Of a stretch of 64,000 nt of DNA, positions 1-64,000 are shown one piece after another; the stretch's first letter is position 1, and every line of letters begins with the position of its first letter. This DNA is from Leptodactylus fallax (Eukaryota; Chordata; Amphibia; Anura; Leptodactylidae), in assembly GCA_947044405.1 (NCBI GenBank), contig CAMRHE010000011.1:7174501-7238500 (forward strand), given 5' to 3'. Made by a program: the position numbers and the translations under genes. The notes beneath the pieces are model-generated. The model was not told where the DNA came from. It saw only the letters and a list, made by a program, of their open reading frames with translations, and ran no database searches.

Positions 1-1409
1 GCTCCACAGTATAAAATGCTCTCCTGAGCCCTCCAGTTTCCCCACATGGTATATAATGCTCCACAGTATAAAATGCTCCCCTGAGCCCCCCATAGTGGCC
101 CCACATGATATGTAAAGCTCCACACAGTATAATACTCCAGTGGCCCACACAGTATACTACCCCTTAGTGGCCCCAGACAGTGCAATATGCTCCCCAGCAG
201 CCCCACACAATATAATATGCTCCATACAGTATAATATGCACCCCACAATGCCCCCCCAGTATAATGCTCCAGTGGCCTAACACAGTATAACATGCTCCAT
301 AATTACCTCCACACAGTATAATAAACTCCCCAGAGGGGTTCCCCCAGTATAATGCTCCACAGTGGTCCCCCACAGTCCCCCCCAGTATAATGCTCTACAA
401 TGGCCTCACAGAGTATCATATGCTCTCGAAAAACCCCACACAATATAATACACTCCACAGTGGCCCCACACAGTATAACAGGCTCCCCACACTGTCCCTT
501 CCCCCAGTATAAAGCTCCACAGTGGCCCATAGTATAATATGCTCCCCAGAGGGCCCCCGCTAGTATAATGCTCCACAGTGCCCCCTCCAGTATTTTGCTC
601 CACAGTGGCCCCACGTAATATATTATGCTCCCCAGAGCGTCCCCCCAGTATAATGTTCCACAGTAGGCCCCACGCAGTATAATATGCTCCCCAGAGGGCC
701 CCCTAGTATAATGCTCATTAGTCCCCCCCGAATAATGCCCCACAGTGGCGCCACGCAATATAATATGCTCTGGTGATGGCCCCCCAGAATAATGCTCCAC
801 AGTGAACCCACTCAGTATAACATGCTCCAGAAATGGCCTCCACACAGTATAATATACTGCCCAGAGAGATTTCCCCAGTATAATACTCCACAGCGGCCCA
901 AAGCAGTATAATATGCTCTCCAGAGCCCCCCCAGTATAATGCTCCACATTGGCCCAAAACAGTATAACATGCTCTCCAGAGCCCCCCCCCCCAGTATAAT
1001 GCTCCACAGTGGCCCCGCACAGTATAATATATTGGCGGGCCCCTCTGGAGAGCATATTATACTGTGTGGGGAAACCGTGGAGCATTATACTGGGGGGGCT
1101 CTGGAGCGCATATTATACTGTGTGGGGCCACTGTGGAGTATTATACTGGGGAGGGGGCCCTCTGGAGAACATGTTATATTCTGTGGGGCCTCTATGGAGT
1201 ATTATAAAGTGGGGGGGGGCTCTGGAGAGCATGTTATATTCTGTGGGGCCACTGTGGAGCATTATACTGGGGGGCCCCTCTGGAGAGCATATTAAACTGT
1301 GTGGGGCCACTGTGGAGCATTATACTGGGGGCCCTCTGGAGAGCATATTAAACTGTGTGGGGCCACTGTGGAGCATTATACTGGGGGGCCCCTCTGGAGA
1401 GCATAATCT
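1..1409. repeat. Minisatellite array with an internal orientation switch
   Basis: Degenerate tandem repeat of about 28-31 bases, often paired as a dimer of about 57 bases. The core is a GTATAATGCTCC-like box separated by C-rich linkers. From 1 to about 1030 the core reads as 'cagtataatatgctcc'; from about 1064 it reads in reverse complement ('ggagcatattatactg'). Short arms at 1020-1030 and 1064-1074 mark the switch. The open frames running through it arise because the period is near a multiple of three; the peptides are only repeats of the unit, so I do not call genes. Related arrays occur at 10083, 27604, 28636, 30973 and 32990. Confidence 0.9.
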
Positions 1410-1877
1410 GTGCCCGGGGGAGGTGAGGGAAAATAACAAACAGTTATACTCACCTTGTCTTACCTCTCCTGGGCCTCCTCGTGCTGCTCCGCTATCCCCG
1501 CCGGCGCTGGCTTCTTTTTCTCTGCGGCTGACGTCACACGTTGTGGACGTCATCGCTGAGGCCTGTGATTGGGCCTCAGCGATTACGTGAGGCACGCTGT
1601 CAGCACGCCCCACGTGATTGCTAAGGCTGAGGCCTGGCCTCAGGGGTGATGTCCGGAACGCCAGAAGATGATGTCGGACGCCAGGACAGGTGAGTAAAAA
1701 TGTTTGTTATTTTTACTCACCTCGGAAAGGGGCCCTGCAGTCCCTTTCGGTTATTGATTTGGCCGGGCCTGACTCCGAGATCCGGAGTCATCAGGTTCTG
1801 GATCCCGGGGCCCCTTTGGGGACGGGGCCCTGGGCAATTGCCCAGTTTGCCCCCCCCCCCCCCTAACGCTGGCCCTG
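1410..1877. mobile_element. GC-rich body and right end of the minisatellite-carrying repeat
   Basis: The array runs into a GC-rich stretch holding two inverted copies of a short motif ('aggtgagtaaaaatgtttgt' near 1687 and its complement near 1444). It ends in a poly-C run and 'ggccctg' at 1877. Read on the minus strand this end starts CAGGGCC, which resembles the ends of non-autonomous hAT-like elements. The same body recurs near 22080-22310 and 31130-31250. The left end lies outside the window, so a target duplication cannot be tested. Confidence 0.45.
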
Positions 1878-1909
1878 ACGCCACCTTTCATGTGTCAGTG
1901 GAACACATA

Positions 1910-2845
<936 letters not shown>

Positions 2846-2990
2846 TATGCGTTCCACAACTCGTGACACTTGCGCTGCTATGCAGTGAAGGCATGGTCCC
2901 AGCACATGCGCCCAATAGGAGAGCACAGGTGAGCTATTTGGAGCTAAAATAGTTTTGTGGTGCCTATATAAACTTCTATACCATACTAAG

Positions 2991-3038
2991 CCAGCACTTC
3001 CTGAAGAAGCTAGTGTGAAATGTGCATTGGGGTGCTGG
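2991..3038 (+). ncRNA. Hammerhead ribozyme-like motif (type I layout)
   Basis: The conserved core CTGAAGA (3001-3007) is followed by a short stem II and GAAA (3017-3020), then self-complementary ATGTGCAT (3020-3027) as a very short stem III, with U at the cleavage position (3028). Bases 2991-3000 (ccagcacttc) pair along their full length with 3029-3038 (ggggtgctgg), eight Watson-Crick and two G-U pairs, making stem I. Stem II is weak (two pairs around a UAGU loop). Short stem III is typical of hammerheads in Penelope-like elements. Self-cleavage is an inference. Confidence 0.6.
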
Positions 3039-4587
3039 TCAGTGTGATTACAGGAATCTTTGCCTGATGGCTGGTTGGTATTTATTATATATCTCTTTAT
3101 AATGAACTGTGTTTGAGTAGCCTATTGTTATTTTGCACATTGAGGTTTTGTACTATTTGTGGTTCTATGTAGTTTGAGCATCAATTATCTATATAAACTT
3201 CCCTTGGTATTTATTTTTGATATTGGTTTATATTTATATTTATTTATGAATAGGCTATAGCATATATACATATATATATTGCTGAAATTAAAGTGTTTGT
3301 ATTATACATTGTGCATTGAAATATATTGATTCATCATGTGCAAAATTTTGATGTAATTATGATATGATATTCATGTGTACAACACTGTTCCAGATTGGTT
3401 TTTAATTGTTTTAATTGTTTTTAATTGCTTGCAAAATTATGAAAATTAATAATAGTTTAATAAAGATTAATTTTGGAATAGACGTGATTTGTCAGTTTTG
3501 AGAGCTATTATTGGTTTCTTGTTATTGCTATTTGGTGTTCTATATACTTGGATATATTTTTTGGATTATGAGACCTGATATTCTTTTTGTATTAATTGTT
3601 TGTACCTAAACAGCCTTAAAGAAAACACCAGTATCATGGGTAGCACATGGTAGGTGGGTAGCTCATTACAGATTAAGGCTCATTTGGGTGTTGTTGTACA
3701 AGCTGCCGCTAAAAACAAAGACATGAATGCAAGAATCAGACAGGACATACAGTAGCTGGCTTGATAATGGAAAAATGTTGTAAAAAGTATCGACTACAAC
3801 TATGTGGAACTATTATACACTAGTTGGCCTATAACCTGGTCCAGCACATTTCATATATTTTCTTTTGAACCCAGTTTGAACCCAGTACTTTTTAAAATAG
3901 GGCATGAAACTTTCAGACCAGTTTATAGCTGTAACATTTAATACTTTTGGTAAGCAAACTTATTTTTCTTTTATAGTCCATAAACATTAGATAGTTAAGC
4001 CATTAGGAAGCTGAGGACATTAGGAATGCTATTTCTATTATAGTAAATGTAACTGTTTTTGTAGAGTATAATGGGCAGGAGAAGTCTAATTTACAGTTAA
4101 CATAAATAGTTCAAAAATTTGCTTCATGATGGATCAGCTTTTTAAAGCTTCATAAAGTAACGGTTGTTCTTTAAAGATTTTGCCCATTAGATATTGGATT
4201 CAAATAGAAATTTATCACCATTGCAATATATTATAACAACTGTACTTGAAAAGGATCAACAGCCTGTGAAGGCACAATAGTTTGCAAAAGAAAAAAAAAA
4301 TCACTATTAAAGAAGAAGTTAAATCTTTTATTCCATATTTTACAACACAAGATATTGAAGAATAGTCAAGGTTCAGTTACCTCTTTCATTTCAAATTATA
4401 TTTTCTGACATTTAATACTTCAGATGTTTCAAATTCTCCTTATGTCAAAGTTATCATTATGGAAGTCTGACTTATTAAAAAGTTTTCTTTTCTGCAAGAG
4501 TGTCATTGACCTTTTCACTGAATTTGTTTTACTTTTTGAAAGCCTTTTTAATCATAGCTGTACAGAGGTATAGTCGTCATCACAAAT
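3039..4587. other. AT-rich stretch with no recognised gene
   Basis: About 1.5 kb of AT-rich sequence without a supported coding region. Its left part may be the body of the hammerhead-bearing repeat, since a 'ctatataaactt' block occurs both at about 2963 and 3190. A (TA)n tract lies near 3262-3280 and a poly-A run near 4290. Nothing else is recognisable. Confidence 0.5.
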
Positions 4588-4672
4588 TAATTTTTAGTCA
4601 TCAAACTGTATAATGTTCTCCCCAATGTTCCCCACAATATAATTCACTCCCCAGTGCCTCCCACAGTATATA
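4588..4672 (+). repeat. Left arm of an 85-base palindrome split by TcB
   Basis: This arm is the reverse complement, with few mismatches, of 6266-6350. It consists of three diverged monomers of the minisatellite family ('ctgtataatgttctcccc' and relatives). The two arms meet at the TA target used by TcB, so the pre-insertion site was a near-perfect palindrome centred on that TA. Confidence 0.88.
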
Positions 4673-6265
4673 CAATGGGTATGGAAAGTATTCAGACCCC
4701 TTTAAATTTTTCACTCTTTGTTTCATTGCTGCCATTTGCTAAAAGCAAAAAAGTTCATTTTATTTCTCATTAATGTACACTCAGCACCCCATTTTGACAG
4801 AAAAAAAAACAGAAATGTAGATATTTTTGCAAATTTATTAAAAGAAAAACTGAAATATCACATGGTCATAAGTATTCAGACCCTTTGCTCAGTATTGAGT
4901 AGAGAAGCACCCTTTTGAGCTAGTACAGCCATCTTCTTGGGAATGATGCAACAAGTTTTTCACATCTGGATTTGGGGATTCTCTGCCATTCTTCCTTGCA
5001 GATCCTCTCCAGTTCCGTCAGGTTGGATGGTGAACATTGGTGGACAGCCATTTTCAGGTCTCTCCAGCGATGCTCAATTGGGTTGAGGTCAGGGCTCAGG
5101 CTGGGCCAGAAACAAATGGTCACAGAGTTGTTTCAAAGCCACTCCTTTGTTATTTTAGCTGTGTGCTTAGGGTCATTGTCTTGTTGGAAGGTGAACCTTC
5201 GGCACAGTCTGAGGTCCAGAGCACTCTGGAAGAGGTTTTCTTCCAGGATATCTCTGTACTTGGCCACATTCATCTTTCCTTCAATTGCAACCAGTTATCC
5301 TGTCCCTGCAGCTGAAAAACACCTCCATAGCATGATGCTGCCACCACCATGTTTCACTGTTGGGATTGTATTGGGCAGGTGATTAGCAGTGTCTGATTTT
5401 CTCCACACATACTGCTTAGAATTAACGGCAAAAAGTTCAATCTTCATCACATCAGACCAGAGAATCTTATTTCTCATAGTCTGGGATTCCTTCATGTGTT
5501 TTTTGGCAAACTCTATGCGGGCTTTCATATGTCTTGCACTGAGGAAAGGATTCCTTCAGGCCACTCTGCCATAAAGCCCCGACTGGTGGAACTTTCTCCC
5601 ATCACCCTACTGCATCTCTGGAGCTCAGCCACAGTGATCTTCTTTATCTCTCTCAACAAGGCTCTTCTCCCACGATTGCTCAGTTTGGCTGGATGGCCAG
5701 GTCTAGGAAGAGTTCTGGTCGTCCCAAAATTCTTCCATTTAAGGATTATGTATGAATCTTATTATGAATCTTGAATGCTGCACAAATTATTTTGTAACCT
5801 TGGCCAGATCTGTGCCTTGCCACAATTCTGTCTCTGAGCTCCTTGGGCAGTTCCTTTGACCTCATGATTCTCATTTGCTCTGACATGCACTGTGAGCTGT
5901 GAGGTCTTATATAGACAGGTTTGTGCCTTTCCTAATCAAGTCCAATCAGTTTAATTAAGCACAGCTGGACTCCAATGAAGGAGTAGAACCATCTCAAGGA
6001 GGATCAGAAGGAAATGGACATCAGTGAGTTAAATATGAGTGTCACAGCAAAGGGTCTGAATACTTATGACCATGTGATTTTTCCATTTTTTTCTTTTTTA
6101 ATAAATTTGTAAAAATATCTACATTTCTGTTTTTTTTCTGTTAAGATGGGTTGCTGAGTGTACATTGATGAGAAATAAAATTAACTTTTTTTCTTTTAGC
6201 AATTGACTGCAATGAAACAAAGAGTGAAAAATTTAAAGGGGTCTGAATACTTTCCGTACCCGCTG
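4673..6265 (-). mobile_element. Tc1/mariner element TcB
   Basis: A 1593-base element with long inverted repeats of about 210 bases that begin CAGCGGGTACGGAAAGTATT on the right end (a variant on the left). Each repeat contains outer and inner copies of 'gtattcagacc', the IR/DR layout of Sleeping Beauty-like Tc1 elements. TA duplications lie at 4671-4672 and 6266-6267. It sits exactly at the centre of the palindrome formed by 4588-4672 and 6266-6350. Confidence 0.95.
4920..5874 (-). pseudogene. Tc1-like transposase (TcB), degenerate
   Basis: The minus-strand reading starts at an ATG at 5874 (MRIMRSKELPKEL) downstream of a TATATAAG box. It carries the helix-turn-helix region in broken frames, then the catalytic core: WSDVMKIEL (first Asp near 5440), [26 protein letters not shown] (second Asp) and [11 protein letters not shown] (Glu). 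It ends near 4920. Several frameshifts and in-frame stops separate the blocks, and the residue after the first catalytic Asp is changed (SDV for SDE). It is a dead DD34E transposase. Family membership is certain; the exact start is tentative. Confidence 0.88.
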
Positions 6266-6350
6266 TATATACTGTGGGAGGCACTGGGGAGTGAATTATA
6301 TTGTGGGGGACATTGGGGAGAACATTATACAGTTTGGTGACTAAAAATTA
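6266..6350 (-). repeat. Right arm of the palindrome split by TcB
   Basis: Inverted copy of 4588-4672, ending in 'ctaaaaatta'. See the left arm for the reconstruction of the insertion site. Confidence 0.88.
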
Positions 6351-7040
6351 GTTTTCACTGTAGGAAAAGAGATGCACGTCACTCCACTTGTAGATCCACC
6401 ATTTAGTATAATTTATACAGATTGCCTTGGCACTCCAAGGGACTTGAGATTAATTCAGTTCATTTATTGATCAACAAGGCAAGCAATCCAAACACTATGG
6501 AATGCTTCAGATGTCACAATGAAATCTTCTTCAGACACTGTAATGTAAGAGGCAAGGATAATGACTCAAGTGTACATCATCAATCCTTGTGTAGACAAAG
6601 TATCATAGATATACACAACACGATATGCATCATAGTAAGTGACAGTAGGTTATACCAAAGGTGCTCATAATGTATATGCTGGACAATCTTATACAGTCTG
6701 TCAGCAGGAAAAATTACATGAATCTACTCACAGAACCTTGTTGGGCTTCTCACGACTGCTCGTTTGCTGAGAATTTTGGTGTTTTATAATTATGTAAATT
6801 AATTGAAAAGGGTTTTAGGAGCATGTAATCTGCAGTGTGGGCTTCTGTAAATGCTGTAGATTCATTTCTGCTCAGCTCCCCCCCCCCCCCCCACAGGTTG
6901 TATGACAACTGTAGTTGTAGGCCCCACAGGGAAAGTGTAGTAGATTATACGTTAAAATACACTAAGGGACAATAAATATAGGCTCAAATGTGGAAAAACA
7001 TAATGGATTGCAATAAGTAAGTGGGGAAAAGAGGAAGAAG
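6351..7040. other. No supported gene; possible hammerhead-type repeat remnant
   Basis: On the minus strand, 6495-6545 shows CTGAAGA, a possible AGAT/ATCT stem and GAAG in place of GAAA. Downstream come an AATAAA and a 'cttggagtgccaaggcaatc' tail. A similar order (core, AATAAA, tail) follows the better preserved motif at 62700-62765. The match is weak and the cleavage core is altered. A poly-C run lies near 6880. No open frame here has coding character. Confidence 0.3.
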
Positions 7041-7336
7041 ATGCCAGGTGGAAGGCATATTGAGGCCTCAGAGAAGGGGTCTATTTATCAGAGCGCGTCA
7101 GTGATGCATGCCCAGTGTTACGGCAGCCCTTGCTTCTCTCAGTGCCAGAGAATGCTGAGTCTGGTGCCCCCACCGTGCACAGGTTACAAAAAAAAGAGAT
7201 TGGGGGCACAACATAGAGTAAGTAAAGTGAAGGAAGAAAAGAGACAATATAAATGAGGAAGGGTGAAGATGAGAAACAAAGCAATGAGATATTATGAAAA
7301 AAAGGAAATATGGTACACAAGAGGAATCTACAGGAT

Positions 7337-7399
<63 letters not shown>

Positions 7400-7402
7400 A
7401 AA
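7041..7402 (+). repeat. Foldback arm with (GAAA)n tract
   Basis: This arm starts 'aggcatattgaggcctcaga' and ends in an uninterrupted GAAA tract at 7338-7402. The segment 8605-9005 is its inverted, diverged partner (roughly three quarters identical by eye), so both arms point their tetranucleotide tracts inward. Open frames read from the tract are repeat artefacts. Confidence 0.75.
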
Positions 7403-7592
7403 AGGAATAACTAAAGATATGGCAAGGGGAGGAAGGGATGATGAGGGGGAGTAGAGCAAGATTAAAATTATGGAGGAAAGGTATAGGGACAAGGAGAAAA
7501 GTGGTGGGGAATTTAACAAGGATGATATTGTAAAGTAAAAAAGGCAAAAAAAGGACACTTCATGGAAAATGATCAAATGAGCATAGATGAGG

Positions 7593-8037
7593 TTAAAGAG
7601 GACCTTTCACCACCTCCAACAAGTCCAGCTCTTTACATCATTTAATAGCTGCTGCTCCACTTATTCCTTCACAGTTGGAATTTTTTCCCTAGCCCTCATC
7701 ATTCCTGAGCAATCAATGCTGTTAATTTTATTGCCTGATATAATATTTAATCTCTGTACTGTCAGGGGGCGGTGTCAAGCAGGAGCAGACAAGGGGTGTG
7801 ATTCTGAGCTTTTACACTTGCTGCCTCTGATTGGCGCTCTGAATCACGCTCCCCTGCCTGACACCGCCCTTCTGACGTTACAGAGCTTAAATCAGGAACC
7901 AAAAAAAACTGCCCTTGTTGCTTAGGAATGGCGGGGACGAGAAAGAAAGTTCCAACTGTGCTGGAATCAGTGGAGAAGCACCTATTAACAGATGTTAAGA
8001 ACTTAAATTGGTGGAGGTGGTGGAAGGTCTTCTTTAA
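7593..8037. mobile_element. TTAA-flanked MITE
   Basis: Both ends carry TTAA (7593-7596, 8034-8037) followed by inverted repeats of roughly 30 bases: 'agaggacctttcaccacctc' on the left and its complement on the right. TTAA duplications and AAAGAGGACC-type ends fit piggyBac/Kolobok-like (amphibian T2-type) non-autonomous elements. The 445-base body holds no gene. It sits in the loop of the GAAA foldback. Confidence 0.8.
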
Positions 8038-8229
8038 GGTTTCTGTAAAGAAAATAAGGAAATACATTAGAACAAGTTAGGAAGCATAGGACTAAATGAA
8101 CAGTAAGAATTAAATGCACAATAGGTATCAGATGAATCTCTGGATGTCATATTCACAATTCAGGCCAATAGCCACAAGAGAGTTTTTCCCCCAACATATA
8201 TGAGACTGCATGGACAGTTGATACATCCA

Positions 8230-8457
8230 TTCAATACATTGTTATATTGAGGAAAATTAAGGCAGAGAAAAGCACCCTTGGGTGTGCATAGATATTGTTA
8301 TCCACTAACCTTGGTGTTGGATCCAATGCCAGCCCTAAGGAATCTGCCGCTGAGACTGCATGTACTTCGAAATCAAGATAGAAACTTGTGGCTCAAAACT
8401 GATTTCTGGATACAGTAAGCGAAGCCTTAGTTGTCCTCAATGTAACAATGTATTGAA
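8230..8457. repeat. Short inverted repeat pair inside the foldback loop
   Basis: 'ttcaatacattgttatattg' at 8230-8249 is repeated in inverted orientation with one mismatch around 8438-8457. The enclosed 180 bases have no gene. It may be a small independent foldback. Confidence 0.5.
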
Positions 8458-8604
8458 GGAATCCAGTGTCAGCCCCATCTTGACAGTTCAGTTTATTCGC
8501 ATTTCTCTATGTGTGACTCATCATACGTAGGTAACATAATCAAGGGTAGAAATGGCCGAACTGCTTTGTAACAAGCTTGGTTTGTCCCAAATATTCCAAA
8601 TTTC

Positions 8605-8694
<90 letters not shown>

Positions 8695-9005
8695 CTGAAC
8701 CATATTTTCTTTCTCTTAATGTCTCATTGCTTTATTTCTCCCTTTCACCCTATTTCATTTATATTTTATGTTTTCTTCCTTCGCTTTAATTACTATATGT
8801 TGTGCCTTCAATCTTCTTTTTTTCCCGAATGCTTATGGACGCCGGACTCTGCATTCTCTGACTGGGACCTATATTGTGTATGCACACGTCACTGAGGGAA
8901 GCGACATGACTCCAGGCATGTGTCACGGGCGCACTTTGATAAATACACCCAGCAAAATTATGAGCAACAGATGCCCTTCTCTGTGGCCTCAATATGCCTT
9001 CCTGA
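8605..9005 (-). repeat. Foldback arm with (TTTC)n tract
   Basis: Inverted partner of 7041-7402. An uninterrupted TTTC tract at 8605-8694 leads outward into 'ctgcattctctgactgggac', with the distal end around 'ggcctcaatatgccttcctg'. The two tracts differ in length (about 65 and 90 bases). Confidence 0.75.
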
Positions 9006-9119
9006 TAAAGAATGCCCTGCCCTTTCAGAAAAGTGGCTTTAAATTGTCAAAAATCACTGATTTTATGCAACTTTAGTGGCAGAACCACAATGGTGGCTCC
9101 TTCCCCACTGGTTGGATAT

Positions 9120-9436
9120 CAAAATATTGTATTGAATTGGTTTAAGATGAAATTGGAGTCCAAATTTAAGCTAAGGTAAAGGTAGCCAAATCTGTATATC
9201 TGGTATTTGATCACTGAGTCTCTGTTGAGAAGGGAAATGGGGAGAAAATTACTTGGAGTGATGGTATCCTTACCCACTTTTGGTAGTGTGATTATAGTTG
9301 TCTGAAGCATTTTGGAAGAAAATTGACCCGTTGACATAGCTAAGTTACACATTTTGACAAGATGAGGGAGTAGTTGGGGTGTAAATAGATGTAGATACTC
9401 ATTTGAGAATTCATCTGGACCTGGCGATTTACCCAA
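9120..9436 (-). pseudogene. L1-type ORF2 reverse transcriptase fragment
   Basis: The minus strand encodes the N-terminal part of an L1-clade reverse transcriptase. KSPGPDEFSNEYL matches the conserved K-PG-DG-E-Y block, followed by the PKVGKD block and a degraded SYRPISLLN block (SNFLPISLLNRD). In the living family this enzyme primes reverse transcription at nicked target DNA. Only about 100 residues remain. The right side is cut precisely by the TTAA of a MITE end at 9438, and the left side decays near 9120. Residues at key positions are changed (DE for DG), so it is inactive. Confidence 0.8.
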
Positions 9437-9437
9437 C

Positions 9438-9560
9438 TTAAAGGGGTTGTCCAGGATAAATCCATATTGTAAAGACAAGGCCCCCATGCCCCCCTCCAAC
9501 TTTTTAATTTAAATGTTTTATCTACCATTTTTTCTTACCTTAAACAGCTAAGGAGGACCA
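9438..9560 (+). mobile_element. TTAA MITE, left end only
   Basis: TTAA followed by 'aggggttgtccaggataaat'. The same end recurs at 9765 and, diverged, at 54833. No matching right end is seen nearby, so this is a truncated or nested copy. Confidence 0.5.
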
Positions 9561-9764
9561 TGCAAGCATTAAGGTACCTGACCTGAATTGCTATGGAGTT
9601 CCCTCTCAGTCCAGTGAGAGATACAATGGGGAGTTTTGCTAACTTTACTCCAGAATAGTGAGGAAGACATTTTCTCACAAAACAGTTACTTGCCGCTACC
9701 CAGAAACTTCTTCACGCAAGTGCTGGATAAAGCTTTTCCCCAGTAGTAAAGGAGTTAGCAGATA

Positions 9765-9880
9765 TTAAAGGGGTTGTCCAGGATAAATCTATATTTAAAA
9801 CATAAGCCCCCCCCCCAGCTTTCTAAATAACATTTATTAATAATTTTTCTTAGTTTTACTGTAATATATGTAGGTCATGT
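9765..9880 (+). mobile_element. TTAA MITE, second left end
   Basis: TTAA followed by 'aggggttgtccaggataaat', in the same orientation as the copy at 9438, then a poly-C run and 'agctttctaaataacattta'. The right end is not visible. Confidence 0.5.
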
Positions 9881-10082
9881 GACCTACATATATTAAATTT
9901 TTTTACTTTCCGCTGACGTTGCAGGGTAATGGATATACGCACCCCCAAATGTCAGTGGAAAGTACCCTCCCCCCAGACCCATTATCATGTCCTAGGTCCA
10001 GAGCTGCCAAGAAGAAAAAGTAAGTGTAATGGGGCCTGGGGGCATGTCAAAGAGGAGGTGGCGGTGGCACACGTCACAAAGC

Positions 10083-11020
10083 AGAATCACAAAGCGGCCA
10101 CTGTGGAGCATTATACTGCGCAGGGGCCACTGTGGAGCATTATATTATTCTGGGCGCAACTGTGGAGCATATTATACTTTACAGGGGCCAGTGTGGGGCA
10201 TTATACTGTGTGTGGGCCACTATGTAGCATATTGTACTGTGCAGGGGCCACTGTGGACCATTATACTTTGCAGGGGTCACTGTGGAGCATATTATACTGT
10301 GCAGGAGCCACTGTGGAGCATTATATTATTCAGGGGCAACTGTGGAGCATATTGTACTGTACAGGGGGCCACTGTGGAGCATTATACTGTGTGGGGGCCA
10401 CTGTAGAGCATATTATACTGTGCAGGAGCCAGTGTAGAGCATTATAATGTGCAGGGGCCACTGTGGAGCATTATACCGTGCAGGGGCGACTGTGGAGCAT
10501 ATTATACTGTGCAGGGGCGACTGTGGAGCATATTATACTGTGCAGGAGCCAGTGTAGAGCATTATAATGTGCAGGGGCCACTGTGGAGCATTATACTGTG
10601 CAGGGGCGACTGTGGAGCATATTATACTGTGCAGGGGCGACTGTGGAGCATATTATACTGTGTGGGATCCACTGTGGAGCATTATACTGTGCAGGGGCCT
10701 CTGTGGAGTATATTATACTGTGCAAGGGGCCACTGTGGAGCATTATACTGTGCATGGGCCACTGTGGAGCATATTATACTGTGCGGGATCCACTGTGTAG
10801 CATTATACTGTGCAGGGGCCTCTAAGGAGCATATTATACTGTCCAGGGTCCACTGTGGAGCATTATACTGTGCAGGGGTCACTGTGGAGCATTATACTGT
10901 GCGGGGGCCACTGTGGAGCATATTAATCTGTGGTACTATGGAGCATTATACTGTGCGGCGGCCACTGTGAAGCATATTATACTGTGCAGGGATCACTGTG
11001 GAGCATTATGCAGCGGGGGA
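10083..11020 (+). repeat. Minisatellite array with 120-base higher-order units
   Basis: Tandem monomers of 29-31 bases with core 'gtggagcatattatactgtg' and a 'caggggccact' linker. Every fourth monomer tends to repeat: 10401-10520 is nearly identical to 10521-10640, and 10651-10770 resembles 10771-10880, an offset of 120 bases. The open frames across the array are artefacts of a period divisible by three. Same family as 1-1409, in the opposite orientation to most of that array. Confidence 0.92.
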
Positions 11021-11094
11021 GGTGGCTCAAAATTCATGCTGGCAGCTCTGTGTGCTATGTTTTGCTCTCTTAAATTGTCACCTGTATAAAAGAC

Positions 11095-11102
11095 TCCTGT
11101 CC
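11095..11102 (+). promoter_or_regulatory. TATA box of TcC
   Basis: TATAAAAG lies 40 bases upstream of the transposase ATG at 11142, the same arrangement as in TcF1. Confidence 0.5.
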
Positions 11103-11141
11103 ACAGACTCAATTAATAAGTCAGACTCTAACCTCTACAAC

Positions 11142-12160
11142 ATGGGCAAGACCAAAAAGCTTTCTAAGGATGTCAGGGACAAAATCATAGACCTGCACAA
11201 GGCTGGAATGGGCTACAAAACCATAAGTAAGACGCTGGGTGAGAAGGAGACAACTGTTGGTGCAATAGTAAGAAAATGGAAGAAATACAAAATGACTGTC
11301 AATCGACATCGATCTGGGGCTCCATGCAAAATCTCACCTCGTGGGGTATCCTTGACCATGAGGAAGGTGAGAGATTAGCTTAAAACTACATGGGGGAAAC
11401 TTGTTAATGATCTCAAGGCAGCTGGGACCACAGTCACCAAGAAAACCAGTGGTAACACATTACGCCGTAATGGATTAAAATCCTGCAGTGCCCGCAAGAT
11501 CCCCCTGCTCAAGAAGGCCCATGTGCAGGCCCGTCTGAAGTTTGCCAATGAACACCTGGATGATTCAGCGAGTGAATGGGAGAAGGTGCTGTCAGATGAG
11601 ACAAAATGTGAGCTCTTTGGCATTAACTCAACTTGCCGTGTTTGGAGGAAGAGAAATGCTGCCTATGTCGCAAAGAACACCATCCCCATTGTCAAGCATA
11701 GAGGTGGAAACATTATGTTTCGGGGGTGTTTCTCTGCTAAGAGCACAGGACTACTTCACTACATCAATGGGAGAATGGATGGAGCCATGTACCGTAAAAT
11801 CCTGAGTGACAATCTCCTTCCCTCTGCAAGGACATTAAAAATGGGTCAGGCTGGGTCTTCCAGCAGGACAATGACCCAAAACATACAGTCAAGGCAACAA
11901 AGGAGTGGCTCAAAAAGAAGCACATTATGGTCATGGAGTGGCCTAGCCAGTCTCCAGACCTTAATCCCATAGAAAACTTATGGAGGGAGCTGAAGCTCCG
12001 ACTTGCTAAGCGACAGCCTCAAAATCTTAATGATTTAGAAATGATCTGCAAAGAGGAGTGGACCAAAATTCCTCCTGACATGTGGACAAACCTCATTATC
12101 AACTAAAAAAAACCTCTGACTGCTGTGCTTGCCAACAAGGTTTTTGCCACCAAGTATTAA
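11142..12160 (+). pseudogene. Tc1-like transposase (TcC)
   Basis: Would encode a Tc1 transposase of about 340 residues. The start [16 protein letters not shown] leads into the paired-like helix-turn-helix ([21 protein letters not shown]). An in-frame stop interrupts at 11376-11378. The catalytic core follows, with LSDETKCEL (first Asp), [19 protein letters not shown] in a shifted frame and [14 protein letters not shown] (Glu). A one-base loss near 11849 shifts the frame, and a further stop lies near 12104. The end, ATKY at 12160, is intact. Two or more lesions make it inactive. It is close in sequence to TcF and distinct from TcB, TcD and TcE. Confidence 0.9.
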
Positions 12161-12371
12161 ATCTTGTTTGTCAGAGGGATTAAATACTTATTTCTCTCTG
12201 CAAAATGCATATACATTTATAAAATGTATACAATGTAATTTTCTGGCTTTTATTTTTGATATTCTATCTCTCACTGTTAAAATTAACCTACCCTTAATTA
12301 TAGACTGTTAATTCTTTGTCAGTGGGCAAACTTACAAAATCAGCAAGGGATCAAATATTTATTTCCCTCAC

Positions 12372-13002
12372 TATATATATATATATATATATATGGCGAT
12401 GGCTGGATATATATTGGAGGGGATGTACATCTCGTGTAAGGTGGTGTGGGGAAAAATTTTTGGGGGGGTTTTTTTCTACCCAGGTTGCTCAGATGGGTGT
12501 GATGAGGGAAATCAAAAAAATTTGCTCTCAGCAGACAACTATGTTTGCTGAACATTATTTTAGTGCTGTGCACTGGGCTGGATTTTTTTATGGAATGGCG
12601 GGTAGGTTGGTAGTGGGACCTGCCATTCCCATCCCCTCCAGTCCACACCTTGTGGACACTCCTGGAAGAAACCCAGCTGACTGGGATCTCCTCGTTATAA
12701 GGGGATATAAGAAGTCTGCTAGGAGAGCAGACTGTGGCAGAGCTTGGTTGGAAAGCCACAAAGAAAGTGGCTACTGCTGGAAGACAATCTGACTGTTTGA
12801 ACTTGTTCCTATTCTAGGTGAGGTAACCTATTTCTGTTTAGTTAGAGCCCAGACGGGCAGGTATTTATTTTTTTTCGGTTTCTGTTATGTTGCATGTACC
12901 AAGGAGTGTTTTGAGTGAATAAAACTCAATACTTGGACTAATACCTTGGAGTCTGTGTTCATGTCAGCCCACCCAGCACCCCAGATCCTGACTATTTATA
13001 AT

Positions 13003-13042
<40 letters not shown>

Positions 13043-13058
13043 GTGAGGGAAATATATA
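12372..13058. other. Possible LTR remnant between TA tracts
   Basis: The segment is bounded by (TA)n tracts at 12372-12394 and about 13003-13028. The middle has an LTR-like order: G+C-rich promoter-like sequence, an AATAAA at about 12918 and a T-rich stretch before it. I cannot define TG/CA ends or a target duplication, and the reading frames inside are not recognisable. Treat as an unassigned repeat. Confidence 0.3.
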
Positions 13059-13060
13059 TA

Positions 13061-14644
13061 CAGTCATATGAAAAAGTTTGGGCACCCCTATTAATCTTAA
13101 TCATTTTTAGTTCTAAATATTTGGGTGTTGCAACAGCCATTTCAATTTGATATATCTAATAACTGATGGACACAGTAATATTTCAGGATTGAAATGAGGT
13201 TTATTGTACTAACAGAAAATGTGCAATATGCATTAAACCAAAATTTGACCGGTGCAAAAATTTGGGTACCCTTATCATTTTATTGATTTGAATACTCCTA
13301 ACTACTTTTTACTGACTTACCGAAGCACAAAATTGGTTTTGTAACCCACTGAGCTTTGAACTTCATAGCCAGGTGTATCCAATCATGAGAAAAGGTATTT
13401 AAGGTGGCCAATTGCAAGTTGTTCTCTTATTTGAATCTCCTCTGAAGAGTGGCATCATGGGCTCCTCAAAACAACTCTCAAATGATCTGAAAACAAAAAT
13501 TGTCAACATAGTTGTTCAGGGGAAGGATACAAAAAGTTGTCTCAGAGATTTAACCTGTCAGTTTCCACTGTGAGAAACATAGTAAGGAAATGGAAGACCA
13601 CAGGGACAGTTCTTGTTAAGCCCAGAAGTGGCAGGCCAAGAAAAATATCAGAAAGGCAGAGAAGAAGAATGGTGAGAACAGTCAAGGACAATCCACAGAC
13701 CACCCCAAAGAGCTGCAGCATCATCTTGCTGCAGATGGTGTCACTGTGCATCGGCAACAAACAGCACACTTTGCACAAGGAGAAGCTGTATGGGAGAGTG
13801 ATGCGAAAGAAGCCGTCGAAAGCACGCCACAAACAGAGTCGCCTGAGGTATGCAAAAGCACATTTGGACAAGCCAGCTCATTTTGGAAGAAGGTCCGGTG
13901 GACTGATGAAACAAAGATTGAGTTGTTTGGCATACAAAAGGCGTATGCATGGCGTCAAAAAAACACAGCATTCCAAGAAAAACACTGCACCCACTGTAAA
14001 ATTTGGTGGAGGTCCATCATGCTTTGGGGCTGTGTGGCCAATGCCGGCACCGGGAATCTTGTTAAAGTTGAGGGTCGCATGGATTCAACTCAGATCAGCA
14101 GATTCTTGAGAATAATGTACAAGAACAGTGACGAATTTGAAGTTACGCCGGGGATGGATATTTCAGCAAGACAATGATCCAAAACACAGCCAAATCTACT
14201 CAGGCATCATGCAGAGGAACAAACAATGTTCTGGAATGGCCACCCAGCCCCAGACCGAATATCATTGAATATCTGTGGGATAATTTGAAGCGGGCGTCCA
14301 GCCGGCGACCATCAAACTTAACTGAACTGGAATTGTTTTGTAAAGAGGAATGGTCAAAAATACCCATCCAGGATCCAGGAACTGATTAAAAGCTACAGGA
14401 AGCGACTAGAGGCTGTTATTTTTGCAAAGGAGGATCTACTAAATATTAATGCCTTTTCTGTTGAGGTGCCCATACTTTTGCACCGGGCAAATTTTGGTTA
14501 AAAGGAAATGGCAAATTTCCGTAGACAACCCCAACCTGAAATATTCTGTGTCCATCAGTTATTAGATATATCAAATTGAAATGGCTGTTGCAAACACCCA
14601 AATATTTAGAACTAAAAATGTTAAGTTAATGGGGGCCCAAGGGG

Positions 14645-14648
<4 letters not shown>
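13061..14648 (+). mobile_element. Tc1/mariner element TcD, inserted in a TA microsatellite
   Basis: The left end is CAGTCATATGAAAAAGTTTG. The inverted repeat includes 'caatttgatatatctaataa' on the left and its complement near 14560-14580 on the right. The right terminus is slightly eroded ('gggggcccaagggggac') where it meets a (TA)n tract. TA repeats lie on both sides (13003-13028 and 14648-14692), consistent with insertion into a TA-rich target. Confidence 0.88.
13457..14449 (+). pseudogene. Tc1-like transposase (TcD)
   Basis: The start MGSSKQLSNDLKTKI is at 13457, about 55 bases below a TATTTAAG box. The DNA-binding half (VSTVRNIVRKWKTTG, then the AT-hook-like GRPRK) is in a different frame from the start because of an indel near 13540. 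The catalytic core has [11 protein letters not shown] (first Asp) and QDNDPKH (second Asp) but reaches the last acidic block (NIIEYLWDNL) only after further shifts. It closes near 14449. At least three frameshifts separate the blocks, so the gene is dead. The family is clearly different from TcC/TcF and TcB. Confidence 0.88.

Positions 14649-14692
<44 letters not shown>
14648..14692. repeat. (TA)n microsatellite
   Basis: Uninterrupted TA dinucleotides between the end of TcD and the truncated TcE1. The outer part of the TcE1 inverted repeat is missing here. Confidence 0.9.
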
Positions 14693-14694
<2 letters not shown>

Positions 14695-15508
14695 TTTTTT
14701 TTTCTCACCATCTGACATGAAATCAGAATAAACGTTTCCTGTTTTAGGTCAATTAGGATTACCAAAATTATTTATATTTGCCAAATGCCAAAATAATGAG
14801 AGAGAATGTTTTTACGGCATTTTTATTACTTTCTGCAAAGTCAAAACTTTACATACATTTCAATAGTATTTGGTACCATTGCCCTTAAACTGTATGACTT
14901 GGGTCAAATGTTTTGGATATCCTTCCACAAGCTTCTCACAATACGTAGTTGGTAGGAATTTGTGCCCATTCCTCCTGATAGAACTGGTGTCACTGAGCCA
15001 TGTTTGTAGGCCACCTTGCTCGCAACTCCTTTTCAGCTTTGCCCATAAATTTTCAATAGGATTGAGATCAGGGCTTTGTGATGGCCACTCCAAAACATTG
15101 ACTTTGTTATCCTTAAGCCACTTTGTAACCAGTTTGCAAGTATGCTTCAGGTCATTGTCCATTTGGAAGACCCATTTGTGCCAAAGCTTTAACTTCCTGG
15201 CTGATATCTTGAGATATTGCTTCAGTATTGCCACATAATGTTCTTTCCTCATGATTCTATCTATTTTGTGAAGTGCACCAGTCCCTCCTGCAGCAAAACA
15301 ACCACAAAAAATGATGCTGCCACCCCAGTGTTTCACGGTTGGGATGGTGTTCTCAAGCTTGCAAGCTTCTACCTTTTTCCTCCATACGTAACGATGGTCA
15401 TTATGGCCAAGCCTGAGAACACCATCCCAACTGTGAAACATTAGGTTGGCAGCATCATGTTGTGGGGTTCTTTTGCTGCAGGAGCGACACTTCACAAAAC
15501 AGATATTA
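14693..15508 (-). mobile_element. Tc1/mariner element TcE1, truncated and rearranged
   Basis: Carries the inner part of the TcE terminal repeat ('tgacatgaaatcagaataaa', 'aattaggattaccaaaatta') but not its outer end. The coding half is minus strand up to about 15400. From about 15404 to 15505 the same transposase segment is present again in plus orientation, so the 5' portion has been replaced by an inverted duplicate. Confidence 0.85.
14860..15400 (-). pseudogene. Tc1-like transposase, C-terminal half (TcE1)
   Basis: The minus-strand product runs from the block before TIPTVKHWGGSIIF through MDNDLKHTCK (second catalytic Asp; the P of DNDPKH is L), [18 protein letters not shown] (Glu) and a KGNGTKYY end. 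The first catalytic Asp and the whole DNA-binding domain are missing. At 15404-15505 a second, plus-strand copy of the [10 protein letters not shown] segment with an in-frame stop lies head to head with it. No active product is possible. Confidence 0.88.
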
Positions 15509-15541
15509 CCTTTATACTGTAAGTGGTATCAATGGACATGT

Positions 15542-16198
15542 TGTAACGTCTCTGCCTGTTGGGGTCTCTGCGCCACCCTCCGCTCGCATGCTGTGGCGAA
15601 GGAGGCGTGTTCAGTTTGATTACTTGCGTAGGTTTCTTGTTGCTCAGTCTGAACATGGTCCTAGTCAATGTAATGGATTTCCGGCCACACCCATGTTCTG
15701 AGCATTTCTCTCTGGACTGCATAGAGTTAATCTCTTCCTGGCCTGTGTGATTGACAGCCTGTGTACCTATCAGGTCTGGGGCTGGGCCCAGACTTTCTAT
15801 ATACAGGATGTCACTTTCTCAGCAAGTTGCCGGTTATTGCACTGTCTTTGCCTGCTCCCTTTATTATATCCCTTGCTACTTTGTTACCTGATTCTCTGAC
15901 CCTTTGGCTTGCCTTTTGACTATTCTCTTGGATTTTGATTTTGAACTGCATTGCTCGTTTGTTACCGACCCCTTGGCTTGCTCACTCTGCTTCTGTGTTG
16001 TTTTTGTCTTGTCCTGTTCTGTGTGTCTCTTACTCAGTATAGGGCTCGTCTTCAGGTTGTCCTTTTACCGTTTAGGGTAACTGAGGCAATAGGAAGGGAC
16101 AGTGGCTGGGGTGAGATTAGGGATCACTTGTCTTTGTCCTTCCTCCCAGACCCCTGCAGTAGTGTCAGGGTATTGCTACATCTGGCAAGACCCTAACA
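15542..16198 (+). mobile_element. Solo LTR with CATGT target duplication
   Basis: A 657-base block begins TGTAAC and ends TAACA, the TG...CA ends of an LTR. The five bases before it (15537-15541) and after it (16199-16203) are both CATGT, a perfect target duplication. A homologous block in the opposite orientation at 63216-63867 has the same ends and its own duplication. No internal retroviral-type coding sequence is attached, so both are solo LTRs left by LTR-LTR recombination. The host sequence on both sides is L1. Confidence 0.9.
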
Positions 16199-16647
16199 CA
16201 TGTCCTGAATGATATTGAAATCTCCACAGATAATACATTTACCCCAAATTTTACCTCTAAGTTTCTTACCCAAGGAATTCAAAAAAACAACTTGAGATGA
16301 ATTGGGACAATATATGTTGACTATTGTAAAAGTTACATTATTAAGGCGGGAAATCAGGGCATTAAACCTTCCTTTGTGGTCTACAATAGAATCTATCAAT
16401 TGAAACGTAACAGCATTCCTAACCACAATAATTACACCAGCTTTTTTCTGGTCAGCATTAGAGAGAAAAATTTGAGGTAAAGATTTGTTAGTGAATTTGG
16501 GGGGAGATCATTTTTTAAAGTGGGATTCCTGTATGCTTAATACATCAGCATTGGATCTAGACGCCTTTTTCTATATTAGAGAATTAGATTTATTTTATAA
16601 AGACTGTTGAGTCCTTTAACATTCATAGATAAAAGCTTAATAGCCAT
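16199..16647 (-). pseudogene. L1-type ORF2, endonuclease N-terminus
   Basis: The minus-strand ATG at 16647 begins MAIKLLSMNVKGLNS, the typical opening of L1 ORF2. It is followed by IQESHF and, after in-frame stops, VNIYCPNSSQ and KCIICGDFN, signatures of the apurinic-type endonuclease that nicks target DNA. The reading is cut at 16198 by the solo LTR. About ten more residues of plausible continuation lie on the LTR's other side (15510-15541). The reverse transcriptase of this copy is not attached. Stops make it non-functional. Confidence 0.85.
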
Positions 16648-17539
16648 ATATGGGCAAGTGAAGAAGATTCTGTGGTGTAATAGTTACATAGAGAAAAGAT
16701 TTAGCACACAACACTAAGGAATAGTGTACGTACCAGCTAGGGTTGGTCAAGTAAAGAGTTGAAGGTAATATACCCAAGCTGTAAATCGGCAAAGACAAAA
16801 ACAAATCAAAAAACAAATTCATACCCACACAAAAGTAAAAATCTCATAATTTATTGATAAATTAATAAATAACAAATAAACAAACATAAATAAACACATG
16901 GGGGAATAACAAGCAAAAACCAATAGAAAATATGCACAACGGAAGGAAACTCAGGGAATCAGACAATGAATAAATATGGTAAATCAAAAGACACCACACA
17001 AAATATGTATTGATCAAAATGGCAATCAAAATCTATGTATAAAAATACACCTATAAACCATCAAAAACTTGGCCACAGATCATAATATGATAAAGGTGCT
17101 AAGATGACCATATATAACATAGATAAAAACCCTGAGAGTACCCACCTAAGAAACAGTCTTTTATTATTATATATTGCGGGGTTGTTTTCATTAATTCCTA
17201 TGGATATATGGTGGTTCTTATTAGAAGCTATTGTTTATTTATTTTTTGTTTTCACTCTTTGGCATATTCTTAGGAGGGTGGTTATATCGCTGTGCCATTA
17301 TTATATCGTCTCGCGATATTTTCTTATTCAATTCTCGCACATGCGTGGTTACGTTAGTTTAGCGCTATCGCACTTTTTAGATTTACATCCTGCGCATGTT
17401 CAGTAGGTTACAAGATGGTGGCAGTGTCTTATGTTACATGTGCAGCAGGTATTACTTTGTCATTCGGGCTACATGTTCAGTTGCGCTTTGTGGCACCTTA
17501 TTGTGGGGTGGGATTTAAATATTGGTATACATGACCTTA
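16648..17539. other. AT-rich segment separating L1 ORF2 from ORF1
   Basis: This is too long and too different to be a normal L1 ORF1-ORF2 linker. It probably belongs to the insertion that carries the hammerhead-like motif at 17540, since a similar 'tgcgcatgtt' and TATA-like order precedes the motif at 2991. No gene is visible. Confidence 0.35.
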
Positions 17540-17590
17540 CAAACATAACTCCGGACGAAGCCTGTGGCGAAACGCGCGTTGAGGGGTTTG
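17540..17590 (+). ncRNA. Hammerhead ribozyme-like motif
   Basis: The core reads CGGACGA (17552-17558; one change from CUGANGA). Stem II is GCC/GGC (17560-17562 with 17566-17568) closed by UGU. GAAA is at 17569-17572, stem III is the self-complementary AACGCGCGTT, and U is at the cleavage position. Stem I has two parts: CUC (17549-17551) with GAG (17581-17583), then an internal loop, then CAAAC (17540-17544) with GUUUG (17586-17590). An internal loop in stem I is a known hammerhead feature. The U-to-G core change would probably abolish cleavage. Confidence 0.55.
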
Positions 17591-17873
17591 TTTCTTAGCA
17601 GAGTGTTGCCATTCAATACAGCACTGCCTTTCTTCTGCTCTGTCGGCCATTCACCTCCTCTTCACTCCTCTTCTTACAGGAGACCACTGCGCATGTTCAT
17701 CGGCCATTTTTGTGATGGCCTCTTAGCTCACTGTGCTTTCTCAGCACAATGAAGAATGAATAAAAATTCAAAAATGGCAGCAAAATAAAGGTAAGAGATG
17801 ACTAGCCTTAATAAAGGCTATTCCTACATGCTCTTAGTTTAAAACATGTTTTTTAATGATAGAATCCCTTTAA
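17591..17873. mobile_element. TTAA MITE, right half (same family as 54889-55553)
   Basis: It ends 'gatagaatccc' plus TTAA (17870-17873) and contains 'aggctattcctacatgctct', matching the right part of the complete copy at 54889-55553. The left end is missing. It is fused to the hammerhead-like segment. Confidence 0.65.
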
Positions 17874-18673
17874 CATTGTGGTAGGACCGCTTTAATGAGA
17901 TTTTGAAGAAACTGAGGCTGTTCAGTTGCTGAAATAGATTCAGCAATGCCGCAAAATTTTACATTGTTTGTGCATTTCCTATCTTCTATGTCCGCCAATT
18001 TCATTTTAATAGCTTCCACATTTTCCTCTAAGTCATGGTGGGCATCGACCAGGGAGTTATGTGCACTAGGGAATTCGCCTATTTTAGTGTCAACCTGATC
18101 TATGCGTCCAAGGGAGGACGCATAGAGGATACATTCAAAATAACTTTAATAATATCCCTTTGGATGGTGCTATTGATAGACATCATAATATCTTTGAGAA
18201 AGGATTCAGATACTGCTTGATTTCCAGCAGGTATTAAGGGTATCAGGGTTGGGCCCCTGAGGATGAGAAGCATTTGTAGAGGTAAAGTCAAATGTCGTGT
18301 CCCATTCCATGCATTGTTAGCTAGGCTTTGGAAGGAGAAATCGAGGGAGATAGTTGTACTCATGAGGTTGAAGAGGTAGAGTGTCCGATGTGGGGGAAGT
18401 ACCTCTTATATGTGACCCCACCAGTTGGTTCATCGGTGAAGATGAGGTTGAGCTAGAAGATGAGTATTCAGCGTTTGGTCTGGTGTGTTCAGGTAGAATC
18501 TTAGTTGAGGAGGAACAGGGTGGCATATTAGATGTTGAAGCACTGTCAGAGGTGTCTGACATGTTGAGTATGGCTACTGGGGATCGCGCCTCTGCACCAT
18601 CTTGGATCAGAGGTTGAGAAGAAAAGAAGTCAGTGAGCTTCTTAGGAGAGCCTTTCTTCCCTCTGCGGGCCAT
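17874..18673 (-). pseudogene. L1-type ORF1 (RNA-binding protein), degenerate
   Basis: The minus-strand ATG at 18673 begins MARRGKKGSPKKLTDFF and is followed by a serine-rich segment. After frame changes comes a coiled-coil-like stretch (IDQVDTKIGEF, LEENVEAIKMKLADIEDR) and the start of the RRM-like part (NNVKFCGIAES). L1 ORF1 proteins trimerise through a coiled coil and coat element RNA. The C-terminal domain is cut at 17873 by the MITE/hammerhead insertion. The arrangement ORF1 then ORF2 on the same strand (16647) supports one L1 copy. Assignment rests on motif order and neighbourhood. Confidence 0.7.
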
Positions 18674-19640
18674 TGCACTAGATTGTTACATACAGAATGG
18701 CGGAAAGAGCTGTATCTGAGGTTGATGATTGCTGGGTGCTGCTGATTGCAGGAGTGGAGCAGAGTTAAACAGCAAACATTATGCTCCAAGGCCAGGCCAT
18801 GCCCTGCTCAGGGGTATCTTCCAGTAGACCAAGGCTAATATAAAGGAGGCCACTAAGATGTGAGTTCTATTGCTTAGACATAGGAAATTCTCAAGTTCAG
18901 ACAATTGATTATCTCTCTTAGGTATCTAGAGTAGTAGTAGAGTGCTCAGTAACCTAAGCTTTACTGGAAACGTGTGGTAACTTAGGGTCCCAGAGGATAC
19001 ACAAAGGAAAGTGAGGCGTCTCCCTGGAGGATGTGTAAAGTCTCTGCACTCACTGTGATAAAGTTGTGTCCTGGGATTATGCATTAAAGTTATGCCATGC
19101 CAGGAAGAGTTGTAGAGGGTCAGAGCCTATGAAAGTCCAGGTAAGGGTAGTAGATAGAGAGATATGGGTTTGGAGGTTCAAGATATGCGGGGGGGGGGAT
19201 GGTGAGGAATCCCCCGATGTTAGAGTAAAGATCCAGTGCTCACCTTCCTCTGTCTGTAGCTGAATCGAGTACTTTGCCAGGAGGAGTTATCCACTGATAA
19301 GATGCTGGGGCATCCTGAGGAGAGCCAAATGTATGAGGGGAACGATATGTCAGAAAGGTCGTCAATAGTTTTACCGGAGCGGAGCCGATGTGCTGCAGGA
19401 GTCAGCTCCAGGAACCTTCGGAGGGAGGTCAGCTGCCGAGGCAATAACACATCCGTCTGGAGTGGTGAGTAGATGACTGTGTATCAAAATGTAAATGAGG
19501 AGCAATTTGAAAAGCAGGGCTCTAGCTAGCAAGATGGCAGCTGTTAGTAGCGCAGGAGTAGGCCGCAATGAACAAAAGTCGGTGAGAGCTTTGTGAAGCT
19601 TGACCAAAATATCCCTAGAGGACGGACAGAGCTTTGGGGA
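18674..19640 (-). promoter_or_regulatory. Probable L1 5' untranslated/promoter region
   Basis: The sequence upstream of ORF1 on the minus strand is moderately G+C-rich and contains 'gctgccatcttgctagc' (near 19535), which includes the reverse complement of CAAGATGGC, a YY1-type site known near the start of mammalian L1. The outer boundary is not defined. No open frame is convincing. Confidence 0.4.
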
Positions 19641-20345
19641 CTATTGATCCCATGTAATGAATGTTAGTATGAGAACACTACTGATTTTTTCATATAATAC
19701 AGCACTTCTGAGATCTCCAGCCAGCAATCTCTCATCTTGCATTCCTACTTGTGTTAGTTTTTGTATAATTTTATAAATCTAAGGTTGATCTTTTCATGAA
19801 AAAAGAAACATTTAAGTTTTATATCTGTCAGTAGTATACACCTGTCCTATCCTCAGAGGGCCCACATTTTAATTAATCTTCCCCATAATCCCTTATTCTT
19901 AGAAACAAACAAACGCATTCTTGGGACAATATCATAGAAACATTAGCCTATCAGTATGAAAACTAGGGATGAGAGAACTTTTCAAAATTACTTTAGTTTT
20001 AGTTAGGATGACTAAGTTCAAATTGCATTAAAACATTGTACACAATGCTCTGAAAGCTCCTGGAACTCTAACAACTTTCTTGCTCTTTAATGCAAATATA
20101 GACTTGGCAATATTCTAAGCAATAGAAACAGATGTGGCTATGGGTAAACTGATGGTAGCCAGTGATAAAAAATATTGTTGGGTGGTGATTGAGAGTTTTG
20201 ATAGAATATTCAAGAGGTTCACCTGGCTGTTTAGTTTTGGCCTTGTTCAGTACAAACCGTAATTGCTATTTTTATACTCTAGTGTCTCCACGAATTTTAC
20301 AAAAATTTGGGGTTCAGCAAACCTGTAATTTTTTGGGATTCACCA
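19641..20345. other. No recognised feature
   Basis: About 700 bases of AT-rich sequence with no supported gene, repeat boundary or RNA. Confidence 0.5.
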
Positions 20346-20470
20346 CCAATGAGTCACAATTATGCTTTGGGGTCTCTTCAGACCACAGAGAATAATTAGC
20401 GGACAAATAGTCATACTCACCTCTAGACTCCCTTTTCTGTATCCATTGAGGGATCCCATCAGTTTTTAGA
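20346..20470. repeat. Fragment of the minisatellite-carrying repeat
   Basis: 'ttatgctttggggtctcttc' and 'agaccacagagaataatt' form the hairpin seen at 27068 and 27280, followed by the 'atactcacctctagactccc' block that follows minisatellite bodies elsewhere. TcF1 is inserted immediately to its right. Confidence 0.5.
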
Positions 20471-20782
20471 TACAGTGGGGAAAAAAAGTATTTAGTCAGC
20501 CACCAATCGTGCAAGTTCTCCCACTTAAAAAGATGAGAGAGGCCTGTAACTGACATCATAGGTAGACCTCAACTATGAGAGACAAAATGAGAAAACATAT
20601 CTAGAAAATCACATTGTCTGATATTTTAAGGATTTATTTGCAAATTATGGTGGAAAATAAGTATTTGGTCACCTACAAAAAAGATTTCTGGCTCTCACAG
20701 ACCTGTAACTTATTCTGTAAGAGGCTCCTCTGTCCTCCACTCATTACCTGTAGTAATGGCACCTGTTTGAAATTGTTATCAG

Positions 20783-20790
20783 TATAAAAG
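20783..20790 (+). promoter_or_regulatory. TATA box of TcF1
   Basis: TATAAAAG 44 bases before the transposase ATG, at the same relative place as in TcC. Confidence 0.55.
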
Positions 20791-20833
20791 ACACCTGTCC
20801 ACAACCTCAAGCAGTCACACTCCAAACTCCACT

Positions 20834-21857
20834 ATGGTGAAGCCCAAAGAGCTGTGGAAGGACACCAGAAACAAAATGGTAGACCTGCACCAGGCTGGGA
20901 AGACTGAATCTGCAATAGGCAAGCAGCTTGGTGTGAAGAAATCAACTGTGGGAGCAATAATTAGAAAATGGAATACATACAAGACCACTGATAATCTCCC
21001 TCGATCAGGGTCTCCACGCAAGATCTCATCCCGTGGGGTCAAAATGATCACAAGAACGGTGAGCAAAAATCCCAGAACCACACGGGGGAACCTACTGAAT
21101 GACCTGCAGAAAGCTGGGACTAACGTAACAGAGGCTACCGTCAGTAACACACTATGCCGCCAGGGACTCAGATCCTGCAGTGCCAGATGTGACCCCCTGC
21201 TTAAACTAGTACATATCCGGGCCCGTCTGAAGTTTTCTACAGAGCATTTGGATGTTCCAGAAGAGTATTGGGAGAATGTCATATGGTCAGAAGAAAACAA
21301 AGTAAAACTGTTTGGTAGAAACACAACTCGTCGTGTTTGGAGGAGAGTGAATGCTGAGTTGCATCCAAAGAACACCATACCTACTGTGAAGCATGGGGGT
21401 GGCAACATCATGCTTTGGTGCTGTTTCTCTGCAAAGGGACCAGAACGACTGATCCGTGTACATGAAAGAATGAATGGGGCCATGTATCGTGTGATTTTTG
21501 AGTGCAAACCTCCTTCCATCAGCAGAGGCATTGAAGATGAAATGTGGCTGGGTCTTCCAGCATGACAATGATCCCAAGCACACCACCAGGGCAACAAAGC
21601 AGTGGCTTCGTAAGAAGCATTTCAAGGTCCTGGAGTGGCCTAGCCAGTCTCCAGATCTCAACCCCATAGAAAACCTTTGGAGGGAGTTGAAAGTCTGTGT
21701 TGCCCAGCGACAGCCCCAAAACATCACTGCTCTAGAGGAGATCTGCATGGAGGAATGGGCCAACATACCAGCAACAGTGTGTGCCAACCTTGTGAAGACT
21801 TACAGAAAACGTTTGACCTCTGTCATTGCCAACAAAGGATATATAACAAAGTATTGA
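20834..21857 (+). pseudogene. Tc1-like transposase (TcF1), one frameshift
   Basis: The ATG at 20834 gives [18 protein letters not shown]. Two helix-turn-helix regions follow ([18 protein letters not shown]), then a GSPRK hook in place of GRPR, and the catalytic core. The first acidic position is Glu instead of Asp (WSEENK, residue 153). The second motif HDNDPKH and third [14 protein letters not shown] are intact. A single frameshift in a T run near 21497 splits the frame; downstream the reading continues open to TKY at 21857. The full length would be about 340 residues, normal for the family. The Asp-to-Glu change should abolish catalysis even if the frameshift were a sequencing error. Confidence 0.93.
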
Positions 21858-22074
21858 GATTAACTTTTGTTATTGACCAATTACTTATTTTCCACCATAA
21901 TTTGCAAATAAATTCAGACAATGTGATTTTCTAGATATGTTTTCTCATTTTGTCTCTCATAGTTGAGTTCTACCTATTATGTCAATTACAGGCCTCTCTC
22001 ATCTTAAGTGGGAGAACTTGCACAATTGGTGGCTGACTAAATACTTTTTTTTCCCCACTGTATATTCCAGCCTG

Positions 22075-22320
22075 CAGAATGACATTGGTGGCCCTGCTGA
22101 GGTCTGTAATTTGGCCTCAGCAGTCATGTGGGGTGCACCACTGTCATGGCACTTGCATCTAAACATCATGATGCTGGCAGGTCCCACAAGAACACTGAGG
22201 CCCAATTACAGGCCTCAGCATTCACCCCTGGTCCCTGATGTCGTTAAAAAAGACTGGAAACAGCACAAAGAGGGTGGACATCCACAATAGAGCATAGGAG
22301 AGGTGAGTATGATTGTTTGC
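22075..22320. repeat. Body of the minisatellite-carrying repeat, without an array
   Basis: Contains 'gaggtctgtaatttggcctc', a 'cctcagca' series and 'gaggtgagtatgattgtttg', matching the order found at 1555-1720. No minisatellite monomers are attached here. Confidence 0.5.
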
Positions 22321-22606
22321 TATGTCTACCCACCTCCCTCAGCTTGCTCATCCCTAGTAACAAACAGTATGCTCAAAAATATAGCCCACTATTGGATTTT
22401 TCTTTGCTTTTAAAACTGAAAAAGAGTTTTCATTTTTGAGGTCAGATGCCTATGGGTGTTTAAAACACACATGTCACAGAGTCAATGGCTTTTTGAAATG
22501 TTCCACATCTTACCCCTTTTTGGGGAGTAGCAAAACGTTTGGTGTTTGAAAAGTGAAGCAATTGCTTTTTGTTGTAAGACAGCATGGCAGAGTTTTATCT
22601 TACATA
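22321..22606. other. No recognised feature
   Basis: About 290 bases without a supported gene or repeat end. Confidence 0.5.
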
Positions 22607-22608
22607 TA

Positions 22609-22761
22609 CAGTTGAAACCAGACGTTTACATACACTATATAAACAGACACATATGCATGTTTTTCTCACTATCTGACATGAAATCAGAATAAACCTTTCC
22701 TGTTTTAGGTCAATTAGGATTACCAAAATTATTTATATTTGCCAAATGCCAGAAGAGCGAG

Positions 22762-22817
<56 letters not shown>

Positions 22818-23010
22818 TTTTAAGGCATTTTTATTAGTTTCTGCAAAGTCAAAAGTTTACATACATTTCATTAGTATTTGGTACCATTGCCCTTAAACTG
22901 TATGACTTCTCAGGCTTGGCCATATTGACCATTGTTACATCTGGAGGAAAAAGGGAGAAACTTACAAGCCTAAGAACACCTTCCCAACTGTGAAACACGA
23001 GGGTGGCAAG
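22609..23010 (+). mobile_element. Tc1/mariner element TcE2, left end and small internal piece
   Basis: The complete outer terminus CAGTTGAAACCAGACG is preceded by TA (22607-22608). The inner repeat 'aaagtttacatacatttcat' is present. A deletion then joins position 22909 to a short transposase segment (CYIWRKKGETYKPKNT) ending at 23010. The right terminus is absent and L1 sequence follows. Confidence 0.85.
22764..22813. repeat. (GA)n expansion inside the TcE2 terminal repeat
   Basis: About 25 GA units sit where sister copies carry only a short 'gagagag' (14800) or 'ctctctctc' (48980). The microsatellite therefore grew inside the transposon. Confidence 0.85.
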
Positions 23011-23079
23011 ATAGACATTGATTGCCATCTGAATGGATATGATCTGGTCCTTTGCAGCTTCGACTTCCCTCAGAAGCAT

Positions 23080-23440
23080 TGCTCCATCTTATCTAGATTC
23101 AATGGCTGAAGATCACCCAAAACTGATATGAGTGGTTCTTGGATATCACAGAATGCAGCTAGAGTTAGCTTTGGTCTGTAAGAGAGGTTGGTATTGCCTA
23201 CCTTTATGTAGTAGAGAAGGGGATTGAGAGATAAATTAAAAAGGAGGGGAGAGAGTAGGGCTCCCTGATCGGTGCCACAAAAAATACCCAATGAGAGGTG
23301 TCATGACCCTTAACTGCACTCAATGTCTGAATCGAGGATTCAAGGAGTCAAGGAGGTTTCTAACAATGTCCTGAAAGTTAGGCCCAAAGCCAGAATGAAA
23401 ACCAAGGAGACTGTGTTTAATGTTGTTTCAGCATAGTCTC
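23080..23440 (-). pseudogene. L1-type ORF2 reverse transcriptase, palm C-terminal part
   Basis: The minus strand encodes DQGALLSPLLFNLSLNPLL (the conserved QG-LSPLLF block) followed by PKLTLAAFCD, where the catalytic A-F/Y-DD box reads AFCDI, so the second Asp is lost. Upstream (23290-23440) a shifted frame gives GFGPNFQDIVRNLL. It continues the L1 copy that occupies 23868-25041 on the same strand, with about 430 bases of unrelated AT-rich sequence between. Confidence 0.82.
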
Positions 23441-23867
23441 ATCAAAAAAGTGTTGGGTCCCCATGACTTTTTTTTTTATTTGTGGTAGTCATTACTATCA
23501 TGGTCACTATGCACTTTATGGCTTTTCTTTTTCTCACCTTCTTTAGGCTTATACTGGATATCATTTTGGTTCTAAACCTATTATTATAGGGACAGAAATA
23601 AGGATAGTTTGTGCACTTGCACACATATACAGTATTTGTGTTGCATCATCATTCATATAACTTACATATTTTGTAGCCAGTTTGTCCTAAATCTTGGATA
23701 TCTATACTGAGCGGTATATACAAATTTTCATTACATTTTTTTCTGTATTCTTTACTGTATTGTGGACAACACAAAACTCAGTTGCTTTTAGTTTTAATTG
23801 GTTTTAGCTCACATAATATGTGTCAATAAAAATGTTGAATTTTTTTTCAAATATCAGGTGGAGCATC
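23441..23867. other. AT-rich insertion within the second L1
   Basis: It separates two RT segments of the same L1. It ends in 'caataaaaatgttgaa' and a T run. The class is not identified. Confidence 0.4.
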
Positions 23868-25041
23868 TCATATATATGTATGCAACTTGCTCTTGCATGA
23901 TTTTTTCGGGTCTCTGTGATCCAGCACTGCAGTCCCTATATGACACATGTGGTGTGTAAAGCTCTGTTTAAATGTATGGATTAATGCTGGAAAAAAAGAC
24001 TGAAGCCTGCCAGCCAATATTTTGGTAAGAAACTTGCAATCACTGTTCAGCAGCGAAATATGGAGATAAGACTGTGGCCTAGTCGGATATTCATTTGGTT
24101 TCGGTAAAAGGATAGATTGGGAGTTCATAAAAAGGTCGACATGATAGTTAGTAGAGTAACTATCATTATATAAATGGGTTAGGATTCGGACATGTTCATC
24201 TACCAATACTTTATAGTACTTGTAACTTAAACCGTCCAGCTGCGGGGTTTTGTTAGAAGGGGAAGATGTAATCGCTGCAATGACCTCCTGTTCGGTGAAT
24301 TTGGCATCAAGTAAATCCCTTTGCTCTATCATAAGTCTTGGCAGAGTCTAAAAAGGATTCAATATGCTCCAATGGAGCTGGGTCTACCCTATACAGGTTC
24401 TCAAAGTAATTAAACAAAAGTTCCCCTAATTTGTCTTGCTTTGTGTGTCTCAGTATCAGAGTCCACTATTTTGAGAACAGGTTGGAATTTAGAACCGGAG
24501 TGAGCTAGTCTCGCCAGGAGTCACCCAGGTCTATTTGCCTGCCAAATCTAGCCTATTAAGCCACATTGCCTGACTTTGTTCACAGGCCTCCAGGGTAATG
24601 GGCAGTGAATAAAAGAGTGATGTGGGCCAACAGGTGTGCATTTTGGAGAGTTTGAAAATGTAGCTTGGCCTTTGTACATTTGTGTGAAATGGGTATCATT
24701 TCGCCCAGAATAAGGGGGGTATCATCTATATGTTCCAGGTTATCATCTAGGTAGTACGCCCACTGCATTTTTAAATATGTTTTAAAATAGTTGGAGTCCA
24801 CTACGGGATTCTAGACCTAGGAGAACCAATTGTACAGGGGCATTTGTCTGAGATTGCAATAAGAAAAATCGACGTGACCTCCACAATTCCAAATAATGAG
24901 AGGGATGATATAAAAAAGTCCATGCAGGAAAAATTTGTCAGCTGAGTAAAATGTGGAGGGTTTGTTGTGAGTCTCCAAGTGATCAAGGTCTCTAGAGGTC
25001 AGGGTTGGTGGTGCCATCTCCAGAATTTGAATTGTGTTCAA
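23868..25041 (-). pseudogene. L1-type ORF2, endonuclease end to RT start
   Basis: Reading down the minus strand from 25041: an endonuclease C-terminus (LDHLETHNKPSTFY and an aromatic-rich stretch), a linker (KAKLHFQTLQNAHLLAH), then the RT N-terminus with FTEQEVIAAITSSPSNKTP, DGLSYKYYK, LLPKPNEYP, HISLLNSDCKFLTKILAGRL. The order and spacing are those of L1 ORF2. Stops and shifts occur near 24333-24580 and 24801. This is a different copy from the L1 at 16199-18673. Confidence 0.85.
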
Positions 25042-25136
25042 GTATTAGATTAGGACATTGTTTTCCCAGTAGCAGGTTAGTCTATAGGCTACATAGGCAG
25101 TTTATGTATAGGCTACATTTTCAATGTGAATTAGGG

Positions 25137-25280
25137 GGAAATCTGGAGGTGAAAATAACGAGGATGTGTATGACCATGATATGTCAGAAAAAAGTGGAAA
25201 GATGATGAAGACATTAAGTTAGGACCTGGCAACCAACATCCAGAAAAACTCCCCGGGTCAGACCTAGGGGAAGCTTATGC
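25137..25280 (+). pseudogene. hAT transposase N-terminal fragment
   Basis: The acidic start and the segment 'cctggcaacc' through 'gacctaggggaagcttatg' parallel 33880-34060, the 5' part of the hAT gene split by TcA2. It is shorter through an internal deletion. No catalytic sequence remains. Confidence 0.4.
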
Positions 25281-25439
25281 TAGACACATAAAATACAGGT
25301 GACATGTCATTTTGGCTGCACAGTGAATGTCGTAAAAACTAAGTCTGTAAGAAAGTCGCAAACACAGTTATTCTCCAATTCTACCACTTTATGAATATTT
25401 TCCCAGTTTTCCAGTACATTGTAGAGAATATGAAATGGT

Positions 25440-25565
25440 ACCATTAGGCTGAAGCCCCACATTGTGAAAACGTTGCGTTTTACAGTCCCTGCAAAGTGAA
25501 TGGGATTCTGGCTAATCCCAGCTACACATTGCAAAAAAAAAAAATCAGCAGCGGAAAAGCTACAT
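25440..25565 (-). repeat. Fragment of the CAAAAA/GCGCTG foldback repeat
   Basis: 'gcgttttacagtccctgcaa' plus 'agtgaatgggattctggcta' match the centre of 59325-59895, and 'gtggccttagtctt' matches its end. Confidence 0.55.
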
Positions 25566-26721
25566 GTGGCCTTAGTCTTACAAATTAAAGTTTAAATTAA
25601 GCCCACAAATGGCTCTGTGAATATAAAAAAAAAAAAGTTATGGCATTTGGAAGGTGGGGAGAGAAAAATTGAAAACCAAAAAAATGACTGCAGCAGGAAG
25701 AGGGTTAATTGCAGTAATGAGCAGTACATGTTACTGTACATTTCCCTACTTGATACTACTGGAAAAATAAAGGAAAGCAAAAAGAAACATGTGAATCTTA
25801 TGCAGATAGTGTGTACATAAACCTAGCAGTCAGAATCTACACTATTTAACCTTTTGTTCTCTGCCATGTTTTGCCACAGATATGGAAGACTTGCCCTGTG
25901 TCTAGTAAATCATATGCTTTGACTGTATTGTTGACTCTGTATATTTAAACAACTTTCCAGTGAGATCAGGCAAGGATAGAGGGGGTATAGCAACTGGGGA
26001 AGTGGGGAAGGGGGGGATGCGGGCGGAATGCTGCTTTGGATTACACCGCGTGGGAGGTCATTGCATCATCAGAACCCCCAAGTTCATTCTTAGCAATCTC
26101 CAAACCAAGTAAGTAAATTACAATAGCCTAGACAACTCATTTAAGTCCCGATTATTCAGTTATACCTTGATTGAAGATAAAGACAGATACTCAGATGGTT
26201 ATAACTATACACTTGCCTAGATGTGGCACATTTTTGGCTCATCGCTAGTGGAACGTGGCAGATTTTGTTTGGGCTAAAATTTTTCGACATGCAAGACATG
26301 TAGGTGGGATACTCTGAAAAAGGGGGCATGCCTTTAATGTATCATAGTAGCGTTGATAAAGTCTGGCTCAAAGTAAGCCAACTTAAAGGTGATATAAATG
26401 TAGACTAGACAGTCTAAAGATATGCAACATTTAACATCCAGCATCAGCCACTGTGATAAACTGACACATTTTCAGACTGCCTGTCTAAGTTTGCAATGAA
26501 CAACAACATACAGGTGTAAGGCCACCTGTAATACCTTGTGGTCCTAATAATTGTAATCCATATATGGAGGGACAGACAAAACTAGGCAATCTAAAATAAT
26601 ATCTGTAAACATATCAATAAGTGAATACTTCTACCTCTATATAAATATATTTTATTGCATTTCATAAAAAATAACTATTAAAAATTAGGATAGTTCCCAC
26701 ATTGTAAGAAAACAACTGTCA
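25566..26721. other. No supported gene
   Basis: About 1.15 kb, mostly AT-rich. Part of it may be the upstream region of the Penelope-like element that follows, but no motif proves it. Confidence 0.4.
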
Positions 26722-27059
26722 GTTCCTTCGGATATCTTCTTGGCTAGCTTGGACGTGGAAGCCCTTTTCAGCTCCATACCCCATGATAGGGGGTATGTGG
26801 CTATGGGGGACTTCCTGAAGTCCAGGGGAAATCACTTAGCACTCTGGTGTTAAACCTTCTCAACTTCATTCTGGAGCATAATGCTTTCATGTTCGACCAC
26901 CACTTTTTCCATCAGCTCAGGGGCGTAGCCATGGGGAGCCCATGTGTCCATGCCTATGCTAACTTGTACCTGAGTTACTGGGAAAAGGAGGTGGTCTTCT
27001 TAGAGGATATGGATTATTGGTCATCATCCATATTATTATGGATTAGATTCATAGACAAC
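26722..27059 (+). pseudogene. Penelope-like element reverse transcriptase fragment
   Basis: The plus strand encodes ASLDVEALFSSIPHD (RT motif with the first catalytic Asp), then, after one frameshift, LLNFILEHNAFMF, QLRGVAMGSPCVHAYANLYL and a WIRFIDN end. This matches the Penelope-like RT pattern (LDVESLYTSIPH, then GxAMG, YANLF/Y, then R-Y/F-IDD). These enzymes are telomerase-related and prime at 3' ends. The product is cut exactly at the catalytic YxDD-type box, where an inverted-repeat insertion begins. It shows that Penelope-like elements live in this genome, which matters for the hammerhead-like motifs. Confidence 0.8.
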
Positions 27060-27600
27060 TGAACAATTATTATACTCTGGGGTCTTTTCAGACCCCAGAG
27101 TATAATGATCGGAGACCAAGGGGAGGGTAAAAACATAAAAAACAAAGTTACTTACCTCTCCCTGGCTCCTGCTACTTTCGGTCTTTTTCAATGTTGGACC
27201 AGACCAGCAGGGGTAGGGATCGGTAAGTAAGGCTGCAGCCCGTGAACCCCACAAACACTGCTATCATTATACTGAAAAGACCCCAGAGTATAATGATCAG
27301 AGGCCCAGAGGAGGTGAGGGAACAAAAAAAACAATGTTATTTACCTCTCCTGCGCTCCAGCAGGCTTCGGACCTTCTTGGTGACATGCCAGAGGTTGGTG
27401 GGACAGTCCAACGTCATTATGCGTTGCAACAAATGCCTGGCTCACGTGACGTCTGGTCCAACATTGAAGAGGTAGTGGCAAGTGCGCCGGAGCCAGGGAG
27501 AGGTAAGTAATATTGTTTTTTATGTTTGTATCCTCCCCTGAGTCTCGGATCATTATACTCTGGAGTTTGAAAAGACCCCAGAGTATAATAATTGTTCATG
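27060..27600. repeat. Inverted-repeat element with hairpin ends
   Basis: The ends 'gaacaattattatactctgg' and its complement (27579-27598) are inverted copies. Three hairpins of the form ATTATACTCTGGGGTC/GACCCCAGAGTATAAT lie at about 27068-27105, 27280-27300 and 27550-27590. Between them are 'ttacttacctctccctggct' blocks in both orientations. It belongs to the minisatellite-carrying family. Confidence 0.7.
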
Positions 27601-27603
27601 GGT

Positions 27604-27830
27604 GGTCCACAATGGGGCATAATACTATGTGAAGGGGCCACTGTGGGGCATAATCGTGTGTACAGGGGTCACTATGGGGCATAATATTGTGTGCAGGGGC
27701 CACTAAGGGACCTAATATTGTGTGCAGGGCTCACTATGGGGCATAATAGTGTGTGCAGGGGCCACTATGGGGCATAATAGTGTGTGTAGAGGCCAAAATG
27801 GAGCAAAAAAGTGTGTGCAGGAATGCGGTT
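27604..27830 (+). repeat. Short minisatellite array
   Basis: Seven or so monomers of about 29-31 bases with core 'ggggcataatattgtgtgca' and a GGGGCCACTA linker, a variant of the family at 10083. Confidence 0.8.
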
Positions 27831-28202
27831 TGTGCTGGGAAGGGGGGGGGGGGGGGCGACCTGGCTCCACATGGGTATATTTCATTTTTTGTTTGTGTAG
27901 TGGCCCCATAAGAATTGGCCATTTTTGCACTTGACATCCAGTATGGCAGTCTAGTATAGGTACAGTCTATTTATGGCTTTGTTATGGAAACCTGGTAAAT
28001 TAAATGTGAACTTATATTGGCTGATACACCTGATATGACTGAATATTTAAGGACCTGCGAACTGCTATTGACTAATACAGGTCATAGCTTGGTTGCTATG
28101 GAAACCTGGAGTAAAGTTGTGTGCCTGAGGAGAGTAAGCACCTGCGAGCTTCTATTGGCTGATAAGGGACATGTGACCGTGTGTATGGCAGTTGGAATAT
28201 GA
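27831..28202. other. Unassigned, with an imperfect internal duplication
   Basis: A poly-G run at 27841. Two related blocks ('cctgcgaactgctattgact' near 28053 and 'cctgcgagcttctattggct' near 28141) form a duplication about 90 bases apart. No gene. Confidence 0.45.
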
Positions 28203-28499
28203 GAGAATTTCAAACAGGTGCCATTACTACAGATAATGAGTGGAGGACAGAGGAGCCTCTTAAAGAAGAAGTTACAGGTCTGTGAGAGCCAGAAATCTTG
28301 CTTGACCAAATACTTATTTAATACTTAATTTGCAAATAAATTCTTAAAATATCAGACAATGTGATTTTCTAGATATGTTTTCTCATTTTGTCTCTCATAG
28401 TTGAGGTCTACCTATGATGTCAATTACAGGCCTCTCTCATCTTTTTAAGTGGTAGAACTTGCACAATTGGTGGCTGACTAAATACTTTTTTCCCCACTG
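28203..28499 (-). mobile_element. Tc1/mariner element TcF2, 5' end only
   Basis: Inverted relative of the first 300 bases of TcF1, with outer terminus 'actttttt' plus 'ccccactg' at 28499 and TA after it. It stops in the leader before the transposase. Confidence 0.85.
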
Positions 28500-28507
28500 T
28501 ATATAAG

Positions 28508-28912
28508 AGAGTGGTGTAAATACCAGGGTAGCAGCGGTAGCTGCTGCCACAGGGCCTGGGACATTAAAAGGCCGTTACCTGCTGGCCCCCTGGACCTCCG
28601 ATCATTATACTCTGCGGTCTGAAAACATCCCAGAGTATAATAATTGTTCGTGGGTGGTCAACAATGGGGCATAATACTATGTGAAGGGGCCACTATGAGG
28701 CATAATACTGTGTGCAAGGTCCACTATGGGGCATAATACTGTGTGCAGGGGCCACTGAGGCATAATAGTGTGTGTAGGGGCCACTATGGGGCATAATAGT
28801 GTATGCAGGAATGCGGTTTGTGCGGGGGAAGGGCAGTTGCTGGGGGCGGTTGCCTTGGGAGGGGGCCCCATGACTGGGCCTTGGGGCCTAGTCATTCCTA
28901 GTTACACCACTA
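28508..28912. mobile_element. hAT-like non-autonomous element carrying minisatellite
   Basis: The ends 'agtggtgtaaatacc' and 'cctagttacaccact' are inverted copies resembling the CAGTGGTGTAACTA ends of non-autonomous hAT elements. Inside are the ATTATACTCTG hairpin and a minisatellite array (28636-28806). The flanking eight bases do not match, so the boundary is provisional. Confidence 0.5.
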
Positions 28913-29741
28913 TATATATATATATATATATATATCTTTTAGTTTTAAATACTGTATTTCTATGTGAGCAGACACTGTTTTATGGGCAATGTAACAGGTT
29001 GAGTGTCAGTTATGGGAATTAAAATGAATAGGAGCCATTTCACCAAAAAAGTCAGGCTAGTCAGTCGGATGGGTGACTTAATGCTGCAAGACGTGGTGAC
29101 ATGAGAGTGTGTACACAGCCCCTCCTATCCTTGCTGCTTCTCTCCCTTACCACCCTTCACCTCCTGCTCTCCACCTTTCTGCCTCATGGACCCTATATTT
29201 AGAGGGCAGCTAGGACCTGCTTCGGACTGCGCCTGGAGATGCTGGAGTTTCTTCTGTAAAGCACAGTTATGCCTCACTCCTTCTCTGTGTTTCATTGATG
29301 GGACTAGTCTTAGTTTTGTAACAAGACAATAGGCTTGGAGTCACAGAGACTGCAAATGTATTTTTTAAATGGAATGGGGGACGGAATCCATCAATGGAAA
29401 GCGAGCGCTGGTGTGAATCCAACAATACTTGGTTTTCGTGATGTTTGGATATTCCAACATTGTTTATTTTTCTCCAAGAGGGCATAAACATTGTGCTGTT
29501 TGAAGGAGGCTGCAGAAAATATTAAACATGCCTAGCACTTAATATCGAACATAGTTGGTTTTAAATTCAGTTGTCAATAAGTATTGCAGACAGATTGAAT
29601 TGGTGAAAATAGAAAAAGTAAAGAAAAGTTAAAACAGTTATCAGTATCCTAAAACTAATGGTGCATTTTTTTTTTCCTTTATTGGCCACATATAGTACAA
29701 TGTCCCCTTTACTGTCCCCCTTTTACTGGCCCTGAGGTAGC
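28913..29741. other. No recognised feature
   Basis: Starts with a (TA)n tract to about 28934. About 800 bases without a supported gene or repeat end. Confidence 0.45.
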
Positions 29742-30972
29742 ATAATAATAATAATAATAATCCTTTAATAGTCCCACCATGGGGAATTTCGGTGTGTTAC
29801 AGAAGCAAGGATATGCAATGCAAGATAAGAAATACAAATACACGTACAATATATACAAAAATGTTCCAAGGTAGAGGCATCCCATTGGTAGTAGACAGAC
29901 AGATAGAAAGGTACAGGTAAAGAAGTAGCAGAGAGGGGGTTGGGGGATACAACAACAGAAAGAAATTTCAGTTCTCTGTGCGGAATGATCTCCGGTCGGT
30001 GTTGGTTGTACAGCCGGACTGCAGCGGGGAGGAAATACTTCCGATAGTGAATCGATACTTCACTTAGGGTGAAGTAGTCGATTACTGACAGTACTGCCCA
30101 GTGCTGTCACGGTCTCATGCATGGGGAGTTATTCTGCTGCATGGAGCTCACCACGGACAGTATCCTTCTGTCAACCACCACCTGCACTAGGTCCAGGGGG
30201 CTCCCCAGGACAGAGCTGGCCCTTCCAATCAGATTGTCAAGTTTATTTCTATCCCTGGTTGATATACTGCCCCCCCAGCAGGCCATTCTAAAGAAGATGG
30301 CTGATGCCACTACTGAGTTGAAAAAAGTACTAAGAAGTGCCCCCTGGACTCCAAAGGCTCTTGGTCTCCTAAGCAGGTAGAGCCTGCTGTGGCCCTTCCT
30401 GTATAAGACCTCCATGTGATCTGCCCAGTCCAGCTTATTAAGGAGCACACCCAGGTACTTATAGGTGTTGACAATCTCGATGCTCGTCCCCTGGATGTCC
30501 ACTGGTTTAGGAGGGCATCTGCATTTACGGAAGTCCACCACCATCTCCTTGGTCTTCCCAAAGTTAATCCTCAGGTAGTTCCGCTGGCACCAGTCCACGA
30601 AATTCTGGTTCAGTTCTCTGTACTCCCTGTCATCATCGTCTGTGATGAGGCCTACTATTGCAGAGTCATCATAATACTTCTGTAGGTAGCAGCTAGATGA
30701 GTTGCACCTAAAATCTGCAGTGTACAGTGTGAAAAGGAAAGGGGCAAGAACTGTACCCTGGGGTTCCCCCGTATTACAGATCACAGTATCTGACATACAG
30801 CCCGGGATCTCAGATACTGAGGTCGATTTGTGAGCTAGTCTAGGATCCAATTGGAGAGGTGGTGGTCCACTCCAGCAAGGGCCATCTTGTCTCTCAGTAG
30901 CCCTGGCTGTATGGTGTTAAAAGCATTGGAGAAATCAAAGAACATTATTCTCACAGTGCCCCCCTTCACCAG
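29742..30972 (-). mobile_element. CR1/L2-like LINE, 5' truncated
   Basis: The minus-strand element includes its 3' end: a tail of ATT repeats (29744-29762 on the plus strand as ATAATA) preceded by 'ggggaatttc', with the RT gene upstream. The 5' end is truncated inside the RT at about 30972, as expected from incomplete reverse transcription. Confidence 0.82.
30107..30972 (-). pseudogene. LINE reverse transcriptase, jockey/CR1/L2 superfamily
   Basis: Minus-strand RT. Motif A is FFDFSNAFNTI, motif B is GEPQGTVLAPFLFTLY, motif C is QKYYDDSAIVG with both catalytic Asp residues, then NYLRINFGKTKEMVVDFRK and a YKYLGV thumb block, down to RRILSVVSSM. A frameshift near 30840 and a stop split motif A from the rest. 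The endonuclease domain is missing through 5' truncation. CR1, L2 and Rex1 clades share these motifs, so the clade is left open. It cannot retrotranspose, having neither a 5' end nor a continuous frame. Confidence 0.85.
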
Positions 30973-31100
30973 CTCCCATACAATATATTGTTCTTTTTTT
31001 GGTTCCCAGGCAGGATATTGTCCCTTTTTAGGCTCCCACATATAATATTGCCCTCTTCTTTTTTACTTCTTCTTTCCCCCACACAGTATAATTCCCCTTT
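30973..31100 (-). repeat. Degenerate minisatellite-like array
   Basis: Three to four loosely repeated units such as 'ctcccacatataatattgcc' and 'cccacacagtataattcccc' with T-rich linkers, followed by the G+C-rich body ('gacgtcatgacgttgagcc') seen in the other family members to about 31250. Confidence 0.55.
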
Positions 31101-31259
31101 TCTTTTTTTTTTTACCCCACCACAGTGATCACATGGGGTATACCGACGTCATGACGTTGAGCCAAAGAGTCATGATGTTAGCGTGTCAATTACTCAGCTG
31201 TGACCCCAGGATGTGTGACATCAGCAAGCATGCCCAGGACAGGTGAGGGTATGTAAAAA

Positions 31260-32989
31260 TAACTGTTAGCCCTACAGTAGAGTATAATAATAGCACTTGT
31301 GGTTAATGCTGAACAAGTTTGTCCCATCTCTGATTTTAGGCACCTACCTATTTGATTATTCCAACAGGTAGAAGCTGATATTTTAATTAATGATCCCCGC
31401 TTCTGTCCATTCCAACCTCTTTCTGCCTCCAGACAGTTCTGCATGTTAAGTTCCTGCATTGAGAAAGGCTGGGACATGATGTCCCTACAGAGCTTATTGG
31501 TTGTATTTTAATATACAGTATATGTTAATATTGGAAAATAATTAAAAAGCTTTTGAGTATTTTTGACCATCTGGATTTTACTTCCTTATGGAACTCCGCT
31601 TACTTTAGGGAATTTAGGGAAAATTATAGCCCTTTCTGGATGAAGTAATGGGTTTTCCAAATGTTACACATTCTTTATGTAACACCCCCTCTTTTGTAGT
31701 CCACTGGGGGGTGTTTAGGATTACAGAAATGGTTATAATTCTGGCCTCTTCACCAGCTTGATCATGCAGTGCCTCCACCTGAATCTTCACCAGGCTTGTG
31801 AACACGGTGTTAGCTAGACTCCTCCACCAGGGGTCGATTCGGGAGAAACCCTATAGCCTACCTGTAGTTTCGCTTTTATGAATGACCGTAGTAAGTCAAA
31901 ACAAACCATACCCAGAAGATTTAACCTTTTCTTAAGATGTGTATTAATAACTGGAACCAAGGATGCAATGCATATAATACTGCAATGAACAGTGTACAAA
32001 AGCATACAGCACTTAATGGCGTACACAGTATTAGTTGCCTCTGACTCTATAAGGGCCATGTTAAACTATAGGAGACTAGGTATGCAAGAAACAATTTGAT
32101 AAATTCAACATTTATATGATTCAACTTACACACAGGCGCCCATCCACACTATGGCCTTTGCTAAATTGCAGAATGGCAGTACAAGATAAACAAAATAACA
32201 CTTTTCACAAGCACCCATCACTGGCCAGGAGGGATTTTTAGGAAACCTAAAAATGTTCAGGAGAGAGGGAAAAAATGTCCTCTTAGGAGCAGGTCTTCAG
32301 CGATAACAGGGTTAACCAGTTGCAATGTCCTCCTTAATGTGATATGTTAATAAAGTATTGCTCTGGAAGTTATCCACACATATATAAAACTGCAGATGTC
32401 CGGCAAGTAGCTTCTCCTCTTAGTGCTTAGCTCACTGTTATATTATCTCTGGTCAGAGCAGGTTAGTCTTTTCACCTCTGAGGGGAGATCTCTGTGGCTT
32501 AATAGCAAGTGTCTCAAAAACAAAATGGAGGAGGCTCTATCTGGGGTTACCTTAGGTAAAATGGTGACTGTGCTTTCTCACTGTACCTCAGGTGACACTG
32601 TTGGAGCCTGACTTGCTCTTGTTCCTCTCTCTCTGCTTCAGGTGAAGTGGAGGGGTCTCTTTATTCCTCTCTTTCTCCTTCAGATATGATGAAACAGTCC
32701 TCAGAATCTGCTCCAAGATCAGACAGAGGATTCCCCTAGTAGTATACCCCACACCTTCTCACAGCTCTGCCATTGCAGTCTCCTCTTCCTTCTGCCCGGC
32801 TCCTCCTATTTCCTCCCTCTGCTTCAGGTACTGATGGGACATTTTGCAAATAAAGTTCTTTTTCTTTATAGACTGTTTATGGCAGGATTTCACTCACTTA
32901 TGGATTGCGGTAATAGTTTCAATGCCCAAGATTGCAATTTTGAACCCCTCTGGTAAACCTGCTGTAGTCGGGGGAAAGGTGAGTATCAA
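31260..32989. other. No supported gene
   Basis: About 1.7 kb. A block beginning TGTAACACCC at 31678 and an AATAAA near 32853 are LTR-like, but I could not find a matching CA end or a target duplication. No frame is recognisable. Confidence 0.35.
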
Positions 32990-33535
32990 GTTTTTTTTTT
33001 TTTTTTTCCTCTTTGAAATATACAGTTGGGAATATGAAACTGTGGGGGCAACCTGTGGGGTGGGGGGACATAATACTGTGGGGGCAACCTGAGGGGTGGG
33101 GGGCATGATACTGTGGGGGCAACCTGTGGGATGGGGGGACATGATACTGTGGGGGCAACCTGAGGGGTGGGGGGGAAATGATACTGTGGGGGCAATGTGA
33201 GGGGTACATGACAGTGTGGGGATAACTTGGGGGGGACACATGACACTGTGGGGGCAACCAGGGGCTGTAGGGACATGGATCTGGGGGGATAACCTGGAGG
33301 GAGACATGAAAATGTGGGGGCAACCTGGAATGGGACATTATGAGGGGCATTATATTGTATAGGGCCACTAGGGAGGCATTATACTGTGTGAGAGCCATTA
33401 AGGAGCATTATGCAATGTGGGGGCCATTGAGGGGGCATTATAATTTGTGCAGATCAAGTATTTCTAAGTGGTGGTGATGGGTGGGGGGCACTTATGAAAC
33501 CTTTGCACAGGGTCCACCAATGTATTAAAATGGCC
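32990..33535 (+). repeat. G-rich minisatellite array
   Basis: About eight units of 29-38 bases of the form 'ctgtgggggcaacctg' plus 'aggggtggggggacatgata', then more ordinary family monomers ('gaggcattatactgtgtgag') and an end 'aaaatggccctg' near 33535 that reads CAGGGCC on the minus strand. A poly-T run precedes it. Each G-rich unit has three or more runs of four or more G. Confidence 0.85.
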
Positions 33536-33701
33536 CTGTTGGTAGAGACTAAGGACATTGTTCAAACCATTTTGAAAGCTCCAAGCAGATGGGGAGATCT
33601 ATTGAGATAGTATAAAATTTTTAATGTATACGTTTCAGTCTCAATAGATTATAAAACTCATAGAACATGGAAATCTGATTTGGGTGTACAAACTGAAGAG
33701 T

Positions 33702-33845
33702 TTAAGGTTAAGGTCCCATGTAGCGAGACACAGCAAAATAATGCTGCGGAGAAAAACGCGGCAGTAACGCATCACATTTTTTTTCTTGCAGTGTTTTTCA
33801 CAGAAAATCCTAAGAGTTTTACTCTGCAGACACTCTGCCTTTATT
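33702..33845 (+). repeat. One arm of the GCGCTG foldback repeat
   Basis: 'aaggtcccatgtagcgagac', 'gaaaaacgcggcagtaacg' and 'cactctgcctttattatacc' parallel the right arm of 59325-59895. The other arm is absent. Confidence 0.5.
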
Positions 33846-33869
33846 ATACCTATGATGATGTGTTAAAAA

Positions 33870-34388
33870 AAAAAAGTGGGAAAGATGATGATGGCATTGT
33901 GGATGACGATTCTCATTTGGATGAGACCTGGCAACCGAGTTAGGGTGACAAGGTAAATCAGATGAAGAGGGTGGTGGCAGTGGCTATAGTAACGATTCCA
34001 GCCATTACGCAGACCCAACATTCAAAAACTCCTGCCCGGGGAAGACCTAGGGGAACCTTGTAGGGTGGGGATAGTGGCACTGGTGGTGGTAGTGGCAGAC
34101 ATGTTTCCACTGCTGCTAGTGGCAGCAACTACACATGGTCCTCTCCCATGTGGGAATTTTTTTGTACATTGCCAAATGATAAATCCATGGCGATGTGCAA
34201 GATCTGCAAGCAGAAACTTAGCTGTGGCTGTACAGAAACAAATGTATGAACCTCTCTACATACCCAAGTGAAAAGGCATCACTCTCTTATTTGGAAAAAC
34301 AGACTTGACATTGGCACTGTCAGGGGAAGTGAGAAAGGCTGTTCTTCTACTCCTCTCTGTGATATTCCTGGAAAGCAGGCTACATTTA
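33870..34388 (+). pseudogene. hAT transposase, N-terminal part with BED zinc finger
   Basis: The acidic start (DDDGIVDDDSHLDETWQPS) is followed, after frame changes, by SSPMWEFF, MAMCKICKQKLSCG and HTQVKRHHS, a BED-type zinc finger (Cys-x2-Cys and His-x(3-5)-His) that binds transposon ends in hAT/ZBED proteins. The reading breaks at the TA at 34387 where TcA2 enters and resumes at 45190. Frameshifts and a stop after the first His-containing block show it was already decaying or has decayed since. Confidence 0.75.
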
Positions 34389-34616
34389 CACACGTGGACA
34401 AAATTGTTGGTACCCCTCGTTTAATGAAAGAAAAACCCACAATGGTCACAGAAATAACTTGAATCTGACAAAAGTAATAATATATAAAAATTCTATGAAA
34501 ATGAACAAATGAAAGTCAGACATTGCTTTTCAACCATGCTTCAACAGAATTTTTCAAAAAAGAAAACTCATGAAAACAGGCCTGGACAGAAATGATGGTA
34601 CCCTTAACTTAATATT

Positions 34617-34756
34617 CCCCTTACGTCCGACAGCAGCACAATATGGGGTATCTCTGCCCCATGTGTTGTTTAGGACAGGTGGAACCTTTAATTAGCACCA
34701 AAAAGGTGCCTCCTACTGGCCCTATAAGAGGGCACAAGAGACCTCCCTCCACTGTG
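34617..34756 (+). repeat. DIRS left terminal inverted repeat
   Basis: Starts 'ccccttacgtccgacagcag' and ends 'cctccctccactgtg'. Inverted counterpart at 42776-42905. Confidence 0.92.
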
Positions 34757-35460
34757 TTTTTTTTTCTGTCCTGTGTGGGACAGGTGGACGGAGGTCTCTT
34801 GTGACCTCCTGTTGCTAGGGGTTTCTACTCCTGGCTTGTTTTTAGGGGGTACCTTGGTCCATTGCGCTGTTTCTCTTTCCCAAAGGAAAAACCTCCGGTC
34901 CCTGGGGCCTTCGCTCTGCAGCGCAGCGTTATCCGGCTCATCGCACGGCAGGCAGCGCTCTTCCGGAAGTAAGTGGGGAACCTCTCCGGCTGGAACCTTT
35001 CTCCGGTCCCGTGTTCCCGGGGGGAAGGAAGCCTTTGCGCACCACCGCGGCCTACTTCCGGTTTGCTCGGAAAAAGTGCGGTAAGTTTGAAAATTTAAAG
35101 GCAAAATATAGAATTGATTTTTACTGCTTGTATTTGAGCCTCTGGCTTAGGCTTATGCTCCTCTATGTTCCTTATGACGTTTGACCCGTTTTTGGTGCTG
35201 TATGAATGTTGTTGGCTTCCTCCCCTCGCTGCTGGATTACATTTAAAAAGTCTTCAATCCTTTACTTGTTGAGCTGGTGGTTTCTAGCTCTTCGGCTGCG
35301 GTTTGCGGTGGCTGGTTTTTTCCTGACGGTTTTTTTCTCTTCAAGTGACCAATTTTAAAAAAAAGTAAGGTACCCCTTGTTTTTTTCTTCTTATGCGATG
35401 CTTGGCAATCTTCCATTCTTCAGTGTCACGTGGCTGTTTGATGTTTCAGATGTCATCTTC
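34757..35460 (+). other. DIRS 5' leader
   Basis: About 700 bases between the left repeat and the gag-like frame, with no supported coding sequence. Confidence 0.6.
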
Positions 35461-35477
35461 TGCATCAGGTAACGGCG

Positions 35478-36680
35478 ATGGGCTTAGGAGGAAAAAGTCC
35501 TCTAAAACATGAACACCTAACTTGTTTGGATTGCAATACCCCTTTACCTGATGGCTATGATTTTACCTGGTGTCGCCAATGTCGCAGACCTCCACCGGAA
35601 GAACCTTCCATAAGAGAGGTTGTCACTTGGGTAAAGGACTATAAGGAGGAGTCTCTAAGAAGATCCGTTCTTCCATCTCCCAGATTGCCAAGAGACCGCA
35701 GGTTGAGACAATTCTTCCTTACGGATCTCTGATGAAGATTATCAGATAGTGGACGAAACACTCTCATCTGATGATTCCACTGAAGATCCCAGCAGGCTGT
35801 GCTTCCCACTCGCAAAATTAAGCCGGCTGCTGAAGTCCATCCGGTCTAAGGATCGTGATGTTGATGGGGAAGCCTCCGCGTCCACCTATAGAGGGCCTAG
35901 GGTCTTCCAAGTGGACCAGACATTACAAAAATTAATGTCCTCAGAGTGGAGATGTCCTGAAAAACCTCTTGTGGTTCATAGGAGGTTCAGCGCTTTATTC
36001 CCAGTTGTTCAATGGGATGAATGGGGTGCTCCTCCCAAGGTAGATATGGCGGTGGCCAAATTGTCCCGCCGCACTATGGTACCATCAGATGATGGAGCAA
36101 GTTTGCACAACGCCATGGGCTGGCGCATCGACAATACCCTCAGAAGGCTTATTCAGCTGCCTCGCCCTAGACCGCTGTGGCGGTTGCGTCTTGTGAAGTG
36201 TCAGCCAAATTATGCACTGACCTGGTCCATCTCAAAGGGACATCGACTCTGGAGTCTCCAGAGACAAGCTGCTAGGGTTTCTAGGCTCGGTTTCCCTGGC
36301 ATCTGAATATTTAGCGGAAGCCTCCCACCATCAATTAAGGCTGGCGGCCAAATCCATGGCACTTACCACTACAGCAGGAAGACCTCTATGGTTAAAACCC
36401 TGGAGAGCTGATTCCCCTCAAAATATAATTTGTGCGCATTGCCCTTTGAGCCAGGTAGAGTCTTTGGCAGTGCCCTAGAAGAGCTCCAAGAGGGCTTGGC
36501 CGACAGGAAGGGTAAAACTTTACCCCAGGCCTTTAGAGGTAGATCTGACTCTGGCCGTGGTAGAGGCTATCCGCCTCATCGTGGCCGGCTGTCCCAGAGA
36601 GGCTCTAGATATTCCTCTAGAGGCGCCGGCCGGAGATTCCCGAAGTCTGATGATAAAAAAGAGAAGCCTAGCTTTTGACA
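35478..36680 (+). pseudogene. DIRS gag-like ORF1
   Basis: Would encode the structural protein that packages element RNA. The N-terminal part has a putative zinc ribbon (CLDCNTPLPDGYDF then WCRQC: two Cys-x2-Cys pairs). It is followed by charged sequence, a long middle region (FQVDQTLQKLMSSEW, WDEWGAPPKVDMAVAKLS) and an Arg/Gly-rich tail (GRSDSGRGRGYPPHRGRLS) ending near 36678. Frame changes near 35730, 36150 and 36310 break it into three main pieces. Position just before the RT frame and the RG-rich C-terminus fit DIRS ORF1. Confidence 0.75.
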
Positions 36681-37359
36681 TCAGAAGCAGTCTTCCTGTG
36701 GCCGAGATTCCTGTCGGAGGTCGTCTCTCCCATTTTCTCAACTACTGGCAGGAGAAAATTCGAGACCCAAGGGTCCGGTAGTCTCACAGCGGGTTCTACA
36801 CCATTCCCTATTACTTCATATCTCACAGAAAATAAATGGTTTTAAACGATAAAACTTAACTTTTAATATCTTAAAATAAAAAATACAAAGGACGTCCACT
36901 AGTCTACTAAAAGACAGATCAATGTGGTCTGAGCCTGTCTAGAGTTTACTCAGGGTTTAAATGTTCGACAGTATTCACACTTTCCAACTTTCCATTGGAC
37001 CTAGGGTGTAATTAGATACTTTCACCACCCTTAGACTAAGGTTATAGTATCATGGCTGCATCATACAACAGGTCAGTATTATGTCAGTTGCTCTTAGTGC
37101 TAGGAAAACCCAAACACCTGGTCCCCACACACAATTTGTAAAGCATCACTGACTAGACTCCCACACAGCCATGCTATACCTCCACAACCCTAGTCTGTAG
37201 TATGTACATAAGTCAGTAATCTAGGTACAGGTCACAGTAACTCCATTTCCTGTCATTAAAATATTGTAACCATAAGGGAAACCCCGATATTCTGACCCTT
37301 ATGCTCAATAAACACCTATGTTGCAGCAGAAGATAAACTTGAAGATAAACTTGCTCTAC

Positions 37360-37407
37360 ACGTTTCCCCTGTGTTATCTGTCAGGTTTGTCAGGAGCTAA
37401 TACTAAA
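37360..37407 (-). ncRNA. Hammerhead-like motif, left arm, core mutated
   Basis: The inverted counterpart of the motif at 37531-37577. The core reads CTGACAA, so the conserved G8 is A, and stem III is ACGTGT. Stem II CCTG/CAGG and GAAA are kept. Probably inactive. Confidence 0.5.
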
Positions 37408-37530
37408 ACTTATAAATTGGTCTAAGCTACTCTATACACTGGAGCACACCATCAGTGCTCCAGGAACTGCAGTTGTAACTGCAATTTTGAAATTTTGGCA
37501 GCTTAGACCAATTTATAAGTTTTAGTATTA

Positions 37531-37577
37531 GCTCCTGACGAACCTGACATAGATAACACAGGGGAAACGCGTAGAGC
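37531..37577 (+). ncRNA. Hammerhead ribozyme-like motif with intact core
   Basis: Stem I GCUC (37531-37534) pairs with GAGC (37574-37577). The core CTGACGA (37535-37541) matches the consensus fully. Stem II is CCUG (37543-37546) with CAGG (37559-37562) and a 12-base loop. GAAA is at 37564-37567, stem III is the self-complementary ACGCGT, and A is the cleavage-site base (37573). An A-G mismatch sits at the base of stem II. The outer part of stem I is not well paired. Confidence 0.65.
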
Positions 37578-39564
37578 AAGTTTATCTTCAAGTTTATCTT
37601 CTGCTGCAACATAGGTGTTTATTGAGCATAAGGGTCAGAATATCGGGGTTTCCCTTATGGTTACAATATTTTAATGACAGGAAATGGAGTTACTGTGACC
37701 TGTACCTAGATTACTGACTTATGTACATACTACAGACTAGGGTTGTGGAGCTATAGCATGGCTGTGTGGGAGTCTAGTCAGTGATGCTTTACAAATTGTG
37801 TGTGGGGACCAGGTGTTTGGGTTTTCCTAGCACTAAGAGCAACTGACATAATACTGACCTGTTGCATGATGCAGTCGTGATACCACAACCTTAGTCTAAG
37901 GGTGGTGAAAGTATCTAATTACACCCTAGGTCCAATGGAAAGTTGGAGAGTGTGAATACTGTCTAACATTTAAACCCTGAATAAACTCTGAATAGACAGG
38001 CACAGACCACATTGATCTGTCTTTTAGTAGACTAGTGGACGTCCTTTGTATTTTTTATTTTAAGATATTAAAAGTTAAGTTTTATCGTTTGAAACCATTT
38101 ATTTTCTGTGAGATACCAAGGGTCCGGTAGGTAATCCAAAGACGATATGCAATCGAGTTCCTCCATCCTCCTCAGGATCGGTTTGTGTTAACTCGCAGCC
38201 TCCCTACAATGCAGCAGACTACACTTGAATGCTCCGTCCATGTGTACATTCACAGTGGAGCCCTGGTGGAAGTCCCTTCTCTAGAAGAAGGTTCCGGTGT
38301 CTATTCTCCCGTCTTCCTGGTGCCAAAACCGGCAGACAAGTGGAGAATGATCATAGACTTAAGCTACCTCAACCGCTTCATCAAAGAAGCGCTTCCGGAT
38401 GGAAACCATAAAGTCTGTCACCACCTTTCTCCTCCAAGGCGATGTTTTTTTGTGACTTTGGATATAAAGATGCCTATTTGCATATTCCTATTTACCTCCA
38501 CACAGAAGGTTTTTCTAAGGATTTCCGTAGTAGTTTCCGGCCACATGAAGCACTTTCAATTCACAGCACTACCCTTCGGGATCTCCTCTGCTCCCCACAC
38601 CTTTACAAAGGTAGTGGCCCCCATAACGGCCGCCCTCAAGCTTCAGGGGATATTCTTGGTGCCTTATTTAGACGACTGGTTGGTAAAGGCCCAGTCAGAG
38701 TCTGTTCTGCTCCAGTACCTACAGACAGCCGTTTCCCTGCTTTAGAGTCTGGGATGGCTTATAAACTGGGAGAAGTCAAAAACGATCCCTTCAACCCGAA
38801 GGAAGTTCCTCCGCTACTTCCTAGATTCAGTCTGCCTACAAATCTCCTTGACACCAGCAAGGAAGGAGAAGCTGGTCGTGGCAGTCCGGCACCTCTTCAA
38901 AAAGCCGATAGCCTCCATCAGAACATTGATGAAGATCCTGGGCTTGATGTCTTCCTCAGTGGAGGCAGTCCCATGGGCCTTATGGCACTTACGTTCCCTA
39001 CAGAGAGAATTATTAGAGGCTTGGGATCGCACCCTTCTTACACTCAGCAAGAAGATTCGACTCTCCCCCAGGACCCGTTTTTCCCTCAAGTGGTGGTTAC
39101 ACCTGAAAGACGGAAGGTCCACGGTCCAACCTCCTTGGACCCTGTTGACTACAGATGCATTCCTCACGGGATGGGGAGCCCATATGGATGAAAACTACAT
39201 AAAGGGAGTCTGGAGCACTCCAGAAAGAAGGACCTCGTCCAACTGGAAGGAGCTCAGAGCTGTATACAGTCCCTGACAGAAGTTCTCTCGCTTATCCATG
39301 TTGTGGAATCAAAAGCTTATAACCTGACTTTAAATTCATCCATTGGTTTTAGAAATGACTCATATGAAAGCTGAAACCCTCCCAAATGATTTTTTGGTTA
39401 AGAAAATAAATTGGCTTCACTGCTGAAATATTCATCATTTAATGAACACTGAAAGGTCAGATTTTGGCAAGACAAAAGTTTTGTCGCCTTGTCATATAAT
39501 GCACCCAATCCTAGTTTAAAGCCTCACCTGTGCTCACTAATTGATCGGTTAATTAGTGGGTGTG

Positions 39565-39573
39565 TATAAAAAG
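39565..39573 (+). promoter_or_regulatory. TATA box of TcH
   Basis: TATAAAAAG 52 bases upstream of the transposase ATG. Confidence 0.55.
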
Positions 39574-39624
39574 AACTCCAGCACCCCAGACCTTCACTTG
39601 AACTGCAACTTCACCTCTAACAAC

Positions 39625-40610
39625 ATGCCAAAAATCAACCCTGCGACCAAAGCCTTGATTATCAAGAGGCTGAAGACCAGATGCACCTTTAATGTGTCTC
39701 TGCGTCAAGTACAAAGAATTAAAAAAAAAGATCTCAACAGACTGGAGATGTTTTTGACAAGCCCAGGTCCGGCAGACCCCGCAAGACAACTGCTCAGGAG
39801 GAACGTTTGTTGGTTAGAAAATCAAAAGCCAACCCCTCTTCCACTGCAGCAGAGCTCCAACAGGCCTGGTCACCTCAAGTCCCTGTGTCAACTAGAACAG
39901 TTTGTAGGATTCTGTCTCGAAATGGCCTCCATGGTCGAATCAGTGCCCAGAAGCCAGCACTAAACAAAAGGCAATTAAAAAAATATGTGGCATTTTCTAA
40001 GGCCCACAGCCTGCTAAACGGATGGATGCTGGAAAAGTGGCAGAAGGTGGATTTCTCAGATGAATCTTCAGTTGAATTAAACCACAGCCACCGCAAATAC
40101 TGCAGGAGACCTACTGGAACCCGTATGGATCCAAGATACACCCAGAAAACAGTTAAATTTGGTGGTGGAAAGATCATGGTCTTGGGTTACATTCAGTATG
40201 GGGGTGTGCGAAACATTTGCAAGGTGGAAGGCAATATCAATAGCCTAAAATATCAAGAAGTATTAGCTTCCTCTTACATTCCCAATCATAAAAGGGGTCA
40301 AATTTTGCAGCAGGATGGTGCTCCATCTCATACATCCATCTCTACATTAAAGTTCCTCAAGGCAAAGAAGATCAAGGTGCTCCAGGATTGGCCAGCCCAG
40401 TCACCAGACATGAACATCATTGAACATGTTTGGGGTAGGATGAAAGAGGAAGCTTGGCAGACAAAACCAAAGAATCTTGATGAACTCTGGGAGGCATGTA
40501 AGACTGCATTCTTTGCTATTCCTGATGACTTCATCAATAAATTGTATGAATCATTGTTGAAACGCATGGATGCAGTCCTTCAAGCTCATGGAAGTCACAC
40601 ACAATATTAA
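39625..40610 (+). pseudogene. Tc1-like transposase (TcH), single homopolymer frameshift, DD35E
   Basis: The ATG at 39625 gives MPKINPATKALIIKRL and a helix-turn-helix up to SLRQVQRI. A run of nine A (39721-39729) is one base out of frame. The downstream frame is open from there to the stop at 40610 and includes the AT-hook GRPRK, the second DNA-binding subdomain (STAAELQQAW, STRTVCRILSRNGL), VDFSDESSVEL (first Asp), QQDGAPSHTS (second Asp) and SPDMNIIEHVW (Glu). Thirty-five residues separate the second Asp from the Glu, so it is DD35E. All catalytic residues are present. The frameshift could be real or a sequencing error in the A run. It is young: ends, triad and length (about 328 residues) are preserved. 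Confidence 0.93.
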
Positions 40611-40928
40611 ATATGGCTCTAATAGCACCACAACTTCATTCACCAATGTTAGGAAACATATCTTTGTCTTTGAACAGAATTAATGGTTTGATGTTCACAT
40701 TACTTTGTGTGCGACAAAACTTTTGTCTTGCCAAAATCTGACCTTTCTGTGTTCATTAAATGATTTTTTCAGCAGTGAAGCCAATTTATTTTCTTAACCA
40801 AAAAATCATTTGGGAGGGTTTCAGCTTTCATATGAGTCATTTCTAAAACCAATGGATGAATTTAGTCAGGTTATAAGCTTTTGATTCCACAACATGGATA
40901 AGCGACAGAACTTCTGTCAGGGACTGTA

Positions 40929-41500
40929 TCGTGCCTTACTCCATTTCTCGCCTCTTCTCAAGGGAAGAGCAGTCAAAGATCCGGTCAGGCAACATGACCA
41001 CAGTGCTGTACGTGAACAGACAGGGAGGCACCAGATCACCAACCCTCCTCAGGGAGGCAGATCTGATATTTACATGGGCAGAGAAAAATCTAACCCATTT
41101 ATCCGCAGTTCACATCAAGGGCTCCCTGAACATAGTAGCGGATCGGTTGAGTCGGGGTCATGCCGTATCAGGAGAATGGTCACTCAATCCAGAAGTCTTT
41201 CATCAGATTACCCTGAACAGGGGTCTTCCAGAAATAGACCTCATGGCAACCCGACTCAACGCCAAGGTGGAGAAGTTCTGTTCCCTTTACCAGGAGGACA
41301 ATCCCTTGGCAGTGGATGCCCTGTCCATCCCTTGGAGGTCCAGGATGGCATACATCTTCCCTCCAATTCCAACAATACCAAAGGTATTGATGAAAATCAG
41401 ACAGGACCAAGTCTCTGTGATAGCCATCATTCCATTCTGGCCAAAAAGAGCTTGATTTTCCCAACTCATGGAGATGAGTCGAGGGATATATTGGAGGCTT
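40929..41500 (+). pseudogene. DIRS RNase H end and methylase-like region
   Basis: Continues the DIRS polyprotein after TcH: VLYVNRQGGTRSPTLL, HIKGSLNIVADRLSR (RNase H C-terminal Asp region), then PEIDLMATRLNAK, DALSIPW and IAIIPFWPKRAW, which correspond to the conserved segment between RNase H and recombinase in DIRS elements. A C run near 41500 breaks the frame. Confidence 0.8.
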
Positions 41501-41543
41501 CCCCCCCCCCATCCAGAACCTTGGTTTCCCAAGGATCTCTGAA

Positions 41544-42543
41544 GTGCCAGGATCTCTGGAGATTCAACCTGACAGCCTGGAGGTTGAGCAGTCCCTACAG
41601 CAGGATAGAGGACTGTTAGAGGCCGTCCTGAAGACCCTTTCTTCTGCAAGAGCAGACTCTGCCAATAAGAGCTACCAAAGGACAACCAAGATTTTCATGG
41701 AGTGGTGCTCCAAGAAGGGTAATAATAATCTAGAACCTTCTACCGCTGATATTTTAAATTTTCTTCAGGACGGTTGGGATAAGGGCCTTGCCCCTGCCAC
41801 TTTGAAAGTGCAGATTGTGGCCCTCTCCACTCATTTGAACAGACGTCTGTCTCAGAATCCTCTGGTTGCAAGGTTCCTTAAAGGGGCAATGAGGCTAAAG
41901 CCTCGGTATCATCTCCAGTTCCCCAGTGGGACCTTGCGGTAGTCCTTGCAGGCCTGTGCGGTCCTCCATTTGAACCCTTGGAGACTACGGAGCTAAAATA
42001 TTTTGCCTACAAAACCACTTTTTTGCTGGCTATTATATCTGCCAAAAGAGTAGGGGAACCCCAGGCCCTCTCTTCTAGAGAACCGTACATTTTGTCTTTG
42101 CAGATTGGGTGCACCTTAGGTTTTCGCCTGGGTTTAACCCTAAGGTCCCCTCATGCTATAATAGCAATCAGCTAATTTCGTTACTTGTGTTTTTCCCCAC
42201 TCCAACCTCTGAAGAGGAAGGAAAGCTCCACACCTTAGATGTGGTAAGGTGTCTGTGGATTTACCTATCCCGCACTTAACTGCTTAGGAAGGCCGAAAAC
42301 CTACTAATCAACATGTAGGGTAAAAACAAAGGCCTCAAGGCTTCCAAGCCTACTCTATCCACATGGATCAAGGAGACAATTCGGTCTTCCTTTTTCATTT
42401 AGGAGTTACTCCCTCCAGTTTTTCTACGGCCACTCGACCAGGGCTGTGTCGACTTGGGCTGAGTATCGGTCCTTACCATTGGACCAGATTTGTGCGGCTG
42501 CATCATGGTCATCTCAGTTGACCTTTGTTAAACATTATCATTA
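41544..42543 (+). pseudogene. DIRS tyrosine recombinase
   Basis: Would integrate the circular DNA copy. The N-terminal SAM-like part: SANKSYQRTTKIFMEWC, LNFLQDGWDKGLAPATLK. Catalytic part in other frames: ISAKRVGEPQAL (first catalytic Arg), HSTRAVSTWAEYRS (His-x2-Arg box, near 42432) and FVKHYH with the nucleophilic Tyr at 42535-42537, stop at 42541-42543. The Arg, His, Arg and Tyr are all still recognisable but at least three frameshifts separate them. Position at the 3' end, before the internal complementary region, is the DIRS arrangement. Confidence 0.88.
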
Positions 42544-42635
42544 GACGTCCGCAGTTTTCAGACAACTGCCTTTGGTCAGACATTCCTTGACATTGTAAGG
42601 CGAGGAAACCCTCCCTAGGGGAATTACTTGCTATC

Positions 42636-42722
42636 TCCCCATATTGTGCTGCTGTCGGACTTAAGGGGAATCATTGATTGTAATGTCAATCTGTATTCCC
42701 TTAGTCCTGACAGCAGCACAAG
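42636..42722. repeat. DIRS internal complementary region
   Basis: Holds, joined by AAT (42669-42671), the complement of the element's left end ('gctgctgtcggac...') and the complement of the right end ('cattgattgtaatgtcaatc'). This lets a linear copy with incomplete ends form a circle. Confidence 0.92.
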
Positions 42723-42775
42723 GCTTCCCTCCCTAGAAGCTTGTTTCCTTTTACTTTATAATTTACACAGTGGAG

Positions 42776-42905
42776 GGAGGTCTCTTGTGCTCTCTTATAG
42801 GACCAGTAGGAGGCACCTTTTTGGTGCTAATTAAAGGTTCCACCTGTCCTAAAAAACACACAGGGGCAGAGATACCCCATATTGTGCTGCTGTCAGGACT
42901 AAGGG
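42776..42905 (-). repeat. DIRS right terminal inverted repeat
   Basis: Inverted copy of 34617-34756. It is followed by a 26-base right-end extension (42906-42931) that matches the internal complementary region. Confidence 0.92.
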
Positions 42906-42950
42906 AATACAGATTGACATTACAATCAACGATTTTGTTGCACAACCTTT

Positions 42951-45016
<2,066 letters not shown>

Positions 45017-45189
45017 TAGAGCTGATGATTCTTGTCTCATCTGTCCATAGGACATTCTCCCAGAAGCTTTGTGGCTTGTCAACATGTAGTTTGGCAAATT
45101 ACTTTTGTCAGATTCAAGTTATTTCAGTGACCATTGTGGGTTTTTCTTTCATTAAATGAGGGGTACCAACAATTTTGTCCACGGGTGTA

Positions 45190-46260
45190 TATGTAGCACT
45201 AGCCCATGGTCGTCATTGTCATCATCATCACCAACTGTTTCTCCTCCTCTTCAACGCCAATGTCAGTCATAACACTATAAGCGGCCAGCAGACAGCAAAT
45301 AATATGCACCCAGTAATCCGGCAAGTGTGCAACTTAACTTGCACATGGCCAAACTGCTGACTTTGATGCTGTACCACTTTGTGAATTCCACTGTGTTTTG
45401 CCAACTGATTGCATGCGCTCAATTTCAATGGAGGATACCTAGTCACCATTATTTCTCGAGGAAAGCTGTCCCTGCTTTATGTTGTCATGTGTCGGAGAAC
45501 GTGGGCCTTTCCTTGGATACATCAGTCAGGGGAAAGGTTCACAAGGCCGTGGACATATGGAACAACAATTATGGACAAGGACCATACATAGCTTTTAATG
45601 TTTTGAGGAGCAGCGGCCAAAAATCAGAAACACAGCAAGGTCAAGTGACAGTTTCCCCCGATTGTGCAGGCCCAGTTCTAAAACTATGCAGGGCTCATCC
45701 ACCACCTCTGAATCCTCATCTCTGGACCAGTTCCCGCCACCATTTTTACTATGTAAATCCGTTGCTTCCAGTCCTCTTCCTCCTCCTCCACCCTTGTTTC
45801 ATAGGTGTAATGTGAAATGCTGCCATGTGGTTTTACAATTAATAAGCTTGGAACAGAAGAGAAACTGCTTTGCTGTATCCTACAGCAAGTATCCTGCTGG
45901 ATGACTCCTTGGCAACTACAACTGAGCAGCATTGCTAGCAAAAATGGCACCAATATTGTTGCTACACTTCAGTTAGGATGAATGACCCATTGTCCCTGTA
46001 GGGCGCATGACCTTAATCTAGTGGTTTGCTGCTTTATTAACCTGTATAGTGCCTGAAAAGAGGTGATCCTCATGGCCAGAGAAATCTCTGTGCATTTCAG
46101 ACGTTCTTATGTCACAAAAAAACACTCTGGTCAATTTGCAGCGACAAATCTTTCTGCCTTTGCAGCACCTTATATGAATCTTCCAACTCCACCTTAAACA
46201 TGTCTGTATGAGCAAAAGGTTGTGAATGATTATTGCATGCAGCAGACCACATGGACAATG
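45190..46260 (+). pseudogene. hAT transposase, middle and C-terminal part
   Basis: Continuation of the gene at 33870-34388 beyond TcA2. Blocks in several frames: HMAKLLTLMLYHFVNS, WRIPSHHYFSRKAVPALC (conserved PSR-FSR--IP block), VHKAVDIWNN (catalytic D-W region), NGTNIVATL (ND-NGANI-like block), then AHDLNLVV (the C-x-H-LNL region) and VVNDYCMQQ. This order is that of hAT/ZBED-type transposases. Many stops. Beyond 46260 the match fades. Confidence 0.72.
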
Positions 46261-48637
46261 TGTTACTTCAAGATTTTTCCCTGCTACAGAAAGGAACAAA
46301 AAATTTTAAATATTATCATGATATGCTATATACCCAGCTTGCCGCAGCATTTAGGCAGATCAATGCAACTGCCAGTTGCATGCGTACCAAAATGGCTTCT
46401 CCCAGCCCAGCTCAGTCAGCCAGCTCCACTGCCAGTGACACAAGTACTGTATAAGGAGGGGTAAAAGCAGCATCAGCAGGATACAGGCCCGGTACAGTAT
46501 CTGGAAGATAATGAACCAGAATTTTTTCAGCAATCAGTGCCAAATGGAGCCACAACAGGCAACTGACACCCCACCCACCGGTTGAACCAGCAGACACAGT
46601 CGTACTAAGTGTTATAACAAGAGGGTGTTCAGTGCTGCCGATGGTATTGTAACACCTAAAACAACAAATCCGTCCAAGAATAGTGTGGATAAAATTGCTT
46701 TTATCAAAATGAATCAGGAATGGAGCCGTAAGGATTTTCAAACACCTCCGGCTGATGCCTGCAAATAGTGGTGTCACTGTCTCCCTTTATCATCATCTTC
46801 CACTTACTGTACTGCTTCTGATGCTAGCTGCTACTGCAGCATCTCAGAGGGTTACTGCTTTTATGTGTTTGTCTTGTGTGCCTCTGGGTTTTATGTTTGT
46901 AAGTTCTGTTCTGTGTAAAGTGTTAAATGTAACTTGTTGTGCAGCTTTCCCCTCGGCATTTCCCCCTGCAGTGTTCAAAGCCAGACTTGGTTCAGCCCTG
47001 GCCTATCACAGGCCACTGGGCGGGGTTGTAAGGAGATATTATCTCCCCGGCGATGGTTGGAAGTTAGTTCAGTGTATGCAGCAAACTAGACTAGGTGTGC
47101 AGAGCTGACCTGCTACCAGACTCTGGACTGAGGGCCAACTGGCACTTCTACAGCCCCAGGAGGGACATCATCAGCCCTAGGCTCTCCTGAAGATAGCCCA
47201 GAGCAAGGGAGTAAAGTTTTGCAAGTGGCTGATTCATTCGGTGCCGTGCCAGGAGGAGCAGGAGAGGACCCTGACAGGAGAGTTGTACTCGGGCCTAGTC
47301 TACAGGTAACCAGATCCCTGTGAGAATCCCTATAACTCCATCCCCCGTGTATCTAGCAGGGAGAGGCACAGAGGAGAAGTAGAGAAAGCCATCCTGTGGA
47401 GCCTATACCACCTTTGGGCGCCCTCCTAGAACCAAGGATGGGTGTTGGATACTGCAGGACTACTACCCCCATCTGAAAGCTGCTATTAACCCTTTGTTCC
47501 AGTTGCCTTAATAAAGGGCTGTTTGGTTTACCTGCATCGCTGAATCCTGAGTCGTGCCTGCTTTACCATCAGGGCTCTTCCAACCAACACCACACCGGCT
47601 CAGGTAGGAGAGGTCCCCCTCTTCAACTGGAAGTGCCCCGGGGGAAAGAACTACTACCACCACCATCCGGTAGTGCTGCAAGACCCCCTCGATTTTGTCC
47701 GGTCTAGGAGTAGGACTGGAGCAATTGGGGAACGTGCTCGGCCTGCAACCGCCACTACTACTCCCATCCTCCGGTCTCCTCCGACTGGGTTGCGGCACTA
47801 CTCCTAGCTACCACAACTGCCACCACACAGACAGACAGGTCCTGCAGCCTGATCCATCATATTATGCCCTGTTGCACTTTCACAAATGTTGCCACAGTTA
47901 CAACCACTGCCACTAGTCAATCAGACATGTCCATCATATTATGCCCAGCTAGGGGCAGCGTTTGACCGCTAAGATCTTGACTGCTTGACCTGGTGTCTCC
48001 GTACTTTCTAGCAGCTAATAGCAGCATATCTCATCCAGTTCTCTTAGGGTAAAGCTATTCATTGTACCTTAATGTGATTTGAACCCTCCTGGCACTTTCT
48101 AGGCATGTGAGTCCATCAACTTTACACTGGGGACTGGACTGTTGCCGCCACGAGTGCCCCTCTGCAGACCAAGAACGCCATTATAGATCTCTCTGGTAAT
48201 CCTGATTGTGGCGCCTAGTTCCACCTAGGCACTGCCTTACACTGTGCCCTTGCTACCTGGTGCTGCGGCCTGCCTGCTACATTTCTCGTATGTGTGGTCA
48301 AACACTACTTACCTTGCATAGCTGCCTGATGGATCCTCTGCCACCTTAGCTGAGCACACTTTAGCTGCTCTGCAATTGCTGCCCAATCCAGATCTACACT
48401 GCTTTCCTCCCTCAGACATTCAACAGCTCTCCTACCTGCACTGGACCTTACAGAGCCTACATCTAAAACTTGCTGATTAACAGGTGCAACTGGGTGCTTA
48501 TCCCTGGAGTTACATGGTAGTACTCCTGGAAGGTTATTTTGTTGTGGGTTACTACTCCTGGCTGGCTAGTTGTCCATCTCTTTGCCTGTGGCTGGCTAGT
48601 TGAGCATCCCATCTTGAAAACACCACCATCTGGCAAG
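46261..48637. other. No supported gene; possible LTR at about 46925-47560
   Basis: Decaying hAT-like sequence may reach 46760. From about 46925 the sequence has LTR-like composition with an AATAAA at 47510, but I could not set ends or a target duplication. Later sequence (47816-47990) repeats 'catcatattatgccc' twice. No frame is convincing. Confidence 0.35.
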
Positions 48638-48925
48638 CTATCAGCCAGGAAGTTAAAACTTGAGCGCAAATGGGTCTTCCAAATGGACAATGACCCGAAG
48701 CATACTTCCAAACTGGTTACAAAGTGGCTTAAGGATAACAAAGTCAATGTTTTGGAGTGGTCATCATAAAGCCCTGATCTCAATCCTATTGAAAATTTAT
48801 GGGCAAAGCTGAAAAGGCAGGTGGGCCCAAATTCCTAACAACTATTGTGAGAAGCTTGTGGAAGGATATCCAAAATGTTTGACCCAAGTCATACAGTGTA
48901 AGGGCAATGGTACCAAATACTAATG
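48638..48925 (+). pseudogene. Tc1-like transposase C-terminal fragment (TcE3)
   Basis: Encodes [20 protein letters not shown] (second catalytic Asp), [17 protein letters not shown], a stop in place of the Gln of PSQSPDL, then [16 protein letters not shown] (Glu), with the tail in shifted frames to KGNGTKY. It lacks the first Asp and the DNA-binding domain. A small deletion after KLKRQ removes part of the tail. Confidence 0.85.
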
Positions 48926-49142
48926 AAATGTATGCAAACTTTTGACTTTGCAGAAAGTAATAAAAATTGCCTTAAAAATTCTCTCTCTCTCATTATTCTG
49001 GCATTTGGCAAATATAAATAATTTTGGTATTCCTAATTGACCTAAAATGGAAAAGTTTTATTCTGATTTCATGTCAGATAATGAGAAAAACATTCATTAT
49101 GTGTCTTTTTATATAGTGTATGTAAACTTCTTGTTTCAACTG
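48638..49142 (+). mobile_element. Tc1/mariner element TcE3, 3' half
   Basis: Begins inside the transposase and runs to the complete right end ('gtttcaactg' at 49142, then TA). The inner and outer parts of the TcE terminal repeat are present, including a short CT tract where TcE2 has its long GA array. Confidence 0.88.
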
Positions 49143-49144
49143 TA

Positions 49145-49693
49145 TCTAGGAAAATGTAATAAGGTGAATCATTTTGATGCTTATGAATTTAAATTGCCTT
49201 GTATTAAAGGTAGAAGTGATGATTATATGGAGAAATGGACCCTTGGATTTCTAGATACTCTTTTTAGTTACCTTTTTAATGTCTTTTTTTCTTTGTTTTC
49301 TCTTTTTTTTTCCCCAGGGGGTCAGTAGTTTTGCGGGGTGGTTGGGATTATTGCTTGTGTTATTTATTCTAATAACTTTTGTGACATATATGAGTTAAAA
49401 GAATTTTATATATAAAATAATATTTCAGTCTATAAAATGTGCTGGTGTGCAGCCACCCTCCCTAGAAACAAGGGCAGGACAGATGAGATGAATACAGAGC
49501 TTATTTGTTTTTATAATATTAATATGCTTTTTTATGTAGGCTCCTGTATAACAACTAGGCTGCCATCAATTTGCCTACCTGTATGATAACAAGATAACTC
49601 TGAATCAATAACCTTTTTTTTTAGTAAATATCACTTTCTGATCAGTGTCCCTTTAACAAAGAAGAGGATATAGCTTGAGTTTGTTCAGTCTTG
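49145..49693. other. No recognised feature
   Basis: AT-rich, about 550 bases, no gene or repeat end recognised. Confidence 0.5.
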
Positions 49694-49957
49694 TTAGGGG
49701 TCATTCACACTACCGCTGGTGACCATCAGTAGTGTCCGTTGCTATTGTCCGTTACAAGATTTTAGCAACAGACACTAGCTGAACTCCTGACTCCATCTTT
49801 AAAGAAACCATTACACAAAACACAAGCAGAGGCAAAGGTGACTATTATGGTTTCTGTAAGATAGTGTGAGGGAAGGACTCCTCAGTTGTTAAAGTGTTGA
49901 CGTACACTTTGACCACTGAGGATCCCTCCCCTGACTCCATCTTTAAAGAAACCATTA

Positions 49958-51240
49958 ACCCCTTAACGACCTTGGACGTACTTTTACGTCCTGGGCGCTA
50001 GGTACTTCTCGCACCAGGGCATAATACTACGCCCGAGGCCGGCCGCCCGCTCACTATCTGAGCGGGCGGCATCGGAACCGCGTGTTAGCTGTAACTGACA
50101 GCTAACACCCTACTCCATAACCCCCGGTCATAACTGAGTTCCGATCGGAGGTTTTAACCCCTTGGATGCCGCGGTCAAACATGACCGTGGCATCCAAGGG
50201 GTTCCGCCATCTTGCAGCCTCCCCGGCACCCCCTGTGGCGAGATCGGGGGGGTGCCAATATGTATAATCTGCAGCCTGGGGTCTGCCAAGTGACCCCAGG
50301 CTGCCTGGAGACCCCACTACCTGGTTGATCCTGCCGAGACCTGTGTTTCCATAGCGATGACTTCCTGTATAGGCTGCAAGACACTTGCATGCTGATCAAA
50401 GCATCTCTGGCTCAGGTGTCCTAATCGGACACATGAAAAAGTAAAAAAAAGTGAAAAAAAAAAAAAAAGTATGTGAAAAAAATTAATAAAAGAATAAAGC
50501 CCCAAAAATTCCCTTTTCCTATATAAAATGAATTATATAAAAAATAAAACTAAAAATTTATAAAAACAATACATATTTGGTATTGCTTCATCCGTAACAA
50601 CCTGTACAATAAAACTGAAACCATATTTAATGTACACGGTGAACATCGGGAAAAAAAAAACGGAAAAAACCCGCCAAAAGTAATGATTTTTCGCCATCTC
50701 ACCTTACAAAATATGCCATAAAAAGTGATCAAAAGTAATATGTACCCCAAAATAATACCAATAAAAAGCACAGGTCCCGCAAAAAATAAGCCCTAAACCA
50801 ACTCTTTAAACTGAAAAATAAAAATGCTATGCATCTTAGAAGATGGCAATGCAAAAAAAATTGATTTATGCCCCCAAATGGGTTTTTGTTCTGCAAAATT
50901 GGTATTGCATAAAAAACAGTATAAATGAGGTATCGCCGTAATTGTACTGACCTGCAGAATAAAGATAACATGTTACTTATGCTCTACGCTCCATGGTGAA
51001 AAATTTAAAAGGTAAAACGCAGTGCCGGAATTGATGGGGTTGTTTTTTAATACACCAAGAAAGAGTTAATAAAATTTATTTAATAAGTTGTAAGCACCTA
51101 AAAATTATGTCATTAAAAATACATCTCATACTGCAAACAACAAGCCCTCATATGGCTACATCACCAGAGAAATAAAGAAAATATAGCTCGTACAATGTGA
51201 AGACAAAAACCCCAAAAATCGCCAAATCATTAGAACATAA
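49958..51240. repeat. Multicopy non-coding repeat, first half
   Basis: Begins 'accccttaacgacc', contains a G+C-rich inverted pair around 'cccttggatgccgcggtc' / 'gaccgtggcatccaagg' (50159-50202), then A-rich sequence with runs of 'aaaaa' and 'tggtattgcttcatccgtaa'. From recollection this resembles an abundant frog repeat; no protein is visible. Confidence 0.55.
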
Positions 51241-51479
51241 CTGGCTGCGGCAGGAAGGGAATGTATAAGCTGTGCGAGCGTATATTAGGGTACAAACCAG
51301 ATTTAGAGTTTACGAGGGATAATAAACCAGAAGTGACCTCCAGAGTGACCCCCCCCTCCAATCATAGGAGCTACTGGGGAAATAGTAGGGAATTTAGTGT
51401 ACCGAATGTACTACGCACAGCTTACATATTCATTCACTTTTCCCCATCCGCTGTGCAGTCACGTCTGGGATACTAATGC

Positions 51480-52925
51480 TCGCTACACCCCTTGATATGA
51501 GGGGTGCACTTTTAAAAATGGGGTCATTCCCTAGGGGATTCCACTTTACTGGTACTTTAGAGCCTCTGCAAACATGACATGGCATCCAGATCCCAAACAT
51601 CTGAATCTGCGATCCAAAAGCCACATAGCGCTCCTTCCCTTCTGCGCCCTGCTGTTTGCCCAAACTACAGTTTATACCAACATGTATTACACTTGTCATA
51701 CCCAGAATAATGTACTTAATGTCATATGTGGGTATAAACTGCTGTTTGGGCACAGCCGGGCACAGAAGGGAAGGAGCGCTATTTGGTTTTTGGAGCACAG
51801 ACTTGGACAGTTTGGTTTTTGGACGCCATTGCACTTTTGCAGAGCTGAAATGCCAGTACAGTGGAATCCCCTGACATGTCACCCCATTTTGGAAACTACA
51901 CCCCTGAAGGAATTTATCCAGGGGTATAGTGAGCATTTTTAACCCCCAAGTGTTTTTACTTTAATTTATTATCCATAAATGAATACGCAGCTGATGGTGA
52001 AAGGTGAAAATGACATTTTTTCCAGGAATACACCATTTCAGTGCGTAATATGTAGTGCCCGGCTTGTATCAGAGATGAACGCTCCAAAAGATGTTGTGCC
52101 CGGGATCCCCGCTCACCAGTTTTTGGAGTGTGTGTCTGTGCAGACATAAACTGGGCACAACATATCGGGCACTGAAATGGCGTATCTCTGGAAAAATTTC
52201 ATTTTTAACTTTTCATTATCAGCTGCGCATTCATTTCTGGAAATTAAAAGAATGCAACACTTAAGGGTTAATAATGCTCGCTACCCCACTTGATAAATCC
52301 CTTGATGGGTATAGTTTCCAAAATGGGGTGACATGTCTGCGGATTCCACTTTACTGGCAATTCATGGCCTCTGCAAAAGTGGCATGGTGTCCAAAAAGCA
52401 AACTGTGCTTCAAAAACCAAAATAGCGCTCCTTCCCTTCTGTGCCCGGCTGTGCCCAAACAGCAGTTTATACCCACATATGGCATTGTTAAGTACGTTAT
52501 CCTGGGTACACCAGTGTCATACATGTGGGCATAAACTGTCTTTTGGGCACACAGCAGGGCGCAAATGTGAAGGAGCGCTATGTGCTTTTGGAGCGCATAT
52601 TTAGATTGTTGTTTTTTTGGACGCCATGTCACATTTGCAGAGACCCTAAAATTGCCCCTACAAAATGGGGATCACTTCTTGGGGAATTCCAATTTACTGG
52701 CACCTCCAGGGCTCTGCAAAAATAACATGGCGACCAGAAAGTACTCCAAAAGCTAGAAAAACACAGTGCTCCTTCCCTTCTGAGCCCTGCTGTGTGCCCA
52801 AGCAGCAGTGTATACCCACATATTTAATTTTTTTGTCCCCGGGATAGCCCACTTAATAGTTTTAGGAGTTCATGTCTCTGATGCCACAAAGTGGCTGCAA
52901 CGTATTAGGCACTGAAATTGGATAT
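51480..52925. repeat. Series of related palindromic modules
   Basis: Three modules of 300-450 bases, each an imperfect palindrome built from the same pieces: 'aaatggggtcat', 'gcgctccttcccttctg', 'cagtttatacccacatatg' and their complements. The dyad centres are near 51705 and 52495, with a half module at 52665-52925. A smaller palindrome (51960-52250) built on 'accatttcagtgcg' lies between the first two. Confidence 0.8.
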
Positions 52926-52929
52926 TTCT

Positions 52930-53530
52930 TTAAAAACTTTAATTTTCACTTTGTACATAAATTTTTTGGATATGAATGTGCTTTCCATCGACTTCTACAC
53001 AGTTTGGAAAACGTGTCACCTCTCAGAACTTTTGTGCAAAGTCCTTCTATTGTTCTGTAGATGGATGTGGGATAAATTCTTCACGCAGCAAATCCCACAG
53101 GGCCTGGCAAGTATCCTGGACAATGTAGGAGATGGTTGACTTGCCAAGACGGAACTGGAAGTGCGTGGAGGAGAAGCTCTCACCTGCTGCCAGATACCTT
53201 GAAATGAAAAAAAGAAAAATAATTAGAAATATGTGTATATAAATAGTGGAAATACAGTGTTGATACTCACCGAAGGGTCACTATCAAGTGGTCTACTGGT
53301 GTTATGCTTCTCCGCAAGTGTGTTTCCTGCCTCTGGAATCTGGTTGACAGCCATTAAAGAAGTTCATCAAAGGTGGGAATAGACGTATGCAGGTAATCGT
53401 AGAACTTTTCTGGATGTTGTCGCAGTGATCTTGTCATGCGGGCAGATGTAATGGGATGAAGCCAGAAGCGTCGCGTTCACCGTTGTCTCTGCCTGGCAAT
53501 TCGTCTCCACTTCACCCTCAGCCGGATCAC
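52930..53530 (-). pseudogene. Harbinger transposase with spliceable intron, C-terminus lost
   Basis: Minus strand. Exon 1 includes HPITSARMTRSLRQHPEKFY and a segment ending VTLR. A GT...AG intron occupies 53270-53198 (donor GTGAGTATC, pyrimidine-rich tract, acceptor TTTCAAG). Exon 2 resumes in frame with YLAAGESFSSTHFQFRLGKS, then ALWDLLREEFIPHPSTE and, after stops, RFPNCVEVDGKHIHIQ, where DGKHI holds the first catalytic Asp of the DDE domain. The rest is missing at about 52925. Harbinger transposases act with a Myb-like partner, not seen here. The intact intron boundaries suggest moderately recent activity. Confidence 0.8.
53198..53270 (-). other. Intron of the Harbinger transposase
   Basis: Seventy-three bases with a consensus donor and acceptor. 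Removing it joins conserved transposase blocks in phase (the Arg codon is split). Confidence 0.7.
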
Positions 53531-53933
53531 CTCTAGGTCAAAGAAAACAGATGGAGGAATCGTTTTCAAAAATGACAGCAGAAGCACAAGTAAAACTGGA
53601 ACACTGAAACAATACTCTCCTCTCCAAAACTTGGCTCCAGACTGAATTGTGAGCTCTTCTTCCTGCTTTTATATTTTCTCTGTCGTCATTAGGTGTTATA
53701 GCAACAGACAGAAAATTAACAGATAAAAACGGACACAAAGAGTCACAAACTGATGGTTTTCTGTCCGTTTTTCATGTATTTTTAACAGATCTGTTTAACG
53801 GATCCGTTCAAAAAAATGGACACATAGGTATCAGTTACTGTCTGTTTGAGTCCGTTATTGTAGGTGTCAGTTTTGGTTTTTTTTATGGACACTTTCCTAA
53901 CGGAATCCAAATGGTAGTGTGAACCCTTCCTTA

Positions 53934-54832
53934 CAGACCACACTGTGTAGGCTTATTGCACTGTGATAGATCAACACATCACAGATTTTATCATAAACTG
54001 TACTTATAATATTGCGTAAAATGTTATACCATTCTTTACATGGAAAGTTAGTGATCATGATATAAACATTATTTTCAAGGAAATCAGCATTCATGGCTCT
54101 TTCTCGACATAATTTTTCCTTATGACCTTATTTTTTAACCTAAAAGGGAGAACATCAATAAAGATAAACAGAGCATTAACACATGTAAAATTTGCTACTT
54201 GTTCCACTTTCCTTAGTTCAATGAGAAAGTATATGGAAGAATTTCTTTAAAACATCTTTATAAATCATTCATGTGTTGGTTGATGTATAACATATCTACA
54301 ATATGTGCCTTTTACATTTATCTTTCATGTAAGTCACAACCAGAGCATGAATCCTGCCTTTCTGCTTTGATTTATTGCATCATGAAATTAGCATTAGTGG
54401 TAAACAATGATGTCTGCACTTCTCTTACACATGCATTATAAAGTCGGGCAGCTTCTTAAGCTGCTTTAAATTAATGACATTTAATAAACATAGCAATATA
54501 TTAAAGGCCTAAGCTTTTTGCATAGGTTATAGGTTTTGCTACAATATATCATTGGACTATAAATATTCAGTTCAACTGAATAATAAAGTGATGGTAACTA
54601 AATGCTATTTTTTAAAGACATTTGCAATTTTGTTCCTTAAATAGATCCTCTTCTCAAGTAAACTACACGCATACTGAATATCGTATTTATTTCAGCTTGA
54701 TACAGATAGAATATTTTATTGTGAAAGTCGTTTATGTTATAAGTAAAGAAGAGATTAATGATTAGCCAAGTGGAAAATTCAAAGTCTGAGAATCGATTAA
54801 AAAATCATTAGCCATTCTTAGATATGGACAAA
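53934..54832. other. No recognised feature
   Basis: About 900 bases of AT-rich, apparently single-copy sequence with no supported gene. Confidence 0.5.
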
Positions 54833-56128
54833 TTAAAGGGGTTGTCCGGGATAAACTGATCTTTCTAATATAAGCTAATGCTTACCTTTTAAGGGGATTC
54901 TATCATTAAAAAATGTATTTAAACTAAAAGCACGTAGGAATAGCCTTTAGAAAGGCTATTCCATCTCTTAGCTTTATTTTGCAGGTCTGCGCCACCGTTT
55001 TTGAATTTTTCATTCCTTCTTCATTATGCTAATTGTGCTCAGAAAGCACAGGGGGCATTCCCCCTGAGCTCAAAGCACAGCCTTGTCACAGCTTCCAGCA
55101 CCGTCTCTCTCTTCTCATCCTGACGCATGTCCTCCTCTTCAGCGCCGCCTCTCTCTTCTTATGCTGATGCATGTCCTCCTCTTAACGTCAGGAGCCGCCG
55201 AGCATGCGTCTTCGGGATCCAAATCCCGCTCATGTTCAGTCGGCTATGCCACTTCGGGTTGGACAGAGCCAACTATGCATGTTCCGTCGGCCATTTTGAT
55301 GTGGTCTCTTACACAAGCGTACTCCCACATAGACGTTGTATGCTCACGTCAGGATGAGAAGAGAGAGGCGACGCTGGAAACTGTGATGAGGCTGTGCTTT
55401 CTGAGCACAATTAGCATAATGAAGAAAGAACGAAAAATTGAAAAACGGTGCGCGGACCCGTAAAATAAAGGTAAGAGATGAATAGCCTTTCTAAAGGCTA
55501 TTCCTACGTGCTTTTAGTTTAAATATGTTTTTTTAATGATAGAATCCCTTTAAATGACTTAGGTTACCAAAAATCTATATTTACCTAGATCGCCGGGGTG
55601 GTCATGTGAAGGGGGGAAACTGAATGTCACCTATACTAACCCTCCCTCCACCCCATCATACTTATCTGTCTTCCTGTCTGGACCTTCTGGGCATGGGACA
55701 TCACTTCTTCTGGGCCTACGCCTGTATAATAGAGCCAGAGTGCCGGCATGCCCACAATAAGTGATGTCCCGTACAAAGAAGGTTCGGATGGGAAGGCAAG
55801 TAAGTATGATGGGGTAGGAGGGGTTGACTTAGTTAAGAAGGGCTAGTAGTGGACTTGGTAGCTAGGGAAACAGGGAGGGAGTGTGAGTGAGAAAGGGAGG
55901 GGGTGGGAGTGAGAGAGGGAATTGGTGTGAGTCAGCTCTGAGTGGCCCAAGACATCATGGTAGTTGTCCATGTAAACACATGCAGAAGATGCCTGGAACT
56001 CACAGAGAAACCCAGAAATCACTCAAAACACTGCTAAAGGTATGTGGTTGCACTTATTAACCTATTAATAGCACTAACAGACCTTTTTTGAAAAATGTTT
56101 TTTTTTGTTGCCCAGAAAATCCCTTTAA
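54833..56128. mobile_element. TTAA-flanked MITE, outer
   Basis: The left end TTAAAGGGGTTGTCCGGG (TTAA at 54833-54836) and right end 'cccagaaaatccctttaa' (TTAA at 56125-56128) are diverged inverted copies. A complete smaller MITE (54889-55553) lies inside. No gene. Confidence 0.5.
54889..55553. mobile_element. TTAA-flanked MITE, inner, about 130-base inverted repeats
   Basis: TTAA at both ends. The termini 'aaggggattctatcattaaa' and complement, continuing through 'aaaagcacgtaggaatagcc' and beyond, form long inverted repeats. A 45-base imperfect tandem duplication ('tctctcttctcatcctgacg') lies at 55101-55187. A half copy is at 17591-17873. Confidence 0.85.
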
Positions 56129-56738
56129 ATTGCACACCTTGAAGATGACAAAGTCAGCTGTGATTTGCCTTTTTCTAGCTTTCTAACTTACAAGCACTTG
56201 CAAATTGACTTAGCTATCTCTAATTCTAGAAACATTTATTTAAACTAGTGTTCTGCCTTCATAGGCAAATTTGTTTATATTATGTGGTAACATCACTATC
56301 TACTGGTCATTTACTGTATCCTCTTTTCCAGTTCTAGCCCTATGCATTATGGGTAGTTCCCTGTTTTCTACTTCCTTCCTGTTCAGTGTAGTAGACATTT
56401 TTACATGCTGTCCCAGTGTGAGGAGGTCACACTCTATGCCATTTTTGTACCTTGTGTTCACTATCTCAAGCCTGTTTCAAGCATAGTCAGTAAGAGTGTT
56501 ATATTCATGTCACTATGACTTGTTTATTGTGTGTTTGCTACATTACATAGCTCTGAATCAGCTTGTATCATTGCCTCATGTTATGCTACACTTGAGATTA
56601 TCGGTATTCTATAAACTGTACAGATCTTATTCTAAGTGAAATTATTTCTTATAGTTTCACCTTTCATATCAACTTCCAATAAAGAGAAGGTTTATAACTT
56701 TACAGCCTATTTTTTGACACAGCGACAGGAGGTTTAGC
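56129..56738. other. No recognised feature
   Basis: About 600 bases without a supported gene or repeat boundary. Confidence 0.5.
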
Positions 56739-56740
56739 TA

Positions 56741-58304
56741 CAGTCATGGCCAAAAGTTTTGAGAATGACACAAATATTATATTTTCACATGATCTGCTGC
56801 CCTCTGGTTTTTATGTGTGTTTGTCAGATGTTTTTATCACATACAGAAATATAATTGCATTCATATTATGAGTAACAGAAGCTTATATTGACAGTTAGAA
56901 TGAGTTAATGCAGCAAGTCAATATTTGCAGTGTTGACCCTTCTTCTTCAGGACCTCTGCAATTCTCCCTGGCATGCTCTCAATCAACTTCTGGACCAAAT
57001 CCTGACTGATAGCAGTCCATTCTTGCAGAATCAATGCTTTAATTTTGTCTGAATTTGTTGGTTTTTGTTTGTCCACCCGTCTCTTGATGATTGACCACAA
57101 GTTCTCAATGGGATTAAGATCTGGGGAGTTTCCAGGCCATGGACCCAAAATCTCTATGTTTTGTTCCCTGAGCCATTTAGTTATCACCTTTGCTTTATGG
57201 CAAGGTGCTCCATCATGCTGGAAAAGGCATTGTTGAGCGCCAAACTGCTCTTGGACGGTTGGGAGAAGTTGCTCTTGGAGGACATTCTGGTACCATTCTT
57301 TATTCATGGCTGTGTTTTTAGGCAAGACTGTGAGAGAGCCGATTCCCTTGGCTGAGAAGCAACCCCACACATGAATGGTTTCAGGATGCTTTACAGTTGG
57401 CATGAGACAAGACTGGTGGTAGCGCTCACCTCTTCTCCGAATAAGCTGTTTTCCAGATGTTCCAAACAATCGAAAAGGGGATTCATCAGAGAAAATGACT
57501 TTACCCCAGTCCTCAGCAGTCCACTCCCTGTACCTTTTGCAGAATATCAGTCTGTCCCTGATGTTTTTTCTGGAGAGAAGTGGCTTCTTTGCTGCCCTCC
57601 TTGACTCCAGGCCTTGCTCCAAGAGTCTCCGCCTCACAGTGCGTGCAGATGCACTCACACCTGCCTGCTGCCATTCCTCAGCAAGCTCTGCACTGCTGGT
57701 AGCCCGATCCCGCAGCTTAAACACTTTTAAGAGACGGTCCTGCCGCTTGCTGGTCTTTCTTGGGCGCCCTGGAGCCTTTTTGGCACCAATGGAACCTCTC
57801 TCCTTGAAGTTCTTGATGATGCAATAGATTGTTGACTGAGGTGCAATCTTTCTAGCTGCAATACTCTTCCCAGTTAGGCCATTTTTGTGCAGTGCAATGA
57901 TGACTGCACGTGTTTCTTTAGAGATAACCATGGTTAACAGAAGAGAAACAATGATGGCAAGCACCAGCCTCCTTTTAAAGTGTCCAGTTGTGTCATTCTT
58001 ACTTAATCATGACAGATTGATCTCCAGCCCTGTCCTCATCAACACCCACACCTGTGTTAATGGAGCAATCACTGAAACGATGTTAGGTGGTCCTTTCAAG
58101 GTAGGGCTGCAATGATATTGAAATGTGTTTTGGGGGATAAAGTTCATTTTCTAGGCAAATATTGACTTTGCAACTAATTGCTATTAAGCTGATCACTCTT
58201 TATAACATTCTGGAGTATATGCAAATTGCCATTAGAAAAACTGAAGCAGTAGACTTTGTAAAAATTAATATTTGTATCATTCTCAAAACTTTTGGCCATG
58301 ACTG
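56741..58304 (-). mobile_element. Tc1/mariner element TcG2, complete
   Basis: A 1564-base element with TA duplications at 56739-56740 and 58305-58306 and the same termini as TcG1. Orientation is opposite to TcG1. Confidence 0.96.
56918..57931 (-). CDS. Tc1-like transposase, intact, DD35E (TcG2)
   Basis: A 337-residue product from an ATG at 57931 in the same ACCATGG context as TcG1. It differs from TcG1 by seven substitutions and one missing Arg. The AT-hook GRPRK is intact here, whereas in the first helix-turn-helix unit the Arg of IYRIIKNF is Cys (IYCIIKNF). The catalytic Asp, Asp and Glu (FSDESPF, QHDGAPCH, NPIENLW) are present at DD35E spacing. No stop or frameshift. With its ends intact, this is the best candidate for a working transposase in the window, subject to the Arg-to-Cys change. 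Confidence 0.95.
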   Translation of the reverse strand: MVISKETRAVIIALHKNGLTGKSIAARKIAPQSTIYCIIKNFKERGSIGAKKAPGRPRKTSKRQDRLLKVFKLRDRATSSAELAEEWQQAGVSASARTVRRRLLEQGLESRRAAKKPLLSRKNIRDRLIFCKRYREWTAEDWGKVIFSDESPFRLFGTSGKQLIRRRGERYHQSCLMPTVKHPETIHVWGCFSAKGIGSLTVLPKNTAMNKEWYQNVLQEQLLPTVQEQFGAQQCLFQHDGAPCHKAKVITKWLREQNIEILGPWPGNSPDLNPIENLWSIIKRRVDKQKPTNSDKIKALILQEWTAISQDLVQKLIESMPGRIAEVLKKKGQHCKY

Positions 58305-58497
58305 TACATGTCAGACTACACACTGTGCTAATGTGTATGAGGACTGTATAACTAAGAAATCATTTTAAGAAGGAGTGATTTATGAAATTGAGTGTCAGCC
58401 ATAGCATCAACTTAAAGGTAACCTTACTAGTATCACTAAATGCTATTCTAATATGATCTGCTCCAGGCCCATGCTTATACATACAGTCAGAGGTGTA

Positions 58498-60397
58498 GCT
58501 AGGGGTTCAGCACAGGGGGGGCGAACATGTCTAAGTGGGCCCCCAACTTAGGTACACCGATATTATCACTATACAGTGACCGTATATATATACAGTGGTA
58601 TATATCGGATCTACACAGGGCTCTGCAGACGATTTAGGCAAATACAGGGCAGTATCATTTAGTGACTTACCGGTGACGACTCTGACTAATCGTTCACATT
58701 CCCCATCTCTTTCATCTGGACCGCCATGGCCACTTCTTTCAGTCTCTGTAAAGTTTGCAACACAGACATCTTTGGCTCCTCATTTTTCCAGACACCTGAC
58801 CCACATTGTCCTCACCTGCACCCCCATCCTGCTGCTACCCCAATTATAAAATATATGATATAACCCCCCATAATGAATAAACCCCAAGTGCATATTTAAA
58901 TTAATAACTTCCCTATGTACCCCCTTTAAATAGTGCCCCTTATTAATAATGCCCCAGGTGTTTCCTAATTAAAAAGTAAACAAAAGGTAAAATTAATTAG
59001 TGGGGTTCCAATAATTGGGACCCCCAGGATCAGCCGTTTGAATGAACCGTGGTACCTGTGTAAGTGCCGTGACCCCTTCTCTGTTTACATAGTGTCATTC
59101 TTTTCATAGCGGACATGTCATGTAACTACAACCTCATCCTATACACATCTATGTGACAAGGCTGGAATTACATCACACGGTCACTATAAACAGACAGCGT
59201 GTGATATAAACAGGCGCCATAGCGCCTTCTTACAGCTGATCAGTGGGGAATCACTTATCTCTTATTGATGATTTATTCTGAGGATAGATCATCAATAAAA
59301 ATGAGCTGGAAAACTCTTTAAACCTAAGGCCACACATGGCGTCCTGCAGCAAAAAAGCGCTGTTCTTCCTTCTGCACTTTGCACAGAGAGTTTGCAGAGG
59401 TTTCCTCTGCGGACTTTCTGCTTCAATTATATCTATAGGGAAACTGGGAGCATTTCCATAGGAATGCTGCAATTTCCAAAACCACAACTGTTTTGGAAAT
59501 CGCAGCGTGTCCACTGCGCATATTTTACCACAAAGTGGGGATGGGATGGGGCCCCACGTGGCAAAAATGCCACGGGGAAAAAAATGTGGCATTTTACAGT
59601 TCCTGCAAAGTGGATGGGATTCTAGCAAATCCCATCCACACATTGTAGAAAAATGCGTGCAGCGGACACTCTGCGATTTCCAAATCCGTTGCGGTTTTGG
59701 AAATCGCAGCATGTCAATTATACCTACGGAAACGCTGGCGGTTTCCCTTTAGTTATAATGGAAGCAGAAAGTCCGCAGAGGAAAACTCTGTGGACCTTCT
59801 GTGAAAAGCGCTGTGGGAAAAACCACAATGTTACTGCCGCGGTTTTTTCTGCAGCACTTTTTTGCTGCAGCCCGCTACATGGGGCTTTAGTCTTAATAAA
59901 GCCCATGTGTCACTTTAATTAAGTTAACTGCCCCCTCATATTATGCCCCTGATTCCCCCTGACATAAATACTGCACCCCTAATGCCTCATATCGATGACC
60001 ACCCCCTTATGTTCATAATGACCCCTAATATAAATAACCTACCCCCTTGTACCCCGTAATAACCCTTATATAAATGACCCCCCTTATGTTCATAATGCCC
60101 CCACCCTTATAGTTACACTGGAAGTCAGCGTCTCAGCGTAGGAGGCGTGATGTTGTGACGTCATCGCGCCACCTATGCCCATGATTGCGTTCTCGTTGTC
60201 ATGTAAACCGCAGGCCTCATGTGGCTTGCGGTTTACAAGACAGCAAGTTGCAAGAAGCGTTTTAACTAGATCGGTGTCTGCAGACACCGATCTAGTTAAA
60301 AGTAAAAGGTGTATTAATGGCGGCCCCGGGGTGGGCCCTAAAATGTCAGTGGGCCCGGGGCGGCTGCCCTCTGCCCCACCCGCTAGCTACGCCTCTG
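58498..60397. mobile_element. hAT-type non-autonomous element, CATACAGT duplication
   Basis: The ends CAGAGGTGTAGCTAG and CTAGCTACGCCTCTG are inverted. The eight bases on each side (58490-58497 and 60398-60405) are both CATACAGT, the 8-base duplication of hAT transposition. The 1.9-kb interior has no transposase. It contains C-rich tandem-like sequence ('cccccttatgttcataatg' twice near 60001 and 60080) and a separate foldback repeat. Confidence 0.92.
59325..59895. repeat. Foldback repeat with GCGCTG arms
   Basis: The left arm ('gcagcaaaaaagcgctg', 'tctgcggactttctgcttc') and right arm (complements at 59760-59870) form an imperfect palindrome with further internal copies of 'tttccaaa' and 'ggaaatcgcag'. 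Fragments of the same repeat are at 25440, 33702 and 61388. Confidence 0.8.
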
Positions 60398-60405
60398 CAT
60401 ACAGT

Positions 60406-60728
60406 ATATGCCCTCTCTAACATATTCTCTTGAAATTCTTAAATATTTGTATCACAGTTTAAACTGTTTTTCTTAACACAACACATTTTCCAGGTGAGTT
60501 ATCACAAAGTCATAATGTCAGGAATCTTAGTTTAGCTGCTCTTGTTTTAAGATTATTGTGCCAACCTGTGAAGCTTCTGCAGTTTTCAGGGCTCTCCCAT
60601 GTTTATCCAGTTATCAGCTGAGGATGGATATATAAACTGTGTTCCTTCTCAACCAGACATCTGCTATTTGGTTGTACTTGACTGAGGCTCCCATACTGTG
60701 ATTGTTTCTGCTGAAGTGTTCGAATATT
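60406..60728. other. Unassigned, possibly LTR-derived
   Basis: T- and G-rich sequence with 'ggcttgttgctggatatc'-like phrasing continued beyond the MITE at 61107-61385. It may be one repeat split by that MITE. No ends found. Confidence 0.3.
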
Positions 60729-60730
60729 TA

Positions 60731-61106
60731 CAGGTGCATCTCAATAAATTAGAATATTTTTGAAACGTTCATTCATTTCAGTAATTCAGTAATACAATTC
60801 ATAATCAGCGTCTTCCATGATTGTATGTCCTACTGAACCAGACTGAGGGACCATTTAAAGGCTTAGGAAACCTTGGTAGGTGACACACTGAATTTACAAT
60901 AGTAAACTTTTTTACAATATTCTAACTCTCTTAGATTTGGGTTTTCATTACCTGTAGTCCATAATCAACATTTACAGAAATAAAACACTTGAAATATAAC
61001 ACTCTGTTTGTAAAGAATCTAGAAAATATAGGAGGTCACTTTTATAATTTAATTACTGAAATAAATAAACATTTCAAAGATATTCTAATTTATTGAGATG
61101 CATCTG
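60731..61106. mobile_element. Tc1/mariner-type MITE
   Basis: A 376-base element with TA on both sides. The ends 'caggtgcatctcaataaatt' and the complement of 'cagatgcatctcaataaatt' are inverted. The interior has no gene. Confidence 0.88.
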
Positions 61107-61387
61107 TACCTTTGGCTTGTTGCTGGATATCTATTTGGCTCTGACGTTACCTGTCGCACTGACTTTTGGCTTGGAAACATTCACTTTTCTGGTTTATTCT
61201 CCTGGTTTTGATCTGCCTTGTGTGTTTTTGTGGGTTCTGGTTATACTTCAGTTTGTGAAGTATTTATTTCTTATGCCAGGTTATGTGGTGATATTTAGGC
61301 TTCAAATTGAGCAAAAGTCCATCTGGCTTTGTGGCTGCCACTGGTGAAGACATTTGGGTGCCCGGGATCTATCTCTCAGCGTTGTGT

Positions 61388-61505
61388 GAGATTTAGTCTG
61401 AAGCCTCACGCTGCGAAAATGCAGCGGCAAAAAATGCTGCATTTTACAGTACCTGCAAAGTGAATGAGATTCTTGCTAATCCCATCCACACATTACAGAA
61501 AAATC
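61388..61505 (-). repeat. Fragment of the GCGCTG foldback repeat
   Basis: 'gctgcattttacagtacctg' and 'tgctaatcccatccacacat' match the centre of 59325-59895. Confidence 0.55.
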
Positions 61506-62609
61506 ATCCCATTTGATCTAATTTTTGAGGTTTTGTATGGCTAAAAAACGTTGCTTTCAGTTTGGATTTTATGCCCCTCCCACGCGCCACAGATTGCAGC
61601 TAGGTATTTGAAAATTTGATCACAAGCAGCACTTGCTGCTTCCTTGATTTGCATAATCTTTCAGCATATACTTCTTCATGTTGCAATTTCAATGTTGTGG
61701 TGTGTAGTTGTAGACTGCAACAAAACCGTTGTAGACAGTGTGGCAAACTATGATCTAGTGGACTTGGCAATGGCCCCAGTCTTCAGTTATTTTCTAAAAC
61801 TCTGGTACTGACATTTTGTCTGGTCATGTATGAACTTCCACACATAAAAGAGGTACAGGTGTGCCTATCTTTACAGAGATTTCCTGACTAAACTCTCCTG
61901 TGGCTTGACATAACCTGATGTATAACGTCAGGTGTATTTTTTTTTTTTTTTCAAGCTCATAATGGAAAGACCAGGTGAAAAAGCACCAGTTATTTCTCTA
62001 TGGCCACCCGTTTGTTGGACTTTGCTTCTTAGGTTATGCACACATCTCCATCAGGATTTCCATTTTTCTGTTCTGTTTCTATAAGAGCAGAAAAGATCCA
62101 GATGGGATGGATCTAACATATGTCAGATTCAGATCTATCCCGATGGAACCCATTGATGATAATGGGGTCCTCCTGTATCCATTATAATGTCTGTCATTTT
62201 GGCAGATGGATGCATGCAGGACTTTTTTCTCTTTTTTCTTAACCCCTTCCTGCTCCACACTGTACTATTATGTCACGCTGAGCATGTAGTTAACACTCAG
62301 AGTTGTGTCTGCAGCATTACTTCCAGCACTCGGCTGTTTTACACAGCATAGGCCCGGGACTAGCCGCCGGAGTCGGAAGATACTCAGACTCTGGCAGATT
62401 AACCCCCCAGATACTGTGATCAACAGTGATCATGGCACTCAGGGGCAAGATCAACCTCCACCACCCCTCGGAAGCAGCTCTTCTGTGATTGGTTCATTTG
62501 AATCTAGCACCAAAACAAGTGCTTTTGCACCAAATTTGAAAGCTCAAAGAGCAGATTCATAGTGGGGCCACCATTGCCACCAATGCATTTATTACCATGA
62601 CATCATTGT
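61506..62609. other. No supported gene
   Basis: About 1.1 kb without a recognised coding region or repeat end. A T run lies near 61940. Confidence 0.45.
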
Positions 62610-62699
62610 GCAGATCAGGACTAAAACCACAAATCATCCAAATCCAGGTAGGTATGGAATGTGGAAAAGAACCGCGCTTACTCAGGACTCTTCAGAACA

Positions 62700-62765
62700 A
62701 TCCTTTATTGAACCACCACACATAACGCGTTTCGGAGCGACAGCTTGCTCCTTTTTCAAGTGTAC
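62700..62765 (-). ncRNA. Hammerhead-like motif, degenerate
   Basis: On the minus strand: TTGAAAA in place of CUGANGA, stem II GGAGC/GCTCC perfect, GAAA, then ACGCGTT and an AATAAA tail. Two core changes imply it is inactive. The surrounding sequence is flanked by an inverted pair, 'agatcaggactaaaacc' near 62611 and its complement near 62803-62822. Confidence 0.45.
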
Positions 62766-62822
62766 AAATTGGTATATATATTGTACACTTGAATTGATTT
62801 GTGGTTTTGATCCTGATCTGCA

Positions 62823-63210
62823 TTGTGATGTACACGTCCTTGTGACGGAATTCCAGCGGCTGCCCATTCCGGATGTCTACCTCTGATGTCTACATACTTA
62901 TAATTCTGCACTACAGGGAGTTGTGACTTTTTCGCAACCCCATAAGGTGAGCAGTATACTTTATCAATACATACGTTCTACCTAACTGATGATATTACAC
63001 TATTGGTTGCGCGGGGGTGACTTTTTTTTTGTTTCTTTGCCTAGTACATGACATCATTGTGTCACAATAGAGTGGTAAATAATATGGGGGCCACAACCAC
63101 TAATAGCAGTGGCAGCTACAGTATGATATTGTTCAGTAATTCATACCATTTCCACCTATGTTTTTTTTTAATGGTAGACAGTAGGGAATGGGCAGTAGGG
63201 GAGGCAGAGG
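62823..63210. other. No recognised feature
   Basis: About 390 bases with no supported gene. Confidence 0.5.
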
Positions 63211-63215
63211 CAGGT

Positions 63216-63867
63216 TGTTAGGGTCTTGCCAGATGTAGCAATACCCTACACCACTGCAGCAGTCTGGGAGGAAGGACAGAGACAAGTGAGCCCTAATCTC
63301 ACCCCAGCCAATGTCCCTTCCTATTGCCTCAGTTACCCTAAACAGTAAAAGGACAACCTGAAGACGAGCCTGATACTGAGTAAGTGACAACACTGAACAA
63401 AGACAGAACAAACGACACAAAGGGAGGTCAGGAAGCCAAGGGTTCAGTAACATACGAGCAATGCAGTACAGAATCAAAATCCAAGAGAATAGTCACAAGG
63501 CAATCCAAAGGTCAGAGAATCAGGTAACAAAGTAACAAGGGATATAACAAAGAGAGCAGGCAAAGACAGTGCAATAACCGGCGACCATATGAGGGCTGAC
63601 AACCTGTTTATAGAAAGTCTGGGCAAGCCCCAGACTGGATTGGTAGACAGGCTGTCAATCACACAGGCAAGGCTGAGATTAACTATATGCGGTCCAGAGA
63701 GAAATGCTCAGAACACAAGTGTGGCTGGAAATCCATTACATTGTCTAGGACAGTGTTCAGACTGAGCTTCAAAAGACCTACGCAAGGAACCAAACTGAAC
63801 CCGCCTCCTTCGCCGCAGTGTGCGAGCGGAGGGTGGTGCAGAGACCCGAACAGGCAGAGATGTTACA
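63216..63867 (-). mobile_element. Solo LTR with CAGGT target duplication
   Basis: Inverted homologue of 15542-16198, with TG...CA ends in reverse (TGTTAGGG at 63216, TGTTACA at 63867). The five bases on each side (63211-63215 and 63868-63872) are both CAGGT. No internal coding region is attached. Confidence 0.9.
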
Positions 63868-64000
63868 CAGGTGCTGCAGATCCTGCTAAGGCATTCTCTA
63901 AAATGCCCTAGGAACAGATTAAGTCTGAATTCAGAAAGTAAATGGCTATTTATCTGACACTATCTTGGAATGTGGAATCTAATGCATCTCCAATGTTTTC

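What the first reader, a model, noticed from the sequence alone, without database searches (positions are those of the whole stretch)
36782..38115. Large palindromic retro-insertion with a hammerhead-like motif in each arm
About 600-base near-perfect arms, no protein, and an exact 15-base target duplication. A hammerhead-like motif with a fully conserved core lies in the right arm (37531-37577), with a mutated partner in the left. A duplication of this length is unlike DNA transposons of this window and suggests RNA-mediated insertion. It could be a Penelope-like derivative or a retrozyme-like non-autonomous element that integrates as inverted copies.
Basis: partly seen in the sequence, partly recalled or inferred. 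Interest (0 to 1): 0.85.

Follow-up and report, generated by a model that had tools for sequence, protein, structure and literature searches.

The report
Penelope-like retroelement inserted as a palindrome
The palindrome is a protein-less copy of the end of a Penelope-like retroelement, probably of a frog, apparently made by copying its RNA onto both cut ends of the target DNA; its sister copies give clues to how such elements insert.

Summary
In detail: a 1334-bp insertion (36782-38115) with inverted arms of 610/616 bp (97% alike), an exact 15-bp target duplication and one hammerhead motif (0.007 expected per window). It is not a separate retrozyme family. The arm is the pseudo-LTR of a Penelope-like element (PLE) in the same 2.5-Gb genome: locus L031 has pseudo-LTR, frames with RT and GIY-YIG-like domains, pseudo-LTR. 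The window copy is two pseudo-LTRs head to head, with the PLE 'tail' (37 nt) on one arm. Sister copies suggest the mechanism. In 20 of 20 insertions with both outer ends seen, one arm starts at the tail site and the other about 37 nt upstream. Target duplications are 14-16 bp in 15 of 20. Of 36 arm 5' ends within or near the pseudo-LTR, 16 lie in an 8-nt window 30 nt after a TATA box; none lies at the ribozyme cut. The window's two arms carry different haplotypes, both known from other insertions, so two RNA templates are likely. Best model: two-sided target-primed reverse transcription, one cDNA per target strand. Inverted pseudo-LTRs, tails and ribozymes are known in PLEs; the one-of-each rule, two-template evidence and AC-N14-GT target preference may be new, from one genome and a partial sample.

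The parts
36767..36781 (.). Target duplication, left copy (15 bp)
   Evidence: Exact repeat of 38116-38130
36782..36818 (-). 37-nt 'tail': outer end of the left arm, from RT start site B; corresponds to the beginning of the first PLE frame in L031
   Evidence: Absent from the right arm; present next to the pseudo-LTR in other copies and in frame 3775-4566 of L031
36819..37428 (-). Left arm: pseudo-LTR positions 72-687, antisense
37044..37065 (-). Five-site haplotype TCATT of the left arm (pseudo-LTR positions 437, 447, 449, 456, 458)
   Evidence: Shared in full only with the left arm of C58:5619188 among 60 arms
37353..37397 (-). Hammerhead motif of the left arm, one core change
37426..37428 (.). 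Inner junction; GCT fits both arms (3-nt overlap); right arm 5' end at the inferred RNA 5' end
37429..37499 (+). Pseudo-LTR positions 1-71, present in the right arm only; two stable hairpins (z-score -3.9)
37500..38115 (+). Right arm: pseudo-LTR positions 72-687, sense; ends at RT start site A
37531..37577 (+). Hammerhead motif, predicted cut after 37573 (pseudo-LTR 145/146)
37865..37886 (+). Five-site haplotype CTGCC of the right arm (common form)
38116..38130 (.). Target duplication, right copy (15 bp)

Best explanation
The insertion is a head-to-head pair of pseudo-LTRs of an endonuclease-type Penelope-like element. SHOWN from sequence: the arm is the terminal repeat of the PLE unit; in resolved sister insertions one arm starts at site B (tail) and the other at site A about 37 nt upstream; target duplications are mostly 14-16 bp; arm 5' ends pile up 30 nt after TATAAA; the two arms of this and several other insertions differ in haplotype. 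INFERRED: the element's RT-endonuclease, probably a dimer, cuts both target strands at a two-fold AC-N14-GT-like site, leaving 14-16 nt 3' overhangs; each 3' end primes one cDNA on sense RNA, one from site B and one from site A. B is probably used first. Here both templates gave pseudo-LTR sequence only: the right cDNA ran off at the RNA 5' end, the left stopped about 74 nt short, and the two ends were joined over GCT. The two templates were probably different RNA molecules. The hammerhead is an inherited part of the 5' untranslated region and did not define the ends.
For: PLE identity: L031 holds arm(-), arm(+), frames of 263 and 799 aa, arm(+); the 799-aa product aligns with proteins that pass Pfam cut-offs for RVT_1 and GIY-YIG, keeping YIDD and the VVY, YMG, R, H, E, N positions. 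One A and one B start in 20 of 20 resolved pairs, 16 of them found by a query without the tail. TSD lengths. 16 of 36 arm 5' ends at positions -5 to 0, none within 3 nt of the ribozyme cut. AC before the duplication in 12 of 19, GT after it in 7 of 19. Window arms: all 35 other arms compared are closer to the right arm than its own partner is; left haplotype TCATT recurs in full only in the left arm of C58:5619188 while both right arms have CTGCC. Inner overlaps of 4 nt or more in 4 of 22 junctions, 1.8% expected. Published: an Anolis PLE protein cuts and extends both strands, with two RT start sites that bound the tail (PMC11167929 main text).
Against: Only 40 of 886 and 40 of 1003 candidates were scored; 11 of 44 pieces were unresolved. 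14 pieces have one arm only, so two cDNAs are not universal. In vitro the Anolis enzyme showed no difference in start site between strands. Arms of one insertion agree more than shuffled pairs (0.857 against 0.663, 0 of 5000 shuffles), and some pairs share private alleles, so one source, template switching or arm-to-arm conversion also plays a part. 11 of 22 junctions show a gap or filler against the reference used. The query protein itself scores below Pfam's RVT_1 cut-off and has no GIY-YIG hit. No empty site, RNA or enzyme data.
Confidence: 0.75

Rival explanations
1. Self-priming: an antisense PLE RNA folds back at its 3' end, primes its own copying, and the hairpin cDNA is inserted (suggested for rotifer Penelope in PMC3846280).
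For: Head-to-head palindromes with hairpins at the inner junction, as here: the 71 nt of 37429-37499 fold stably; the paper favours this reading (Discussion).
Against: Predicts the same outer end and the same haplotype in both arms; 20 of 20 pairs differ in outer end and the window arms differ in haplotype. Arm lengths in some pairs differ by more than 1 kb, e.g. C43, C58, C175. 5' ends lie at a sense-strand promoter's expected start.
Confidence: 0.1
2. One RNA template for both arms; the arm differences came later by mutation and by gene conversion from other copies.
For: Pairs agree more than shuffled pairs; C63 has no difference in 621 columns; both arms of C58 and C300 share alleles seen nowhere else in the sample; several discordant sites are CpG.
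Against: The window left arm and the C58 left arm, at different places, share all five sites of TCATT; 8 of 17 pairs have three or more differences of which both alleles occur in at least two other insertions.
Confidence: 0.22
3. A non-autonomous retrozyme-like family moved through circular RNA made by the hammerhead.
For: Hammerhead core kept in 49 of 52 arms that span it; pseudo-LTR-only copies exist; published metazoan retrozymes can have 15-bp TSDs (PMC4918200 passages).
Against: The same repeat ends copies with the PLE frames; no arm 5' end lies within 3 nt of the cut; no unit bounded by two cuts was seen in the fetched loci.
Confidence: 0.04
4. A foldback or MITE-type DNA transposon that carries a chance hammerhead.
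For: Long inverted arms and no protein.
Against: Ends differ between arms, arm lengths vary, TSD length varies from 7 to 18 bp, and the repeat belongs to a PLE.
Confidence: 0.01

Closest known systems
Endonuclease-containing Penelope elements of Adineta vaga (PMC3846280; passages and Discussion seen)
   Same: pLTR-ORF-pLTR plus an adjacent inverted pLTR, short tail (31 bp) at the 3' end of one inverted pLTR, TSD, head-to-head arrangement, palindrome at the inner junction
   Different: TSDs named there are 8-10 bp, here mostly 14-16; pLTR 181-218 bp there, about 687 here; two pLTRs without any coding part in the window
Poseidon-type PLE of Anolis carolinensis, PAc (PMC11167929; main text seen)
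   Same: RT plus GIY-YIG, hammerhead, cuts and extends both strands, two internal RT start sites that bound the tail, ribozyme not needed for insertion in vitro
   Different: Hammerhead at the pLTR-ORF junction there, about 540 nt upstream of site A here; AT-rich ATT target there, AC-N14-GT-like here; no start-site difference between strands there, strict one of each here
Metazoan non-LTR retrozymes (PMC7761336, PMC4918200; passages seen)
   Same: Type I hammerhead, no protein, possible 15-bp TSD
   Different: No tandem monomers bounded by ribozyme cuts; the repeat is part of an autonomous-type PLE
L1 twin priming (recalled, no call)
   Same: The second target strand primes a second cDNA
   Different: L1 gives a 5' inversion of two parts of one RNA; here both cDNAs start at nearly the same place and give a palindrome

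Membership tests
Penelope-like elements, endonuclease type | RT of the PLE kind in the element | tested here: met
   799-aa frame of L031: relatives P0059, P0110, P0103, P0001 pass the RVT_1 cut-off; YIDD kept. The frame's own RVT_1 score, 17.5, is below the cut-off 29.6
Penelope-like elements, endonuclease type | GIY-YIG endonuclease | tested here: met
   By alignment to P0059 and P0110, which pass the Pfam GIY-YIG cut-off, with motif positions kept; no direct Pfam hit for the frame itself
Penelope-like elements, endonuclease type | Pseudo-LTRs in direct tandem and inverted arrangement | tested here: met
   L031 and the pairs
Penelope-like elements, endonuclease type | Tail of 30-40 bp between two RT start sites | tested here: met
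   37 nt, on one arm in 20 of 20 pairs
Penelope-like elements, endonuclease type | Hammerhead motif in the pseudo-LTR | tested here: met
   Core intact in 49 of 52 arms, core with both 4-bp stems in 43 of 52; cleavage itself not testable
Penelope-like elements, endonuclease type | Enzyme activity, RT start and target cleavage | not testable with these tools
   Needs protein and RNA
Retrozyme (metazoan) | Unit bounded by hammerhead cuts, circular RNA | tested here: not met
   Ends do not fall at the cut; circular RNA not testable
DNA transposon (foldback or MITE) | Fixed termini with fixed short duplication | tested here: not met
   Variable duplications, 7-18 bp, and unequal ends

The most novel reading that the evidence does not exclude
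This PLE inserts by an asymmetric two-sided mechanism. A dimeric enzyme recognises a two-fold AC-N14-GT site, cuts both strands leaving 14-16 nt 3' overhangs, and primes one cDNA on each strand: one protomer starts after the first CTGTGAGA of the RNA and the other after the second, 37 nt downstream, often on two different RNA molecules. Palindromes are then a normal product, and pseudo-LTR-only palindromes like this one arise when an RNA that begins at the pseudo-LTR's own promoter, and not read-through tandem RNA, is the template.
Probability: 0.55. Interest if true: 0.65.

Novelty: new member of a known kind. Interest (0 to 1): 0.5.

Why it matters
How Penelope-like elements insert is unsettled: PMC3846280 could not decide between self-priming on antisense RNA and sense templates, and PMC11167929 leaves the steps after first priming to be validated. 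This family has many similar copies whose start sites, target site, templates and joints can be read from the scars. It yields rules that can be tested: one start site per strand, an AC-N14-GT target, template 5' ends at the transcription start and not at the ribozyme cut, and arms from two RNAs.

Tried and rejected
Rfam at gathering threshold gave nothing; the two miRNA-family matches at relaxed threshold I take to reflect the hairpin. Folding the isolated motif did not give the full hammerhead. The phage collection had no match. A cluster of five transitions between the arms first suggested RNA editing; I dropped this when the left haplotype turned up in full in an independent insertion. A second ribozyme nearer the start sites was sought in the unit and not found. 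No PDB chain matched the 799-aa frame up to E = 1. An empty site in other copies of the target element was sought, but the genome search did not complete, so the target duplication rests on sequence alone. A third search for more copies also did not complete.

Rows dropped: C1347 (minisatellite) from all arm counts; blocks under 94% identity or about 100 nt or less; five blocks (fragments in C137, C357, C397) and 27 arms that run past position -160; the 7-bp duplication of C152:3141500. Of 44 pieces 11 were left unresolved: C11:13473632, C33, C41, C92, C140, C357, C379, C408, C514, C570, C1347. L075 and L076 were also unresolved. Of 14 single-arm pieces 13 have the tail, but the second query contained the tail; of the 8 found by the first query 7 have it (counted by hand). 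'Single' means that no second arm reached the BLAST threshold; a very short one may have been missed.

Full report
Observation. The window holds a 1334-bp insertion, 36782-38115, between exact 15-bp direct repeats. Its arms, 36819-37428 and 37500-38115, are inverted copies, 96.9% identical over 616 columns. The left arm has 37 further bases at its outer end. A hammerhead motif with complete core lies at 37531-37577; a scan that allows a mismatched first pair in stem II finds it once in the window and 0.0067 times per simulated window. The left partner has one core change. No Rfam family reaches its gathering score.

Surroundings. The insertion sits between an upstream frame and an RT frame (38185-38745) that passes the RVT_1 cut-off; a frame at 41544-41942 has a sub-threshold match to a phage-integrase N-terminal domain. 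That this host element is DIRS-like is my recall of such elements with these weak hints, not a tested assignment. A Tc1/mariner-type transposase frame (39807-40610; DDE_3 and Tc3-type HTH above cut-off) with 105-nt terminal inverted repeats at 39331-39435 and 40760-40864 is nested in the same region.

Identity. A search of the window's own genome (2.50 Gb, 2215 contigs) with 37450-38115 listed 47 matches; 40 of 886 candidates were scored. Locus L031 (C227:1903000-1912500) contains arm(-), arm(+), frames of 263 and 799 aa, and arm(+): the arm is the terminal repeat of a 4824-nt tandem unit. The 799-aa product matches 593 proteins among 7988 scored candidates; of the 120 listed, those named are amphibian except one fish, so the host is probably a frog. 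The frame aligns with proteins that pass Pfam's cut-offs for RVT_1 and GIY-YIG, with YIDD, the VVY and YMG motifs and the R, H, E and N positions kept; by itself it scores below the RVT_1 cut-off and has no GIY-YIG hit. The tail lies at the beginning of the first frame as listed, with a GTG start. This is the anatomy described for endonuclease-type Penelope-like elements: pLTR-ORF-pLTR, an inverted pLTR, and a 31-bp tail at the 3' end of one inverted pLTR (PMC3846280, passages).

Family. Overlapping loci were merged into 44 pieces: 19 with both outer ends of a head-to-head insertion, 14 with one arm, 11 unresolved. L074 adds a twentieth pair. In 20 of 20 pairs one arm ends near position 687 (site A, within about 9 nt) and the other about 37 nt further on (site B, tail). 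Sixteen of these pairs were found by the query without the tail, four (C68, C98, C397, C618) only by the query with it. Both sites follow the same 8 letters, CTGTGAGA. Target duplications are 7, 10, 12, 13, 14 (8 times), 15 (4), 16 (3) and 18 bp; one of the 14-bp ones has a mismatch. With site B turned to the left, 12 of 19 duplications are preceded by AC (binomial 2e-11 on local composition), 12 of 19 are followed by G and 7 by GT (7e-5). The limits of the duplications were set by longest match before this motif was noticed, but the motif itself was picked after seeing the list, so the probabilities are descriptive.

Inner ends. Of 36 arm 5' ends between positions -159 and 687, 16 lie at -5 to 0, at or beside GGCT, which starts 30 nt after TATAAA; none lies within 3 nt of the predicted ribozyme cut, the nearest being at 153. 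I read this as run-off at the RNA 5' end. 27 further arms run past this place, so read-through RNA is copied too. Inner junctions show overlaps of 8, 5, 5 and 4 nt in 4 of 22 cases (1.8% of random pairs reach 4) and a gap or filler in 11 of 22 against the single reference used, which overstates gaps where copies differ from it.

Templates. Among 15 pairs the arms of one insertion agree at diagnostic sites more often than shuffled pairs (0.857 against 0.663, 0 of 5000), and C63 (I39 there) has no difference in 621 columns. Others are discordant. All 35 other arms compared are closer to the window's right arm than its left partner is. The window arms differ at positions 437, 447, 449, 456 and 458 (TCATT left, CTGCC right). 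Among 60 arms with these sites only the window left arm and the left arm of C58:5619188 have TCATT, and both right arms have the common form. In 17 pairs the numbers of differences of which both alleles occur in at least two other insertions are: C58 8, window 5, C397 5, C227 4, C300 4, C307 3, C111 3, C68 3, two pairs 2, three pairs 1, four pairs 0. Some of these sites are CpG, and C58 and C300 also share private alleles between their arms, so a common source with template switching, or arm-to-arm conversion, is part of the picture.

Mechanism. The scars fit two-sided target-primed reverse transcription: staggered cuts, two 3' overhangs, each priming one cDNA on sense RNA, one at site A and one at site B, then end joining. 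PMC11167929 reports that an Anolis PLE protein cuts and extends both strands, is predicted to form a dimer, and starts at two internal sites that bound the tail; it saw no start-site difference between strands, which is against a simple strand rule. Self-priming on antisense RNA (PMC3846280, Discussion) predicts equal outer ends and one haplotype per insertion. That site B is used first is my inference from 7 of 8 first-query single-arm copies bearing the tail.

The ribozyme. Of 52 arms that span the motif (39 pieces) 49 keep CTGANGA and GAAA, 43 keep also both 4-bp stems and 25 are identical to the window's right arm over 53 nt; the copies are young and alike, so this is not proof of selection. 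It is the only such motif found in the unit. It lies about 540 nt upstream of site A, unlike in Anolis, and leaves no trace in the inserted ends; PMC11167929 found it unnecessary for insertion in vitro.

Novelty. Inverted pLTRs, tails, duplications and hammerheads are known in PLEs. Searches on PLE with inverted, head-to-head, twin priming, template switching, tail and target-site terms listed no paper whose title or abstract start reports the one-of-each rule, two templates per insertion or this target motif. Three relevant papers (PMC4209133, PMC5785218, PMC8557442) are not held, and most listed papers were not opened, so this is no proof of absence. The window copy itself is an ordinary dead copy; the interest lies in what the family shows.

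Noticed in passing
39331-40864: Tc1/mariner-type element with 105-nt terminal inverted repeats (98% complementary) and a transposase frame 39807-40610, nested in the same host element as the palindrome.
   Followed up: partly
43790-44839: Second Tc1/mariner-type transposase frame, 349 aa, with DDE_3 and Tc3-type HTH matches above cut-off.
   Followed up: partly
378-1386: Several overlapping imperfect inverted repeats (73-86% complementary).
   Followed up: no
7334-7402 and 8601-8689: Inverted repeat that matches in several registers 4-5 bases apart, as a short tandem repeat would.
   Followed up: no
L069 (C1347:74571-77753), 1-423: A 28-nt minisatellite made of the first bases of the PLE pseudo-LTR (unit positions 4826-4856), beside a pseudo-LTR copy.
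   Followed up: no
L076, about 956-960: A PLE copy that lacks the stretch from the inferred transcription start to pseudo-LTR position about 160, as if the copying had jumped from one RNA to a read-through RNA.
   Followed up: no
L031 3775-3819: Both RT start sites follow the same 8 letters CTGTGAGA, 37 nt apart; perhaps one binding site per protomer.
   Followed up: partly
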